Shown piece after piece: positions 1-64,000 of a stretch of 64,000 nt of DNA. The position numbers and the translations under genes are program-made. Below the pieces are notes generated by a model. That model did no database searches. It was not told the origin of the DNA and saw only the letters and a list, made by a program, of their open reading frames with translations. The DNA lies in contig NZ_RSED01000017.1 in the NCBI RefSeq assembly GCF_003933735.1, positions 1 to 64,000 on the forward strand, given 5' to 3'. Each line of letters begins with the position of its first letter. Positions within the stretch are counted from its first letter, which is position 1. This stretch comes from Aquabacterium soli (GTDB taxonomy: Bacteria > Pseudomonadota > Gammaproteobacteria > Burkholderiales > Burkholderiaceae_C).

Positions 1-10
1 TGGTGCGCAT
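1..10 (-). CDS. flhC: flhC, first three codons only (runs off the left edge)
   Basis: An ATG at 10..8 on the minus strand is followed by codons for Arg and Thr before the window ends. A GGAG Shine-Dalgarno sequence lies about 8 bases upstream of it. It sits 53 bases after the flhD stop, where flhC follows in the flhDC operon, and from memory FlhC proteins of related betaproteobacteria begin with MRT. FlhC is the zinc-binding partner of FlhD in the FlhD4C2 activator of flagellar class II genes. The identity rests on position, not on the three residues. Confidence 0.6.
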
Positions 11-63
11 GGTGTGTCTCCAGGATTTTTATCGGTGTGTCAGAACAGGGAGGTGCCGCCGGA

Positions 64-384
64 TCAGAGCGCTTCGTGGTGGCGGCCGGCCATCAGGATG
101 TTGGCATGCAGCCGGGTCACGCTGTCGTTGCTGCTCTTGCCGTGGTTGGTCAGCAGGCTCCACACCATGTCGTCGTCGACACGCATGCGGCACAGCAGGG
201 TGTTGCTGCTGGCGATGCGCATGATCTGCGCAGGGCTCAGCATGCCCACCAGGTCGGCGGTCTCTTCAGAGATGCCCAGGCGGAACAGGGCCTGTTCGCG
301 ATCAGTGCGGATCAGGTTCTGAGCCAGCATCAGATATGAGAGGTTGGCTTCGCGGATTTCCATCAGGATTTGATCGGCGCTCAT
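64..384 (-). CDS. flhD: Flagellar master regulator FlhD
   Basis: The 106-residue product has the typical FlhD layout: an N-terminal segment with NLSYLMLAQNLIRTD, then FRLGISEETADLVGML and a short helical tail. FlhD forms the FlhD4C2 complex with FlhC, which activates class II flagellar promoters with sigma 70. I start at the ATG at 384 because an AGGAG sequence (391-395) lies 6-7 bases upstream. A TTG five codons earlier lies inside that ribosome-binding sequence and is unlikely. The length is close to E. coli FlhD (about 116). flhC follows in the same direction at the window edge. The flagellar regulon itself is not visible here. Confidence 0.93.
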   Translation of the reverse strand: MSADQILMEIREANLSYLMLAQNLIRTDREQALFRLGISEETADLVGMLSPAQIMRIASSNTLLCRMRVDDDMVWSLLTNHGKSSNDSVTRLHANILMAGRHHEAL

Positions 385-602
385 GTCAGGCTCCTGCAAA
401 GGTGGAGGACAGGTTGATTGGGGTTCTTTTTTCGCTTTTGCCGAACTTGCGTCTCAGCATGAAACGGATTCTGGACACCCACCCCGGATTTCTGAATAGG
501 TCGGTCGCTGTAAGCGGCGTCCAAAGCACGCTGTCATTCGTGTAGGTAAAAACCTGACATCGTCGACTTGAAGGGCCGCAAAGGCCGCAGAAACCCAGGC
601 AT
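385..602. other. Upstream region of flhDC
   Basis: This stretch separates flhD from the terminator of the desaturase operon. It should hold the flhDC promoter and leader, because flhD is the first gene of its operon. I could not pick a convincing -35/-10 pair. The sequence near 570-590 repeats GGCCGC around an AA(A) centre, which may be incidental. No protein-coding frame here has a start and composition I would defend. Confidence 0.4.
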
Positions 603-625
603 AAAAAAGCCCGGGGTCGCCGGGC
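603..625 (-). terminator. Intrinsic terminator of the desaturase operon
   Basis: On the minus strand a GCCCGG/CCGGGC stem (620-625 with 609-614) has a five-base loop and is followed by six T residues (608-603). It lies about 58 bases past the last desaturase stop codon, so it closes the operon running 4202 to 683. Confidence 0.85.
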
Positions 626-682
626 CATTCTTGTGTGGTGAAAGGGTTGCAAGGCCCCGTCACGCCTGATTCGTGCAATCCA

Positions 683-1882
683 TCACGAATGCACGCGGGT
701 GGTGCCATTGCCCAATGAAGACAAGGCCGCGCGGCCTCCCGGAAAGGAGTGCCGAACAATGCGCCACACCACGGTTACAAGCTGACGCGGCAGCGAGCCC
801 GTGTTGTAGGGCACGCCGTACACGGCGAAGATCTCGCGCACGCGCGGCGCCATGTCGGCATAGCGGCGTGCAGGGATGTCCGGGAACAGGTGGTGTTCGA
901 TCTGGTGGCTGAGATTGCCGGTCATCAGGTGGAAGCCGCGGCCACCGCTGATGTTGGCCGATCCCAGGCACTGGCGCAGGTACCACTGGCCCCTGGATTC
1001 GGTGGCCGTCTCGGCCGGGTCGAAGGTGTGGACCTGGTCCGTGAAGTGTCCGCAGAAGATCACCACAAAGGTCCACACATTGCGGATCACGTTGGCCACC
1101 ACATGGCCGGCCAGCGAGGCCAGCAGCGCCGGCACGAAGCCGGTGCCCAGTGCCAGGCCGGCCAGGCCACCGACCAGCGGCCACAGCAGGTAGTCCTTCT
1201 TGAACTGGCGCCACATCTTGGCGCGCACATTGGGCCACAGCGCCTTCATGCGGGCCTTGGTGGCTTCTCGGTCCACGCGCAGTTGCTCCACCTCCAGGTT
1301 GTGGATGGCAATGGCCCATTCGAAGGTCAGGGCCACGATCACGGCGTACAGGCCCTGCGTGAGGTTGCGCGGCTCCCACGGGGTGTCGTCGGACAGGCGC
1401 AGCATGCCGTAGCCGAAATCCCGGTCCACGCCCAGCACATTGGTGTGGTGGTGGTGCATGTGGTTGTGGAAGTGGCGCCAGTCTTCCTTGCTGCAGGCGT
1501 TGTCCCATTCATGGGATTTGCCATGGAAGCGCGGGTCATGCAGCCAGTCGTACTGGCCATGCATCACGTTGTGCCCGAACTCCATGTTCTCCAGGCACTT
1601 GGCCAGGCCCAGCAGGCTGGTGCCCAGCAGCCAGGCCGGCCACCAGGGGCCTGCCAGCGTCAGCAGGGCGCGGCCGGCCGATTCACAGGCGCGGATGGCA
1701 TAAAGCAGGCGGCGGATGTAGCGGGCATCGGCCTCGCCGAGCTGGAGGCGCGTGTCTTCACGCAACTGGTCCAGTTCACGGGCAAAGGCTTCGAAGGCTT
1801 CAGGCGTTTGCGGGCCGGGCGCGCGGCGGGCCGCGGCGCTGGGCCCTGCACCCGGCGCTGGCCGGGGTACCGCTTGCGGCAT
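683..1882 (-). CDS. Membrane fatty acid desaturase (copy A)
   Basis: The 399-residue protein carries the three histidine boxes of membrane di-iron desaturases: HNVMH (about residues 104-108), HNHMHH (139-144) and HQIEHH near residue 320. These bind the two irons that insert a double bond into an acyl chain at the inner membrane. Hydrophobic stretches flank the boxes. The N-terminal 25 residues are rich in Pro and Ala and look disordered. The start is three bases after the stop of copy B, so the two genes are probably translationally coupled. The reductase at 3063-4202 is in the same operon and is the likely electron donor. Regiospecificity cannot be read from sequence. Confidence 0.92.
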   Translation of the reverse strand: MPQAVPRPAPGAGPSAAARRAPGPQTPEAFEAFARELDQLREDTRLQLGEADARYIRRLLYAIRACESAGRALLTLAGPWWPAWLLGTSLLGLAKCLENMEFGHNVMHGQYDWLHDPRFHGKSHEWDNACSKEDWRHFHNHMHHHHTNVLGVDRDFGYGMLRLSDDTPWEPRNLTQGLYAVIVALTFEWAIAIHNLEVEQLRVDREATKARMKALWPNVRAKMWRQFKKDYLLWPLVGGLAGLALGTGFVPALLASLAGHVVANVIRNVWTFVVIFCGHFTDQVHTFDPAETATESRGQWYLRQCLGSANISGGRGFHLMTGNLSHQIEHHLFPDIPARRYADMAPRVREIFAVYGVPYNTGSLPRQLVTVVWRIVRHSFPGGRAALSSLGNGTTRVHS

Positions 1883-1885
1883 GGA

Positions 1886-3049
1886 TCAGGCCTTCTCGGG
1901 CAGCATCGAGTCCATCTCGATGGTCACGGCCTTTTGCGGGCCACCGGGCAGGCTGTAGCGTGCGATGCGCTTGAACACCGTGAACAGCTGCGGGATGAAG
2001 GCGCCTGTGTTGTAGGGCACGTTGTACTTGGCGCACACGGCGCGCACGCGGGGCGCGATCTCGGCATAACGGTTGGCGGGCAGGTCCGGGAACAGGTGGT
2101 GCTCGACCTGGTGGCTCAGGTTGCCGCTCAGCAGGTGCAGCAGCTTGCTGCCGCTGATGTTGCTCGAGCCCAGGATCTGGCGCAGGTACCACTGGCCCTT
2201 GCTTTCACCTTCGATCGATTCCTTCGTGAAGGTGTAGATGTCTTCGGTGAAGTGGCCGCAGAAGATGATGGCCCAGGCCCACACATTGCGGATCAGGTTG
2301 GCCACGGCCTGGCCGGCGAACATGGCCAGGCCGAACTGCAGCGCCTCGCCGAAGAAGGCGCCCACGGCCGCGGCGGCCAGCGGCCACAGGATGTAGTCGC
2401 GCACGATCACGCGGCGGATCTTGGCGCGCACCAGCAGCCACTGCGGGCGCACCGACGACCACTTCTTGCGGCCGATGGCTACCTTGTCCATCTGCATGTC
2501 GTGGATGGCCACGAACCACTGGAAGTAGGTGGCCAGCAGCATCGTCAGCAGCAACTGGAACGGGTGCAGCCAGCTCCAGCGCAGATCATTGGACAGGCGC
2601 AGCATGCCGTAACCGAAATCGCGGTCCTTGCCAATGACGTTGGTGTAGTTGTGGTGCAGGAAGTTGTGCGAGTGGCGCCATTCTTCCTTCGGGCAAGTGT
2701 TGTCCCACTCGAAGGTGTCGCCATGGAAGCGCGGGTCGTTCATCCAGTTGTACTGGCCGTGCATCACGTTGTGGCCCAGCTCCATGTTGTCCATGATCTT
2801 GGCGATGCCAAGGATCGCGGCGCCCAGCAGCCACGTGGGGGGGAACCAGCCGAACATCAGCAGGCTACGGCCCACGGCCTCCAGCAGGCGCACGGTGCGC
2901 AGGATGCGGCGGATGTAGCGCGCATCGCGCTCGCCCAGCGTCTGGCGGGTCTCGTGGTGGATGGTGTCCAGCTCCTGCTGGAAGGCGGCCATCTCCTGCA
3001 TCGAGCGGGGGCCGATCAACTTCGCGGCGGCGGCGGGTGTGGCGCTCAT
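1886..3049 (-). CDS. Membrane fatty acid desaturase (copy B)
   Basis: The 387-residue protein is a close paralogue of copy A with the same three boxes: HNVMH (93-97), HNFLHH (128-133) and HQVEHH (313-318). The two copies align over nearly their whole length and differ mainly at the N terminus, which points to a tandem duplication. It lies between the reductase gene (13 bases upstream) and copy A (three bases downstream), so all three are one transcript. The family introduces cis double bonds into phospholipid or CoA-linked acyl chains and needs two electrons from a reductase. Whether A and B have different positions or chain-length preferences cannot be seen here. Confidence 0.92.
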   Translation of the reverse strand: MSATPAAAAKLIGPRSMQEMAAFQQELDTIHHETRQTLGERDARYIRRILRTVRLLEAVGRSLLMFGWFPPTWLLGAAILGIAKIMDNMELGHNVMHGQYNWMNDPRFHGDTFEWDNTCPKEEWRHSHNFLHHNYTNVIGKDRDFGYGMLRLSNDLRWSWLHPFQLLLTMLLATYFQWFVAIHDMQMDKVAIGRKKWSSVRPQWLLVRAKIRRVIVRDYILWPLAAAAVGAFFGEALQFGLAMFAGQAVANLIRNVWAWAIIFCGHFTEDIYTFTKESIEGESKGQWYLRQILGSSNISGSKLLHLLSGNLSHQVEHHLFPDLPANRYAEIAPRVRAVCAKYNVPYNTGAFIPQLFTVFKRIARYSLPGGPQKAVTIEMDSMLPEKA

Positions 3050-3062
3050 GGTGGTGCTCTTG

Positions 3063-4202
3063 TTAGTTCAGTGATTCGAGGCTCAGATCGCTCAGGGCGG
3101 CCGACACGCACAGGCGCACCGGCTGGCCTTCGCCATGGATCTGTTCGCCCGTGGTCAGGTCGCGCACGGCGCCGCTGTTGAGGCGGCAGGTGCATTCGTG
3201 GCAGATGCCCTGGCGGCAACCGTGCTTGATGGCGTGGCCGGCCTGCTCGCCCGCCACCAGCAAGGTCTCGGTGGCAGGGGCCTCGAAGGCCATGGGCTGG
3301 TCGCCCCGCACGATGCGGATCTGGTGACGCACATTGGGATCACCACTGGGGCGGGCGGCTGCGAAGGCCTCCAGGCGCAGACGCTCGCTGGCGCCGGCGT
3401 CCTTCCAGATCTGGCGGGCGGCGTCCATCAGCGGGGCCGGGCCGCAGCAGTAGGCTGGCAGGGCGGCCCACTGGGGCTGCAGCTCGGACAGCAGTTCGGT
3501 GCTCAGGGTGGCGGCCGCGGCAGCAGAAGGCGCCGCACCTGGCGTGTTGACCACGCTTTCGAGCGGCACGTAACGCAGGGCCGGCCACTGCGTGGCGAGC
3601 GTCTCCAGCGTGCGGGCGAAGATGCGGTCGGCGCGGCTGCGTGCGAAATAGATCAGCGTGACGCGCGTGGCCGATTGATGGCGGCGCAGTTGCTCCAGGA
3701 TGGACATGCAGGGCGTGATGCCGCTGCCGCCAGCCACCAGCAGCACCTCGGCGGGTGTCTGGGCGGGCAGGGTGAAGTCGCCGCCGGCTTGTTCGATCTC
3801 GATGATGTCGCCGGGCTGGAGCTGGTCGTGCACGAAGTTGGACACCTTGCCGCCGGCCTGGCGCTGCACGGTGATGGCAAAACGGTCACGGCGGCCATCG
3901 ATGGCGCGCGGCGAGTAGGCCCGGCGGTGGCGCACACCGTTGATCTCGACGCCGATGATCACGAACTGCCCGGGCTTGAGGCCTTTGAATGCGCTGCCGG
4001 CCTGCAGCACCACCGTGGTGGCGGAGGCGGTTTCCGGCGTCTTGGTGACCACGCGGGCATGCAGGCGGTTGACCGTCCACAGGGGATTGACCAGGCCCAG
4101 GGTGTCGTCGAACGCGTAGGTGCTCACCCCCATGTGCGTGAGCCACGAGGCAACGCGCTGGGTGGCCGACACGGCCGCGGTGGGCGAAGAGGTTTCAGAC
4201 AT
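3063..4202 (-). CDS. Ferredoxin-type NAD(P)H reductase, desaturase electron donor
   Basis: The 379-residue protein has three modules in order: an FAD-binding domain with RAYSPR (about residue 95), an NAD(P)H-binding domain with GGSGITP and CGPAPLMDA, and a C-terminal plant-type [2Fe-2S] domain. Cluster cysteines are C329, C334, C337 and C365. This build is known for reductases that feed oxygenases, hydroxylases and desaturases. First position in an operon with two desaturases strongly suggests it passes electrons from NAD(P)H to them. The N-terminal 45 residues precede the FAD domain and match nothing I recognise. The 209-base gap to the divergent gene at 4412 should hold the operon promoter. 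Confidence 0.9.
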   Translation of the reverse strand: MSETSSPTAAVSATQRVASWLTHMGVSTYAFDDTLGLVNPLWTVNRLHARVVTKTPETASATTVVLQAGSAFKGLKPGQFVIIGVEINGVRHRRAYSPRAIDGRRDRFAITVQRQAGGKVSNFVHDQLQPGDIIEIEQAGGDFTLPAQTPAEVLLVAGGSGITPCMSILEQLRRHQSATRVTLIYFARSRADRIFARTLETLATQWPALRYVPLESVVNTPGAAPSAAAAATLSTELLSELQPQWAALPAYCCGPAPLMDAARQIWKDAGASERLRLEAFAAARPSGDPNVRHQIRIVRGDQPMAFEAPATETLLVAGEQAGHAIKHGCRQGICHECTCRLNSGAVRDLTTGEQIHGEGQPVRLCVSAALSDLSLESLN

Positions 4203-4316
4203 TCAGACGATCTCCAGACAGCGGGACTTCCGTGAGCATCGACGGTGGGCGCAAGGGGCCCGGCAACATCTAACGTTCACGGATTGGAGGTTACGAGACA
4301 GTCGTCCTCCAGCCAT

Positions 4317-4350
4317 CGGGGGTAGCCCTGGAAACCAGGCGGTTCCCCCG
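4317..4350. repeat. REP-like imperfect hairpin with GTAG foot
   Basis: CGGGGG (4317-4322) pairs with CCCCCG (4345-4350). Inside it CCTGG (4327-4331) pairs with CCAGG (4335-4339) around an AAA loop, leaving unpaired bases between the two stems. A GTAG tetranucleotide (4322-4325) sits at the foot of the inner stem, as in REP elements. It lies about 60 bases in front of the RAYT-like gene at 4412. Only one copy is in the window, so calling it a REP is inference. Confidence 0.4.
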
Positions 4351-4411
4351 TGAGTGAGGGGGCGGTGGGCGTGCCGTCTTGATGTGCCCGTGCATTTGAC
4401 ACAATCGGGGC

Positions 4412-5155
4412 ATGGCCCGCCTTCCCCGACTGGAATTCCCCTCATTGCCGCACCTGGTGGTGCAGGCCGTGTTGCCCGGTCAGGTACTGGCCCCAGGGGC
4501 GCAGGATCAGCAGGCTCTGCATGCCGCCTTGCTTGAGGCAGCGCGGCCTCACGGCGTGACGGTGCATGCCTATGCGGTGCTGCCCGACCGCTTTCTGCTG
4601 CTGGCCACACCGGCCAGGGCCGGAGGGTTGAGCCTGTTCATGCAGGCGGTGGGGCGTCGCTATGTGGCCGGGTTCAACCGCCGCCATGGCCGCCAGGGTG
4701 GCCTGTGGGCGGGCCGTTACCGTGCCACGGTCATCGAGCCGGCCCGCTACTTGCTTGATGCCATGGTCTTCATTGAGCTGGCGAGTTGGCGCATGGGCCT
4801 CGTCGAATCGCCGGTGGCCGCAGGCCCAGTCATGAGCAGCAGCCTGGCGCACCACCTGGGCCAGAGAACGGATCCGCTGGTGCTGGACCACGCCGTGTTC
4901 TGGACCTTGGGCAACACCCCGTTCGAGCGCGAGGCCGCCTGGAAGCGGCGGCTGGAAGAAGGGCAGGGGGCGCCTCTGGTGTCCCGGCTGGCCGAAGCGG
5001 CCCATTCGGGTTGGGCTTTGGGGGAGGCTTCTTTTCTGGCGTCGCTGCAAGCGCAGTCTGATCGCCGGGTGGCGCCTAAACCCCGGGGGCGGCCACGCAA
5101 ACCGGTTGCCGATGGCGATTCCAAGGTAGTCGGCGTCGAGTCCCCAGATTTTTGA
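4412..5155 (+). CDS. RAYT/IS200-like Y1 transposase homologue, catalytic residues lost
   Basis: This 247-residue protein follows the layout of REP-associated tyrosine transposases: VHAYAVLPDRFLLLATP, then SLFMQAVGRRYVAGFN, then GLWAGRYRATVIEPARYLL and FIELASWRMGL. In active members the first motif contains the metal-binding HUH (H-x-H) and the last contains the tyrosine of a YIxxNPV motif. Here these positions are R60-F61-L62 and F120, so both should be dead. The C-terminal tail is basic (PKPRGRPRKP) and may bind nucleic acid. The frame is intact and GC-rich like its neighbours, which suggests a retained, possibly repurposed protein rather than a fresh pseudogene. The ATG has only a weak GGGG upstream. 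Confidence 0.75.
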   Translation: MARLPRLEFPSLPHLVVQAVLPGQVLAPGAQDQQALHAALLEAARPHGVTVHAYAVLPDRFLLLATPARAGGLSLFMQAVGRRYVAGFNRRHGRQGGLWAGRYRATVIEPARYLLDAMVFIELASWRMGLVESPVAAGPVMSSSLAHHLGQRTDPLVLDHAVFWTLGNTPFEREAAWKRRLEEGQGAPLVSRLAEAAHSGWALGEASFLASLQAQSDRRVAPKPRGRPRKPVADGDSKVVGVESPDF

Positions 5156-5160
5156 TGTGT

Positions 5161-5219
5161 CCCTTATTTGTTGTGTGGATTTTCGGTGACGTATATTAAT
5201 TGGGGTCAGACCCTTATTT
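5161..5219. repeat. Palindrome and paired CCCTTATTT repeats after the RAYT-like gene
   Basis: The nine-base word CCCTTATTT occurs at 5161-5169 and again at 5211-5219, exactly 50 bases apart. The second copy overlaps a GGGTC-A-GACCC palindrome (5203-5213) preceded by AATTG. I recall similar TTGGGGTCAGACCC sequences beside Y1-transposase-like genes in other proteobacteria, but I cannot verify this here. The stretch is AT-richer than both flanks. Confidence 0.4.
5168..5197 (+). promoter_or_regulatory. Possible sigma-70 promoter for gltBD
   Basis: TTGTTG (5168-5173) and TATATT (5192-5197) are 18 bases apart in the AT-rich gap before gltB, leaving a leader of about 100 bases. The -35 match is moderate, so this is only a candidate. 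Confidence 0.3.
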
Positions 5220-5302
5220 ATAGGCCTTGAACTGAGGTCCAACCCGAGGTATCCTCGGACTCCCCCTTGTTGTTTTCCCTCCACTATCACTGGAGCGCCC
5301 CC

Positions 5303-10084
<4,782 letters not shown>

Positions 10085-10109
10085 GCCCGACGATTAGGAG
10101 TTCACTGAA

Positions 10110-11585
<1,476 letters not shown>

Positions 11586-11675
11586 CCGAAGATGGGGGTA
11601 TATCCCCCCTTTAGTGTGATGTTGTGCCCATCCATCGTAAAGAAAGCGAGCGGGCGCTGATTACCCTATGATGAC

Positions 11676-11707
11676 GGGCTGGCGTTCAGAAAACGCCAGC
11701 CCTTTTT
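11676..11707 (+). terminator. Strong intrinsic terminator of gltBD
   Basis: An 11-base perfect stem GGGCTGGCGTT/AACGCCAGCCC (11676-11686 with 11692-11702) with a five-base loop is followed by five T residues. It separates gltBD from mlaF. Because it ends nine bases before the mlaF ATG, it also argues against any longer mlaF reading frame starting at 11668. Confidence 0.93.
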
Positions 11708-11715
11708 CTTTGCCC

Positions 11716-12564
11716 ATGCCGCCTCCACCCCAATTTCAGCTGCCTGACACCGTCCTGCCGTCACGTCAGCCCGAGGCGTTCATCGAGTTGCGCTCGGTGA
11801 CCTGCGGTTATGGTGGCCGCGTCATCCTGCGCGACATCGACCTGATCGTGCCGCGTGGGGCCGTGGTGGCCCTGATGGGCGTGTCCGGCGGTGGCAAAAC
11901 CACCGTGCTGCGCCTGATCAGCCGCCAGTTGGTGGCCATGAGCGGCGAGGTGCTGTTCGATGGCCAGGACGTGGCCAAGCTGTCGCCCGAAGGCTGCCAG
12001 GCCATGCGCCGACGCATGGGCATGCTGTTCCAGCAGGGCGCGCTGTTCACCGATCTGAGCGTGTTCGAGAACGTGGCCTTCCCGCTGCGCGAGCACACCA
12101 ATGTGCCCGAGTCCATCATCCGTGATCTGGTGCTGATGAAGCTCAACGCTGTGGGCCTGCGCGGCTCACGTGACCTGATGCCCAGCGAGATATCCGGCGG
12201 CATGGCGCGGCGCGTGGCCCTGGCCCGTGCCATTGCGCTCGATCCCGAGCTCGTGCTCTACGACGAGCCTTTCGCCGGCCTGGACCCGATCTCCATGGGC
12301 ATCGCCGCCCGGCTGATCCGCGATCTGAACGACACCATGGGCCTGACCTCGGTGGTGGTCTCACACGATGTGGACGAAACCTTCCTGATTGCCGACCATG
12401 TGGTGCTGCTGGCCAATGGCCGCATCGTGGCCCAGGGCTCGCCGGTGGAACTGCGCGCCAGCGAAGACCCGCTGGTGCGCCAGTTCGTGCATGCCCGGCC
12501 CGATGGCCCCGTGCAGTTCCACCAGCCGGCCGTCGACGCGGGCGTGGATTTCGGAGTGCGCTGA
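11716..12564 (+). CDS. mlaF: Phospholipid transport ATPase MlaF
   Basis: This 282-residue ABC ATPase powers the MlaFEDB inner-membrane complex that moves phospholipids between inner and outer membranes. Visible motifs are Walker A (GVSGGGKTT), the Q-loop region (FQQGALF), the signature (SGGMARR), Walker B ([12 protein letters not shown]) and the switch His (SHDVDE). The ATG at 11716 is the first in-frame ATG after the terminator that ends at 11707. It has no clear Shine-Dalgarno sequence, so a leaderless or slightly later start is possible. The promoter must overlap or precede the terminator hairpin, or transcription reads through it. mlaE overlaps the stop (TGATG). Confidence 0.93.
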
Positions 12565-13346
12565 TGAAGTTCCTGCACCCGGCCGACCTGGGCTACCAGA
12601 TTCGGGCCAAGCTGGCTGACCTGGGTTTTGCCACCCGCCTGCTGCTGCGCCTGGTCTCCCTCCTGGGCCCCACGCTGCGCCGCGGGCGCCTGCTGTCCGA
12701 CCAGGTCCATTTCCTGGGCAACCATTCGCTGGCCATCATCACGGTGTCCGGCCTGTTCGTGGGCTTCGTGCTGGGCCTGCAGGGTTACTACATCCTGCAG
12801 CGCTATGGCTCCAGCGAGGCGCTGGGCCTGATGGTGGCCTTGTCGCTGGTGCGCGAGCTGGGCCCGGTGGTGGCAGCCTTGCTGTTCGCCGGGCGCGCCG
12901 GCACCTCGCTCACGGCCGGCATCGGCCTGATGAAGGCTGGCGAGCAATTGGCCGCCATGGAAATGATGGCGGTCGATCCGGTGCGCCGTGTGCTCGCGCC
13001 GCGTTTCTGGGGCGGCGTGATCGCAATGCCCCTGCTGGCGGCGGTGTTCTCTGCCGTGGGCATCCTGGGCGGCTACCTGGTGGGCGTGGTGATGATCGGC
13101 GTCGATTCGGGCTCATTCTGGTCGCAGATGCAGAATGGGGTCGATGTCTGGAAGGACGTCGGCAACGGCCTGCTCAAGAGCGTGGTGTTCGGGATCACCG
13201 TCACCTTCATCGCGCTGCTGCAGGGCTATGAATGTCAGCCCACCCCCGAGGGGGTGTCGCGCGCCACCACCCGCACGGTGGTGATGGCCTCCCTGGCCGT
13301 GCTGGGGCTGGATTTTGTGTTGACCGCGATGATGTTCTCGCTCTGA
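12564..13346 (+). CDS. mlaE: Phospholipid transport permease MlaE
   Basis: The 260-residue polytopic membrane protein is the permease of the Mla ABC complex. It shows the MlaE pattern: an amphipathic N terminus, a long hydrophobic helix ([20 protein letters not shown]), then the conserved [17 protein letters not shown] and [16 protein letters not shown] segments. Further helices and a short cytoplasmic C terminus follow. The ATG overlaps the mlaF stop by one base, so translation is coupled. Its partners in the complex are MlaF, MlaD and MlaB, all encoded in this operon. Confidence 0.95.
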
Positions 13347-13375
13347 GCGACACATCCGCGTCTGGAGGTTTTCGA

Positions 13376-13864
13376 ATGCCGCGTTCAAAAGTGGATATCT
13401 GGGTGGGCCTGTTCGTGCTGCTGGGCGGCGCCGCCATCCTGTTCCTGGCCCTCAAGGCCGGCAACCTGCTGACCCTGTCCTTCGACAGCGGCTCTACCGT
13501 CGTGGCCCGCTTCGACAACATCGGGGGCCTCAAGCCGCAGGCGGCCGTCAAGAGCGCCGGCGTGGTGGTTGGCCGCGTCAAATCGATCACTTTCGACCCG
13601 AAAACCTTCCAGGCCCAGGTGGAACTCACCCTCAACAAGGGCGTAGAGTTTCCGAAAGACACCTCAGCAAAGATCCTGACCGCTGGCCTGCTGGGCGAGC
13701 AGTACATCGGGCTTGAGCCTGGCTACGACCAGATCAACCTGGCGCAGGGTGACACCATCAAACAAACGCAGTCGGCCATCGTGCTCGAGAACCTGATCAG
13801 CCAGTTCCTGTACAGCAAGGCTGCTGATGGCGCTCCCGAGCCGGCCTCAGGGGAGAAGAAGTAA
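13376..13864 (+). CDS. mlaD: MCE-domain phospholipid-binding protein MlaD
   Basis: The 162-residue protein has one N-terminal membrane helix (about residues 8-27) and a single MCE domain with GGLKPQAAVKSAGVVVGRV, typical of MlaD. MlaD forms a hexameric ring in the periplasm on top of MlaE and passes lipids to or from MlaC. The ATG at 13376 follows TGGAGG by eight bases; longer upstream frames run into mlaE and are not needed. The stop codon overlaps the mlaA start (TAATG). Length is slightly shorter than E. coli MlaD (183). Confidence 0.94.
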   Translation: MPRSKVDIWVGLFVLLGGAAILFLALKAGNLLTLSFDSGSTVVARFDNIGGLKPQAAVKSAGVVVGRVKSITFDPKTFQAQVELTLNKGVEFPKDTSAKILTAGLLGEQYIGLEPGYDQINLAQGDTIKQTQSAIVLENLISQFLYSKAADGAPEPASGEKK

Positions 13865-14934
13865 TGAATTCATCGAGCTCGGTCGCCCGGGCCTGTGCGC
13901 TGTCCATGCTCATCCTGAGCGTGGCCGCGCTGCAAGGCTGCGCCACGGCGCAAAACAAGGACCCGCTGGAATCGTTCAACCGCAAGATCTTCAGCTTCAA
14001 TGACGCGGTGGATGACGCCGTGCTCAGGCCGCTCGCCACAGGGTATGTGAAGGTCACGCCGCAGCCGGTGCGCACGGGCGTCACCAATTTCGTCAACAAC
14101 ATCAAGGATGTATGGTCGGCCGTCAACCTGGTGCTGCAAGGGCGCCCGGGTGAGGCTGCCCAGGAAGTGCTGCGTTTCAGCCTGAACAGCACCTTGGGCA
14201 TGGCAGGCTTCATCGACATTGCCCGCCCGATGGGGCTGGAGCGTCACAACGAGGATTTTGGTCAGACCCTGGCCGTGTGGGGTGCTCCGCAGGGAGCCTA
14301 CCTGGTGCTGCCGCTGTTGGGACCATCCACCGTGCGTGACGCGGTGGGCCTGCCTGCCGACATGTATTTCACGCCGAGCACGCTGTTCCGCGAGCCGCGA
14401 GACGCCAATCCGGTGACCGTGCTCACGCTGGTGAATGCGCGCTCCCAGGCACTCACGGCCACCAACCTGCTGGGCGACATCGCCCTGGACAAGTACACCT
14501 TCCTGCGGGATGCCTACCTGCAGCGCCGCCAGAGCCTGATCTACAACGGTGATCCACCAGATGACGATGAGGTGCAGTATGACGACGGTGGCAGCTATGC
14601 CCCCCCGGATACGTCAGAAGCGCCTGCTCTGCCTGCCCAGCCGCAAAGCCTGCTTCTGCCCGAAGTGTCGCCCATGAGCGTTTTGTGGCGCCGTGAGTTG
14701 GCTTTGGCCGACGATCTGGGCGCCAGCCTGACACCGTCGGCCCTGGCCAGCCAGGTATTGGCTGTGCCTTTGCAGGCAGGGGCCCGACAGGCCAGTATCG
14801 ACAGCGGAACCCGCACCTCCGAGGCTGCTGGCCTGGTGATTCGGTCCAATTTGTCCGGAAACAACCGATTTGAGGCCATTGCGCCGACGCTTGAAGAGCT
14901 GCGCGGTCTGCGCGCGGACGCGGGCGTGCGTTAA
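13864..14934 (+). CDS. mlaA: Outer-membrane lipoprotein MlaA (VacJ) with long C-terminal extension
   Basis: This 356-residue lipoprotein has a signal peptide with lipobox LQGC (Cys26). The MlaA core follows: DPLESFNRKIFSFNDAVD, NNIKDVWSAVN, then LGMAGFIDIA and the glycine- and proline-rich PQGAYLVLPLLGPSTVRD. MlaA removes mislocalised phospholipids from the outer leaflet and hands them to MlaC. E. coli MlaA ends near residue 251; this one adds about 110 residues. The extra part is first acidic and proline-rich (PPDDDEVQYDD) and then of mixed composition without a fold I know. Placement of mlaA inside the mlaFED-CB operon seems usual for Burkholderiales but differs from E. coli. Confidence 0.93.
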   Translation: MNSSSSVARACALSMLILSVAALQGCATAQNKDPLESFNRKIFSFNDAVDDAVLRPLATGYVKVTPQPVRTGVTNFVNNIKDVWSAVNLVLQGRPGEAAQEVLRFSLNSTLGMAGFIDIARPMGLERHNEDFGQTLAVWGAPQGAYLVLPLLGPSTVRDAVGLPADMYFTPSTLFREPRDANPVTVLTLVNARSQALTATNLLGDIALDKYTFLRDAYLQRRQSLIYNGDPPDDDEVQYDDGGSYAPPDTSEAPALPAQPQSLLLPEVSPMSVLWRRELALADDLGASLTPSALASQVLAVPLQAGARQASIDSGTRTSEAAGLVIRSNLSGNNRFEAIAPTLEELRGLRADAGVR

Positions 14935-14979
14935 GACATCTGGGCCTCGGACGATGTGGAGGCCATGAAAGGACAAGAC

Positions 14980-15672
14980 ATGACAGACAAGCCAACTCGA
15001 CGAGCTTCACGCTCGCGCTTCATCGCCGGTCTGGTGGTCGCTTCGACCGCCTTGGCCGTGTTCGCGCCCGCCACCCAGGCCCAGCAGGCCGCTGCACCCG
15101 TCGCCACAGCGGCGGCCAAGACCGGCGTCACGGCCGATGTCTTCATAAAGAACATCAGCACCGAGGTCCTCAACGCCATCCGCGCTGACAAGAGCCTGCA
15201 GTCTGGCGACACACGCAAGGTGGTGGCCCTGGTGGATACCAAGGTCCTGCCCAACGTGAACTTCCACCGCATGACGGCGTCTGCCGTGGGGCGCAACTGG
15301 CGCCAGGCCACGCCCGAGCAGCAAAAGCGCCTGCAGGACGAGTTCAAGAACCTGCTGATCTACACGTATGCCGGTGCCTTGAGCCAGATCCGGGACCAGT
15401 CCGTGGAGGTGAGGCCCCTGCGTGCACGTGCTGAAGACACCGACCTGGTGGTGCGCACGCTGGTGCGCGGCCAGGGTGAACCGATCCAGTTGGATTACCG
15501 GGTGGAGAAGACGGCTGACGGCTGGAAGATCTACGACGTCAACGTGATGGGAGCCTGGCTGGTGCAGACTTACCAGAGCAGCTTCGCGCAAGAGGTGTCC
15601 GCCTCCGGTGTGGATGGCCTGATCGCCAAGCTGGTCGAGCGCAACAAGCAGCTGGCCGCCAAGAAGCAGTAA
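14980..15672 (+). CDS. mlaC: Periplasmic phospholipid shuttle MlaC
   Basis: The 230-residue protein has a signal peptide ending near ATQAQQA and the MlaC (Ttg2-type) fold. Recognisable segments are VNFHRMTASAVGRNWRQAT and EDTDLVVRTLV, with YDVNVMGAWLVQTYQ near the end. MlaC carries a phospholipid across the periplasm between MlaA and MlaFEDB. I choose the ATG at 14980 because AAAGGA lies six bases upstream; the ATG at 14965 has GGAGG only two bases away. It is co-transcribed with mlaA (45-base gap) and mlaB. Confidence 0.94.
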   Translation: MTDKPTRRASRSRFIAGLVVASTALAVFAPATQAQQAAAPVATAAAKTGVTADVFIKNISTEVLNAIRADKSLQSGDTRKVVALVDTKVLPNVNFHRMTASAVGRNWRQATPEQQKRLQDEFKNLLIYTYAGALSQIRDQSVEVRPLRARAEDTDLVVRTLVRGQGEPIQLDYRVEKTADGWKIYDVNVMGAWLVQTYQSSFAQEVSASGVDGLIAKLVERNKQLAAKKQ

Positions 15673-15693
15673 GCCTTTGAGTCGACTGACCCC

Positions 15694-15981
15694 ATGCTGA
15701 TGTTGCCTGCCATCCTCACGCACACTGAGGTGCGTGACATCCTGCGCCTGTTCCGTGAAACGCTGGACCAGGCGGCCGCTTCAGGCGGGCAGGATGCGGT
15801 GCTGCTGACTGTCGATGGATCGGCCTTGCAGCACTTCGATTCGAGCGCGCTGGCCGTGTTGCTGGAATGCCAGCGGATGGCGCGTGCCAAGGGACGGGCT
15901 TTCTCTGTCCAGTCGCTGCCCAAGCGGCTGACGGAGTTGGCCAAGCTCTATGGGGTGGATGGGTTGCTGCAGTCAGCCTGA
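15694..15981 (+). CDS. mlaB: STAS-domain subunit MlaB
   Basis: This 95-residue cytoplasmic STAS-domain protein has the core LLTVDGSALQHFDSSALAVLL, where the DSSAL segment is the usual STAS loop. MlaB binds MlaF and supports assembly and activity of the MlaFEDB complex. It is the last gene of the mlaFEDACB operon. Its stop codon is only four bases from the convergent zwf stop, leaving no room for a separate intergenic terminator. The Shine-Dalgarno sequence is poor; coupling to mlaC is likely. Confidence 0.9.
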   Translation: MLMLPAILTHTEVRDILRLFRETLDQAAASGGQDAVLLTVDGSALQHFDSSALAVLLECQRMARAKGRAFSVQSLPKRLTELAKLYGVDGLLQSA

Positions 15982-15985
15982 CCGA

Positions 15986-17452
15986 TCAAGCCTCCTCAGC
16001 CCAGGCAAACCCATCCCGCGCCACCAGCGCACTGGCCGCCGGCGGCCCCCAGGTGCCTGCCGTGTAGCTCTTGACGCCTGAAGGATCGTGCTTCCAGGAC
16101 TGCAGCACAGGCTCCACCCAACGCCAGGCCTGCTCCTGCTCGTCAGAGCGCACGAACAGGTTCAGTCGCCCCGCGATCGCGTCCAGCAGCATCCGCTCAT
16201 AGGCCCCCACCCGCTCGGTCGGGAAGGCCTTGTCGAAATCCAGATCCAGTGACACGGGCGACAGCGCCTCGAGCCCCTCATGGTTGAAGACGCTGCGCTC
16301 GGTGCCGCGTGCGGCCAGCAGGTGCAATTCCAGGCCGTCTTCCGGCTGCAGCTTGATCACCAGCCGGTTGGGCGCGTGGCTGCCCGGGAAAATGGGGTGG
16401 GGCGTGGGGTGGAAATTCACCACGATCTCCGAGTGCCGCTGTGCCAGGCGCTTGCCCGTGCGCAGGTAGAAGGGCACACCGGCCCAACGCCAGTTCTGCA
16501 CCTCGCACTTGATGGCCACGAAGGTCTCGGTGTGGCTGTGGGGGGGCACCTTCTCTTCTTCCTGGTAGCCCCGCACCGTCTGGCCCATCACGTTGCCTGC
16601 GCGGTATTGCCCACGCACCACATCGCGTGCCACGGACACGGCATCGAAGGGCTTGAGCGAGCGCAGCACCTTGAGCTTTTCGTCGCGGATCGCATCGGCA
16701 TCGGCGCTGGAAGGGGGCTCCATGGCCATCATCGTCAACAGCTGCAGCGCATGGTTCTGGATCATGTCGCGCAACGCGCCGGTGCGGTTGTAGAAGTCAC
16801 CGCGTGTGCCCACGCCCAGGCTTTCGGCCAGCGTGATCTGGATGTTGGCCACCCGTTCGCGCCGCCACAGCGGCTCGAACAGCACATTGCCGAAGCGCAG
16901 GGCCATCAGGTTCTGCACGGCCGGTTTGCCCAGGTAGTGGTCGATGCGCAGGGCCTGGCGTTCGCTGAACACCGAGCGCACCACGCGGTTGATCTCCTGC
17001 GCACTGGCCAGGTCATGGCCCAGCGGCTTCTCGAGCACCACGCGCACCCGGTCGTGGTTCAGCCCTGCCGCACCCAGCTGTTCGCAGATCTGCGGGAACA
17101 GGTGCGGGCTCGTGGCCAGGTACATCACCACCGTGTCGGCGTGACGCTCGGCCAGCCAGGCCGTGAGGCGGGCGTAGTCGGCCGGTTGCGACAGGTCCAT
17201 GCGCAGGTAGTGGATGGCACGCGAGAACTGCTCGAACTCATCATCCGAAGGGCGCTTGGCGCTGTCCGCTTCGGCCAGGCGCTCTTTCAGCCAGGCGCGG
17301 TAGCCGGCATCGTCGCGCTCATCACGGGCCACGGCCAGGATTCGGCCCCCCAGGGGAAGGGTGCCGTGGCGCCAGGCCTGGAACAGCGCGGGCATCAGCT
17401 TGCGCCAGGTGAGGTCGCCGGTTCCCCCGAAAAAGACAAGGTCAAAGGCCAT
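15986..17452 (-). CDS. zwf: Glucose-6-phosphate 1-dehydrogenase
   Basis: The 488-residue enzyme oxidises glucose-6-phosphate to 6-phosphogluconolactone with NAD(P)+. It shows the N-terminal nucleotide-binding motif FFGGTGDLTWRKLMPAL, the substrate-binding RIDHYLGKPAVQNL and the later TGKRLAQRHSEIVV segment. Length matches the family. It is transcribed divergently from tal across a 100-base gap, so the two pentose-phosphate genes may share control. No HexR-like palindrome is visible in that gap. The 3' end meets mlaB head-on with four bases between the stops. Confidence 0.96.
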   Translation of the reverse strand: MAFDLVFFGGTGDLTWRKLMPALFQAWRHGTLPLGGRILAVARDERDDAGYRAWLKERLAEADSAKRPSDDEFEQFSRAIHYLRMDLSQPADYARLTAWLAERHADTVVMYLATSPHLFPQICEQLGAAGLNHDRVRVVLEKPLGHDLASAQEINRVVRSVFSERQALRIDHYLGKPAVQNLMALRFGNVLFEPLWRRERVANIQITLAESLGVGTRGDFYNRTGALRDMIQNHALQLLTMMAMEPPSSADADAIRDEKLKVLRSLKPFDAVSVARDVVRGQYRAGNVMGQTVRGYQEEEKVPPHSHTETFVAIKCEVQNWRWAGVPFYLRTGKRLAQRHSEIVVNFHPTPHPIFPGSHAPNRLVIKLQPEDGLELHLLAARGTERSVFNHEGLEALSPVSLDLDFDKAFPTERVGAYERMLLDAIAGRLNLFVRSDEQEQAWRWVEPVLQSWKHDPSGVKSYTAGTWGPPAASALVARDGFAWAEEA

Positions 17453-17552
17453 GAGGATGATTTGAGGCTCTGGGTGTGAACGATTGTCTTCAAAATACCC
17501 TCAGAATTGACCCTGTCAACGAACAAATCAATGCCCTGCACGGGTGCTTTCC

Positions 17553-18500
17553 ATGGTTTCGCAACTCGATCAGCTCAAAGCCTTCACCACGGTCGTGGCC
17601 GACACCGGCGACTTCAAGCAACTGGCGCAGTTCGCCCCTCAAGATGCCACGACCAATCCATCGTTGATCCTCAAGGCCGTGCAGAAGGCCGATTACGCGC
17701 CGTTGCTGGCCGAGTCGGTGGCCGTGCACAAAGGTGAGCCGCTCGATGTGATCGTGGACCACACGCTGGTGCGCTTCGGCCAGGAGATCCTCAAGGTGAT
17801 CCCTGGGCGGGTGTCCACAGAGGTAGACGCGCGGCTGAGCTTCGACACCGAGGCCACGCTGGCCCGCGCGCGGCGCATCATCGGCCTGTATGAAGCCGCC
17901 GGTACCGACCGCCAGCGCGTGCTGATCAAGGTGGCCGCCACCTGGGAGGGCATCCAGGCGGCGCGCGTTCTGGAGCAGGAGGGCATTCGCTGCAACCTGA
18001 CGCTGCTGTTCTCGTTCGCGCAGGCGCAGGCCTGTGGCGATGCGGGCGTGCAGTTGATCTCGCCTTTCGTTGGTCGCATCTACGACTGGTACAAGAAGTC
18101 GGCGGGCAGCACCTGGGACGAGGCTGCCAATGCGGGCCTGAACGACCCGGGCGTCAAATCGGTGGCGAACATCTACGCGCACTACAAGCAGCACGGCATC
18201 CGCACCGAGGTGATGGGCGCCAGCTTCCGAAACGTGGGCCAGATCCTGGCGCTGGCGGGCTGCGACTTGCTGACCATCAGCCCTGATCTGCTGGCCCAGT
18301 TGCAGGCGTCCGATGGGGCGGTGGCCCGCCAACTGGTGCCGGTCGACGACGTGAAACCCGCGCTCGCTCCCCTGAGCGAAGCGGCCTTCCGCTATGCCCT
18401 GAACGAAGATGCCATGGCCACCGAGAAGCTGGCCGAGGGCATCCGGGCCTTCGCCGTCGATGCGGGCAAGCTCGACGGCCTGATCGAAGCGCAGCGCTGA
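17553..18500 (+). CDS. tal: Transaldolase
   Basis: The 315-residue enzyme belongs to the TalB-type subfamily and moves a dihydroxyacetone unit between sugar phosphates. Motifs are DATTNPSLI near residue 31, the Schiff-base lysine K126 in [12 protein letters not shown], and [13 protein letters not shown] use the ATG at 17553; an in-frame GTG three codons earlier is possible. pgi follows 31 bases after the stop, forming a tal-pgi operon divergent from zwf. Together the three genes connect glucose-6-phosphate to the pentose phosphate and upper glycolytic pools. Confidence 0.95.
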
Positions 18501-18531
18501 GCATGCATGGCGACTGGGAGGACCGCCTGAC

Positions 18532-20172
18532 ATGAGCAGCAAACGTTGTGACCAGACCGTGGCCTGGGCCGCCCTGCAGGGGCATTGGCAGGCACACGGC
18601 CGAGACCTTGATCTTCGCGATTTGTTCGCACAGGATCCGCGGCGCTTCGAGCGCTGGGCCTTGTCCGCACCCGAGATGCTGGTGGACATGTCCCGCGTGC
18701 GCTGGGATGTGGCCACGGGTCAACACCTGATCGCCCTGGCGCGCGAGTGTGGGCTCGAAGCCTTGCGCGATGCCATGCTGGCCGGCGAGCACATCAACCA
18801 CACCGAAGACCGCGCGGTGCTGCACACAGCCTTGCGCGCGCCCAAGGGACAGGGACCGCAGAGCTACGCCGTGCATGCCGTGCTGGACCAGATGCTGGCC
18901 TACGTGGAGCAGGTGCGCGCCACCGCCGGCGGCCTGCAGCCCGGTGAGATCCACGACGTGGTCAACATCGGTATCGGGGGCTCCGACCTGGGCCCGCAGA
19001 TGGTGCTGCCGGCGCTGGATGCCTGGGTGCACCCCAAGCTGCGCTTCCACTTCGTGTCCAATGTGGATGGCCATGACCTGGCACCGGTGCTTCGGCGCAT
19101 CGACCCGAAGCACACGCTGTTCATCGTTGCCTCCAAGACCTTCACCACGCAAGAGACCATGGCCAACGCGCATGCCGCGCGGCAGTGGTTTTTCGACCAG
19201 GGTGGCACCGATGTGGCCCGGCACTTCGTGGCCACCACCACCAACGTGGAGGCCTCCAAGGCCTTCGGCATCAAGACCACCTTCGGCTTCTGGGACTGGG
19301 TGGGGGGGCGCTTCTCGATGTGGTCGTCCATCGGCCTGCCGATTGCGCTGGCGCTGGGGGCCGAGCATTTCCGGGCGCTGCTGGCTGGCGCCCATGCGAT
19401 GGACCGGCATTTCGCCGAGGCGCCGCTGGAATCGAATGTGCCGGTGTGGCTGGGCCTGATGGATCTGTGGAACCGCAATTTCCATGGTTTTGGCAGCCGT
19501 TGCATCGCCCCCTATCACCAGGGGCTGGTGCGTTTTCCGGCCTATCTGCAGCAGTTGGTGATGGAAAGCAATGGCAAGCGTGTGGACGCCGAAGGCCACC
19601 CCTTGCCTTACCAGACCAGCAGTGTGGTCTGGGGAGAGCCTGGCACCAACGGCCAGCACGCCTTCTTTCAGATGCTGCACCAGGGCACGGACGTGGTGCC
19701 AGTGGAGTTCATCCTGGCCAAGCGGCCCAGCCACCGTGATGCCTCGACATGGTCGCCGGCCTTGCGGGCGCAAATGGACGAGCAACACCGGATGCTGCTG
19801 GCCAACGGCCTGGCCCAGGCCCGTGCACTGATGGTGGGCAAGACCACGCAGGAGGCTGCGGCAGAGTCTGCCCCCACCGCCTCTCAGACCTTGAGCCCGG
19901 CCGTGTTGGCCCGCCACCGCACCTTCCCCGGCAACCGACCCAGCATCACATTGTTGCTGGACCAGCTCAACCCGGCCTCGCTGGGCGCGCTGGTGGCCCT
20001 GTACGAGCACCGCACCTTCGTGAGTGGTGCGCTGTGGGGCATCAACAGTTTCGACCAGTGGGGTGTGGAACTGGGCAAGGCCATGTGCAAGGACCTGCTG
20101 CCGCGCCTGGCCACTGGCGATGTGTCGGGTCTGGATGCGGCCACGGCTGCCTTGATCGAACGACTGGCCTGA
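18532..20172 (+). CDS. pgi: Glucose-6-phosphate isomerase
   Basis: The 546-residue enzyme interconverts glucose-6-phosphate and fructose-6-phosphate. Family signatures are visible: the phosphate-binding VNIGIGGSDLGPQMV, the second signature around FGSRCIAPYHQGLVRFPAYL and QWGVELGKAM near the C terminus. A GGGAGG sequence precedes the ATG. It is the second gene of the tal-pgi operon. The hairpin that follows at 20202-20224 has its T-run on the other strand, so it mainly ends rpoH, not pgi. Confidence 0.96.
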   Translation: MSSKRCDQTVAWAALQGHWQAHGRDLDLRDLFAQDPRRFERWALSAPEMLVDMSRVRWDVATGQHLIALARECGLEALRDAMLAGEHINHTEDRAVLHTALRAPKGQGPQSYAVHAVLDQMLAYVEQVRATAGGLQPGEIHDVVNIGIGGSDLGPQMVLPALDAWVHPKLRFHFVSNVDGHDLAPVLRRIDPKHTLFIVASKTFTTQETMANAHAARQWFFDQGGTDVARHFVATTTNVEASKAFGIKTTFGFWDWVGGRFSMWSSIGLPIALALGAEHFRALLAGAHAMDRHFAEAPLESNVPVWLGLMDLWNRNFHGFGSRCIAPYHQGLVRFPAYLQQLVMESNGKRVDAEGHPLPYQTSSVVWGEPGTNGQHAFFQMLHQGTDVVPVEFILAKRPSHRDASTWSPALRAQMDEQHRMLLANGLAQARALMVGKTTQEAAAESAPTASQTLSPAVLARHRTFPGNRPSITLLLDQLNPASLGALVALYEHRTFVSGALWGINSFDQWGVELGKAMCKDLLPRLATGDVSGLDAATAALIERLA

Positions 20173-20194
20173 GACCCCGAAAAGGGCTTGACGC

Positions 20195-20224
20195 CAAAAG
20201 AACCGGGGCCTCAAGGGCCCCGGT
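20195..20224 (-). terminator. Intrinsic terminator of rpoH
   Basis: A nine-base perfect stem ACCGGGGCC/GGCCCCGGT (20202-20210 with 20216-20224) is followed on the minus strand by a T-rich run (TTCTTTT). It is 27 bases past the rpoH stop. On the plus strand the stem lacks a T-run, so its effect on pgi transcripts is probably weaker. Confidence 0.8.
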
Positions 20225-20250
20225 GTCACGTCAGCGGCGAAGCAGCCAGC

Positions 20251-21177
20251 TCAGGCTGGTTCGCCCTCGGTCAATGCCTTGCGCATCTTCTTCATGGCCG
20301 CGACCTCGATCTGGCGGATGCGCTCGGCGCTGACGCCGTAATCGGCCGCCAGTTCGTGCAGCGTCATGCCGCCCGAGCCGTCGTCGTTGACCTTGAGCCA
20401 ACGCTCCTCGACGATGCGCCGGCTGCGGTCGTCCAGCGCATCCAGCGCGTTGACGATGCCCTGACTGGCCAGCCAGTCGCGGCGCCGGGACTCGATCACA
20501 CGGGTGGGCTCGCTGCCTTCGTCGGCCAGGTAGGCCAGCGGGGCCACCGGGCTGTCACCGTCGTCGTCGGTGGGGGCCTCCAGGGCCACATCACCGCCGG
20601 CCAGGCGCGTTTCCATCTCGATCACGTCCTCAGGACGCACGTTGAGTTCACGCGCCACGCGCTGGATCTCGGCTTCGCTCAGGCCCGCGCGGCCCACGTG
20701 GGTGTTGTCGGCTTCGTTCTTGAACTGGTGCTTGAGCGAGCGCAGGTTGAAGAACAGCTTGCGCTGGGCCTTGGTGGTGGCCACCTTGACCGTGCGCCAG
20801 TTCTTGAGCACGTACTCGTGGATCTCGGCCTTGATCCAGTGCATGGCATAGCTGACCAGCCGCACGCCCTGGTCCGGGTCGTAGCGCTTGACAGCCTTCA
20901 TCAGGCCGACATTGCCTTCCTGGATCAGGTCGCCCTGGGGCAGGCCGTAGCCCATGTACTGGCGCGAGATCGACACCACCAGGCGCAGGTGCGACAGCAC
21001 CAGGCGGCCGGCGGCCTGCACATCCTGCTCATCGCGCAGGCGGCGTGCCAGGGCTTGCTCCTCGTCGGCTTCCAGCATGGGGATGGCTTGAACGGCACGG
21101 ATGTACGCGTCCAGGTTGCCCAACGAGGGCACCAAACTCCAGGGGTCACGGGGGGCGATGGCGGTGGCTGTGGTCAT
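20251..21177 (-). CDS. rpoH: Heat-shock sigma factor RpoH (sigma 32)
   Basis: The 308-residue sigma factor has region 2 with GLPQGDLIQEGNVGLMKAVKRYDP and RLVSYAMHWIKAEIHEYVLKNW, the RpoH-box-like QRKLFFNLRSLK, and a region 4 ending in ADYGVSAERIRQIEVAAMKKMR. It directs RNA polymerase to heat-shock promoters. E. coli RpoH has 284 residues; the extra length is mostly in the acidic linker near residues 185-205. An AAGGAG sequence precedes the ATG. The promoter lies inside a perfect HrcA operator (21212-21238), so rpoH itself appears to be repressed by HrcA, a layout reported for betaproteobacteria. Confidence 0.96.
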   Translation of the reverse strand: MTTATAIAPRDPWSLVPSLGNLDAYIRAVQAIPMLEADEEQALARRLRDEQDVQAAGRLVLSHLRLVVSISRQYMGYGLPQGDLIQEGNVGLMKAVKRYDPDQGVRLVSYAMHWIKAEIHEYVLKNWRTVKVATTKAQRKLFFNLRSLKHQFKNEADNTHVGRAGLSEAEIQRVARELNVRPEDVIEMETRLAGGDVALEAPTDDDGDSPVAPLAYLADEGSEPTRVIESRRRDWLASQGIVNALDALDDRSRRIVEERWLKVNDDGSGGMTLHELAADYGVSAERIRQIEVAAMKKMRKALTEGEPA

Positions 21178-21208
21178 GAATGGCTCCTTTCGGGCTCCTT
21201 CCGAATCA

Positions 21209-21238
21209 ATATTAGCACTCCATGCAAGGGAGTGCTAA
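21209..21238 (-). promoter_or_regulatory. rpoH promoter embedded in CIRCE
   Basis: On the minus strand TTAGCA (21238-21233) and TAATAT (21214-21209) are 18 bases apart and give a start point about 25 bases before the rpoH ATG. The -35 hexamer is the first arm of the CIRCE element and the -10 overlaps its second arm, so HrcA binding would block the promoter entirely. The promoter call is by eye. Confidence 0.55.
21212..21238. promoter_or_regulatory. CIRCE operator (HrcA binding site)
   Basis: The sequence matches the consensus TTAGCACTC-N9-GAGTGCTAA with no mismatch: left arm 21212-21220, nine-base spacer, right arm 21230-21238. CIRCE is the binding site of the heat-shock repressor HrcA. It lies 35 bases upstream of rpoH. 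No hrcA, groE or dnaK gene is in the window. Confidence 0.95.
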
Positions 21239-21398
21239 AGGCCGGAAATAGTTCCCGAAAGGCGGAGGGCAAAAGCGGTGCCCGGGCCTGGCTGCAAGAG
21301 CCGGTGCTCGGAGAGGGCCTCCATTGCATAGCAAATGGGGCTGGGTGTTGGTTTTTGAAGGGCGGGTTTGCAGGATCAATTTCCGGAAATCCACTTTT

Positions 21399-23096
21399 TC
21401 ATGTGGCGATGCGCTCGTAGAGCCCCCGCAGGGCGTCTGGCAGATCCTGCAGGCGTTTCGCGGCGACATGGCGGCGGTGGCCGAATACCTGCGCCATGCG
21501 GCCAGCCGCGTCATCCCCCAGCAGGTTCACGCCGCCCACGGCCACGCGGTGCGAGGCGGCCTCCAGCGCGGCGCGGCGGGCATCTTCCAGCAGGTAGCGC
21601 GGGTCGTGGATGTCGATGTCGTAGGGCTCGCCGTCAGTCAACACGATGACGAGGCGGTGGTCGGCGCGCTCGGCACACGCCAGGGTGGTGGCATGGCGCA
21701 GGGCGGCGCCCAGGCGTGTGGAGCAGTCGCCCGGCACCGAAGCCAGGCGGGCGGTGATGGCCGGGGTCATGGGTTCCTTGAAGTCCTTGAAGCGCAGGTA
21801 GCGCACATCCCGGCGGCCGGCCGATCGGAACCCGTGGATGGCGCACCGATCGCCCTGGCGCTCGATGGCCTGGGCCAGCAGCTCGGCGGCGTCACGCAAC
21901 AGTGGGAGCAGTCCGGCTGGGTGCTCGGGGGAGGGCTGCGAGATCGAGCGCGACAGGTCCAGCAACAGCAGCACGGCCATGTCATGGCGCCGGCGCCGCG
22001 TCTGCAGATGGACGCCATGCTCGCCGATCTCACCGCGGCGGCGGGCCAGTGCGCGCTCGATCACGGCGTCCAGATCCAGGCTGTCGCCATGGCGCTGCGC
22101 GCGCAGGCGAACAGGGTGTTCGGCCTGGCTGGCACGCAGCAGGTGCTGAAGGGCGGTGCTGATGCCTGCAGGCGTTCCTTGATCGGCACCTGGCTCGGGT
22201 GTGGGCACGGAGCTGTCGATCACGGTGCTCCACTCCGGTCGGTAGGCCGCGATCAGCCGATCCCATTCCCGGTAGCGACGCGGTGGCCGGGCCTGCAGCT
22301 CAGGCGGTGGTGACGGGCTTTGCTCAGGCTGTGCGGGGCGTTCGCGCAAGGCCGTCACGTGCTCCGCGCCGGTATCGATGCGCTGCGTGACGGTGTCTGC
22401 CTGTGCCGTGGCCCGCGCGCCCTCGGACAGCTCCGCGGTCTGCGGCTCATCGGCGGCGTCATCCTGCAGCCACAGGTGGGCATTGTCGTCACGGTAGGCG
22501 GGTGTGGCGACCCAATTGCGCGCGTCGAACTGCAGGCGCATCTGGCCGATGTCATGGCCCAGCAGCGAGGCGGCCTGGCGCAGCGAGGCGGGTTGCGCCA
22601 GCGCGCCATCGCGACACAACTGGCGAGCCTTGGCGATCCATGGGTGAGGATCCTGGTAGTCCGCGTCGAGCAGGGCGCGGGCAAGCCTGGCCAGCAGCAC
22701 GCGCACCTCTCCGCCATCGTCCGGGCCGGTGTCATGGAGCGGCCCCCACAGGCGCAGCAGGCCGGGCATTTCTCGCAGGGCCAGGGCCTCGGCCCGGGCG
22801 TCTTCCAGCAGGCCGACCAGCACGCGCTGCAAGGGCTTGAGCGAGCCCACCTGGTGCGGCGTAGCCGGAAAGGCCCGGTGCGCCGCGGCGTGCGCCACGG
22901 AGGCGAAGTACATGCGTTCGGCCAGGACGCCGCGCACCCCGCGTTGCTGCTGGGGCAGGTGCAGGCCCAGGTTGGACATGAAGGGCCGGGTGGTGTCCAG
23001 CGCGCCGGGGATGTCGTGCAAAGGCGGTGGCGTGCCCCACAGCAGGCGCAGGTAGTGCGTGAGCGGCGTGCGCAGCGGGGCCAGGGTCTCGTGCAT
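21399..23096 (-). CDS. VWA-domain protein of the NorD/CbbO type
   Basis: The 565-residue protein ends in a von Willebrand A domain with a MIDAS metal site: LLLLDLSRSIS (DxSxS, about residue 380), then STRLGAALRHAT and VIVLTDGEPYD. The N-terminal two thirds is helical with a charged, Pro-rich middle, as in NorD and CbbO. Such proteins work with a MoxR-family ATPase of the NorQ/CbbQ type, and exactly such a gene is 20 bases upstream. In known cases the pair activates nitric oxide reductase or Rubisco. Neither target is visible here; instead the pair follows amiE. The function in this operon is unknown. Confidence 0.8.
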   Translation of the reverse strand: MHETLAPLRTPLTHYLRLLWGTPPPLHDIPGALDTTRPFMSNLGLHLPQQQRGVRGVLAERMYFASVAHAAAHRAFPATPHQVGSLKPLQRVLVGLLEDARAEALALREMPGLLRLWGPLHDTGPDDGGEVRVLLARLARALLDADYQDPHPWIAKARQLCRDGALAQPASLRQAASLLGHDIGQMRLQFDARNWVATPAYRDDNAHLWLQDDAADEPQTAELSEGARATAQADTVTQRIDTGAEHVTALRERPAQPEQSPSPPPELQARPPRRYREWDRLIAAYRPEWSTVIDSSVPTPEPGADQGTPAGISTALQHLLRASQAEHPVRLRAQRHGDSLDLDAVIERALARRRGEIGEHGVHLQTRRRRHDMAVLLLLDLSRSISQPSPEHPAGLLPLLRDAAELLAQAIERQGDRCAIHGFRSAGRRDVRYLRFKDFKEPMTPAITARLASVPGDCSTRLGAALRHATTLACAERADHRLVIVLTDGEPYDIDIHDPRYLLEDARRAALEAASHRVAVGGVNLLGDDAAGRMAQVFGHRRHVAAKRLQDLPDALRGLYERIAT

Positions 23097-23116
23097 GGCG
23101 CGTGGCTGCGGCAGGC

Positions 23117-23941
23117 TCAGAGAAGGGCGTCGATGGCCTGCGACAGGGCCAGGCGCATGTCCTCGCCATCGGCCAGTGGTGCCGTGATGGCGGTGCGGCA
23201 GGCCAGGGTGGGCGCGATGCCCCCCGCGATCAGTGCACCCGCATGGATCAGCATGCGGGTGGAGGCACCTTCTTCCAGGCCATGTCCACGCAGGCGGCGT
23301 GTGCGTTCGCCCAGGGCCACCAGGCGCTGGGCCATGTCGGGCGAAACGCCGCTTTCCGTGGCCACCACCTCGGCCTCCTGTTGCGGGGCCAGGTAGTCGA
23401 AGTCGATGGCCGCAAAGCGCTGCCTGGTGGAGGTCTTGAGGTCCTTGGACAGGCTCTGGTAGCCGGGGTTGTAGGAGACGACCAGCATGAAGTCCGGGTG
23501 TGCTGTCAGCACTTCGCCCTTGCGGTCCAGCGTGAACTGGCGCCGGGTGTCGGCCAGGGGGTGGATCAGCACGGTGGTGTCCTGCCGTGCCTCGACCACT
23601 TCATCGAGGTAGCAGATGGCACCGTGGCGTGCGGCCATCGTCAGCGGGCCGTCCTGCCAATGCGTGCTGTCGTCCTCCAATAGCCACCGGCCGGCCAGGT
23701 CGCCTGCGGTCAGGTCTTCGTGGCAGGACACCGTGATCAGCGGGCGCCCCAGCCGCCAGGCCATGTGCTCGACGAAGCGTGTCTTGCCGCAACCGGTGGG
23801 ACCTTTGAGCAGCATGGGCATGCGCGTGCGCCAGGCGGCTTCGAACAAGGTGATCTCGTCGCCTTGCGCGCGGTAATGCGGTTCCTGGGCGATGCGGTAG
23901 CCCGACAGGTCGGCATCGTCCATCGGCGTGCTCGGTGGCAT
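23117..23941 (-). CDS. MoxR-family AAA+ ATPase of the CbbQ/NorQ type
   Basis: The 274-residue ATPase has Walker A (LKGPTGCGKTRFVEH), Walker B (GAICYLDEVVEAR), a sensor-1 region (FMLVVSYNPGYQ) and the arginine-rich STRQRF segment, with the RIAQEPHYR N terminus typical of CbbQ/NirQ/NorQ. These ATPases remodel a target enzyme together with a VWA partner. The start is uncertain: ATG at 23959 overlaps the amiE stop (TGATG), ATG at 23941 has GAGG upstream, and ATG at 23923 fits the family best. From memory, the gene after amiE in Pseudomonas (amiB) also encodes an ATPase; whether this is its counterpart is open. Confidence 0.82.
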   Translation of the reverse strand: MPPSTPMDDADLSGYRIAQEPHYRAQGDEITLFEAAWRTRMPMLLKGPTGCGKTRFVEHMAWRLGRPLITVSCHEDLTAGDLAGRWLLEDDSTHWQDGPLTMAARHGAICYLDEVVEARQDTTVLIHPLADTRRQFTLDRKGEVLTAHPDFMLVVSYNPGYQSLSKDLKTSTRQRFAAIDFDYLAPQQEAEVVATESGVSPDMAQRLVALGERTRRLRGHGLEEGASTRMLIHAGALIAGGIAPTLACRTAITAPLADGEDMRLALSQAIDALL

Positions 23942-23958
23942 GGCGTGGCCGCCCCTCA

Positions 23959-24999
23959 TCAACGGTGCTGCAGGTCGGTGGCGTTGGGGATGCCGGGGAT
24001 GGGGCAATCCTCCACGCCGGGTGCCGAGCGTGTGAAGGACTCGACCATCTCACGCGTGCCCTCGGGGTCGGTCACCCACTTGGTGTAGAAGTCATACGGG
24101 CAGGCGGCCACGCCGTGGGCGTTTTCACGCGAGTTGATCTTGCCGGTGTAGCCGCGGTGCAGCAGCTTGTAGAGGTGGTTTTCCGATTGCATGGTGCGGC
24201 GCGCATCGCGGATCAGGCTGGTCGACAGCGCGGCGTACTGGATGCCGTAGTCCTCTTCGCCGCATTCGCCCAGCGTCCGGCCGTCGAAGCCGATGATGGC
24301 GCTGTGCCCGAAGTAGCTGTAGACGCCATCGAAGCCGGCCGCGTTGGCCACGGCCACGTAGCTGTTGTTGGCCCAGGCCATGGCCTTGGCCATCAGCACC
24401 TGCTGGTCCTTGGCGGGGTACATGTAGCCCTGGCAGCGCACGATCAGCTCGGCGCCCTTCATGGCGCAGTCGCGCCAGATCTCGGGGTAGTTGCCGTCGT
24501 CGCAGATGATCAGGCTGACCTTCAGGCCCTTGGGGCCTTCGCTCACGTAGGTGCAGTTGCCGGGGTACCAGCCCTCGATGGGCACCCAGGGCATGATCTT
24601 GCGGTACTTCTGGACGATCTCGCCCTGGTCGTTCATCAGGATCAGGGTGTTGTACGGCGCCTTGTTGGGGTGCTCTTCATGGCGCTCGCCGGTCAGCGAG
24701 AACACGCCCCACACCTTGGCCTTGCGGCAGGCGGCCGCGAAGATCTCGGTCTCCTCGCCCGGGATGGCGGCCGCTGTGTCGTACATCTCCTTCGAGTCGT
24801 ACATGATCCCGTGGGTGGAGTACTCGGGAAAGATCACCAGGTCCAGGCCGGGCAGGCCCAGCTTCATGCCCTCGATCATCTCGCCGATCTTGCGGGCGTT
24901 GGCCAGCACTTCTGCCTTGGTGTGCAGGCGCGGCATCTTGTAGTTGACGACGGCCACGCCGACGGTGTCCTTGCTGCTGGAAATATCGCCGTGCATCAT
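23959..24999 (-). CDS. amiE: Aliphatic amidase AmiE
   Basis: The 346-residue enzyme hydrolyses short aliphatic amides such as acetamide to the acid and ammonia. It is a nitrilase-superfamily member with the triad E59 (FPEYS), K134 (KYRKIMPW) and C166 ([10 protein letters not shown]), at the same numbers and with the same length as I recall for the Pseudomonas aeruginosa enzyme. AGGAG lies eight bases before the first of two ATGs (24999 and 24996). A 250-base leader with a promoter, two small hairpins and a terminator precedes it, and amiC and amiR lie divergently, so expression is probably amide-inducible by antitermination. A MoxR/VWA gene pair follows on the same strand. Confidence 0.96.
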
Positions 25000-25166
25000 T
25001 TGGAAAGCTCCTGGTGTGTCAAACAGAAAACGAAGGGACGAGCTCGCCTGCATCCGCATGCGAGATGGGATGGAGGAGGCAGGGAGGTGAAACGCTCTGC
25101 GAAGGCGCCACGCTGGTGTGGCGGTGCGTGTCTGGAGGGCACGCGATGCAGGCATCAAGCGAACAA

Positions 25167-25207
25167 GAAAAAAGGCCTGACAGCGCATGTCTGCGCGATC
25201 AGGCCTT
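25167..25207 (-). terminator. Leader terminator (attenuator) of amiE
   Basis: On the minus strand AAGGCCTGA and TCAGGCCTT (25207-25199 and 25180-25172) form a nine-base stem, with an inner GCGC hairpin in its loop and a T-run directly after. It lies roughly 45 bases into the transcript and about 170 bases before the amiE ATG. A terminator inside a leader, next to an AmiR gene, is the classic amidase antitermination layout. Confidence 0.85.
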
Positions 25208-25239
25208 GTTGCCTTGGCAGCGCCCCGACGATGTTGTCG
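25183..25239 (-). promoter_or_regulatory. Candidate AmiR (ANTAR) target: two four-base-stem hexaloops
   Basis: Two small hairpins occur in the amiE leader RNA: CGAC-AACATC-GTCG (25239-25226) and GCGC-AGACAT-GCGC (25196-25183). Each has a four-base stem and a six-base loop starting with A. The second lies inside the loop of the terminator. ANTAR proteins bind paired hexaloop hairpins; the family consensus has A at loop position 1 and G at position 4, and here position 4 deviates in both. Confidence 0.5.
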
Positions 25240-25258
25240 CGGGCACTGCGGTGGAATC

Positions 25259-25288
25259 AATATAAGGGCGGCCTTCAAGCCCTGTCAA
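25259..25288 (-). promoter_or_regulatory. sigma-70 promoter of amiE
   Basis: On the minus strand a perfect TTGACA (25288-25283) is followed after 18 bases by TATATT (25264-25259). Initiation is expected near 25252. The -35 lies within a perfect 14-base palindrome TCAAGCATGCTTGA (25285-25298). A second inverted repeat, GGCCAC/GTGGCC (25302-25322), lies just upstream. Confidence 0.75.
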
Positions 25289-25342
25289 GCATGCTTGAGC
25301 AGGCCACGAAAATATTGTGGCCGGGCTTGCACGTTTGCGAGA

Positions 25343-26557
25343 ATGAAAGGAACGACAACCACCTTGAATGCTGTAGCCGTGGCCAACACCAGTCCCATCA
25401 ACGTGGGCGTTCTGTTCTCCAGCGAGGGGACCACCGCGGGGATCGAACGGTCTCAACTTCTGGGTACCTTGTTCGCGATCCACGAGATCAACGACGCTGG
25501 CGGCATCGATGGCCGAGAGCTGGTGGCCGTGCACCGCGATCCGCAGTCCAGCCTGCAGCGCTACCAGCAACTGGCCACGCAGCTGGTGCGTGATGACGGT
25601 GTGCACGTGATCTTCGGCTGCTACATGTCGAGCACACGCAAGGCCGTGATCCCGGTGGTCGAGAAGTGGAACCGCCTGCTGTTCTACCCCACGCTGTACG
25701 AAGGCTTCGAGTTCTCGAACAACGTGATCTACACGGGTGCGGCGCCCAACCAGAACAGCGTGCTGTTGGCCGACTACATGACGCGCCACTTCGGATCGCG
25801 CGTCTACATGGTGGGCAGCGACTACATCTACCCATACGAGTCGAACCGCCTGATGAGCGACTTCGTGCTGACGCGGCCTGGTGGCACCAAGGTAGGCGAG
25901 CGCTATGTGCGGCTCGATGCCACCGAGAAGGATTTCGCGCCCATCATCAAGGACATCCTCGACAAGCAGCCGGACTTCATCTTCTCGACCGTGGTGGGCG
26001 CCGGCACGCGCCTGCTCTACCAGGCCTATGCCGAGGCCGGACTGGACCCGCGCCGCATGCCCATCGCCAGCCTGACCACCTGCGAGGTCGAAGCCGCGGA
26101 GATGGGCGTTTCGGTGGCGCAGGGGCACATCACCGCGGCGCCGTATTTCCAGTCGCTGGACACCGCGCTCAACCACGAATGTCTGGCGCGCTTCAAGGCG
26201 CGGTTCGGATCCGAGGTGCAGCCCAACATGTGCTGGGAGGCCGCGTACTTCCAGGTGCACCTGTTCGCCAATGCCTTGCGTGCGGCTGGCAGCGATCAGC
26301 TTGATCGCCTGTTGCCCAGCTTGCTGGGCAGTGAGCTCGATGCGCCGCAGGGCCGCGTGCGCATCGACCCGGCCAACCACCACACCCGTCTGTACCCGCG
26401 CATCGGCCGTGTCGATGCGCAAGGGCAGTACGAGGTGCTGGCCGAAACCGCCCAGGGCATCGAGCCCGATCCCTACCTGGTCAACCATTCCGTGGGCGAG
26501 TGGAACGATCCGCTGGTGCTCAAGGTGTTGAAGGGGGCACGCCATGGCCGCCCCTGA
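25343..26557 (+). CDS. amiC: Amide sensor AmiC (periplasmic-binding-protein fold, negative regulator)
   Basis: The 404-residue protein has the type 1 periplasmic binding fold of AmiC: INVGVLFSSEGTTAGIERSQ, FGCYMSSTRKAVIPVVE, FYPTLYEGFE, YTGAAPNQNS and GSDYIYPYESN. It lacks a signal peptide, as expected for a cytoplasmic sensor that holds AmiR inactive until an amide binds. I start at the ATG at 25343; the first 18 residues precede the fold and have weak ribosome-binding support, so a slightly later start is possible. It is divergent from amiE and overlaps amiR by 14 bases, consistent with the coupled synthesis known for the AmiC-AmiR complex. Confidence 0.93.
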   Translation: MKGTTTTLNAVAVANTSPINVGVLFSSEGTTAGIERSQLLGTLFAIHEINDAGGIDGRELVAVHRDPQSSLQRYQQLATQLVRDDGVHVIFGCYMSSTRKAVIPVVEKWNRLLFYPTLYEGFEFSNNVIYTGAAPNQNSVLLADYMTRHFGSRVYMVGSDYIYPYESNRLMSDFVLTRPGGTKVGERYVRLDATEKDFAPIIKDILDKQPDFIFSTVVGAGTRLLYQAYAEAGLDPRRMPIASLTTCEVEAAEMGVSVAQGHITAAPYFQSLDTALNHECLARFKARFGSEVQPNMCWEAAYFQVHLFANALRAAGSDQLDRLLPSLLGSELDAPQGRVRIDPANHHTRLYPRIGRVDAQGQYEVLAETAQGIEPDPYLVNHSVGEWNDPLVLKVLKGARHGRP

Positions 26558-27191
26558 TGCCAAGCCACGTGTGTCCGGGCGGGGCAAGCGCGCCACGCCC
26601 GATCTGCTCAAGAAGCTGCGCCACCTGCGTGTGGCGGTGTTCCACCCCAAGGACGCCGATGGCGAGATGCTGACGGGGCAGTTGCAGCGCATCGGCTGCC
26701 ACGCGCTCACCTTCTGGCCACCGCTGGAGGTCTTGCCCGACACGGTGGACGTGGTGTTCTGCGCTGTCCGCCCCGAACTGGCCGCGCGCAACTATGCCTG
26801 GGCCCGGGCCGAGTTGCCCCCGGCCATCGTGGCCGTGATCGATTATGAGAACCCCACCATCCTCGATGCCGTGCTGGAGCTGGGCGCACAGGCCGTGCTG
26901 ACCACGCCACTGCGCTCGTCCGGCGTGCTGTCGTCGCTGGTGATGGCCTTGGCCGTGAACGACGAGATGAAAGAGGGCCGCAAGCGCGTGGCCCGCCTGG
27001 AGAAGAAGCTGCTGGCCGCCAACCAGATCAGCGAGGCCAAGCTGATCCTGATGCGCACCCGCCAGGTGAGCGATACCGAGGCTTACCGCCTGATCCGTGA
27101 GCAGGCCATGAGCAAGCGGGTGGGCACGGAAGAGATCGCCAGCGCCATCATCCAGGCCGATGCGGTGCTGAACTACCGCGAGCGCGATTGA
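26544..27191 (+). CDS. amiR: ANTAR-domain transcription antiterminator AmiR
   Basis: The 215-residue protein has an N-terminal pseudo-receiver domain (about residues 28-145), a coiled-coil linker (VARLEKKLLAANQISEAK) and a C-terminal ANTAR three-helix domain with DTEAYRLIREQAMSKRV. AmiR, when released from AmiC, binds leader RNA and prevents termination in front of amiE. GGGGG lies six bases before the ATG, inside the end of amiC. The matching leader structure is in the divergent gap at 25167-25239. The gene for the AmiS channel that completes the Pseudomonas locus is absent here. Confidence 0.92.
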   Translation: MAAPDAKPRVSGRGKRATPDLLKKLRHLRVAVFHPKDADGEMLTGQLQRIGCHALTFWPPLEVLPDTVDVVFCAVRPELAARNYAWARAELPPAIVAVIDYENPTILDAVLELGAQAVLTTPLRSSGVLSSLVMALAVNDEMKEGRKRVARLEKKLLAANQISEAKLILMRTRQVSDTEAYRLIREQAMSKRVGTEEIASAIIQADAVLNYRERD

Positions 27192-27311
27192 AGCCGGCGC
27201 CAAGTGGATAGGTGAACCTCGGTTTTGGGATAGCGCATCGCCGCCGTCGATTCAAAGATGGCCAGCGCTCGTTTGGTGCTGAGCGCGTGTTCCCAAACCA
27301 TTGGAGAGTTC

Positions 27312-27890
27312 ATGCACAAGCTGTTGAGCCTTGCCTTCGTCGCATCCATGTCCGCAGCGGCGTTTGCCAGCCCATTGCCGGGCGTCCGCGGGGTGGACCA
27401 TGTGGGCTTCACCGTTCCCAATGCCGATGCCGCCGTCCGCTTTTTCAATGAGGTCCTTGGGTGCGAAGAGGCCTTCAGGTTCGGGCCCATCAAGGATGAG
27501 CAAGGCACGTTGATGCAGGATCTGGTCAACGTGAACCCGCGGGCCGAGATCCAGCAGATCGTGATGATGCGGTGTGGGGCAGGGTCCAACATCGAGATCT
27601 TCCAATACAAGACGCCGGACCAGGCCGCAACACAACCCAGGAACAGCGACATAGGCGGTCACCATGTGGCGTTCTATGTGGAAGACCTGGCCAGTGCCGT
27701 CAAGCAGGCCAGGAGCCTGGGGGTGAAGACCTTCATCGGGCCGTTTCCCATCACCGACGGTCCGGCAGCGGGGCAATCGATCACGTATGTGCTCACCCCC
27801 TGGGGTATGCAGCTGGAGCTCATCTCGTATCCCAAAGGCATGGCCTACGAAGAAAAGGCCAAGGTCAAGCTTTGGCAGCCGGGCCGTTGA
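27312..27890 (+). CDS. Exported VOC (glyoxalase-fold) protein
   Basis: The 192-residue protein starts with a signal peptide (KLLSLAFVASMSAAAFAS) and continues with a vicinal-oxygen-chelate domain: GVDHVGFTVPNADAAVRFF, IEIFQYKTPDQ, GGHHVAFYVEDL and MQLELISYP. His and Glu residues at the usual metal positions are present. Most VOC proteins are cytoplasmic, so export is unusual. GGAG lies five bases before the ATG. The substrate is unknown. It stands alone between amiR and the depolymerase gene, with no clear operon partner. Confidence 0.8.
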   Translation: MHKLLSLAFVASMSAAAFASPLPGVRGVDHVGFTVPNADAAVRFFNEVLGCEEAFRFGPIKDEQGTLMQDLVNVNPRAEIQQIVMMRCGAGSNIEIFQYKTPDQAATQPRNSDIGGHHVAFYVEDLASAVKQARSLGVKTFIGPFPITDGPAAGQSITYVLTPWGMQLELISYPKGMAYEEKAKVKLWQPGR

Positions 27891-27998
27891 GTCATTAGGG
27901 GGGTGATGGCCCTTTACACCCGCCGGGTTCGCCGTTTAAGCTGAGGCACATGCTGCGGTGCAGCAAGAACAACGAGCCACTGAAAGCGGGGGTGAACC

Positions 27999-29192
27999 AT
28001 GGGTGCCGATGCCATCGGGCTGCGCCGTGCGCGCGGCATGTTGAAGGACGTGGTGCGGAGCTTGGCGCTGGGTGCTGCAGTACTGGCCACCCTGCTGGGC
28101 ACGGTAAAGGCCGAGGTGCTGCCCCACCTGCCTTCGCTTGCGCTGAAGGTCGATGAGGTCACGGTCTCCGGCCTGTCTTCCGGCGCCTACATGGCCGGCC
28201 AGTTCGGTGTGGCCTATTCGGCGTCGCTGTCGGGGGCGGCAGTACTGGCAGGCGGGCCGTATGGCTGCTCCCGCGGGTCCGTCAGCACGGCCATGCTGGG
28301 GTGCTCCTGCCCGGCTGAAAAGCCCTTGATGCTCAGCCTGTTGCAGGCTTTTCCCGGCATGGCCTGCACGGCCTTCAGCCCCGGGGTGTACGAGGTGTTC
28401 AGCGAACGGGCGGTGAAGGGCAACCGGGGCGCCATCGACGATCCCACTCACCTTGAACGGCACCGCATCTACCTGCTCTCCGGAGGGCAGGATCACGTGG
28501 TCGAGCGCAACTTGGTCGACGCGGCCGGTTTGCTCTACCGGCATCTGGGGGTGCCTGAGGCGCAGATCCACCATGAACACCTGCCCAAGGCTGGGCACGC
28601 CTTTCCCAGCCTGCAGGCCACGGCAGCCTGCGGGGTGACGAAATCACCCTTCATCAACCAGTGCCAGGTGGACACAGCGGGTGAGCTGCTCAAGTGGCTG
28701 CACCCCGATCTGGCGGCCGTGACGCCCGTCGATGCGGACGAAGGCGCCCTCTATCAATTCAGCCAGCGCCCTTACACCGCGGGATCGGCGTTCACCAGCA
28801 TGGACACCACCGGCTGGGTCTATGTGCCCAAGGCCTGCAAGGAGCCTGGCGTGGGCTGCCGGCTGCATGTGGCCTTCCACGGGTGCGAGCAGGGGCAGAG
28901 CTTCAAGGGTGAAGGGCAGGGCGCCTACGGCCTGCAGTTCGTCAAAGGTGCGGGTTACAACCGCTGGGCCGAGGCCGGCCGTGTCGTGGTGCTGTACCCG
29001 CAGGTCAAGCCGAGCACACGCGGCAGCTTCTACCAGCCCTACCAGTTCAACCCCAAGGGGTGCTGGGATTTCTGGGGCTATACCGAGAAATATGCCGCGA
29101 ACAACGCGGGCGCCCCCAATTTCGCCAAGAAGTCCGCCCCGCAGATGCGCGCCGTCAAGGCGATGATCGACGATCTGCTCAAAGCTCCCTGA
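27999..29192 (+). CDS. Secreted polyhydroxybutyrate depolymerase-type esterase
   Basis: The 397-residue protein has an N-terminal signal segment (about residues 15-38) and an alpha/beta-hydrolase with lipase box G58-L-S60-S-G. An Asp (LLSGGQDHVV) and a His (PKAGHAFPS) complete a likely triad. The oxyanion-type HVAFHGCEQG and the C-terminal GCWDFWGY match extracellular PHB depolymerases, which cut extracellular poly-3-hydroxybutyrate. Several cysteine pairs fit a secreted protein. No separate starch- or chitin-type substrate-binding domain is visible at the C terminus. A later start at residue 14 (MLKDVV) is possible. The neighbour downstream is a diguanylate cyclase. Confidence 0.8.
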   Translation: MGADAIGLRRARGMLKDVVRSLALGAAVLATLLGTVKAEVLPHLPSLALKVDEVTVSGLSSGAYMAGQFGVAYSASLSGAAVLAGGPYGCSRGSVSTAMLGCSCPAEKPLMLSLLQAFPGMACTAFSPGVYEVFSERAVKGNRGAIDDPTHLERHRIYLLSGGQDHVVERNLVDAAGLLYRHLGVPEAQIHHEHLPKAGHAFPSLQATAACGVTKSPFINQCQVDTAGELLKWLHPDLAAVTPVDADEGALYQFSQRPYTAGSAFTSMDTTGWVYVPKACKEPGVGCRLHVAFHGCEQGQSFKGEGQGAYGLQFVKGAGYNRWAEAGRVVVLYPQVKPSTRGSFYQPYQFNPKGCWDFWGYTEKYAANNAGAPNFAKKSAPQMRAVKAMIDDLLKAP

Positions 29193-29233
29193 ATGGTGCT
29201 CAAGCTCCTCCCCGGAGCGCCGACAACGACGGG

Positions 29234-30979
29234 GTGAAGCTGTTATCCATTCTTTCGCGCCGATTCTCGGCCCTGGCCAGTTTTCGGGCGCAGTCGGCCC
29301 TGCTGTTCGGTGGGCTGGTGCTCGTGTTGACGGCGACCCTGGCGCTGGTGGTGTACCTGCTGATGGCGCGCCAGGCCGTGAGCGACCAGGGCCAGACACT
29401 CCATACCCAGGCGGCCAGCACCAGCGTGATGCTGGCCGAAGGCCTGTACGAACGCATGCGCGAGGTGGATCTGCTGGCCTCGTCAGCCGCCTTGACGCAG
29501 GATGGCGGAGGCGTGATCAAGCCGGACGGCTGGTTGCCGGTGCTGGAGAAGATGCAGGAGACCCGGCCCCAGTTCGCCTGGTTGGGCGTGACCGATGCAC
29601 AAGGGGTCGTCAAGGTGGCCGCCCACGGGCTGCTCGAAGGCAAGGATGTGTCCGCCAGGCCTTGGTTCAAGGCCGCTTTGAAAGGCCCGGCCGCAGGGGA
29701 TGTGCACCCTGCCAAGCTGCTGGCCACATTGCTGCCCACGCAGGTTGACAACGAACCCTGGCGCTTCATCGATTTTTCCGCCCCGCTGATCGACAGCAAC
29801 GGCACGGTGGTGGGGGTGCTGGGCGTGCACGGCAGCTGGCGTTGGGCTCAGGATGTGATCGAATCGCTGCTGCCGCAAGGATCGCGATACGAGAAAGTGC
29901 AGGTCTTTATCCTGGACAAGGGTGGCCTGGTGATCCACCAGCCCAAGGGCCTGACGGGTCTGGACAAAGCCTTGTCCATGCCCAAGGGGCTGGCGCATGG
30001 TGCTGCCGTGATGGACTGGCCTGATGGCGGGCGCTACCTCACGGCTCTGGCCCGCGTGCCGGCGCGCAATGCCTTGACGGACCTGGGCTGGACCGTGGTG
30101 GTGCGACAGCCACCCGAAGTGGCCATCAAGCTGGCCGTGCAGGTTCAGAAAACGGTGATCGCCGTGGGCGTGGTGGTGGGCGTGCTCGGGGTGCTGATGG
30201 TCTGGTGGCTGGCCGGGCGACTGAACCGGCCTCTGGTCGACATGGCCCGGGCGGCCGACCGCATCGCAGCCGGAGACCGCAGCGTGCACATGGGCCACCA
30301 CCGCGGTGCGGCCGAGCTGATGCAGGTGTCGGCTGCCGTGGACCACATGACCCGGGAGTTGCTGCAGCGCGAGCAGGCCCTGGTGGCCTCGCGCGACGAG
30401 CTGGAGCGCAAGGTGCGCGAGCGCACGGCCGAACTCCAGGCCAGCAATGCCGAACTGGCCCGCGCCAACACCGAGCTGGACAACCTGTCGCGTCACGATG
30501 CGCTGACCAAGCTGCCGAACCGCCGCGCCGCCGATGAGCGCCTGCTGCACGAACTGGCGCGCCACCGCCGCAGCCAGACCCCGTTGACTTTGATGGTGGT
30601 GGACATCGACCACTTCAAGGCGATCAACGACACCCATGGACACGGCGTGGGCGACGAAGTGCTGGCCGAGGTGGCCCGGCGCATGTCCGTCACCTGCCGC
30701 GCATCGGATTTCGTGGCGCGCATGGGAGGCGAGGAGTTCCTGCTGATCCTGCCGGACACCGACCAGCGAGGTGGAGAACTGCTGGGCCGCAAGGTGCTGG
30801 AATGGGTGGCCTCCATGCCCGTGGGACCTGTGCCACGCGTCACCATCAGCGTCGGGCTGGTCAGCCTCGTGCCCCAGGGCGGCATGGCGCCAGGCCCCTT
30901 GATCGAGGCCGCAGACCAGGCGCTCTACCGTGCCAAGAACGCGGGGCGCAACCGGGTCGAGGTGGGCGAACTCGCCTGA
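29234..30979 (+). CDS. Membrane-bound sensor diguanylate cyclase (Cache-HAMP-GGDEF)
   Basis: From the GTG at 29234 the product has 581 residues: an N-terminal membrane helix (about 20-42), a periplasmic Cache-like sensor (DAQGVVKVAAHGLLEGKDVSARPWFK), a second helix (VIAVGVVVGVLGVLMVWWL), HAMP, a coiled coil and a GGDEF domain with active-site GGEEF. An RASD inhibitory I-site lies five residues before it, so product inhibition is likely. It makes c-di-GMP from GTP. The start is uncertain: no ATG in frame is near, and GGAG lies 16 bases upstream of this GTG. The EamA gene is convergent, four bases away. Confidence 0.88.
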   Translation: MKLLSILSRRFSALASFRAQSALLFGGLVLVLTATLALVVYLLMARQAVSDQGQTLHTQAASTSVMLAEGLYERMREVDLLASSAALTQDGGGVIKPDGWLPVLEKMQETRPQFAWLGVTDAQGVVKVAAHGLLEGKDVSARPWFKAALKGPAAGDVHPAKLLATLLPTQVDNEPWRFIDFSAPLIDSNGTVVGVLGVHGSWRWAQDVIESLLPQGSRYEKVQVFILDKGGLVIHQPKGLTGLDKALSMPKGLAHGAAVMDWPDGGRYLTALARVPARNALTDLGWTVVVRQPPEVAIKLAVQVQKTVIAVGVVVGVLGVLMVWWLAGRLNRPLVDMARAADRIAAGDRSVHMGHHRGAAELMQVSAAVDHMTRELLQREQALVASRDELERKVRERTAELQASNAELARANTELDNLSRHDALTKLPNRRAADERLLHELARHRRSQTPLTLMVVDIDHFKAINDTHGHGVGDEVLAEVARRMSVTCRASDFVARMGGEEFLLILPDTDQRGGELLGRKVLEWVASMPVGPVPRVTISVGLVSLVPQGGMAPGPLIEAADQALYRAKNAGRNRVEVGELA

Positions 30980-30983
30980 GGGC

Positions 30984-31892
30984 TCAGGGTGTGGCGCGTG
31001 CCTGCCGCGGCGGGCGTGCGCAAAGGTAGGCGCCCAGGGACACCAGGGCCAGACCGGCCACCAGCCAGACGGTCAGCGGCTCGTCGAGCAGCGGCACGGC
31101 ACCCAGCCCGGCCAGCACGGGCACCAGTGCCACCAGCGCACCTGTGCGCTCGGCCCCCAGGATCTCCACGGCCCGCAGGAACATGATCATCGCGATGATG
31201 GTGGGCCCCAGGCCCTGGTAAAGCCCTTGCAGCACCAGCATCGACATGGGCACCTGGTCGAGATGGCGCGGCAGCCACAGCCAGTACACCGGCAGATAGA
31301 CCAGGGCCGAGGCGATCGCCACGAAGCGTGTCAACAGCCAGGGGTCGAAGGCCCACTTCTTGACCAGCACACTGTAGGCCGCCCAGGCCACCGAGGCGCA
31401 CAGGATCAGCGCATCGCCGGCCAGGGTGCTCTGGCCATGGTGGGCGCCGGTGATCTGCGGGACGGCCACGCAAGCCACGCCCAGTGCGATCGGCAGCAAA
31501 CCCCAAAGGCGTTGCCGGTCAGGGCGCGAGCCCAGCAGGACCCAGGCAAGGGCCGTCACGAGAAAAGGTTGCATCCCGGGCAACAGGATCCCGCCATGGG
31601 CTGCTGGCGCCAGCTTGAAGCCTGCGTAGATGAACCCCAGGAAGATGATCCCACCCACCCAGGCCAGGATCCACAGCCGCGGGTTGCGCCACGTGCCCGC
31701 GGGCAGCCGCAGAGAGAACGGCAACAGGAACAGGGCGGCCGTGCCCAGCCGAAGCGCGACGATGTCCCAGCCGGTGAGGGCGGTCTTGCCACCCAGGCGC
31801 GAGATGAGGATGAAGCCGGCCCAGATCACGACGGTGGTCAGGGCGGCGATGTATCCCTGCATCAGGGAATTCGGGCGGTTGGCAGACAGCAT
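30984..31892 (-). CDS. EamA/DMT-family transporter
   Basis: The 302-residue protein has about ten hydrophobic helices in two repeats, the hallmark of drug/metabolite transporters of the EamA type. Recognisable pieces are VIWAGFILISRLGG in the first repeat, GGILLPGMQPFLVTALAWVLLGSRP, and the end of the second repeat with FLRAVEILGAERTGALVALVPVLA. It should export a small metabolite or amino acid; the substrate is not readable. A start at 31862 (MQGYIAAL) is a reasonable alternative. It is 54 bases downstream of maeB on the opposite side of a short gap, on the same strand. Confidence 0.87.
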   Translation of the reverse strand: MLSANRPNSLMQGYIAALTTVVIWAGFILISRLGGKTALTGWDIVALRLGTAALFLLPFSLRLPAGTWRNPRLWILAWVGGIIFLGFIYAGFKLAPAAHGGILLPGMQPFLVTALAWVLLGSRPDRQRLWGLLPIALGVACVAVPQITGAHHGQSTLAGDALILCASVAWAAYSVLVKKWAFDPWLLTRFVAIASALVYLPVYWLWLPRHLDQVPMSMLVLQGLYQGLGPTIIAMIMFLRAVEILGAERTGALVALVPVLAGLGAVPLLDEPLTVWLVAGLALVSLGAYLCARPPRQARATP

Positions 31893-31946
31893 GGGCCGCC
31901 AGTCTAGCGGCCCATGGCGTGTGCTGCCGGCCTGAGGGCTCTGGCC

Positions 31947-34274
31947 TCAGCGAGCGGCTTGCTCGGCTTGCTCGGCTTGCAGTTGCGCGCCGTGCGCCAC
32001 GGCCACGGCCGTCATGTTGACGATGCGGCGCACGGTGGCTGAGGGCGTGAGGATGTGCACCGGTGCGGCTGCGCCCAGCAGGATCGGGCCCACGGTCACG
32101 CCCTGCCCGCCGGTCATCTTCAGCACGTTGAACAGGATGTTCGCGGCGTCGATGTTGGGCAGGATCAGGATGTTGGCCGTGCCGTCCAGCGTGGAGCCGG
32201 GCAGCAGCTTGTGGCGCACCGATTCGCTCAAGGCGGCATCGCCCTGCATCTCGCCATCGGCCGGCACGTGCGGCATGCGCTCGATGAACAGGTCGCGTGC
32301 GCGGCGCATCTTGCGGGCCGAGGGCCGCGTGCTGGATCCGAACATCGAGTGCGACAGGAAGGCCACGCGCGGCGGCAGGCCGAAGCGTTGCACCTCTTCC
32401 ACCGCCAGCACGGCGATGTCGGCCAGCTGTTCGGCGGTCGGATCTTCGTTGACGAAGGTGTCGGCGATGAACAGCGAGTACTGGTCCAGGATCAGCGCGT
32501 TCAGGGCGGCCAGGCCATGGGCCTCGGGGCGCGTGCCGATCACTTCGCGGATCTGCTCCAGGTGCAGGTCGTAGCGGCCGATCACGCCGCAGATCATGCC
32601 GTCGGCATCGCCCAGGTGCACCATCAGCGTGGCGATCAGCGAGTTGGAGCGGCGCACCACCACCTTGGCCAGGTCGGGCGAGATGCCATCGCGGCCGCGC
32701 AGCTGGTGGTAGGCCTCGTAGTACTGCTTGAAGCGCTCGTCGTTGGCGGGGTTGACCACCTCGCAGTTCACGCCGGGCTGCAGGCGCAGGCCCGCGCGCT
32801 CGATGCGCGTGGCGATCACGTCGGGGCGGCCCACCAGGATCGGCTTGGCGATGCCTTCGTCGATGGCGACCTGGGCGGCGCGCAGCACGCGCTCGTCTTC
32901 ACCTTCGGCATAGGCGATGCGCTTGGGCGCGGCCTTGGCGGCCAGGAACACCGGCCGCATGAACAGGCCCGTGTTGGTCACGAAGCGCGACAGCGATTCG
33001 CGGTAGGCGGCCAGGTCCTTGATGGGGCGCGTGGCCACACCGGATGCTTCGGCCGCCTCGGCCACGGCCGGCGCGATGCGCAGGATCAGGCGTGAGTCGA
33101 ACGGCGTGGGAATCAGGTAATCCGGGCCGAAGCGCAGTTCGCGGCCTGGATAGGCCGCGGCCACTTCATCGCTGGTCTCGGCCTTGGCCAAATCGGCGAT
33201 CTGACGCACGCAGGCCAGCTTCATGGCCTCGGTGATCTTGGTGGCACCGCAATCGAGCGCGCCGCGGAAGATGTACGGGAAGCACAGGACATTGTTGACC
33301 TGGTTCGGGTAATCGGATCGGCCGGTGGCGATGATGCAATCCGGACGGGCGGCCTTGGCCAGTTCAGGGCGGATCTCAGGCTCGGGGTTGGCCAGCGCCA
33401 GGATGATGGGCTGCGTGCCCATGGTCTTGACCATCTCGGCCGTGAGTGTGCCGGCCGCCGAGCAGCCCAGGAACACATCCGCGCCGTTCACGGCATCGGC
33501 CAGCGTGCGGCCGTTGGTGGGCTGCGCATAGCGGCGCTTGGAGTCGTCCAGCTTGTCGGTGCGCTCGGTGTGGATCAGGCCTTTCGAATCGCACACGAAC
33601 ACGTTCTCGCGCTTGACGCCCAGGCCCACCATCAGGTCCAGGCAGGCAATCGCTGCCGCGCCTGCGCCCGACACGGCGATCTTGACTTCACCGATCTGCT
33701 TGCCCACCAGTTCCAGACCGTTCAGCAGCGCTGCGCTGGAAATGATGGCCGTGCCATGCTGGTCGTCATGGAACACCGGGATGTTGACGCGCTCGCTGAG
33801 CTTCTTCTCGATGTAGAAGCACTCGGGCGCCTTGATGTCTTCCAGGTTGATGCCGCCCAGCGTGGGTTCCAGCGCCGCGATGATGTCGACCAGCTTGTCG
33901 GGGTCGCGCTCGGCCAGTTCGATGTCGAACACATCGACCCCGGCGAACTTCTTGAACAGGCAGCCCTTGCCCTCCATCACCGGCTTGGAGGCCAGCGGGC
34001 CGATGTCGCCCAGGCCCAGCACGGCGGTGCCGTTGGTGATCACGCCGACCAGGTTGCCCCGCGATGTGAAATCTGCAGCCAGGTTCGGATCCTGTTCGAT
34101 GGCCAGGCAGGGGTAGGCCACGCCGGGCGAGTACGCCAGCGACAAGTCGCGCTGATTGGTCAGCGGCTTGATCGGCATGACGGCGATCTTGCCCCGGTTG
34201 GGAGAGCGGTGGTAGTCCAGCGCAGCATCGCGCAGGGCCTGTTCGGCATCTGACAGGGGCTTGGAAGAGCTCAT
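31947..34274 (-). CDS. maeB: NADP-dependent malic enzyme with phosphotransacetylase-like domain
   Basis: The 775-residue protein decarboxylates malate to pyruvate. The N-terminal malic enzyme part (to about residue 430) has [23 protein letters not shown] and the dinucleotide-binding [10 protein letters not shown]. The C-terminal part (430-760) resembles phosphotransacetylase, a regulatory module in the MaeB class. I start at the ATG at 34274, where the family sequence begins; a longer frame to 34361 is unsupported. A small C-terminal run of AEQ repeats ([11 protein letters not shown]) is visible. The divergent GGDEF-EAL gene begins 183 bases away. Confidence 0.94.
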
Positions 34275-34457
34275 GGCTGAAATTCGTAATGCTTCTCGAC
34301 GCGGAGGGGCGTCATGGTACGCCAAGTGTCGGCCGGCGCCTACAGGGTGTGACGCTTGCACGCGGCCCCCCGCCCTGAGGGGTGCTTAGGGTCCACGAGA
34401 ACTCAAGTGCCGCGGCACGGCACCGACAATGAGTGGACACAGCAGTATCCAGATTTC

Positions 34458-36851
34458 ATGAGCTTGCTCCATCTCCTGCGGGAGAACTGGTCGGTGCGCT
34501 GGCGCCCACGATGGGAAGCCGCTCGCAACGCCGTCACCGCACACGAATCCATCGATGGCCCGCAGGCCGCTCATTTCCGCGCGATGCAGATCACGGCGGT
34601 GCGTCGCCTTTTCCCGCTCGTGATCCTGGGCAACGTGGTCAACACCGTGGCCATCGCCGCCACGTTCTGGGGCCACATCGGCACCTTGTGGCTGGCCTTG
34701 TGGTCTGCGGTGGTGGTGCTGGGCCTGGGCGTGGCCCAGGTGTGGTGGGGTACCTTCCTGCGGCGCAGTGCCCAGGGGCGCGTCACGGCATCCCCGCGCG
34801 CCATGCGCACGCTCACGGTGCAGGTGGCCATGTATGCCGCCATCTGGATGGTCGTGCCTGTCACCGTGTTCCCTTCTGCTGACCATTCCGGCGAAATGCT
34901 GCTGGGCACGGTCACGGTGGGCATGCTGTGCGCGGGCGGCTTCATCCTGTCCGCTCATGTGCGTGCGGCGTGTGCCTATGTCGCCATCATGGCGCTGGGC
35001 TCGATGCTGGCGCTGGTGATGTCGCATTACGCCACCCAGGTGGCGCTGCTGAGCCTGCTCGTGGTGTACGCCGGCACCATCATGGCCATGGTGGTCGCCA
35101 GCGCGCGGGTCTACATGAGCCGCCTGCGTGCGGAGGCAGAAACCGAGCGCCAGACCCAACTGATTGACCTGCTGCTGCGCGATTTCGAAGAGCACGCCAG
35201 CGACTGGCTGTGGGAAACGGGCGTCCATGGGCAGTTGCGCCATGTGTCTGCCCGCCAGGCACAGGCGCTCGCGCTGCGCCCGGGGTCCCTGGCCCAGGTG
35301 TCCTTCCTGGACCTGCTGGAAGCGCGTCTGCCGGCTGATTTGCCCGAAGCCCTGGAGGCCCATGCCCGCCTGAAGGGCTGCATGACGCAGTGGCAGGCCT
35401 TCCGCGATCTCGAGATGCCCGTGATGGTGGGGGGCGAGCAGCGCTGGTGGTCGCTCACGGCCAAGCCGTTGGTGGACGAGCGCGGCGCACCTGCAGGCTG
35501 GCGTGGCGTGGGCTCCGACATCACCGAGGCGCGGCGTGCCCGCGATGAACTGGCCCGCCTGGCCAACGTGGACGCGCTGACCGGCCTGGCCAACCGTTAC
35601 CGCTTCGGGCGCGAGTTGTCCCGGCTGAACGAACTCGGTGAGGGACAGGCACCCAACTGCGCCTTGCTGTTCCTGGATCTGGACAACTTCAAGAACATCA
35701 ACGATTCACTCGGTCATGCCGTGGGCGACCAGTTGCTGCGGTGTGTCGGTGATCGCCTGCGGGGCATGGTGCGCGACGGCACGGTTCTGGCCCGCCTGGG
35801 GGGCGACGAGTTTGCTCTGCTGCTGTGGACCCATACCGATCCGCTGGCGGTGGACACCCTGTGCCGCCACATGCTGGAGGCCCTGGGCGAGCCCTATCAA
35901 CTCCAAGACGTGCGTGTGGAAGTGCGGGCCAGCATCGGCATCGCGCTGGCGCCACGCGATGGCTCCGATCCAGAGTCCCTGCTCAAGTGCGCCGACCTGG
36001 CCCTGTATGCCGCCAAGGCGGGCGGGCGCAACACCTACCGCTTCTTCGACACGGCCATGGCCGAGAACGCCCGTGCCCGCGTGCGCCTTCAGCATGAATT
36101 GGGCGTGGCGCTGGCCAAGGAGCAGTTTGCGGTGCATTACCAGCCCCAGTACCACCTGCTCACCCGCGAGGTGATCGGTTTCGAGGCCCTGGTGCGCTGG
36201 CAGCACTCCGAGCGCGGCCTGATCGGCCCCGGCGAGTTCATCCCCGTGGCCGAGGAGACGGGCCAGATCGTGCCTCTGGGTACCTGGGTGCTGCGCCAGG
36301 CCTGCCGGGATGCCGTGCACTGGCCTGCCCATCTGCGGGTGTCGGTCAACCTCTCGGCGGTGCAGTTCCGCAGCTCGTCCGTGGTCGACGTCGTCGACAT
36401 GGCCCTGGCCGACAGTGGCCTGCCGCCTGACCGGCTGGAGTTGGAAGTGACCGAATCGGCGCTGATCGAGGACCACGAGGGCGCCCAGGCCACCTTGATG
36501 GCCCTGCGCAGCCGCGGCATCCGCGTGGCCTTGGATGACTTCGGCACAGGCTATTCCTCGCTGGCCTACCTGCGCCGCTTCCCGATGGACAAGCTCAAGA
36601 TCGACGGCATGTTCGTGCGCTCGCTGGACAGCGACCAGGATGCCCAGGCCGTGGTCACGGCCATCATCCGCCTGGCCAAGGCCCTGCGCCTGGACACCAC
36701 GGCCGAGGGCGTCGAGACCAAGGAGCAGATGGTGATGCTGCGCGCCCTGGGCTGCGACGATGTGCAGGGCTTCCTGATCTCCCGGCCGATGCCGGCAGGC
36801 CAGGTCATGCCTTATCTGGCCCGCAGCGCCGACGTCCTGACGCCCGCCTGA
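34458..36851 (+). CDS. GGDEF-EAL c-di-GMP protein with membrane and PAS domains
   Basis: The 797-residue product has five or six N-terminal membrane helices (about residues 40-200), a PAS-like region (GQLRHVSARQAQALAL to SDITEAR), a GGDEF domain with intact RLGGDEFALL and an EAL domain with GFEALVRW and DFGTGYSSLAYLRRFP. Both catalytic motifs look complete, so it could make or break c-di-GMP. The residues before GGDEF (RDGT) lack the Asp of an RxxD inhibitory site. The ATG at 34458 has no clear Shine-Dalgarno sequence. It stands alone between maeB (divergent) and the epsE-like gene 138 bases downstream. Confidence 0.9.
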   Translation: MSLLHLLRENWSVRWRPRWEAARNAVTAHESIDGPQAAHFRAMQITAVRRLFPLVILGNVVNTVAIAATFWGHIGTLWLALWSAVVVLGLGVAQVWWGTFLRRSAQGRVTASPRAMRTLTVQVAMYAAIWMVVPVTVFPSADHSGEMLLGTVTVGMLCAGGFILSAHVRAACAYVAIMALGSMLALVMSHYATQVALLSLLVVYAGTIMAMVVASARVYMSRLRAEAETERQTQLIDLLLRDFEEHASDWLWETGVHGQLRHVSARQAQALALRPGSLAQVSFLDLLEARLPADLPEALEAHARLKGCMTQWQAFRDLEMPVMVGGEQRWWSLTAKPLVDERGAPAGWRGVGSDITEARRARDELARLANVDALTGLANRYRFGRELSRLNELGEGQAPNCALLFLDLDNFKNINDSLGHAVGDQLLRCVGDRLRGMVRDGTVLARLGGDEFALLLWTHTDPLAVDTLCRHMLEALGEPYQLQDVRVEVRASIGIALAPRDGSDPESLLKCADLALYAAKAGGRNTYRFFDTAMAENARARVRLQHELGVALAKEQFAVHYQPQYHLLTREVIGFEALVRWQHSERGLIGPGEFIPVAEETGQIVPLGTWVLRQACRDAVHWPAHLRVSVNLSAVQFRSSSVVDVVDMALADSGLPPDRLELEVTESALIEDHEGAQATLMALRSRGIRVALDDFGTGYSSLAYLRRFPMDKLKIDGMFVRSLDSDQDAQAVVTAIIRLAKALRLDTTAEGVETKEQMVMLRALGCDDVQGFLISRPMPAGQVMPYLARSADVLTPA

Positions 36852-36989
36852 TCGGGGGTGGTATGGGCGCTGAATGTGCCCTCGTGAGCCATGGTGCGGT
36901 GGTACATTGCCAGTCGACAGACCGGCCGCGCGGCATGACAGCCTCGGGGCGGAGATCAACAGTTTCTAGATGATGCGAGGATCTTTCGT

Positions 36990-37799
36990 ATGAAGTGGAT
37001 GCGCAATGTGGTTCGGGCCCTGATGGCCTGGATGCTGATGGCAACGATGGCGGCCCAGGCCGCGCCTGCGAACGACTACGTGCTGGGCGTAGGCGACGTC
37101 ATCAAGATTTCGGTTTATCAGAACGTGGACCTGACGCTGGAGACGCGTATTTCTGAAAGCGGAGTGATCTCTTACCCCTTGCTCGGCAACATCAAGTTGG
37201 GCGGGCTTTCGGTCTCCGCCGCTGAAAAGAAGATCGCCGACGGCCTGCGCGAAGGTAATTTTCTGAAACAGCCGCAAGTGTCGATTCTGGTGGCCATCGT
37301 CAAAGGCAACCAGGTCTCGGTGCTGGGCGCTGTGAACCGTCCTGGCCGCTATCCGCTTGAAACCACCAACACCCGTCTGAGCGAAGCCCTGGCCAACGGT
37401 GGCGGCATCATGGTTGGGTCTGGCTCGGATTCGGTCATCGTGACCGGCACCCGCAACGGCCAGCCTTTCCGCAAGGAGGTGGATTTCCCGATGGTGTTCG
37501 CCCCCGCCAACCCGGCTGAGGACATCATCCTGCAGAACGGCGACACGGTTTATGTGGACCGTGTGCCCATGATCTACGTCTACGGTGAAGTGCAACGCCC
37601 TGGCACGGTCCGCCTGGAGCGCGACATGACCGTGACCCAGGCCCTGGCAGCCGCCAGTGGCCTGACCCTGCGCGGTACCGACAAGGGTATCAAGGTGCAC
37701 CGTCGCCAGCCCGATGGCTCCATCAAGATCGTGCAGCCCGGCATGAACGACACCCTCCAGAAGGATGACGTCGTCTACGTGAAGGAAAGCCTGTTCTGA
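36990..37799 (+). CDS. epsE: Polysaccharide export protein (EpsE/Wza type)
   Basis: The 269-residue protein has a signal peptide (ending near MAAQAAPA), a polysaccharide-export domain with YVLGVGDVIKISVYQNVDL, and two SLBB-like segments (VSVLGAVNRPGRYPL and IYVYGEVQRPGTVRL). Proteins of this type help exopolysaccharide cross the outer membrane in systems linked to PEP-CTERM/exosortase loci. It is not a lipoprotein. GAGG lies nine bases before the ATG. No other polysaccharide gene is adjacent, and a strong terminator follows at once, so it is a single-gene unit. Confidence 0.85.
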   Translation: MKWMRNVVRALMAWMLMATMAAQAAPANDYVLGVGDVIKISVYQNVDLTLETRISESGVISYPLLGNIKLGGLSVSAAEKKIADGLREGNFLKQPQVSILVAIVKGNQVSVLGAVNRPGRYPLETTNTRLSEALANGGGIMVGSGSDSVIVTGTRNGQPFRKEVDFPMVFAPANPAEDIILQNGDTVYVDRVPMIYVYGEVQRPGTVRLERDMTVTQALAAASGLTLRGTDKGIKVHRRQPDGSIKIVQPGMNDTLQKDDVVYVKESLF

Positions 37800-37821
37800 T
37801 CGCCTGATCGGTTCAGCATTG

Positions 37822-37856
37822 AAAAAGCCCGGGCCGCAAGGCGCCGGGCTTTTTTC
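37822..37856. terminator. Bidirectional intrinsic terminator
   Basis: A GCCCGG/CCGGGC stem with GC-rich interior (37827-37850) has five A residues on the left and six T residues on the right, so it can stop both the epsE-like transcript and the convergent methyltransferase operon. Confidence 0.88.
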
Positions 37857-37881
37857 TTGGGCCAGCTTGCTCCGAGAGCGC

Positions 37882-39162
37882 TCAGGCCTTCTTTTCCCAG
37901 GCGGCAGCGTAGAAGCCGTCCGTGGCATGGCGGTTGGGCCACAAGCGCAGGTGCCCCAGCGGCGTGGTCAGCTCGCCAGCGCGCTCCACGCCAGCCTGCT
38001 CCAGCACCTGGCGGGCGTTCACAGGCACCAGATCCGGGAACTGCTCGCTGAAAGCCGCGGCGATCTGCTCGTTCTCGTCGGTCAGCAGGCTGCAGGTGGC
38101 ATAGACCAGGCGGCCGCCCGGCTTGAGCAGGCGCTGGGCGCTGGCCAGGATGGCTTGCTGCTTGACCTGCAGTTCGTCGATGGCCTTGGGGCTCTGGCGC
38201 CACTTCAGATCGGGATTGCGGCGCAGGGTGCCCAGGCCGGAGCAGGGCGCATCCACCAGCACGCGGTCGATCTTGCCGCTCAAGCGCTTGATGCGCTCGT
38301 CGCGTTCATGGGCGATCTGCGTGGAGTACACATTCGACAGGCCGCTGCGCGCCAGGCGCGGTTTGAGCGCCTCCAGCCGGTGGCCGGACACATCGAAGGC
38401 GTACAGGCGCCCTGTGTTGCGCATCATCCCGCCCAGGGCCAGGGTCTTGCCGCCAGCGCCGGCGCAGAAATCCACCACCATCTCACCGCGCTTGGCGCCA
38501 GTCAGCAAGGCCAGCAACTGGCTGCCCTCATCCTGCACCTCGACATCGCCGCCGGTGTACAGCGGCAGTTTCTGCAGCGGTGGTTTGCCATCGATGCGGA
38601 TGCCCCAGGGAGAGAAGGGCGTGACGGTGGCTTCGATGCCGGCCTCGGCCAAGGCAGCCAGCACGGCCTCGCGCTTGGCCTTGACAGCGTTGACGCGCAG
38701 ATCGAGCGGCGCGCCCGCGGACATGGTATCGATCAGGGCCCAGAACTGGGCTGTGCCTTCTTCATCCTTGCCGAACTGGTCGCGCAGGCGGTTGGCGATC
38801 CAGTCGGGCAGGTTGTGGCGCAGCTTGTCGGGCAGGGTGCTGCGGTCGATCTTGGCGATCCGGTCCAGCCAGGCCAGTTCGTCCACAGTGGCACCCATCT
38901 TGAGCACATGGGGCAGGCCTTGCCACGCCAGCAGCGTGAGGCGCCGGTCCATCGGGCCGTGGCCGGATTGGGCCAGGTGCTGGTAGAGCAGCTTCTGGCG
39001 CAGCACAGCGTAGGCCGTCTCGGCCAGGGCGTGTCGTTCGCGCTGGCCCAGGGCCTTGTTCTTGCGGAAAAAGTAGGAAACGATGCTGTCGGCCGGGGCG
39101 TCGAGCTTGAGGACCTCACGCAGCAGGCCGCCGGTCAGGTCAAGAAGTTCTTTGGGGTACAT
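37882..39162 (-). CDS. rsmB: RsmB/NOP-family rRNA (cytosine-C5) methyltransferase
   Basis: The 426-residue protein has an N-terminal NusB-like helical part, then a SAM-dependent methyltransferase with DFCAGAGGKTLAL (SAM binding), VLVDAPCSGLGTLRRNPDLKW and VYATCSLLTDENEQ. The cysteines in PCSG and TCS are the two catalytic cysteines of RNA m5C methyltransferases. RsmB methylates C967 of 16S rRNA; another RsmB/NOP target cannot be excluded. Its start lies inside the end of the upstream sterol-desaturase-type gene (23-base overlap), so the two are one operon. It ends at the bidirectional terminator. Confidence 0.88.
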   Translation of the reverse strand: MYPKELLDLTGGLLREVLKLDAPADSIVSYFFRKNKALGQRERHALAETAYAVLRQKLLYQHLAQSGHGPMDRRLTLLAWQGLPHVLKMGATVDELAWLDRIAKIDRSTLPDKLRHNLPDWIANRLRDQFGKDEEGTAQFWALIDTMSAGAPLDLRVNAVKAKREAVLAALAEAGIEATVTPFSPWGIRIDGKPPLQKLPLYTGGDVEVQDEGSQLLALLTGAKRGEMVVDFCAGAGGKTLALGGMMRNTGRLYAFDVSGHRLEALKPRLARSGLSNVYSTQIAHERDERIKRLSGKIDRVLVDAPCSGLGTLRRNPDLKWRQSPKAIDELQVKQQAILASAQRLLKPGGRLVYATCSLLTDENEQIAAAFSEQFPDLVPVNARQVLEQAGVERAGELTTPLGHLRLWPNRHATDGFYAAAWEKKA

Positions 39163-40138
39163 GGGCAGGATTATCCCGCGTGGCGCCGCTCCCGGGTTGG
39201 TCGCGTTCCCATTCAGGGGGGGCCCACAGGTGTTTCAGCCGTTGGTGCCAGGGGCCGGGGCGGGCGATGTCGCGGATCATGTCGACCCATTCGTGCACGG
39301 TCAGCCACAGCGCATTGTTGCTCTTGGGCTGGCGCACCAGGCCGTAATCCACCGCTTCCCGCTCTTCGACGAAGGTGCCGAACAGACGGTCGAACACGAT
39401 GAGGGTGCCGCCATAGTTGCGGTCGATGTACACCGGGTTGCGCCCGTGGTGCGCCCGGTGGTGCGAAGGCGTGTTGAAGATGAACTCGATGGGCCGGGGC
39501 AGCTTGCCCACCCACTGCGTGTGCACGAAGAACTGGTAGCCCAGGTTCAGCGACAGCGCGCACAGCACCCAGCGGGGCTCGAATCCCAGCCACACCATGG
39601 GCGTGTAGAACAGCCAGTTGCCTGCGAAGCTGTACAGCCAACTCTGGCGCATGGCGGTGGTGAAGTTCATGTGCTCGGAGCCGTGGTGCACCACGTGCGC
39701 GCACCAGAACCAGCGGATGCGGTGGCTGGCGCGGTGGAACCAGTAGTAGCAGAACTCCACGCCCAGGTACAAGGCCGCGAAAGTCCATGGCGTGATCTCG
39801 ACGGTCTGCCAGCGGTGCGTGTAGACCCAGTCCATCGCCGGTATCACGGCAAACACCACGATCACGACGTCCAGCAGCATGTAGGCGCCACCCAGGTTCA
39901 TGCTGGCCAGCGAATCCTTCAGGTCGTAGACCCCTGCGTTTCTCACCTTGTGAAATCGCCACCATTCCAAGGCCACCACGCTCATGAACAGCGGAGTCAA
40001 CAGCAGCAAAAGGGCGTCGCGCAGATCCAGGTGGGCCAACCAGGCGGGCAGGGCTTGCACCGCCACCTGTGGCAGCCAGGTGCTCAGCAGCAAGGTGGGG
40101 GGCACAGTGTGAAGGGGGCTTGCATCCATGGCACTCAT
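39140..40138 (-). CDS. Sterol desaturase / fatty acid hydroxylase family membrane protein
   Basis: The 332-residue integral membrane protein has the histidine clusters of the di-iron fatty acid hydroxylase superfamily: HRASH, HVVHHGSEHMN and THHRAHHGRN-like HHRAHH. Several hydrophobic helices precede them. Bacterial members hydroxylate or desaturate lipids; the substrate is not clear here. I start at the ATG at 40138, though the ATG at 40129 is equally possible and neither has a strong Shine-Dalgarno sequence. It overlaps the following methyltransferase gene by 23 bases. The divergent AraC regulator begins 168 bases away and may control it. Confidence 0.85.
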   Translation of the reverse strand: MSAMDASPLHTVPPTLLLSTWLPQVAVQALPAWLAHLDLRDALLLLLTPLFMSVVALEWWRFHKVRNAGVYDLKDSLASMNLGGAYMLLDVVIVVFAVIPAMDWVYTHRWQTVEITPWTFAALYLGVEFCYYWFHRASHRIRWFWCAHVVHHGSEHMNFTTAMRQSWLYSFAGNWLFYTPMVWLGFEPRWVLCALSLNLGYQFFVHTQWVGKLPRPIEFIFNTPSHHRAHHGRNPVYIDRNYGGTLIVFDRLFGTFVEEREAVDYGLVRQPKSNNALWLTVHEWVDMIRDIARPGPWHQRLKHLWAPPEWERDQPGSGATRDNPAHVPQRTS

Positions 40139-40306
40139 GGTGCGTGAAGACGTGTTTTGCGGCTTGACGATGCCTGCCCAATTCTTGACGCATCGCGCCA
40201 ATGTGGTCCTCGCACCCCCGCGAAAACTCCTGATGGTCACGGATCGTCACAAGCGTCATCATGTTCCGCGCCCCGTTGTCATCTCACGTCTGAATGCCCC
40301 CCCGTC

Positions 40307-41320
40307 ATGGCTGAGCCCGTGTCCCGCGTTGCCGCGACGTATGTCCGCCTGCTCTACGACTACCTGCAGGCGCAGGACGTCGATGCCGAGCGTCTGCTCG
40401 GCCCACTGCCTCCGGCAGACCAGCATTTCGTGCCGCTGAGTGCCTGGCAGGGCATGCTCACACGTGTGCAGGATCTGGAAGGCCGACCGGGATTGGGCTT
40501 GCGTGTTGCCGCGGGCATCAGCCCTCGGCACTTCGGCGTGGTGGGTTATGCCGCATTGGCCTGTGCCACGCTGGGTGAGGCCTTGCTGCGGCTGGAGCGC
40601 TATCACGCGTCCGTGTATGACGTGAACCCGGCTGTGGTGCGCCACCTGCCAGAGGGCATCAGCATCGAATGGGGTGTCTCGCGTGGCAAGCCCGGCCCGC
40701 TGGTGGACGAAACCGCCATCGCCTCCCTGGTGCAACTGGCGCGGGACATGACGGGTCATGTCTGGCCGGTGATGGAGGTCAGCTTTGTCAACCCGCGGCC
40801 CGATGACGTGCGCCCCTACGAGGATTTTTTCGGTGGCCTGGTGCGGTTCGGCGCACAGGTCACGCGCTTGGTGTTGGCGGCCGAGCACCTGGTGCTGCCA
40901 TTGCGCAAATCCGACCCTGCCCTGCTGGCCTTGATGGACCAGCAGGCCGAGGCGCTGCTGGCCCGCGTGGCATCGGTGCCGGCCGAGGTGGAGGCCTGGC
41001 GCCGCACCTTGGTGGTGTTGATCCGCGAGGGGCGGCCTGCCCTGGTCGATCTGGCTCGCGCCCACCACCTCAGCCCGCGCAGCTTGCAACGCCGCTTGGC
41101 CGAGCAAGGGCTGGGCTTCCAACGCCTGCTCGACGACACACGTCAGCATCTGGCTGAAGGCTACATGCGGCAGCATGGCCTGGACCTGGCCGAGATCGCC
41201 TTGCTGCTGGGCTTCTCGGAGCAGAGCGCCTTCACCCGTGCCTTTCGTCAATGGACCGGGCTGGCGCCGGCACAGTGGCGCAAGCAGGCCTTGGCCAACA
41301 AGAATCAGGTAAGCCCGTGA
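40307..41320 (+). CDS. AraC-family transcriptional regulator
   Basis: The 337-residue protein has the N-terminal domain of OruR/ArgR-like AraC members (about residues 15-200) and a C-terminal double helix-turn-helix: DLARAHHLSPRSLQRRLAEQG and AEIALLLGFSEQSAFTRAFRQWTG. I start at the ATG at 40307, where the family pattern begins. The gap to the divergent sterol-desaturase-type gene holds TGGTCACGGATCGTCACAAG, a direct-repeat-like GTCAC pair that could be an operator. Its stop overlaps the start of the DUF2804 gene (GTGA). These neighbours are its likely targets. Confidence 0.88.
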   Translation: MAEPVSRVAATYVRLLYDYLQAQDVDAERLLGPLPPADQHFVPLSAWQGMLTRVQDLEGRPGLGLRVAAGISPRHFGVVGYAALACATLGEALLRLERYHASVYDVNPAVVRHLPEGISIEWGVSRGKPGPLVDETAIASLVQLARDMTGHVWPVMEVSFVNPRPDDVRPYEDFFGGLVRFGAQVTRLVLAAEHLVLPLRKSDPALLALMDQQAEALLARVASVPAEVEAWRRTLVVLIREGRPALVDLARAHHLSPRSLQRRLAEQGLGFQRLLDDTRQHLAEGYMRQHGLDLAEIALLLGFSEQSAFTRAFRQWTGLAPAQWRKQALANKNQVSP

Positions 41321-42330
41321 GCCTGCTGGCCCGTGCGCCTTCATCGGTGCTGTTGCCCGACGGCACGGCGGCCACGGGGCGCTACGAGGGGCGCATCGCT
41401 CGGTTGGATTGGGGCGGACTGGCCGCGGCCGACCGCCGGCCATTCTGGTGGCGCACGCTACGGCACAAGCGCTGGCAGTACCTGGGCATCGGTTCTCAAC
41501 ACCTGTTTGTCGGCTTGGCCATCGTGGACCTGGGTTGGGGCTGCACAGCCTTTGCCTACTTGTTTGAGCGTGGTTCACGCACGCTGCTTGCGGACTGGTC
41601 CCAGGATGGGATCAAGGGTTGGTCGGGAGCCGTGTCAGACGCACCGGTGACGGGCAGTCGTGTCCATTTCAGGGGGCCAGGCGCGCGTCTGAGCTGGCAG
41701 CACGATGCCAGATCAGACAGCCTGCATGTGCATGTGGCAGTGCCCGGCCTGGCCTTGGAGGCCACCGTGTCTCTGTCCGATGCGCCGCCTTTGCTGCTGG
41801 CTATAGGCCCGATCGGAGAGGCGGGCGATGGCCTGGCCCACGCTACGCAGAAGACTTCTGCCTTGCCCGTGCAAGGCTGGGCCCAGGCGGGTGGTCAGCG
41901 TTTCGATCTGGCGAATGCCGTGGCCAGCCTGGACAGCTCGCACGGCCTGCTGGCGCATTGCACTGCCTGGCAATGGGCCTGTGCGCACCGTCCCGGGCTG
42001 GGCTTCAACCTGCAGGCCGGGTATTTCGGTGCGCACGAGAACGCCCTGTGGCTGGACGGCCAACTGATCCCGCTGGGTGCGGCACGTTTTGATTTCGATG
42101 CGGCCGATCCACTGGCTCCATGGCGCGTGCGCACAGACGATGGGCTGCTGGACCTGGACTTCCAGCCCGAGGGCGCTCGTGGAGAGCAGCGCAACCTGGG
42201 CCTGGTGGCCAGCCGCTATGTGCAGCCCGTCGGCACCTTCAGCGGCTATGTCAGGGCCTCGGATGGTGCGGCGCCTCGGCCGGTGCACGACTTGCTGGGT
42301 GTGACCGAGGACCACAGCTCGCGCTGGTGA
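41317..42330 (+). CDS. DUF2804 family protein
   Basis: The 337-residue protein matches the DUF2804 pattern: an early FWWRTLRHKRWQYLGIGS, then AIVDLGWGCTAFAYLFERGSR, and a C-terminal GTFSGYV segment. The fold is probably beta-sandwich and the function of the family is unknown. It starts with a GTG that overlaps the AraC stop by three bases, so expression is coupled to the regulator. Its last 80 bases overlap, in antisense, the 3' end of the AmiE-like gene. It has no signal peptide or membrane helix. Confidence 0.8.
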   Translation: MSLLARAPSSVLLPDGTAATGRYEGRIARLDWGGLAAADRRPFWWRTLRHKRWQYLGIGSQHLFVGLAIVDLGWGCTAFAYLFERGSRTLLADWSQDGIKGWSGAVSDAPVTGSRVHFRGPGARLSWQHDARSDSLHVHVAVPGLALEATVSLSDAPPLLLAIGPIGEAGDGLAHATQKTSALPVQGWAQAGGQRFDLANAVASLDSSHGLLAHCTAWQWACAHRPGLGFNLQAGYFGAHENALWLDGQLIPLGAARFDFDAADPLAPWRVRTDDGLLDLDFQPEGARGEQRNLGLVASRYVQPVGTFSGYVRASDGAAPRPVHDLLGVTEDHSSRW

Positions 42331-43063
42331 TGCCCTGGGGCGGCACCGCTTGCCCGCGGGCTTCGCGGATCAGCCGTTTGCTGAGTTGCACGAACTGGAT
42401 GCCGTAGTCCTCCTCGCCGCACTCGCCCAAGGTGTGGCCATCGAACCCGATCACGGCTGAGCGCCCGAAGTGGCAGCGCACGCCGTCGAAGCCCGCCGCG
42501 TTGGCCACCGCCACGTAGCTGTGGTGTGCCAGGGCCAGCGCCTGTGGAGCTGGCAGTGCGGTGGACTCGACGGGGCACCCCACGATCAGTTCTGCGGCGC
42601 TGGCCGAATGGCCATCCGACAGGGACACTGTCATGCCCTTGGGCCCAGCGCAAACGCTGGGCATGTCACAGTCCGTGCCTCGGTGGGCCTGCACGATGTC
42701 GCCCTGGTCATCCATCAGTACCAGCGTGTGCTCGGCGGGGCAGCCGAGCGAGAACACGCCCCACACCTGCGCGTTTCTGCAGGCACGCGCCAGCACGGCG
42801 GTCTCGTTGCCGGGGATGCTGCCCACCGTGTTCAGCATGGCATCGTCGTCATGGCCATCACCTTGCGGCAGGCCATGAGTGCTGTACGCCGGAAAGATCA
42901 CCAGGTCCAGGCCGGGCAGGCCCAGCTTCAGCCCTTCGATCATCTGGCGGATCTTGTTCGCGTTGGCCAGTACCTCGGCCCGGGTACGAAGCCGGGGCAT
43001 CTTGTAGTTCACGACCGCGACGCCAACGGCATCGTCGCTGGCCGGTGTGTCGTTCTGGGGCAC
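42251..43063 (-). CDS. AmiE-like protein without catalytic triad (truncated paralogue)
   Basis: The 270-residue product aligns with AmiE of this window from [12 protein letters not shown] to [11 protein letters not shown] and is clearly related. The active site is gone: E59 is A59 (FPAYS), the Lys segment KYRKIM reads AHRGTD, and the CDDGNYPE segment with the nucleophile is replaced by SDGHSA. The C-terminal 75 residues of AmiE are missing; the tail here reads antisense through the end of the DUF2804 gene. The GTG start is well supported by AGGAG seven bases upstream. The frame is open and structural motifs such as [12 protein letters not shown] persist. It is either a pseudoenzyme or a young pseudogene. 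Confidence 0.75.
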   Translation of the reverse strand: MPQNDTPASDDAVGVAVVNYKMPRLRTRAEVLANANKIRQMIEGLKLGLPGLDLVIFPAYSTHGLPQGDGHDDDAMLNTVGSIPGNETAVLARACRNAQVWGVFSLGCPAEHTLVLMDDQGDIVQAHRGTDCDMPSVCAGPKGMTVSLSDGHSASAAELIVGCPVESTALPAPQALALAHHSYVAVANAAGFDGVRCHFGRSAVIGFDGHTLGECGEEDYGIQFVQLSKRLIREARGQAVPPQGITSASCGPRSHPASRAPAEAPHHPRP

Positions 43064-43160
43064 GGCCTGTCTCCTGCGGCTCTCTCGATGGTCCACAGGA
43101 TCGGCGGCGTGGGCGCCAGCGGCAATACGTCGATTGACGTAGGCAGGCGTGCCCGTGGCG

Positions 43161-43919
43161 TCAGGCGGCGTGCTGGGCTTGCGCCACCAGCCAGGACTCG
43201 AATGTTCTTGCGCCCAGCCGCGGCGCATCACCCGGCGTGAGCGACCCGTCATCCAGCACGGTGCCGAAGTAAGGCGCCGCTGCATCTTCCACCACCTGGC
43301 GCGTGTCGCCCGTGGCAGCAAGGTACTGCTGCACGAATGCCGCCATGCCCAGGCGCTTCGGACCAGCCAACTCCACCAGTCCATTCAATGGCTTGGCCAA
43401 GGCCACCGCGGCCAGCAGTTCGGCGACATCGGCCGAGGCAATGGGCTGCATGTGCGCAGGCGACAGGTGCACCGAGCCGTTCCTTGCCGCAGACCCCGCG
43501 ATGGTGCCCATGAACTCGAAGAACTGCGTGGCACGCACGATGGTGTAAGGCACCAATGAGGACCTGATCAGCGCCTCCTGCGCCAGCTTGGCGCGGAAGT
43601 AACCGCTGTCCTGCAGGCGCTCCGTTCCCACCACCGACAATGCGACATGGTGTGCCACGCCTGCTTGCGTTTCGGCCGCCAGAAGGTTGCGCCCAGAGGT
43701 CTCGAAGAAGGCCATCACAGCCTGGTCCTCGAAAGAAGGTGAGTTGGCCACATCCACCACCACCTGAGCACCGGCGAGCGCCTGGGCCAGGCCCTCGCCG
43801 GTGATGGTGTTGACGCCTGTGTTGGGCGAGGCTGCGAGGGCCTCATGTCCTTGTGCGCGCAAGGCATTGACGAGTTGGGTACCGATGAGGCCGGTGCCTC
43901 CGATGACGACGATCTTCAT
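43161..43919 (-). CDS. NmrA-like NAD(P)-binding epimerase/oxidoreductase
   Basis: The 252-residue protein starts with a Rossmann motif (IVVIGGTGLIGTQLV) and follows the atypical short-chain dehydrogenase pattern with VVVDVANSPSFED, YFRAKLAQEALI and YTIVRATQFFEFM. The usual YxxxK is represented by YFRAK. Such epimerase-like proteins are a standard companion of ECF41 sigma factors, together with carboxymuconolactone decarboxylases. It lies 39 bases after the decarboxylase-fusion gene on the same strand and should be co-transcribed from the sigma-dependent promoter at 44741-44767. The substrate is unknown. Confidence 0.88.
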   Translation of the reverse strand: MKIVVIGGTGLIGTQLVNALRAQGHEALAASPNTGVNTITGEGLAQALAGAQVVVDVANSPSFEDQAVMAFFETSGRNLLAAETQAGVAHHVALSVVGTERLQDSGYFRAKLAQEALIRSSLVPYTIVRATQFFEFMGTIAGSAARNGSVHLSPAHMQPIASADVAELLAAVALAKPLNGLVELAGPKRLGMAAFVQQYLAATGDTRQVVEDAAAPYFGTVLDDGSLTPGDAPRLGARTFESWLVAQAQHAA

Positions 43920-43958
43920 GGTGTGTTCTCAGTATCGGTTGATAGACGGGAGGCTCGA

Positions 43959-44732
43959 TCAGGACAGGTCGGCCTTTTCCAGCCCAAAGGCCTTGTCGTG
44001 GATGCCGGGCACCGTCTGGAAGGCCACGTTGACGCGGTTCCAGGCGTTGATGGCCATCACGTGGAAGGTCAGGTCAGACAGTTCCTTCTCGCTGAACTGG
44101 GCGCGCACTTGTTCGTAGTCGGCATCTGCCACGCCATGCTCGGGGATGCGGGTCAGCAGTTCGGTCCAGGCCAGAGCAGCCCGTTCACGCGGCTCGAACA
44201 GGGGCGATTCGCGCCAGATGGCGATGTGGTGCAGGCGCAGGTCACGCTCGCCGCGGATGTGGGCCTGCTTGATGTGCATGTCCAGGCAGAAAGCGCAGCC
44301 ATTGAGCTGCGATGCGCGGATGTTGACCAGGTCATGGATGGCCTCTTCGATGCCGCTGGCCTTGACCTGGGTGCTGAACTCGATCAGCTTCTTGAACAGC
44401 TGGGGCGATTGCTGCATGTAGTTGAGGCGTTGGCTCATGGTGGCTCCTTCGGGGTGGTTGAGCGCCTGCGGGGCGCAGGTAACGAAAGCGGATGTCGGCG
44501 CAGGCGTGCGCAACTGCGCACGGGCCTGCTGGATGTAGGCCCGGCATTGATCAAGGCGCCAGCCCGTCAGCCTGGCCAGCTCGTCATCGCCTACCGAGAA
44601 CAGGCCGCCGAGGATGAAGGCGGTGCGTTCTTCAGGCGTTATGCACTCCAGCCACTGGAGCAGCGCGGCAGTGGCCTCGTCGGCGCACGCCAGCGCTGAG
44701 CCGGGTGATGAGGGGTGATCGAGGGCGTCCAT
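43959..44732 (-). CDS. Sigma region 4-like domain fused to AhpD/CMD-type decarboxylase
   Basis: One open frame of 257 codons joins two parts. Residues 1-98 resemble ECF sigma region 4 (ECITPEERTAFILGGLF, then DELARLTGWRLDQCRAYIQQAR). The last 159 residues are a carboxymuconolactone-decarboxylase/AhpD-like protein with the redox CAFCLDMHIKQA motif. An internal ATG at 44438 has a strong AAGGAG six bases upstream, so the CMD part can also be made alone. The upstream ATG lies nine bases from the -10 of a sigma-type promoter, so the long form would be nearly leaderless. The fusion may be real, or region 4 may be a relic. An epimerase gene follows. Confidence 0.65.
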   Translation of the reverse strand: MDALDHPSSPGSALACADEATAALLQWLECITPEERTAFILGGLFSVGDDELARLTGWRLDQCRAYIQQARAQLRTPAPTSAFVTCAPQALNHPEGATMSQRLNYMQQSPQLFKKLIEFSTQVKASGIEEAIHDLVNIRASQLNGCAFCLDMHIKQAHIRGERDLRLHHIAIWRESPLFEPRERAALAWTELLTRIPEHGVADADYEQVRAQFSEKELSDLTFHVMAINAWNRVNVAFQTVPGIHDKAFGLEKADLS

Positions 44733-44740
44733 ACCCTCTA

Positions 44741-44767
44741 TACGTGCCGGCCACCCGTTTTGTGACA
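44741..44767 (-). promoter_or_regulatory. ECF41-type promoter of the decarboxylase-epimerase unit
   Basis: On the minus strand TGTCACA (44767-44761) is followed by a 16-base spacer and CGTA (44744-44741). Known ECF41 promoters have TGTCACA at -35 and CGTC at -10. The spacer begins AAACGGG, as in the promoter at 45699-45725. Transcription should begin at or just before the ATG at 44732. Confidence 0.8.
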
Positions 44768-44796
44768 CACCCGCTGGGGCGTGCCCCGAATGGCCG

Positions 44797-45687
44797 TCAG
44801 TCGGAGACCGGGCTGCCCAGAATGGCGGCCAGCCGCGACAGTTTGGCGGGGTTGCGCTGCACCAGGATGCGCGTGATGCGCTGGCCATCGGTTTCGTAGG
44901 CCTGGGCCGATTCCAGCACGCCATCGATGAAGCGCAGCAGACCCCAATGGCCATTGATGCCGACCACCTCGATGCGCACCTTGGCGCCATGCTTGAGCAA
45001 CGCTGCGTAGAACAGCTGGGCGATGCGCTGTGCCCCCAGCAGCGGGTAAGGGAAGCTCGGCACGCGTCCACCGCCATCACCGATCAGTTGGGCATCCTCG
45101 GCCAGCAGCGAGCGCAGGCTGGCGAAATCCCCGCGTGTCATGGCCTGCGCAAAATCGCTGAGCAGGCGGTGGTGTGTCTCGTGGGTCACCAAGTAGCGCG
45201 GGCGATCATCCTGCAGCTGCGTCTTGGCGCGGCTCACCAACTGGCGGCAGGCCACCTCGCTCTTGCCCAGCACCTCGGCCAGGTCGCTGTAATCGGCATC
45301 GAACACCTCGCGCAGCAGAAAGGCCGCACGGGCCTCGGGGGCGAGGCGTTCAAGCACCCGCAGAAACGCCACCGACACATCGTCGGCACGTTCGAGCATC
45401 TGCTCAGGTGAACTGGGCGGCGCCATCAACTGAGGCTCGGGCAGCCAGAAACCGGTGTAGTGCTCCCGCTGGACCTTGGCAGAGCGCAGCCTGTCGATGG
45501 CAAGGCGCGTGGACACCGTTACCAGCCAGGCTTCGCTGTGGTCGGATGCCATGGCATCGGCTTCATGCCAGCGCAGCCAGGCATCCTGCACCACCTCTTC
45601 GGCCTCGGCCAGCGAGCCCAGCATGCGATAGGCGATGCCTTGCAGCCGGGGGCGCAGGCGGTTGAAGGTCAGGGTCTTGTCGTCCAT
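44797..45687 (-). CDS. ECF41-group RNA polymerase sigma factor with SnoaL-like C terminus
   Basis: The 296-residue protein has sigma region 2 (residues 8-75), a linker with the ECF41 signature WLPEP (81-85), region 4 with YSDLAEVLGKSEVACRQLVSRAK, and a C-terminal SnoaL-like domain. The conserved NPxKL motif is at 279-283 as NPAKL. In this group the C-terminal extension regulates the sigma factor in place of an anti-sigma factor. Usual targets are carboxymuconolactone decarboxylase, oxidoreductase or epimerase genes, two of which lie directly downstream. A matching promoter in front of the gene (45699-45725) indicates autoregulation. The signal is unknown. Confidence 0.93.
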   Translation of the reverse strand: MDDKTLTFNRLRPRLQGIAYRMLGSLAEAEEVVQDAWLRWHEADAMASDHSEAWLVTVSTRLAIDRLRSAKVQREHYTGFWLPEPQLMAPPSSPEQMLERADDVSVAFLRVLERLAPEARAAFLLREVFDADYSDLAEVLGKSEVACRQLVSRAKTQLQDDRPRYLVTHETHHRLLSDFAQAMTRGDFASLRSLLAEDAQLIGDGGGRVPSFPYPLLGAQRIAQLFYAALLKHGAKVRIEVVGINGHWGLLRFIDGVLESAQAYETDGQRITRILVQRNPAKLSRLAAILGSPVSD

Positions 45688-45698
45688 GGTGACCCTTA

Positions 45699-45725
45699 TA
45701 CGTTCGAACTGCCCGTTTTGTGACA
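45699..45725 (-). promoter_or_regulatory. ECF41-type promoter of the sigma gene
   Basis: On the minus strand TGTCACA (45725-45719), a 16-base spacer and CGTA (45702-45699) repeat the pattern found before the decarboxylase fusion. Both continue as CGTATA. The predicted start point is only about five bases before the sigma gene ATG, so the transcript should have almost no leader. Confidence 0.8.
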
Positions 45726-45749
45726 GGGGCGGGCGCCCCGGCCAGACGT

Positions 45750-47233
45750 TCAGCGGCTACCGACCACGGCCGAGGGCGTGTTGTAGGCCTTCAGGTCGGC
45801 CAGCTTGACCACGCCGGGGCCATGCAGGGCCGCGATGTGCTCCACATCCAGCTTGAGCTTCTCGATGTTCTCCTGCAGATTGACCGCGTAGGGGTTGGGC
45901 GTGGCAGGCGGCTTGGCATTGGCGGCCAGTGGCGTGTAGGCGTCCCCCTCGATCAGGATCTTCTCGGCCGGCAGGTACACCAGCGCGAAGGCGTCGTTGT
46001 GGGTATTGCCGGCCAAGGGGTAGACCTCGATCTGCCGCTTGCCATCGCTCAGCACGTGCTTGCCGGTGAATGCTTCGAACTTTGCCGCCTTGGGGGCCTG
46101 TGCCAGGCGGTCCTTGTTGAGGGTGCGAGGGGCCGCCCAGGCCTTCTTGTAGTAGTCCACATTGCCTTGGTGCGTGACAACGGTGGCGCCTTCGGCCACC
46201 AGGGTGCGCAGGCCGCCCGAGTGGTCAAAGTGGGCGTGCGAGTTGACCAGATACTTGATGGGCTTTCCCGGGATGACTTCCTTGACCTTGTCGATCACAG
46301 CCTGGGCGCGCGCCTCGCTCTGCGGCGCCTCGACCAGCACGACATGGTCTTTCTGTTCGATGGCCACACTGTGGTGCGTACCGCCGGTCAGGTAGAGCAC
46401 GCCCTCGGCCAGCTTGTTGACGGTCACGGTGATGGCTGGCGCTCCGGCCGCGACGTTGTCGGGCACCTTGATGGCGGGCACACCGTTGGCCTTCACGTCG
46501 GCCACGTTGATGTCGAGCACCGGGTGGCCGCCCAGGCTCCGCACGATGCGGGCCGGGAAGGTCACGCCGCTGAAGTCCTTGTAGCCCTCGAAGCGTGTCT
46601 CGATCAGGGTATCGCCCAGGATGGGGTTGTCGATCCAGGTGCGTACGCGCTCGACACGGTCCTGGTCGTGATCCAGCCCACGTAGCGGTACTTTCCGGCG
46701 TTGAAGCTGACCTCCGCGCCGCCATTGGCCGGCTTGGATGACGCCTTGTTGGCCAGCGCCGCCTTCAGGAAGCCCTGTGGGGTGGACCAGATCTCGGCGC
46801 TGCGCTCCTCTACGGCGGCAGGTTGCGCAGTGGCATTGGCGGCGGCCGGGGCCACGCCCACGTTCCAGGCCTGCGCACCGCTCACGTATTGGTCCACCTT
46901 CTGCTCCACGGGCACGGGGCGCACGCGGTTCGGGTCGATGGTCTGCAGTCGATTGATCTGTACGCGCGCAGCAGGCGCGGCGTAATCGACGCTGGCCACG
47001 TAGCGGCTCACGTCGAACTGAGGCCAGGCCTGCCCAGGCGCAGGGGCCTGGCCGAACTGGAACCAGCGGCCACTGCCCGAGAACTCCAGCGACTGCACCT
47101 GCGCAACGCCCAGTGACTGGGCCGCTGTCTCAAGCGAGGCGGCCTGCGCGGCCAACGCCACGGCAGACAAGGCCAGCGGAAGTGCGACGGATGTGGTCAG
47201 GGTGCGGCTGAGCGAGCGAATCGAACGGTGCAT
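45750..47233 (-). pseudogene. Exported metallo-beta-lactamase-fold hydrolase, frameshifted
   Basis: Two frames together give one protein. The first (from ATG 47233, with AGGAGG five bases upstream) has a signal peptide ending near AAQAASL and runs to KYRYVGWI, then shifts and stops at 46604. The second continues with HDQDRVERV and DNPILGDTL and holds the zinc motifs SHAHFDHSGG, GNTHNDAF, IEGDAYTP and ALHGPG. The break is at GGATC near 46670-46673; restoring one base (GGATCC) rejoins the frames. The whole would be about 494 residues. It is either a recent single-base deletion or a sequence error. The substrate is unknown. Confidence 0.8.
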
Positions 47234-47435
47234 GAGGGCCTCCTGTGATGGTGGCTGCACTGTAGGAAGGCGTTTGGCTCAGGCCAAGCGATGAATTTTC
47301 AGATGCATATGCGGTGGATGTCATCAACTCATGAGCTCATGTTCACCGATCCCCGAGCCTCGCTGCGCAGGCGCTTGGCCAATCAGCAGCTACCAATCGG
47401 CCAGCCTCAACAAAATCACCACCAGATGACTTTCC

Positions 47436-48182
47436 TCACTGGGCGCAGATTTTTCTGATTGCCAGCAACGCCAGCCCTAAGCCGAACGTCCAAGCGATCT
47501 GCGGCTCCGGTATGGCAGAGGCCAGGGCGCTACTGGGCAGCGACCAGGTCAGGCTGCCCAACGAGAGCGAGCCAAGGTAGGTGTCCGAGAATGCGCACTG
47601 CCCACCCACAGTGAAGCAGGTGGTCGACAGTGCCTTGAGGGAATACCCCGTCCAGGTGATGGTGGTCGTGTCGGTCGCCAGAGCAATGACGCTGGATGTC
47701 AGGTTCTCGATCTCGAGCGAAATCTGGATGTTGGTGGTGCTTCCCAACTGGCCTGTGATGCTGCCTCCTACGATCACACCGCTCAGCAACTGATCCGACG
47801 GTGCCCACGGCGTATCAAGAAGTTGCATCGAGAACGACACGTCGCTGGTGAAGGCTTGATGGATCTGGTTGTCCGTGACAATCGCTGGCGCGTAAGAGAA
47901 GCTTCCGTCGACAAGGAAGTCGAATGATTTGGCGGCAATGGCCAGTTCACTGGTGCGGATCAAGCCTCCGCCGCGCGGCCCGGTGAAATGAGCAGTGGCA
48001 CCTGATGCACCGGGTGTGACCACGATCGAACCGTCCAGGGTCCAAGGCAGATAGAGAGACCCGCCGAATTCGCCTACGTAGTACCTGTCCGTGGCCGCTC
48101 GGGCGTGGTGAACGGATGCCAACGGCAGTGCGATGAGCAGCAGTTGGGCAAGGTCCGTTCGAAATCCCAGTATTTCTTTCAT
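47436..48182 (-). CDS. PEP-CTERM-sorted exported protein
   Basis: The 248-residue protein has a signal peptide (ending near HHARA) and a C-terminal PEP-CTERM tripartite signal: PEP at 225-227, a hydrophobic stretch (229-242) and the basic residues R243-K244. The body is rich in Ser, Thr and Gly and predicted beta, with two cysteines (CFTVGGQC). Such proteins are sorted by an exosortase and released to the surface or matrix of exopolysaccharide-making bacteria. No exosortase is in the window. The body matches no family I know. Confidence 0.78.
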   Translation of the reverse strand: MKEILGFRTDLAQLLLIALPLASVHHARAATDRYYVGEFGGSLYLPWTLDGSIVVTPGASGATAHFTGPRGGGLIRTSELAIAAKSFDFLVDGSFSYAPAIVTDNQIHQAFTSDVSFSMQLLDTPWAPSDQLLSGVIVGGSITGQLGSTTNIQISLEIENLTSSVIALATDTTTITWTGYSLKALSTTCFTVGGQCAFSDTYLGSLSLGSLTWSLPSSALASAIPEPQIAWTFGLGLALLAIRKICAQ

Positions 48183-48327
48183 GAGCGGCCCCCGATTGAC
48201 ATCGTTCGGTGCGTAGCACCTTGCTGAACTGTAGCTAAATCACCCGCCTTGTCGCACGGGTGGTTGCACTGACCAAACGGCTCACAGTATCACTGCCGGA
48301 ATTTCCAGATGGATATGTGGCAGCGCG

Positions 48328-48939
48328 TCAGCGCTTGTGCCGGAGGGCCGCTGGCGGGTCGAGGAGTGGCACGTCCGGCAGATGGCGCAGGACGTCATCG
48401 ACGTCCTGGTACCGCTCCAGCACCTCCACCACGCAAGGTAGCGGCTCGGCCCAGATCTCCGGCAGGTCACGCGCCAAGGGCTCGTTGATGGCAAAAGCCA
48501 GTGCTTCAACCGGCGGTGTGAATGCTGCTTGCACACCCGGCTTGTTGCCTCGCGCGTCGATGCGGTACCAGCCGAACTGCTGCAGGTAAACCGCGTTGAG
48601 GCCGTGCAGGCAGTAGGGCGCTCCATCGTCGTTGACCGGCAGGCGCTGATAGCACAGACCCGTGGGGATGCCATTGGCACGCAGCAAGGCGGCAAGCAGG
48701 TGGCTCTTGGCGTAGCAGTAGCCGGTGGCGTACCAGAGCACGTCAGAGGCCTTGCAGGTGACCGGGTTCAGCTTGAAGTCGTGGCTGTGCCTGATCTCGT
48801 CGCGGACGAACTCGAAACAGCGCTGCACCAGCGCCAGTTCAGAGTGGGCGCCACGGGCCAACGCCTTCGCTTCTGCGGCAACGCCAGGATGGTCGAAGTC
48901 GATGTACGCGCTGGCTGACAGATAGGACTTCATGTCCAT
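48328..48939 (-). CDS. Transglutaminase-like cysteine protease-fold protein
   Basis: The 203-residue cytoplasmic protein has the transglutaminase-core triad context: Cys in ATGYCYAKSHLLAALLR, His in CLHGLNAVYL and Asp in YRIDARGNK. An N-terminal ELALVQRCFEFVRDEIRHS matches the entry helix of this family. Bacterial members often act as peptidases or amidases. The start may be either of two ATGs (48939 or 48933). The lipoprotein gene ends 15 bases upstream on the same strand, so the two may be co-transcribed. The target is unknown. Confidence 0.82.
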   Translation of the reverse strand: MDMKSYLSASAYIDFDHPGVAAEAKALARGAHSELALVQRCFEFVRDEIRHSHDFKLNPVTCKASDVLWYATGYCYAKSHLLAALLRANGIPTGLCYQRLPVNDDGAPYCLHGLNAVYLQQFGWYRIDARGNKPGVQAAFTPPVEALAFAINEPLARDLPEIWAEPLPCVVEVLERYQDVDDVLRHLPDVPLLDPPAALRHKR

Positions 48940-48954
48940 GGCTGGTCCGCCGAT

Positions 48955-49581
48955 TCAATAGTCCTTGATGGCATCTTGCGGGTTCAGTGTCAGCTCCGCC
49001 CGTTCGCTTGGGGTTTTGGCCAGCCAGTTTTTCCATCCTGAGGCTTGTCCCTTGTCGACGTTTTCCTTGTACTTGCTGAAGTACAAGCTGCTTTCCTCGG
49101 TGCTGGTGACCAGGTTCGTGTCCTGGAGCCAAAGGGGGAAGTTCTTGTTCTTCACCGAATAGTCGGATTCGTCCGTGAGGCGGATGGGCCTGAGCTGGAA
49201 TCCGTTGGCATAGATGAAGCGCACCAGCACGTAATAGCGCTTTCCGGCTTCCACGTTGGCATCGAGAAAGTGGGCCACTCCCATGCCTTGGTTGGCCATC
49301 AGCATATGGCGCCCCGGCGGCAGGTTGATGACCGCTTTGCTGCGAGCGCCCGTTGTGGCAATGAGGCTGGCCGTGTCGTCCTTGACCGAAAATATGCCAA
49401 CGGGAATCATGCCCTGGATGGAATTGATCGGCTCCAGCAAGACAAGCTGCGCTTGATCTGGTGGTGGCGGGGCTACTTGCTGAACCTGTGAGACGGTGAA
49501 AAACGGCTTCGGCGGCTCGGTGGCGCAACCGGCCAACAAGGTGAGCAGCGCGGCTGCGAAGATCAACGTTGGTTTTTTCAT
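48955..49581 (-). CDS. DUF2846-type lipoprotein
   Basis: The 208-residue protein has a signal peptide with lipobox LAGC (Cys19) and a domain resembling DUF2846: ASLIATTGARSKAVINLPPGRHMLMA and KRYYVLVRF. Proteins of this type are small envelope proteins of unknown role. I choose the ATG at 49581 because the signal peptide begins there, not at an upstream GTG or TTG. It lies just before the transglutaminase-like gene on the same strand. Confidence 0.75.
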   Translation of the reverse strand: MKKPTLIFAAALLTLLAGCATEPPKPFFTVSQVQQVAPPPPDQAQLVLLEPINSIQGMIPVGIFSVKDDTASLIATTGARSKAVINLPPGRHMLMANQGMGVAHFLDANVEAGKRYYVLVRFIYANGFQLRPIRLTDESDYSVKNKNFPLWLQDTNLVTSTEESSLYFSKYKENVDKGQASGWKNWLAKTPSERAELTLNPQDAIKDY

Positions 49582-49691
49582 GTCAAGGCCGTGAGTTGGT
49601 TGCCATCGCCGGGCCATGAACAGCAGTCTGTCCCCGTCGATGCAGCGTGTTTTTGTGCCTCAAATGTAAGCCAGCTTGTCGCACCGGCGCG

Positions 49692-50261
49692 TCACGAGGC
49701 GATCTCCGCTCGCCGGAAACATTCGGCCGCATGATCGTTGACGATGCCGACGGCCTGCATCCACGCGTACACGATGGTGGGCCCGACGAACTTGAAGCCG
49801 CGCAGCTTGAGCTCTTTCGAGATCGTGGCCGACAGGGCCGTCTCGGTGTCATGCTGCTCACTGTGAATCACCTGGCCCTGGGTGAACGACCAGCAAAAGG
49901 AGGTGAAGTCTTCGCCACGGGCCTGCATGTCCAGGTAGATCTGGGCGCCTTTGATGGTGGCTTCGATCTTGGCCCGTGCCCGCACGATGCCCGCGTTGCC
50001 CATCAGGCGATCGACATCGTCTGGCCCGAAGGCTGCTACTTTCGCGGGGTCGAACCCCTCGAAGGCATTACGAAAGGCCTCTCGCTTGCGCAGGATCACC
50101 TGCCAGGACAAGCCCGCCTGGAAGCCTTCGAGCATCAAGGTTTCCCACAGCAGGCGCGCGTCATGGATGGGCACGCCCCATTCGGTGTCGTGGTAGGCCC
50201 GCATCTGCGGGTCACGTTGGGCCCAGCTGCAGCGGTGGGTGGGCTCTCGCGTCGATGTCAT
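49692..50261 (-). CDS. tag: DNA-3-methyladenine glycosylase I
   Basis: The 189-residue enzyme removes 3-methyladenine from DNA. It begins with the typical RCSWAQ zinc-ligand Cys, continues with YHDTEWGVPIHDARLLWETLMLEGFQAGLSW-like Tag sequence (given here in part) and ends with KFVGPTIVYAWMQAVGIVNDH. Length is close to E. coli Tag (187). The ATG is four bases after the stop of the secreted-protein gene, so tag is the third gene of a small operon with it and the 84-residue protein. The Shine-Dalgarno sequence is weak, fitting coupling. Confidence 0.94.
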   Translation of the reverse strand: MTSTREPTHRCSWAQRDPQMRAYHDTEWGVPIHDARLLWETLMLEGFQAGLSWQVILRKREAFRNAFEGFDPAKVAAFGPDDVDRLMGNAGIVRARAKIEATIKGAQIYLDMQARGEDFTSFCWSFTQGQVIHSEQHDTETALSATISKELKLRGFKFVGPTIVYAWMQAVGIVNDHAAECFRRAEIAS

Positions 50262-50265
50262 CGTG

Positions 50266-50922
50266 TCAGTGCGTGCAGGCGTGACCCTGCTCGCTGACAG
50301 GCAGGCTGTCCTTGAGCACGCTGATCTGGCAGCTCGAGACCAGAAATACCTGGTCGGAAATGGCGTTATGCCGCTCGCGATAGGCCTTGGCCACCATCTC
50401 CTTGAGGTGCCCGATGGCCTGCGCTTGCCTCGGGTCGGCGACAAGAAGCTGATCTCGCGCCGGAATGCCCACGGCCAGTGGTTCTACGCTCCATCCCGAT
50501 GCCCTGACCAGGATCGGATGGGCCAGGATCAGGCCCGAGTCGAACTGGCCACCTGCGTCGACCGTCATGACCCCTTCGGGAGACTGTGTGGTGTTGATCG
50601 CCTGGATCTGCCGGACCATGACGGAAAGATGGCGTGCCAGCGTGCCCCGCTCCTTCCAGCAGGCGGCCTGGCTGGCAGGCACCCGGAAGTACGACAGGAC
50701 GCTTTTCTTGTTCTCTGCGAAGACGGCGGTCAGCTCTTCGTTGATGTCCTGGGTGGGGGTGACCTTGCCGCCCTTCGGGGCGAACTGCGCTGCAGCGGCC
50801 GCACGCTTCCAGACGGTGGGCACGATCTGGGATGGATCGACGCCCTTGGGCAACTCACAGGCCCATGCGGCCATGCCTGCCATGCTCAACGCGGCTGCGC
50901 ACGCCGTCGCGTGCCACCTCAT
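50266..50922 (-). CDS. Secreted protein of unknown function
   Basis: The 218-residue product starts with a signal peptide (MRWHATACAAALSMAGMAAWA) cleaved near ACEL. The mature part is mixed alpha/beta with cysteines near the start, in QAACWKER, in SSCQIS and at the end. It matches no family I know. The start overlaps the stop of the 84-residue gene by four bases (ATGA), and GGGAGG precedes it closely. tag follows after four bases. A longer frame to 51249 lacks a signal peptide and is rejected. Confidence 0.65.
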   Translation of the reverse strand: MRWHATACAAALSMAGMAAWACELPKGVDPSQIVPTVWKRAAAAAQFAPKGGKVTPTQDINEELTAVFAENKKSVLSYFRVPASQAACWKERGTLARHLSVMVRQIQAINTTQSPEGVMTVDAGGQFDSGLILAHPILVRASGWSVEPLAVGIPARDQLLVADPRQAQAIGHLKEMVAKAYRERHNAISDQVFLVSSCQISVLKDSLPVSEQGHACTH

Positions 50923-51173
50923 GATCCTCCCCGCCAGCCTCTGGAAAATGGGTCGATGAGCAACTGAGCGCCCTCGCGAACCAGCCGCTGCACCATGGCC
51001 TTGGCGTTGTGGTCGCCGTGTACGGGCGCCAGTGTCAGGGCGATCTCGTCGGCGTTCTCGGCCACGCCCTGGCCGTCTTCCAGCCGCACGCGCAGGCCGG
51101 AGTCGTGGGTGGCGAGGTTGGCCATCTGGTCCAGGTCCCAGCGGGCCTGCCAGAGGGTGTGTTTTGTGCTCAT
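50919..51173 (-). CDS. Small hypothetical protein (84 residues)
   Basis: The product is hydrophilic, without signal peptide or membrane segment, and includes VRLEDGQGVAENADEIALTL and AMVQRLVREGAQLLID. I recognise no family. It is the first gene of a three-gene unit (84-residue protein, secreted protein, tag), joined to the next by an ATGA overlap. The divergent GNAT gene starts 60 bases away, so promoters for both must lie in that gap. No strong Shine-Dalgarno sequence is visible. Confidence 0.5.
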   Translation of the reverse strand: MSTKHTLWQARWDLDQMANLATHDSGLRVRLEDGQGVAENADEIALTLAPVHGDHNAKAMVQRLVREGAQLLIDPFSRGWRGGS

Positions 51174-51232
51174 GCGCCAATGGTAGATCAGCAGGCGCTG
51201 CGTTTCGCCCGGCGCCGTTGGACAATACGGGC

Positions 51233-51715
51233 ATGTGGACCGAGATCATCCAGGCCGACCTGGGCCATCCTGAGCACGCCGATGCCGTCGTGGCGCTGCT
51301 AGATATTTACGCACGCGACGAGATGGGCGGCGGGCAAGCACTGCCCGACCATGTGCGGCGCAACCTGGTGCCAGAGCTGCGCAAGCGACCGGGTGTGCAT
51401 GTGGTGCTGGCCTATGTGGGCGAGGAGCCCGCCGGGCTGGCAATCTGCATGGAGGGGTTTTCCACCTTCGCGTGCGAGCCTCTGCTGAACCTGCACGACA
51501 TCGTCGTGGCGCCGGCGCACCGCGGCACCGGTGTAAGCAAGCAGTTGCTGGCCGAGGTGGAGCGCATCGCCCGCGAGCGTGGCTGCTGCAAGATCACCCT
51601 GGAGGTGCTGGAGGGCAACACCGTGGCGCAGACCGCCTACCGCCGTGCGGGGTTCGAGGGTTACCAGCTCGATCCGCGGATGGGGCGCGCGCTGTTCTGG
51701 CAGAAGAAGCTGTGA
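51233..51715 (+). CDS. GNAT-family N-acetyltransferase
   Basis: The 160-residue enzyme has the GNAT fold with the acetyl-CoA motif DIVVAPAHRGTGVSKQLLAEV and the later GNTVAQTAYRRAGFEGYQLD. It transfers an acetyl group from acetyl-CoA to an amine; the substrate is unknown. The ATG at 51233 begins the family sequence. The gene ends head-on with a small minus-strand frame seven bases away. Confidence 0.87.
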   Translation: MWTEIIQADLGHPEHADAVVALLDIYARDEMGGGQALPDHVRRNLVPELRKRPGVHVVLAYVGEEPAGLAICMEGFSTFACEPLLNLHDIVVAPAHRGTGVSKQLLAEVERIARERGCCKITLEVLEGNTVAQTAYRRAGFEGYQLDPRMGRALFWQKKL

Positions 51716-51722
51716 GACTGGC

Positions 51723-51902
51723 TCAGGCTACCTCGATGACCTGAGCGAAGCCTTCGTCCAGGCCCGGCGGTTCCATCGCGGCGAAGACGTTGCGGATGGC
51801 CTGTTCATCAACGATTTCGTCTGGCGGCCGCCCACGGTTGCGCTCGGGCGTCACGACCCGGCCGGTATCGGTCTGCAGAAAGTGGTCCGGGTTGATGTGC
51901 AT
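51723..51902 (-). CDS. Small hypothetical protein (59 residues)
   Basis: The frame encodes an acidic, soluble 59-residue product with FLQTDTGRVVTPERNRGRPP and GLDEGFAQVIEVA. It follows the PNPOx-type gene after 23 bases on the same strand. There is no clear Shine-Dalgarno sequence and no family I know, so the call rests on position and composition. A longer frame from 51953 would overlap the upstream gene. Confidence 0.4.
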   Translation of the reverse strand: MHINPDHFLQTDTGRVVTPERNRGRPPDEIVDEQAIRNVFAAMEPPGLDEGFAQVIEVA

Positions 51903-51925
51903 GTGTGAGCGTAGGGCGCTGCGCT

Positions 51926-52504
51926 TCAGGGCTGCAGAAAGCGCTGGTGCCATTGCCCATCCACCATTGCATGGGCCGTCCGGCGGTGCAGGCGGTTTTC
52001 CTTGAACTCAAGGAACTCGATGTACTCAGGCCGCAGCCTGAAGCCGCCCCAGTCGTCGGGGCGGGGGATGTCGGCCTCACCGAAACCGGCCACAGCCCTT
52101 GCATACGTGCCTTCCAGCGACTCAAGGCTGTCGAGCGCACAGCTCTGGCTGAACGTGACGGTGGCGATCTGGGCATCCCTCAGTCGGCTGGCCCAATGCG
52201 CATCGGCCTCTTGCGGAAGCAGTGGCTCGCACAGGCCCTTGATCCGGATCTGCCTGGCCACGTGCTCCCACCACAGCGTGATGGCGGCCTTGGGGTTGCG
52301 CGCGATGTCGTGCGCCTTGCCGGAGCCCAGGTGCGTGCAGAAGACGAAACCGGTGTCCTCGGCCTCTTTCAGGTCGACGAAGCGGGCGTTGGGGTAGCCG
52401 TCTGCATCCACGGTCGACACGCACACGGCGTTGCGGTGCTTCAGCGTGCCTTCGCGTTTGGCCTGGTGCCAGATCTCTTTGAAGAGATCGATGGGTTTGG
52501 ACAT
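51926..52504 (-). CDS. Pyridoxamine 5'-phosphate oxidase-type flavoprotein
   Basis: The 192-residue protein follows the PdxH pattern: ARFVDLKEAEDTGFVFCTH, then KAAITLWWEHVARQIRIKG (FMN binding), and the C-terminal WGGFRLRPEYIEFLEFKENRLH. PdxH oxidises pyridoxine or pyridoxamine 5'-phosphate to pyridoxal 5'-phosphate. Whether this is the main PdxH or a related flavoprotein is uncertain, since the N terminus is short and the last residues differ from the usual RLAP end. The ATG is 13 bases after the stop of the VOC gene, suggesting one operon. Confidence 0.8.
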   Translation of the reverse strand: MSKPIDLFKEIWHQAKREGTLKHRNAVCVSTVDADGYPNARFVDLKEAEDTGFVFCTHLGSGKAHDIARNPKAAITLWWEHVARQIRIKGLCEPLLPQEADAHWASRLRDAQIATVTFSQSCALDSLESLEGTYARAVAGFGEADIPRPDDWGGFRLRPEYIEFLEFKENRLHRRTAHAMVDGQWHQRFLQP

Positions 52505-52517
52505 GGGTGTCAGTCTT

Positions 52518-52907
52518 TCATGCCACTTGTGTACCGACCCACCATGTGGTGCCACCTGCATCCCGGAAGCCGCCCCGCTTGTCTTCATCATCCTTCTTGA
52601 CAGGCTCCTGCACGGCGGTGGCGCCGGCCTCGATGGCGCGGCGGTAGGTCTCGTCCACATCGGGCACGTAGATGTGCACATGCGCAGGCACGGCGCCCCA
52701 GCCCTCCAGCGAATCGGCCAGCATCAGCACCGTGTCGTCGATGCGCACCTCGGCGTGCCTGAGCCGGCCGTTGTCACCCGGCACGATGCGCAGGCGCTCT
52801 GCATCGAACACCTTCACCAGGAAATCAAGGGTGGCCGCAGCGCCGTCGATGACCAAGTAGGGTGCTACGGAGGTGTACTGCTGGGGCTTGTAGGCAGGGT
52901 GGGGCAT
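52518..52907 (-). CDS. VOC-family (glyoxalase-fold) protein
   Basis: The 129-residue protein matches the PhnB-like VOC type: VAPYLVIDGAAATLDFLVKVF, HAEVRIDDTVLMLAD and VHIYVPDVDETYRRAIEAGA, ending GGTTWWVGTQ. Members bind metal and act on small molecules or carry resistance roles; the substrate is not clear. AGGAG lies six bases before the ATG at 52907. It precedes the PNPOx-type gene on the same strand. Confidence 0.85.
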   Translation of the reverse strand: MPHPAYKPQQYTSVAPYLVIDGAAATLDFLVKVFDAERLRIVPGDNGRLRHAEVRIDDTVLMLADSLEGWGAVPAHVHIYVPDVDETYRRAIEAGATAVQEPVKKDDEDKRGGFRDAGGTTWWVGTQVA

Positions 52908-52968
52908 GGCGAACTCCTGGAGTCGACGGATCTGGTGATCGTAGCCTTGATGAATCACCCCACCTGTG

Positions 52969-53748
52969 TCATTCGACGAACTTGTCTTTCAGCGCCAGCT
53001 TGGCGATGCTTCGGGGCAGGTGCGTCAGCACACCCTTGGTACCATCGAAGCGGTACTTGAAATACTCGCCGGCGTGGTTGCGGGCGTACACGGTCCTGGT
53101 GTAGTTCTGGTGCTTGTCGAGGAATTCCCTGTCGTGGATGACGGTGGCGTCCTTGCCGGAGAAAACGGGGCCCTCCACCGTGGCCGGCACGCGCAGCCCC
53201 AGGTAGGCCTCGTCGAACGCTTGCCGCAAGCCTGCGAGCAGCGCGCGCTGGTAGGCCGCGGCCGATTTGAGAACCTGCCATCCGATGGGCAGGACGACCG
53301 CCGCCAGAGCGCTCATCCACAGCGCGAAAGCGCGGCGCGATGACGTGTCTTCCACATAACGCTCCTCACCGTCGATGAACACCATCCTTGTGCTGCCCGA
53401 GCGCAGGTAGAACGGGATGCGGGGCTCTTCCAGCAGCCTCAAGGTCGCCGGTTTCCCCGGCAGCTCGTCGTACATCACGGGAAAGCACGGCAGGTGTACA
53501 TCCCGCTGGCGTGCGCCATCCTGGATGCGCGCGATGACGGCATGCTTCGACCGCCCTACGCGCTGGCACCCGTGCAACTGGATGAGCGGCACGGTCTTCT
53601 CTTCCAACGCCCATATCGGCGGCACCGGCAGGAAGATGTCCCGCACCGCCGTGTGCATCGTGCTGAGCAACAGGTACGCCAAGGGCAACATGACCACCAT
53701 GAAGAGCCCGTACAGCACCACCTGGAAGGGCTTGATCTGCTGCTTCAC
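52969..53748 (-). CDS. Membrane protein of unknown function
   Basis: The 259-residue protein has a membrane helix near residues 10-30 (VVLYGLFMVVMLPLAYLLLS) and another near 140-160 (ALWMSALAAVVLPIGWQVL). The segment between them, about 110 residues, is probably periplasmic and contains two cysteines. The cytoplasmic C terminus is rich in charged residues. I recognise no family. It lies 25 bases after the secreted-protein gene at 53774-54286 on the same strand and could be part of the same unit. Confidence 0.6.
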   Translation of the reverse strand: MKQQIKPFQVVLYGLFMVVMLPLAYLLLSTMHTAVRDIFLPVPPIWALEEKTVPLIQLHGCQRVGRSKHAVIARIQDGARQRDVHLPCFPVMYDELPGKPATLRLLEEPRIPFYLRSGSTRMVFIDGEERYVEDTSSRRAFALWMSALAAVVLPIGWQVLKSAAAYQRALLAGLRQAFDEAYLGLRVPATVEGPVFSGKDATVIHDREFLDKHQNYTRTVYARNHAGEYFKYRFDGTKGVLTHLPRSIAKLALKDKFVE

Positions 53749-53773
53749 GGCTCACTCAGGAGATGCCCGGGCA

Positions 53774-54286
53774 TCACTGGGCGGTGATGACCTGCGCCAG
53801 CGTTTGTCGCGCGATGGATTCACACAGGCTGTTCATGCCCTGGAACGCATTGGCCGAATAGTCCTCAGCGCTGTAGTCCTTGCCGCGAAAGCTCAGCTTG
53901 GTGGCCAGCTTGTCCTTGCCCGAGAAAGCGCCGAACAGCGATCGCGCGGCGGGGTGGCGCTGGTGGTATTCCTTGATGGAGACCTGCACGGTCTCTGTGG
54001 CGGACACGGTGTGCCCCTTGGCGAGTGCTTCTGCCTGGTAGGTCTTTTCGATCAACGGGGCGACCTTGGCGTTCTCCTCACAATTGCCGCAATCCCAGCG
54101 AACGGTGATGTTGGGTACGACTTTGCTGGCGCTGTTGCCGGTGCTCGCTGCAGATGGGCTTGTGGACGGCTCTGCTTGAGAGGCAGAGGTGGCCTGGGCG
54201 TTTGAAGCGGGGGCTTCCTGGGCGATGGCCAGTGTAGGCGCAAGGGTGCTGATAAGGATCGCAGCGGCGAGTGCGTTGAGGTTCAT
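53774..54286 (-). CDS. Exported protein with Ser/Ala-rich linker
   Basis: The 170-residue product has a signal peptide (ending near LAIAQEA), a low-complexity Ser/Ala/Thr/Pro stretch (about residues 24-55) and a compact domain with WDCGNCEENAKVAPLIEKTY, which has two closely spaced cysteines, and SFRGKDYSAEDYSANAF. It is likely periplasmic. I recognise no family. Its order before the membrane protein gene suggests the two work together. Confidence 0.6.
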   Translation of the reverse strand: MNLNALAAAILISTLAPTLAIAQEAPASNAQATSASQAEPSTSPSAASTGNSASKVVPNITVRWDCGNCEENAKVAPLIEKTYQAEALAKGHTVSATETVQVSIKEYHQRHPAARSLFGAFSGKDKLATKLSFRGKDYSAEDYSANAFQGMNSLCESIARQTLAQVITAQ

Positions 54287-54339
54287 GTCGAGGGCTTGTG
54301 GGTTCTATCGGATCAATGGGATGATGAATGTGCCAGGGC

Positions 54340-54984
54340 TCAAGCAGCACTGGCCGCCGGCACGCCAGGCCCGTCTGGCGGGTACTTGAGGAACTCGGAT
54401 TCTTGCTCCAGCCGTGCAGACAGTGCCGCCAGAGCAGGGTGGTGGCTCGCATCCACCTCATGCGCGAGCATGGACTGCGTGAACTGCCAGGCCACGGCGG
54501 CGCTGATCACTGCTTGGCTGTGCTTGCCTTTGAACAGCGCGGGCCGCTGTTTCACTTGGTCTTCCAGAGCGGCATAGGCTGCCAGCAATTGGCCCCGGAC
54601 GCGTTGCACCCAGGGTTCGTGCTGCGCGGCCGCCGGGCGCAGCTGGCGCTCGTAGACCATCTGCACGCTCTTCTCGCAGGCCGCCAACGCCAAGCCTACG
54701 GCCCGGAACTCCGCGAGCAATGTGGCTGGGTCGGTTGACCACAGCGAGCGACCGCTCGTGTGCGCTGCCTCCACGTACTGCAGGATCAATGACGAATCCA
54801 TCAGCACCGTGCCGTCGTCGGCGATCAGCGTGGGCGCCTTCACCACGGGGTTGATGGCCTGGAAGCGCTCGAAGGTGCTGAAGACGGAGACTGATTCGTG
54901 CTCGAATGGCACGCCCAACAGATCCAGCGAGATCGCCACGCGGCGCACGTAGGGCGAATCGAGCATGCCGATGAGTTTCATCAT
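54340..54984 (-). CDS. Glutathione S-transferase family protein
   Basis: The 214-residue protein has the thioredoxin-like N-terminal domain with LDSPYVRRVAISLDLLGVPFEH, PVVKAPTLIADDG and the glutathione-binding LMDSSLILQYVE. An all-helical C-terminal domain follows. It may conjugate or reduce small electrophiles. The start is one of two adjacent ATGs with AAGGA upstream. It stands after three lipoprotein genes and before the exported protein on the same strand. Confidence 0.88.
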   Translation of the reverse strand: MMKLIGMLDSPYVRRVAISLDLLGVPFEHESVSVFSTFERFQAINPVVKAPTLIADDGTVLMDSSLILQYVEAAHTSGRSLWSTDPATLLAEFRAVGLALAACEKSVQMVYERQLRPAAAQHEPWVQRVRGQLLAAYAALEDQVKQRPALFKGKHSQAVISAAVAWQFTQSMLAHEVDASHHPALAALSARLEQESEFLKYPPDGPGVPAASAA

Positions 54985-55017
54985 GGTGTCCTTGCAGTTG
55001 GCTCTGAAGGCGCCCGC

Positions 55018-55638
55018 CTACTTCAGCACGCGCCCGATTTTCATCTGCTCGATGATGCCTTGCACCATCAATTGAGCGCGCTCCACAGGCTTCTCGTCAT
55101 TGTGGAGCCACACCCCGTGCATGGTGGACGACGTGACGGACCAGTTGAGCCGGCCGGTTCGCAAGTCGATGAGATCCCAGTTGACTTCGTAGATCGGCGG
55201 GCCATCGCCATATCGATGGATCAGTTTGGGAAACATGACGAGCCGATGGCTGGCACCAGACGCTGATTCAACGCTCGCATTGTCCTGGATCACCTCTGCC
55301 ACGGGCACAGAGATGCCTGTTCTCAGATAGCCCGTCTGGGTGGAGCCCAGGCTGAAGCTCGCCATGTAGGGCGAATCCAGCGATGACAGCTGGCGGCTCT
55401 GGACGCCATGGCTGCTCAGCTCATCCTTCAACTGGCGCTCCAGCTCGCGTAGGAAGTTCTTGCCAAGCGATTGCTCGCGGACATCCAGGAACGAGTAGAT
55501 GAACAACGATGTGACCGGCTGGGTGCCGGAATAAATCGGAGTGGATTCATTGAATCTGGGCTTGGACGCGCACGCGCTCAATCCCACGGCCAGGATGACG
55601 GCCAGCAAGGTCCACCACGCTCTTCTGTTCATGCTCAT
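55018..55638 (-). CDS. Lipoprotein of unknown function (paralogue 1)
   Basis: The 206-residue protein has a lipobox LSAC (Cys23) and a domain with IYSFLDVREQSLG, RELERQLKDEL and VNWDLIDLRTGRLNW. The next upstream gene product shares YSFLD-R, a WDLID-RT segment and the basic C-terminal EMK-G, so the two are tandem paralogues of low similarity. The domain resembles no family I can name. Its start overlaps the upstream stop by four bases (ATGA), showing coupling. Confidence 0.65.
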   Translation of the reverse strand: MSMNRRAWWTLLAVILAVGLSACASKPRFNESTPIYSGTQPVTSLFIYSFLDVREQSLGKNFLRELERQLKDELSSHGVQSRQLSSLDSPYMASFSLGSTQTGYLRTGISVPVAEVIQDNASVESASGASHRLVMFPKLIHRYGDGPPIYEVNWDLIDLRTGRLNWSVTSSTMHGVWLHNDEKPVERAQLMVQGIIEQMKIGRVLK

Positions 55639-56219
55639 ATCAATTCACCTTTCTTCATTTCCTTGATCACGCTGTCGACAATAACCTTGGACCGCTCGTG
55701 AGGCTCCTCGTCGGCTTTCCACAGGGTCAGGTGCCTGCCCTCGGAAATGCTTGACCAGACGACGCGATCGGTCCTCACGTCGATGAGGTCCCAGCGGATC
55801 TCGTAGTTCTTCCAGGCACCGGCCGGTGCGATCCTTCTAGGGAAGATGACGATGCGGTAATCGTTCCCCAATGCCTTTTCACGGTAGGCATTGCTTTCAA
55901 TCGTCTGCCGGATGGGAACGGCCATGCCGCCGTTGGTCAAGGCATACGATCGCCCGATCTCGCTGTCCCGAAAGCGAAGCACCTTCAGCGTGACGGCCGA
56001 GGCCTCAAACGCCGCGGTGAGCTGCCTGTCGAGCTCGTCCAGCATCGATGGGCCGAATTCGGGATCACGCAGATCGAGGAACGAATAGGCGTAGACCTTG
56101 GTGTTCCTGAGCGAGAGGCCGGCAGGGGCTGGGCTCACGGAGGTGAACGAGTTTGTTGCGCAACCGGCCATGGCCGATGCGGTCGCGGCGATGAACAGCC
56201 GGCGGGATAGGTACTTCAT
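55635..56219 (-). CDS. Lipoprotein of unknown function (paralogue 2)
   Basis: The 194-residue protein has a lipobox MAGC (Cys20) and the same domain as its neighbour: YAYSFLDLRDPEFG, MLDELDRQLTAAF, IRWDLIDVRTDRVVWSS and KEMKKGELI. The two copies have diverged strongly outside these blocks. It lies between the third lipoprotein gene (seven bases upstream) and paralogue 1 (four-base overlap) in one operon. I choose the ATG at 56219 because the signal peptide begins there. Confidence 0.65.
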   Translation of the reverse strand: MKYLSRRLFIAATASAMAGCATNSFTSVSPAPAGLSLRNTKVYAYSFLDLRDPEFGPSMLDELDRQLTAAFEASAVTLKVLRFRDSEIGRSYALTNGGMAVPIRQTIESNAYREKALGNDYRIVIFPRRIAPAGAWKNYEIRWDLIDVRTDRVVWSSISEGRHLTLWKADEEPHERSKVIVDSVIKEMKKGELI

Positions 56220-56226
56220 GGAATGC

Positions 56227-57153
56227 TCACGGTTGCTTGTTGGCCACCCGCTCCTGCGGCTCCGCATCGAAGCGGTACTGCGCCGGGTTCACGAAAATCC
56301 AGACCTGGTGGGGCATCTCCCGGGATGCCGCACCCACGGTGCCGCCCCAGTTGTCCATGTTGCCTCTGAGCACGAGCCTGCCTGAGGGCTCGGTCTCGAC
56401 ATCACCGTAGCTGAAGCCGGCGAAGCCCGGCAGGGTGGACTTGAGAGGCTCCGCCCAGATCATCGCTACGCGCCGGCTCGGTTGCTCAGGCGCGAGGTCA
56501 CGCGCGATCTCGGCGCGGATCTGGCGGAAGCCTTCCTTCAGTTCGTTCTTGAACGCGACCAGCTTCTCCGGCGCCATGGGCTTGTCCAGCACGTCGAAAC
56601 CCAGCGGCGCCGGCAGCACGTAGTGGTAATCGGCGTTCCACAGCTTGCCCTCGGGCAAGGGGTGGGACGAACTCACATAGGTGCCACTGATCACGGTGAC
56701 GGTCTTGCGGCCGTCATCGGGGTAGACGATCACATAGGGGCGCAGTTGCAGGGTCTTGGGATCGGCCTGCACCGGTTGCTGGCCCCATGCGGCGGCGGCT
56801 TCGGCCAGTGCATCGATCTGCAGCAGGCTGGAGCCCTGGCTGTTCTGCGCCATCTCCTGGCTCAGGCGCTCAATGTTGGCGCCGTTGATCAAGCCCCCGA
56901 TCGGGCCAAACAGGATGCCAAGCGCCGCGCTGCCACCAGCCGTCTGCTTGAGGAACACGGAGTGGTCGGGGATCTCGATGGCGCCGGGCGACACCAGCTG
57001 GGGCGGGCGCTGCGTGCTCAAGGTCACCGGGGTCGAGCGCAGCGTGGCGGGCACTTCCGCCACCTTGAGCCCCTGGAGGTTGCCGCAGGCCGACAGCAGA
57101 GCGGCGAGGACGGGGGCAAGCAGTGCGAGTTTGGCCTTCATGTGCGTTGTCAT
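56227..57153 (-). CDS. Large lipoprotein of unknown function
   Basis: The 308-residue protein has a lipobox LSAC (Cys23 from the ATG at 57153, Cys19 from 57141). A glycine-rich hydrophobic segment (GGSAALGILFGPIGGLING) near residue 80 could insert into or contact a membrane. The rest is beta-rich with RPYVIVYPDDGRKTVTVISG. I know no family. It is the first of three consecutive lipoprotein genes with gaps of 7 bases or less, so the three products may form one envelope complex. Confidence 0.65.
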   Translation of the reverse strand: MTTHMKAKLALLAPVLAALLSACGNLQGLKVAEVPATLRSTPVTLSTQRPPQLVSPGAIEIPDHSVFLKQTAGGSAALGILFGPIGGLINGANIERLSQEMAQNSQGSSLLQIDALAEAAAAWGQQPVQADPKTLQLRPYVIVYPDDGRKTVTVISGTYVSSSHPLPEGKLWNADYHYVLPAPLGFDVLDKPMAPEKLVAFKNELKEGFRQIRAEIARDLAPEQPSRRVAMIWAEPLKSTLPGFAGFSYGDVETEPSGRLVLRGNMDNWGGTVGAASREMPHQVWIFVNPAQYRFDAEPQERVANKQP

Positions 57154-57272
57154 GGGAGCGCACCGCAACGCGTCGAGCGGGTGCTCCCATCAGTCCCTGT
57201 GTTTTGTGGTTGATCAGCGAAGCCTGAATGTTAACGAATGTTGCTCGACTTCTGCATGACGCATGCGTCGTT

Positions 57273-58019
57273 TCAGCCGTTGTGCGAGAAGACGATGACA
57301 CCCAGCTTGGGAATGACGATCAAGTCTTGCTCCTGCCCCGTGGTGAAGAAGCCTTCACCCTGGGCTACGGCCCTCTGGATGTCATCCCACATCGCTGGGA
57401 GATCCTCAATGCAATGGGCACCTCGCAGCAGTCGGTCTTGAGGTGTCTGCTGGTGTGCCAAGGTTTGCCAGGCGGCGTACTGGTGATAGCGGGCGCCATC
57501 ACGGCCGAGGGTGGCGTCATTGAAATAGGCCAGCCCTTGCCGCTTGATGCTGGCCAGGCTCTCATCTGACAGCCTGAAGACCGCCTCACCACAGCCTTCC
57601 CGGAGGTCAGACTGCTCATCGTGGTAGATCAGGTCAGCCAGCTGGAGCTTGGCCGGAATGGCTTCTTTGTAGAGGCGCACTTGATAGTAGTCACAGCCCT
57701 GCATCGGTGCCGCGACGACGAGCGCGAGCCATGTGGCCCCCAGCCCCGCCATAGACAGTGCGCGCGGCGGGCGCTTCTTGAAGGCCAACATGTAGGCCCA
57801 ATGCGCCAGGTCACCTACGGCCTTGGTCAAACTGTGGGCGATCCAGAAGAAGAGACCCAAGGCCCCGATGGCCAGGGCCAGCATCACGACGGTGAGCAAG
57901 TACCCCACGGCTATGCGTGTCGCAGGCTTGATGTGATGAGCCCACGCGAGAGCGCCCTGGCTAGCGGTCTGTGCATCCCTCATCTCCCTGATGACGTGGT
58001 TTGATGTTGTTGTCGTCAC
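57273..58019 (-). CDS. Membrane protein of unknown function
   Basis: The 248-residue product has two membrane helices near residues 36-62 and 90-106, separated by a short cytoplasmic loop (AFKKRPPRAL). A soluble C-terminal half follows with LREGCGEAVFRLSDESLASIKRQ-type sequence, shown here only in part, and DLIVIPKLGVIVFSHNG at the end. I recognise no family. It starts a minus-strand run of envelope genes, 119 bases before the lipoprotein operon. Confidence 0.58.
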   Translation of the reverse strand: MTTTTSNHVIREMRDAQTASQGALAWAHHIKPATRIAVGYLLTVVMLALAIGALGLFFWIAHSLTKAVGDLAHWAYMLAFKKRPPRALSMAGLGATWLALVVAAPMQGCDYYQVRLYKEAIPAKLQLADLIYHDEQSDLREGCGEAVFRLSDESLASIKRQGLAYFNDATLGRDGARYHQYAAWQTLAHQQTPQDRLLRGAHCIEDLPAMWDDIQRAVAQGEGFFTTGQEQDLIVIPKLGVIVFSHNG

Positions 58020-58138
58020 TGTAAGTCAAACGCCATGCTGGAGATCAAAGAGCGGCCTGCAAAGCACTGCATCCTTGCGCGCAAGGCTTTGAACTCTGCA
58101 CGGCGAAGCTTTTGTTCATGCGCTCAAGCATCTGAAGG

Positions 58139-58216
58139 CGGGCCGCAAGGCGTTGATCCCGGCGGCCACGGCTGAGAGGCTCGAATGCCAAGGCCGGTGT
58201 ACTCGGGCCGCAAGGC
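58139..58216. repeat. 13-base direct repeat CGGGCCGCAAGGC
   Basis: The word CGGGCCGCAAGGC occurs at 58139-58151 and 58204-58216, 65 bases apart. No inverted copy or third copy is seen nearby. It may be the trace of a decayed gene or an incidental GC-rich repeat. Confidence 0.4.
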
Positions 58217-58317
58217 AAAAGAACTGGCGCGCAAGCCTGGCCAAAGCATGGCGCGAGCACACAGACTTGCGCCCCACGCTCCGTACCTTGCGCCCCGAGC
58301 CAAATTGGCGAACGCCC

Positions 58318-58342
58318 AAGAAAAAAGCCCCGCGAGTGGGGC
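58318..58342 (-). terminator. Intrinsic terminator after the small-membrane-protein unit
   Basis: On the minus strand GCCCC (58342-58338) pairs with GGGGC (58331-58327) around a six-base loop and is followed by six T residues and TT after one C. It closes the unit that starts with the gene at 58918. Confidence 0.8.
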
Positions 58343-58365
58343 TGGTGCGCTGCGAGGGCCGAGCT

Positions 58366-58425
58366 TTAGTTCTCTGCGGCCGGGATTTTCACGCCAGGCG
58401 CCTTGCGCGAAAAGCGAGCCGCCAT
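58366..58425 (-). CDS. Possible 19-residue basic peptide
   Basis: An ATG with GGGAG seven bases upstream opens a 19-codon frame that begins MAARFSRKAPG and ends in PAAEN and TAA. It lies 34 bases after the membrane protein gene and 23 bases before the terminator, so it would be the last cistron of that transcript. The peptide is basic at its N terminus. No family is known to me; chance is a real possibility. Confidence 0.3.
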   Translation of the reverse strand: MAARFSRKAPGVKIPAAEN

Positions 58426-58459
58426 GACTTATCTCCCACGTTTTGCTGATTGTTAAGCC

Positions 58460-58918
58460 TCAACGTCTCAAAACGAGAAGAATTCCTGCAGTGGCATAAA
58501 TCCCGAACAAGGCAGACCAGAAATTCTTTGCAAGATCATTGTTTGTTTTGTAGAACGCTCTTTCAACAGCTCGTTGTTTTTCGGGCAGCTTTCGAACCCA
58601 CGGCTCAAACGCCTGCATCTCCAACCACGCCCAAGATGGGTATGCCAACGTTGCCACAACTGCCCAGATCGAAGCGGGTACGGGATTTGATTTGACTTTG
58701 TCTAGGAAGTCCTGTTGATAAAGCAAAAAAAGGACAAATGGTGCAGTAACCAGCGCAATATAAATCGCTGATGCCCAGTAGTTTATTGTCTGGTTTCCAA
58801 AAAAGCGCCCACTTTGCTTGTACCACTGCGGTTCGGGTTCGGGTGTTGTTGACTCTAAAATTTTACCCGTTTCCAGGTCAGCATTGCTGGTGCCTTGATG
58901 CAATTGGTCGTTACTCAT
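58460..58918 (-). CDS. Small membrane protein of unknown function
   Basis: The 152-residue product has a hydrophilic N terminus (about 45 residues) and three hydrophobic segments: SAIYIALVTAPFVLFLLYQ, IWAVVATLAYPSWAWLEM and a C-terminal FWSALFGIYATAGILLVL. GGAGG lies five bases before the ATG at 58918. Base composition is clearly AT-richer than the rest of the window, as are the next kilobase and its disrupted gene, which suggests transfer. I recognise no family. Confidence 0.6.
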   Translation of the reverse strand: MSNDQLHQGTSNADLETGKILESTTPEPEPQWYKQSGRFFGNQTINYWASAIYIALVTAPFVLFLLYQQDFLDKVKSNPVPASIWAVVATLAYPSWAWLEMQAFEPWVRKLPEKQRAVERAFYKTNNDLAKNFWSALFGIYATAGILLVLRR

Positions 58919-59077
58919 GAGTGCCTCCAGTGGTTCGAGGGTGAATATGCTCAACTGCCGTCATGAGGCCTGGGCTTGGGTAAGAGGTTTTCACCCGACC
59001 TTGCAAGATGCGTAATACCTTCGATTGCTCCCTCAGTCCGCCATGTTCGGCGGGTGAAGGGAGGCGGGTGATGCTTT

Positions 59078-59527
59078 CTATTCCGACGTCGTAACCTTCG
59101 CCTGGGTGGTAAACCACTTGATTTGAACGCGAGAGTTTTGAGGTTCAGGAACCTTTACGATCCACGGCTTGCCTTTGGGAACTGGCATGGCAAATGAGCT
59201 GGAAAGAATTGAGGGCACTCGTTCGACATCGCTGTCCTGCGCTGCAGCCGCAGCGATGAGCTCTCCCTCGATGAACCCGGTGATAGCGACATGTCTGTGT
59301 TCAACGCTTGCATTTGCAACAGCAACCACAATACCGCCGCGATCCGAGGTGTAAGGCGTATTGGGTTTTCTGTCTTCCCATACATCTACTTCCGTGATTT
59401 TCAGCGCCTAGACGGACTCCTTTACGCTAGCTTTTGCAAAGATCCCAGAGCTGATAAGCGCTGCGGCTATCGAGGCCGCGGCACCAATTGCGGCTACAAG
59501 GATTGCTGCGGAAGTATTTTCAGCCAT
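59078..59527 (-). pseudogene. Membrane-anchored small protein interrupted by an in-frame amber codon
   Basis: From the ATG at 59527 (AGGA nine bases upstream) a frame encodes a membrane helix (AAILVAAIGAAASIAAALIS) and stops at TAG (59410-59408) after 39 residues. The same frame then stays open for 109 more codons, starting ALKITEVDVWEDRKP and ending AKVTTSE. Restoring the amber codon would give one protein of about 149 residues with an N-terminal anchor. The downstream part cannot easily start alone; a GTG at 59329 lacks support. It is probably a nonsense-mutated gene, or two cistrons. I know no family. Confidence 0.55.
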
Positions 59528-59829
59528 GGTGATGGTCCTGTCTTGCGGTTTTTTGGGGGCGCGGATGTCATGAATGCGCACAGCGGGCTACTGGGTAGTT
59601 TGCTATGGTGATCCTGGCTGTCAAACACCAGGCCGTATCGGTCGGTCCAGGGCCTTTCGATAGAAATATCGTGAGAATGGCAGCGGCGTAAGGCTGCTTC
59701 ATTCTTGGCTTGCGTCATGGGCTTCTTGCCCCATCGTGCCCTGTTGTCTTCTCCGCTTTGATCGTGTCAATGTAAATGAAAGATTCTTTCTTGTAACTAG
59801 CCTTTCCCCCCTAGGTTCGCACCCAAAAC
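59528..59829. other. AT-richer intergenic stretch without a gene
   Basis: I find no defensible reading frame between the interrupted gene and the terminator of the hydrolase operon. The stretch is AT-richer than the flanking operons, for example around 59770-59800, and forms the right end of the low-GC islet. It should include the promoter of the interrupted gene on the minus strand, but no clear hexamers stand out. Confidence 0.4.
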
Positions 59830-59859
59830 AAAAGAGGACCGTGCCAAGGCACAGTCCTC
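59830..59859 (-). terminator. Intrinsic terminator of the ABC-transporter/hydrolase operon
   Basis: GAGGAC and GTCCTC (59834-59839 with 59854-59859) form a stem continued by GTGCC/GGCAC after one mismatch, with an AA loop. On the minus strand it is followed by TTTTG. It lies 38 bases past the hydrolase stop codon. Confidence 0.8.
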
Positions 59860-59897
59860 TTCAACTCGATATCCTCTGTACTTGCCGTCGGCAAACC

Positions 59898-60917
59898 TCA
59901 ACTCGCCAGCAACTCCCTCAACGCTTCATCCAGCACCTTGATATCCGCAGGGCTGGTCCCCGGCCCGCCCGCAAAGTGCCCCCACACCGTATCCACCACC
60001 CGCAGTTCCGCGTTCGGCATGCACTCCACCTCCAGCACGTTGTCCTCCGGCGGAAAGTACAGATCTGTAGATGCCGGCATCACGACGGCCTTGGCCTTGA
60101 TGGCTCCCAGCGCAGCCTTCAGGTCACCCTTGAACACATCGTTGTTGCTGATGTCGCCGTTCTGCCAGGTCCACAACATGGTCAACAGGTTGTTGGGATC
60201 GCGCTCCAGGAACAGCCCTTCCCAGAAGCCCACCAGAAAATCCTCCAGCGAGGCATAGCCCATGGTGTCGATGTCCAGCTTCTGGCGGTAGAAGGTCTGC
60301 GAAAAACCCCAGCCCGCATACACGCGGCCGAAGGCGCGCAGGCCTTTGTCAGGCTTGGTGTCGCCGTACCAGCCGTCCTTGAAGGCGGCGTCGGCCTGCA
60401 GCGCCGCCTTGGCGCCTTCCAGGAACACGAAGTTGTGGCGCGAGCACTTGGCCGATCCCTGGAAGGGCAGGATGCGCTCGACCATGTCGGGGTACAGGCA
60501 GCCCCAGTGGTAGGTCTGTAGCGCGCCCATCGACCAGCCCGTCACCAGCTTGATCTTGGTGATGCCGAATTTCTCGGTTACCAGGCGGTGCTGCACGCGC
60601 ACGTTGTCGTAGGCCGTGATGTTCGGGAAGCGCGAGGCGTTGTAGGGCGCAGCCGTGTTGCTGGGGGAGGTCGACAGGCCATTGCCCAGCATGTTGGGGA
60701 TGATGATGAAGTACTCCTCCGGGTCCAGCGCCATGCCCGGGCCGATCAGCCATTCGTTCTCGTAGTGCTGGCCCGAGTACCACGTCGGGTAGATGATCAC
60801 GTTGTCCTTGGCCTCGTTGAGCTTGCCGTAGGTCTTGTAGGCCAGTTGGCAGTTGCGCAGCGTCTTCTGGCTTTGCAGCACCACGTCGCCGAGTTCGTAG
60901 ATGTCGTAGTCTTTCAT
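59898..60917 (-). CDS. MetX-like alpha/beta hydrolase
   Basis: The 339-residue protein resembles homoserine O-acetyltransferase-type alpha/beta hydrolases: LAYKTYGKLN, the nucleophile elbow GWSMGALQ (Ser129), the acid in PASTDLYFPPEDN and the His in VWGHFAGGPG. It lacks the usual acyl-transferase motif context, so hydrolysis of an ester or amide is as likely as acyl transfer. AGGAG lies five bases before the ATG. It is the last gene after a polyamine-type ABC transporter, so it may process the imported compound. The substrate is unknown. Confidence 0.82.
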   Translation of the reverse strand: MKDYDIYELGDVVLQSQKTLRNCQLAYKTYGKLNEAKDNVIIYPTWYSGQHYENEWLIGPGMALDPEEYFIIIPNMLGNGLSTSPSNTAAPYNASRFPNITAYDNVRVQHRLVTEKFGITKIKLVTGWSMGALQTYHWGCLYPDMVERILPFQGSAKCSRHNFVFLEGAKAALQADAAFKDGWYGDTKPDKGLRAFGRVYAGWGFSQTFYRQKLDIDTMGYASLEDFLVGFWEGLFLERDPNNLLTMLWTWQNGDISNNDVFKGDLKAALGAIKAKAVVMPASTDLYFPPEDNVLEVECMPNAELRVVDTVWGHFAGGPGTSPADIKVLDEALRELLAS

Positions 60918-60965
60918 CGCGAGGCTCCTGTTGCGGGAAAAGGTCTGAAGGGGTTCTGGGATGGA

Positions 60966-62153
60966 TCAAGCCGCGAGGCGGTGCGCTTCACTGGTGGCCC
61001 AGCGGCACACGACGCGCTGGCCCACCTGCACGGGTTGCTCGAAGAAGGCGCGTTCTTCCACATAGGCCACGCAGGGCGGGGTGCCGGGCTCGTCGAGTGC
61101 CAGCGTCACCTTCATGTAGATGCCCTGGTACTCCAGCTCGCGCACGGTGCCGGCCACGGCGTTGATGCCGGGCGAGCCGGCCTCGCTGTGCGGCATCACG
61201 CTCAGGCGATCACGCCGCACGGCGAAGGCCACGGTGCTGCCAGGCGCGGCGGGCGGCGCGTCGGATTCAGGCACCAGGAAGGTGGCGCCCTGTGGGCTGC
61301 GCAGGGCCACGGCACCGGGCACCTCGCTGCCGGCGATCACTTCGCCGCGCAGCACGTTCTGGCCGCCGATGAAGCTGGCCACGTACTCGGTGCGTGGCAA
61401 GGCGTAGATGTCGCGTGGGCTGGCCGACTGGGCAATGCGGCCCTTTTCCATCACCACCACCTGGTCGGCCACGGCGATGGCTTCGAGCTGCGTGTGCGTC
61501 ACGTGGATGAAGGTGATGCCCAGCGCGCGCTGCATGCCGCGCAGCTCGCCGCGCATTTGCAGGCGCAGGAACTCGTCCAGCGCCGACAGCGGCTCGTCCA
61601 GCAGCAGCACCTTGGGCTTGAGGATGATGGCGCGGGCCAGTGCCACGCGCTGCTGCTGCCCGCCCGACAGCTGCGAAGGCAGGCGTCCGGCCAGCGCACC
61701 CAGCTGCACCTGCTCGATCACCTTGTCGGCCTCGTACAGGCGCGTCCTCTTGTCGACGCCGCGGGCACGCAGCGAGAAGGCCACGTTCTCGCGCACCGTG
61801 AGGTGGGGGAACAGCGCGTAGTTCTGGAACATCATGGCCGTGCCCCGCTCACGCGGTGACTGGCCCAGCACGTTGGCGCCGTCGATCAGGATGGCGCCTT
61901 CGCTGGGTGTCTCGTGCGCGGCGATCATGCGCAGCATCGTGGTCTTGCCGCAGCCACTGGGGCCCAGCAGGCAGCAGTAGGTGCCGGCCTCGATGCGCAG
62001 GTCGATGCTGTCGACCGCGATGTTGCCATCGGCATAGCGCTTGGTCAGCCCGGCCAGCACGATGCCACCGGTGGCGGGCGTCGTGTGGGTGGAGGCCACG
62101 GGCGTGGTGGCCGGTGTGGGCGGCGTGTGGGCGGAGATGTCTTCGATGATCAT
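60966..62153 (-). CDS. ABC transporter ATPase of the spermidine/putrescine type
   Basis: The 395-residue ATPase has Walker A (LGPSGCGKTTMLRMI), the Q-loop (MMFQNYALFPHL), the signature (LSGGQQQRVALARA), Walker B (VLLLDEPLSALD) and a C-terminal TOBE domain (about residues 300-390), the PotA/CysA plan. It energises the two permeases upstream. The N-terminal 30 residues are a Thr/Pro-rich extension without known role. The ATG at 62153 is 38 bases after the permease stop. The substrate cannot be deduced from the ATPase. Confidence 0.9.
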   Translation of the reverse strand: MIIEDISAHTPPTPATTPVASTHTTPATGGIVLAGLTKRYADGNIAVDSIDLRIEAGTYCCLLGPSGCGKTTMLRMIAAHETPSEGAILIDGANVLGQSPRERGTAMMFQNYALFPHLTVRENVAFSLRARGVDKRTRLYEADKVIEQVQLGALAGRLPSQLSGGQQQRVALARAIILKPKVLLLDEPLSALDEFLRLQMRGELRGMQRALGITFIHVTHTQLEAIAVADQVVVMEKGRIAQSASPRDIYALPRTEYVASFIGGQNVLRGEVIAGSEVPGAVALRSPQGATFLVPESDAPPAAPGSTVAFAVRRDRLSVMPHSEAGSPGINAVAGTVRELEYQGIYMKVTLALDEPGTPPCVAYVEERAFFEQPVQVGQRVVCRWATSEAHRLAA

Positions 62154-62191
62154 GCGGGTCTCGCGTCGTGAGGGCTTGAGATCAGTGGGGG

Positions 62192-63100
62192 TCAATGGCC
62201 GTGGTGTCCGCCACCGCCGGCGTTGCGGCGGTGCTGGATCAGCGCGATGGCGCCCAGGGCCAGGCCGATGATCAGGAAGGAGATGCCGGTGGTGACCGTG
62301 CCCAGCGCGTAGATCGAGGGCGAGGTCACGTTCTGCGTCATGCTCCAGATCTCGATGGGCACGGTATTGCTGGGGCCGGTGGTCTGCAGGGTGCGTGCGA
62401 ACTCGTCGTACGACAAGGTGAAGCCGAACAGCGCGATGGCGATGATCCCGGGCAGCAGGATGGGCAGCACCACCATGCGCAGGGTCTGGGCCGGCGTGGC
62501 GCCCAAGTCGCGGGCGGCTTCTTCGTACGCGGGGTTGAAGCGACCGAACACGGCGAAGGTGATCAGCACGCCGAAGGGCAGCGTCCATGACAGCTGCGAG
62601 CCCAGGGCCGAGCTGTACCAGTTGGTGGGCCAGCCGAACAGGTTGAACATCAGGCCGATGCCGATGCCCAGGATGTAGCCGGGCGCCGTGAGCGCGATGA
62701 TCACCGCGTAGAAGATGGCGCTGCTGCCCTTGACCTGCTTGCGAAATCCCAGGCCCGCCGCCACCGAGAACACCACCGTGACGATGGTGACGATGAGTGC
62801 CAGCGGAATGGAGCGCTGCACGGCGCCGGCGATATCGCCCGTGCTGCCCTCCCACAGTTGGTGGAACCAGTACAGGCTCACGCCCCGCATGGGAAATGAC
62901 AGTGCGCCTTGTGGTCCCTGGAAGGACAGCACGTACATGCACAGCATGGGGCTGTAGAGAAACAGCGCGTAGGCGCTGAAGACAGCGGCCAGGGCATAGA
63001 AGGTCCAGGGGCGGCGGTCGGCGTCGGCGCGGCGTGCGGCGCGCAGCATGGCGCGGGTGGGGGTGTCGGGGGTGGGGGCGGGGGCGCCAGGGGTGCTCAT
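62192..63100 (-). CDS. ABC transporter permease (PotC type)
   Basis: The 302-residue inner-membrane protein has six predicted helices and the permease EAA loop (EEAARDLGATPAQTLRMVVLP), which contacts the ATPase. A cytoplasmic N terminus of about 30 residues with Pro/Thr and a His/Gly-rich C terminus (GGGGHHGH) frame it. It pairs with the permease gene upstream, as in polyamine and iron-type importers. The downstream ATPase gene is 38 bases away. Confidence 0.9.
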   Translation of the reverse strand: MSTPGAPAPTPDTPTRAMLRAARRADADRRPWTFYALAAVFSAYALFLYSPMLCMYVLSFQGPQGALSFPMRGVSLYWFHQLWEGSTGDIAGAVQRSIPLALIVTIVTVVFSVAAGLGFRKQVKGSSAIFYAVIIALTAPGYILGIGIGLMFNLFGWPTNWYSSALGSQLSWTLPFGVLITFAVFGRFNPAYEEAARDLGATPAQTLRMVVLPILLPGIIAIALFGFTLSYDEFARTLQTTGPSNTVPIEIWSMTQNVTSPSIYALGTVTTGISFLIIGLALGAIALIQHRRNAGGGGHHGH

Positions 63101-63133
63101 GGGGTGTCCTTGGTGATGTCGAGATGGCGCTGC

Positions 63134-63994
63134 TCAGCGTGTCTGCACCAGCTCCTTGCGCACATCGATGAACCGGCCGGCCAGGGCCACCAGGGCGGTC
63201 AGCACCACCAGCAACACGACGGCGCTGGCACTGGCCTGCGGGAAGAGCAGGGTCGACACGCTGTCGTACATGGCCGAGACCACCGAGGCCGAACCTCCGC
63301 CGCTCATCACCTTGACGACGTAGAAGTCGCCCATGACCAGTGTGATCACGAAGATGGATCCCAGTGCGATGCCCGATCTGCACAGGGGCAGCACCACCTG
63401 CAGCATCGTCTCCAGCCGGCCGGCACCGGCGTCGCGCGCCGCCTCGAACAGGCTCCGATCGATGCGGCTCATCGCGTTGAAGATGGGCACGATCATGAAG
63501 ATGGTGAACAGATGCACGTAGGCCAGCACCACCGCGAAATCCGAATACAGCAGCACGCGCAAGGGCTCGTCGATCACGCCCACGGCCATCAGCGTGTCAT
63601 TGACCACGCCGTGCTGTCCCAGCATGGGCAGCCACGAGATCATGCGGATCACGTTGGATGTCCAGAAAGGCACGGTGCATACCAGGAACAGGCCGATGGC
63701 TACCGTTCGATTGCGCACGTGAAAAACCAGGAAGTACGCGATGAAAAATCCCAGCACCAGCGTGATCGCCCAGGTCAGCACGGCGAACTTGGCCATCTTC
63801 AGATACAGCTGCACCGTGAGGCCACTGGTCAGCACGTTGCGGTAGTTATCGAAGCTGAACGCAGGTGTGATGTCGAAGCCGTCGGACTGGAAGAAGCTGA
63901 CGATGAAGACGAACATCAGCGGCGCTGCCACGAACAGCAGCAACACCAGTGACAGCGGTGCCAGTTGCAGATAAGGCTTGAAACGGTCGAGCAT
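63134..63994 (-). CDS. ABC transporter permease (PotB type)
   Basis: The 286-residue inner-membrane protein has six helices and an EAA loop (FEAARDAGAGRLETMLQVVLP). It is the partner of the permease gene 33 bases downstream. The ATG at 63994 lies six bases from the window edge, so a longer start cannot be excluded. A solute-binding protein gene, needed for import, is not in the window; upstream beyond 64000 is one possible place for it. Confidence 0.88.
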   Translation of the reverse strand: MLDRFKPYLQLAPLSLVLLLFVAAPLMFVFIVSFFQSDGFDITPAFSFDNYRNVLTSGLTVQLYLKMAKFAVLTWAITLVLGFFIAYFLVFHVRNRTVAIGLFLVCTVPFWTSNVIRMISWLPMLGQHGVVNDTLMAVGVIDEPLRVLLYSDFAVVLAYVHLFTIFMIVPIFNAMSRIDRSLFEAARDAGAGRLETMLQVVLPLCRSGIALGSIFVITLVMGDFYVVKVMSGGGSASVVSAMYDSVSTLLFPQASASAVVLLVVLTALVALAGRFIDVRKELVQTR

Positions 63995-64000
63995 GGGCGA

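Follow-up and report, generated by a model that had tools for sequence, protein, structure and literature searches.

The locus described here lies on the minus strand of the window, by which we mean the whole 64,000-nucleotide stretch of Aquabacterium soli DNA that was analysed, and comprises a sigma factor gene, a gene joining a sigma4-like segment to a decarboxylase, a NAD(P)-binding gene and two promoters of the ECF41 kind (Table 1). The sigma protein scores 347.3 bits (cut-off 323.25) over residues 7-286 against TIGR02957, a model that we equate with ECF41, and is the only match to it in this genome at E <= 1e-30, in agreement with the original prediction, which had placed the gene in ECF41. 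Its linker between sigma2 and sigma4 reads FWLPEPQL and so carries the WLPEP motif that marks the group, Sigma70_r2 and Sigma70_r4_2 of Pfam exceed their cut-offs, SnoaL_2 reaches 18.1 bits, under its cut-off of 27, and the solved chain most similar to it is SigJ (5xe7). Scanning of four neighbouring frames, one of which matched nothing, identified no anti-sigma gene among them. Upstream of the sigma gene, a metallo-beta-lactamase-fold gene (45750-47233, minus strand) looks split into two frames (45750-46565 and 46604-47233), the second matching no family, and has the look of either a decayed gene or a sequence error. An aliphatic-amidase-like gene (42254-43084, minus strand) has an alanine for the glutamate of FPEYS and, in comparison with 2uxy, is largely missing the stretch around the catalytic cysteine; given the roles that we presume for these two residues, its product is probably inactive.

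The fusion protein reaches 63 bits with the CMD family, over the cut-off, and its decarboxylase part contains CAFC, a CxxC motif. As had been proposed, the second promoter precedes a decarboxylase fusion gene, with its ATG 8 bases after the promoter motif. The sigma4-like part is more distant, Sigma70_r4_2 giving 16.9 bits, under its cut-off of 25.7, and the sigma4 part of the SigJ, SigI and SigX4 models matching at E 1.4e-8 to 5.5e-7, under the whole-protein cut-offs. No ECF41 site with one mismatch or fewer precedes the NAD(P)-binding gene, which probably belongs to the same operon as the fusion; lying so close behind it, this gene may bring two kinds of COE gene into one operon.

Table 1. 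Features of the ECF41 locus, in window coordinates
Feature	Position	Strand	Remarks
ECF41 promoter of sigma gene, TGTCACA-N16-CGTA	45699..45725	-	11 bases 5' of ATG 45687
AAGGG, Shine-Dalgarno-like stretch before sigma ATG	45693..45697	-	5' of predicted +1
Predicted 3-base leader (ACC) of sigma message	45688..45690	-	RNA start taken as 9th base after -10 tetrad
ECF41 sigma factor gene, 296 aa (sigma2, WLPEP linker, sigma4, C-terminal extension)	44797..45687	-
ECF41 promoter of fusion gene, TGTCACA-N16-CGTA	44741..44767	-	8 bases 5' of ATG 44732
Fusion gene, sigma4-like and carboxymuconolactone decarboxylase/AhpD-like, 257 aa	43959..44732	-
Decarboxylase part with internal ATG 44438 after AAGGAG	43959..44438	-	Alternative Shine-Dalgarno-led start
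NAD(P)-binding oxidoreductase/epimerase-like gene	43161..43919	-	NAD_binding_10 44.8 bits; 39 bases downstream of fusion

Both promoters are present on the minus strand in the form originally described, TGTCACA-N16-CGTATA, with TAAGGGTCACC after the motif in front of the sigma gene and TAGAGGGT after it in front of the fusion gene. The -35 element and the spacer length of 16 bases agree exactly with the ECF41 consensus, and the -10 is CGTA where the consensus has CGTC. This CGTA occurs in three genomes of the genus (the window's own, L015 and L016), and the other ECF41 promoters listed, those of further genus members included, have CGTC or CGTT. In Candidatus Aquabacterium excrementipullorum (L015/L062) the sigma-gene promoter stands the same 11 bases from its ATG. 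Within the 64-kb window TGTCACA-N15-17-CGTA is seen twice against 0.05 expected, and two occurrences arose in 0 of 100 shuffles; sites with up to two mismatches number 13 against 27 expected, none of them with exactly one mismatch. Across the genome there are 3 exact matches and also 3 of a reversed control pattern, and a relaxed motif ending in CGT (TGTCACA-N15-17-CGT) gives 10 against 10, so that counts alone carry little meaning. For the genome scan suggested with the original prediction, the improbable feature is not the number of sites: it is that an ECF41 locus holds two of them 1 kb apart, each with a gene start directly behind it. Eight further genomic TGTCACA-N15-17-CGT sites (nine loci, two of which are one site) all overlap open frames of at least 100 codons, mechanically defined, and none was counted as a further regulon member; in two cases a frame also begins within 250 bases downstream. 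The opening AAACGGG of the spacers, likewise pointed out at the outset, is indeed common to both, and we rejected it as a functional element, as the corresponding spacers of the closest relative begin ACACCTC and ACACAGC and the match is probably without function.

RNA starts in the window were predicted by transfer from three other bacteria, in which transcription begins at the ninth base after the -10 tetrad. In Sinorhizobium meliloti the ECF41 motif is reported 9 nt upstream of the mapped SMb20029 start (PMC3616915; promoter sequence in PMC6180224) and in the pSymB record the CGTC is 32 bases from the ATG, which makes the RNA start the ninth base with 23 bases after it. In Bacillus licheniformis and Rhodobacter sphaeroides the mapped ECF41 target messages begin with a G, after which come 22 and 23 untranslated bases with a ribosome-binding site (PMC3426412), and subtraction of these from the values of 31 and 32 in Table 5 of that paper leaves 9 by our arithmetic, which reads as distances from the -10 what the table calls leader lengths. 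Applied to the window, this rule predicts a leader of 3 bases for the sigma message and of 0 bases for the fusion message, the predicted +1 of the latter being the A of its ATG, and both values fall within the range of about 0-6 bases expected beforehand. The AAGGG, which ends 5 bases before the sigma ATG, would lie outside a sigma message driven from the ECF41 promoter and inside any read-through message. We regard the predicted leaderless start as well supported for the sigma class and hold it with less confidence for the fusion.

Three genomes were found to carry the fusion, namely the window's, that of A. excrementipullorum and that of Rhizobacter MAG_54 (-35 CGTCACA), and in each an in-frame ATG lies 8 bases after the -10. 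In the window this ATG is the sole start ahead of the sigma4-like part, and more in-frame starts occur nearby in the other two. The three stand among 168 distinct CMD frames of the sampled loci, of which two are truncated copies of the fusion in the window; full-length matches occur in 2 of 42 genomes of the genus, the window's included, and among the matches listed at family level the fusions number at least three. A third genus member (L016) has the promoter and an ATG at 8 without the sigma4-like extension. The fusion might instead be no real product, the sigma4 piece having decayed within the leader of a decarboxylase that starts at 44438 after 294 untranslated bases, with the ATG at +1 reflecting a preference for the initial transcript (GGGYRTG), and we consider this quite possible, if short of probable. 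Indeed, the internal ATG is preceded by a Shine-Dalgarno-like stretch in all three fusions (AAGGAG in the window, AAAGGAAG and CGGAG in the other two), unfused decarboxylase relatives start at its position, and a Shine-Dalgarno-like 4-mer precedes 58 of the 65 decarboxylase starts scored. Furthermore, in the 72 unfused of 75 decarboxylase promoters the conserved first residue lies at least 23 bases past the -10, yet offset 8 holds ATG in 11 and GTG in 12, within a conserved TTGnnGGYRTG-like stretch, so that part of the signal may be such a preference of the initial transcript. The extension also evolves fast, with a pN/pS of 0.56 (bootstrap 0.41-0.77) between the window and A. excrementipullorum, 0.67 (0.50-0.90) between the window and Rhizobacter and 0.89 (0.66-1.19) between A. 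excrementipullorum and Rhizobacter, the corresponding ranges being 0.22-0.42 in the decarboxylase part and 0.20-0.40 in the sigma factor. Nevertheless, the bootstrap range stays below 1 in two of these pairs, spanning it in the third, an uninterrupted frame runs on into the decarboxylase in each of the three genomes and is kept through changes in length, and the distance from -10 to ATG is exactly 8 bases in 3 of 3. The extension is thus weakly constrained, and a leaderless start of a genuine fusion is no more than plausible, given the Shine-Dalgarno-led internal start of the decarboxylase part and the frequency of ATG and GTG at this offset in unfused promoters.

Many unfused decarboxylase promoters (for example L104, L057 and L108) carry an inverted repeat of the TTGAGGG...CCTTCAA type soon after the CGTC. 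Arms of at least 6 bp occur in 32 of the 72; when the sequence beyond the first 12 bases was shuffled 200 times, the number averaged 8.5 and never exceeded 15. As the left arm mostly starts ahead of the predicted first base of the RNA, the repeat seems more likely to be a DNA operator than an RNA hairpin.

The sigma genes were surveyed with TIGR02957 at E <= 1e-60 in a family sample (57 rows from 54 of 200 genomes, 56 usable with the window included), a phylum sample (55 rows from 49 of 398 genomes, 50 taken in) and additional genus, named-genome and plasmid loci, Actinobacteria being covered by seven plasmid records. A promoter was scored as TGTCACN or CGTCACA, N16 and CGT within 300 bases, variants counting as absent, and on this strict definition 38 of the 56 family sigma genes have one and 18 do not. 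The first in-frame ATG or GTG lies 7-9 bases past the -10 tetrad in 26 of the 38, representing 20 of 28 genera; two more lie at 10-12 bases, one being the window's gene, which at 11 bases falls outside the tight range, and 10 lie further off. An ATG at 8 or 9 is found in 24 of 37 promoter-bearing family genes (window excluded), for which p is 2e-27 against 2/64 with relatedness ignored. A Shine-Dalgarno-like 4-mer, expected by our own estimate in about one gene in four, with the fixed -10 occupying part of the tested stretch, precedes 0 of the 26 tight genes, 5 of the 10 with longer leaders and 10 of the 18 without promoter. The tight start is the sole in-frame start in 20 of the 26, a further one lies downstream in six, and in one of these six the first start is GTG. 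With all groups pooled, the ATG lies at 7-9 in 37 of 62 promoters and none of the 37 is Shine-Dalgarno-like, two of them (L134 and L231) being doubtful with a first start distant from the conserved part.

Of 47 sigma genes in the phylum sample, 9 have the promoter and 38 have none; six of the nine have the ATG at 8-9, one from the window's family and five (four in one genus) from a family of another order of the class, f17, in which all 5 genomes with the sigma factor share the layout. In the two annotated records that bear the promoter, the CDS start lies at offset 9 (Ideonella dechloratans) and, against the tight layout, at offset 44 by our arithmetic, not 8 (Streptomyces clavuligerus). A tree of 121 sigma proteins places 32 of the 34 tight-class rows in one clade of 54 (support 90/93, not among the starred nodes), and the tight label needs at least 10 changes, against a shuffled mean of 29.9, from which the layout is read as repeatedly gained or lost. 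A near-absent leader is accordingly predicted to be common among the sigma genes of this ECF41 clade.

Two other accounts of the sigma layout have to be weighed. Promoter and gene start may have been joined once by chance and simply not yet have been separated, without any function, and the confinement of the tight class largely to one clade, whose related rows are not independent, is what such an account would lead one to expect. However, the bases between -10 and ATG in the 26 tight genes have diverged to a mean identity of 38%, with 25 of 26 different, as have the -35 to -10 spacers (42%), yet the length stays at 7-9, and we consider mere inheritance of the spacing unlikely. More improbable still is that RNA starts further upstream or that another promoter dominates, the window's sigma gene being expressed mainly by read-through from the upstream frame, whose end at 45750 is separated from the promoter by 24 bases, with the AAGGG 5 bases 5' of the ATG as Shine-Dalgarno site, since the absence of such sites from all 37 genes with ATG at 7-9 would make Shine-Dalgarno-led translation poor there wherever the RNA starts, and the three mapped ECF41 promoters, two of them by our arithmetic, agree on the ninth base.

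Much of this arrangement has been known since 2012, when Wecke et al. described TGTCACA-N16-CGTC in front of sigma genes, COE genes or both, together with the activation of decarboxylase targets (PMC3426412); the motif, its occurrence ahead of the two genes and the decarboxylase as a target are therefore not new. The B. licheniformis and R. sphaeroides systems in that paper share with the window the promoter, the decarboxylase target, the C-terminal extension, the WLPEP linker and, in some cases, promoters before both genes, but their target leaders are the 22 and 23 bases mentioned above where the window has a predicted 0 and 3, their -10 is not CGTA and their target carries no sigma4-like segment. 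RpoE9/SMb20029 of S. meliloti likewise shares the ECF41 promoter, the start 9 nt after CGTC and the decarboxylase target, but target and sigma factor are likely one operon under one promoter (PMC3616915, PMC6180224), unlike the two promoters of the window, and AAAGGAG lies within the 23 bases between mapped start and ATG. Leaderless messages are not foreign to such bacteria: 171 mapped leaderless starts are given for S. meliloti (PMC3616915), leaderless genes are predicted in 9 of 71 beta-proteobacterial genomes, and in Burkholderia cenocepacia there are 72 exactly leaderless transcripts and 42 with leaders of up to 10 nt, 24 being tRNAs and regulators being over-represented among the rest (PMC4603805), so that the leaderless route exists in a related bacterium, although in the available part of that paper we found no ECF41 case. 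An ECF sigma gene with a leaderless message is also known in sigE of Mycobacterium tuberculosis, but there a promoter carrying a WhiB7-binding motif gives rise to the leaderless message, and the promoter with ECF features lies upstream (PMC4921905). The claim that leaderless ECF41 genes are undescribed stands within the literature searched, most subscription papers lying outside it: we found no such description, the accessible text of PMC3616915 treats ECF41 and leaderless starts and yielded no connection of the two, and a search for decarboxylase together with sigma-70 region 4 found no paper.

We propose a model in which the window holds an autoregulated ECF41 locus, whose two promoters are read by its own sigma factor and whose near-leaderless sigma message is translated without a Shine-Dalgarno site, and we consider this likely. 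At the level of sequence, the motif, its spacing, the protein families and the tight spacing in the sigma genes of this ECF41 clade are established; that the sigma factor reads its own and its target promoter is taken over from ECF41 systems elsewhere. The sigma factor would read the first promoter to express its own gene and the second to express the decarboxylase fusion, probably together with the NAD(P)-binding gene. With its 3 leader bases the sigma message would enter translation by the leaderless route. Messages that lack a leader are frequently translated with lower efficiency or in different conditions, which would separate the output of the sigma gene from that of a Shine-Dalgarno-led target. 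Positive feedback on the sigma factor would thereby be kept weak while the enzyme is made efficiently or, alternatively, feedback would be tied to conditions that favour leaderless translation. Because the window's sigma gene keeps an AAGGG upstream, read-through messages could in addition be Shine-Dalgarno-led. In this genome and two relatives, the sigma4-like segment placed between target promoter and decarboxylase would, if translated, start at the first base of the message, and the decarboxylase could also be started at its internal Shine-Dalgarno-led ATG, giving two products.

On balance we lean towards a wider form of this model, in which the ECF41 sigma clade, spread over the window's family and one or more families of another order, would as a rule start its own messages leaderless and keep the target enzyme Shine-Dalgarno-led, with the addition in two Aquabacterium and one Rhizobacter of a sigma4-like target head translated from the first base. 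One regulator family with a tight layout in many genera and a Shine-Dalgarno-led target under the same kind of promoter provides a ready comparison, suited to exploring the role of leaderless translation in a self-activating circuit. If true, the model would widen the picture of the ECF41 regulon, in which the messages mapped to date have ordinary leaders.
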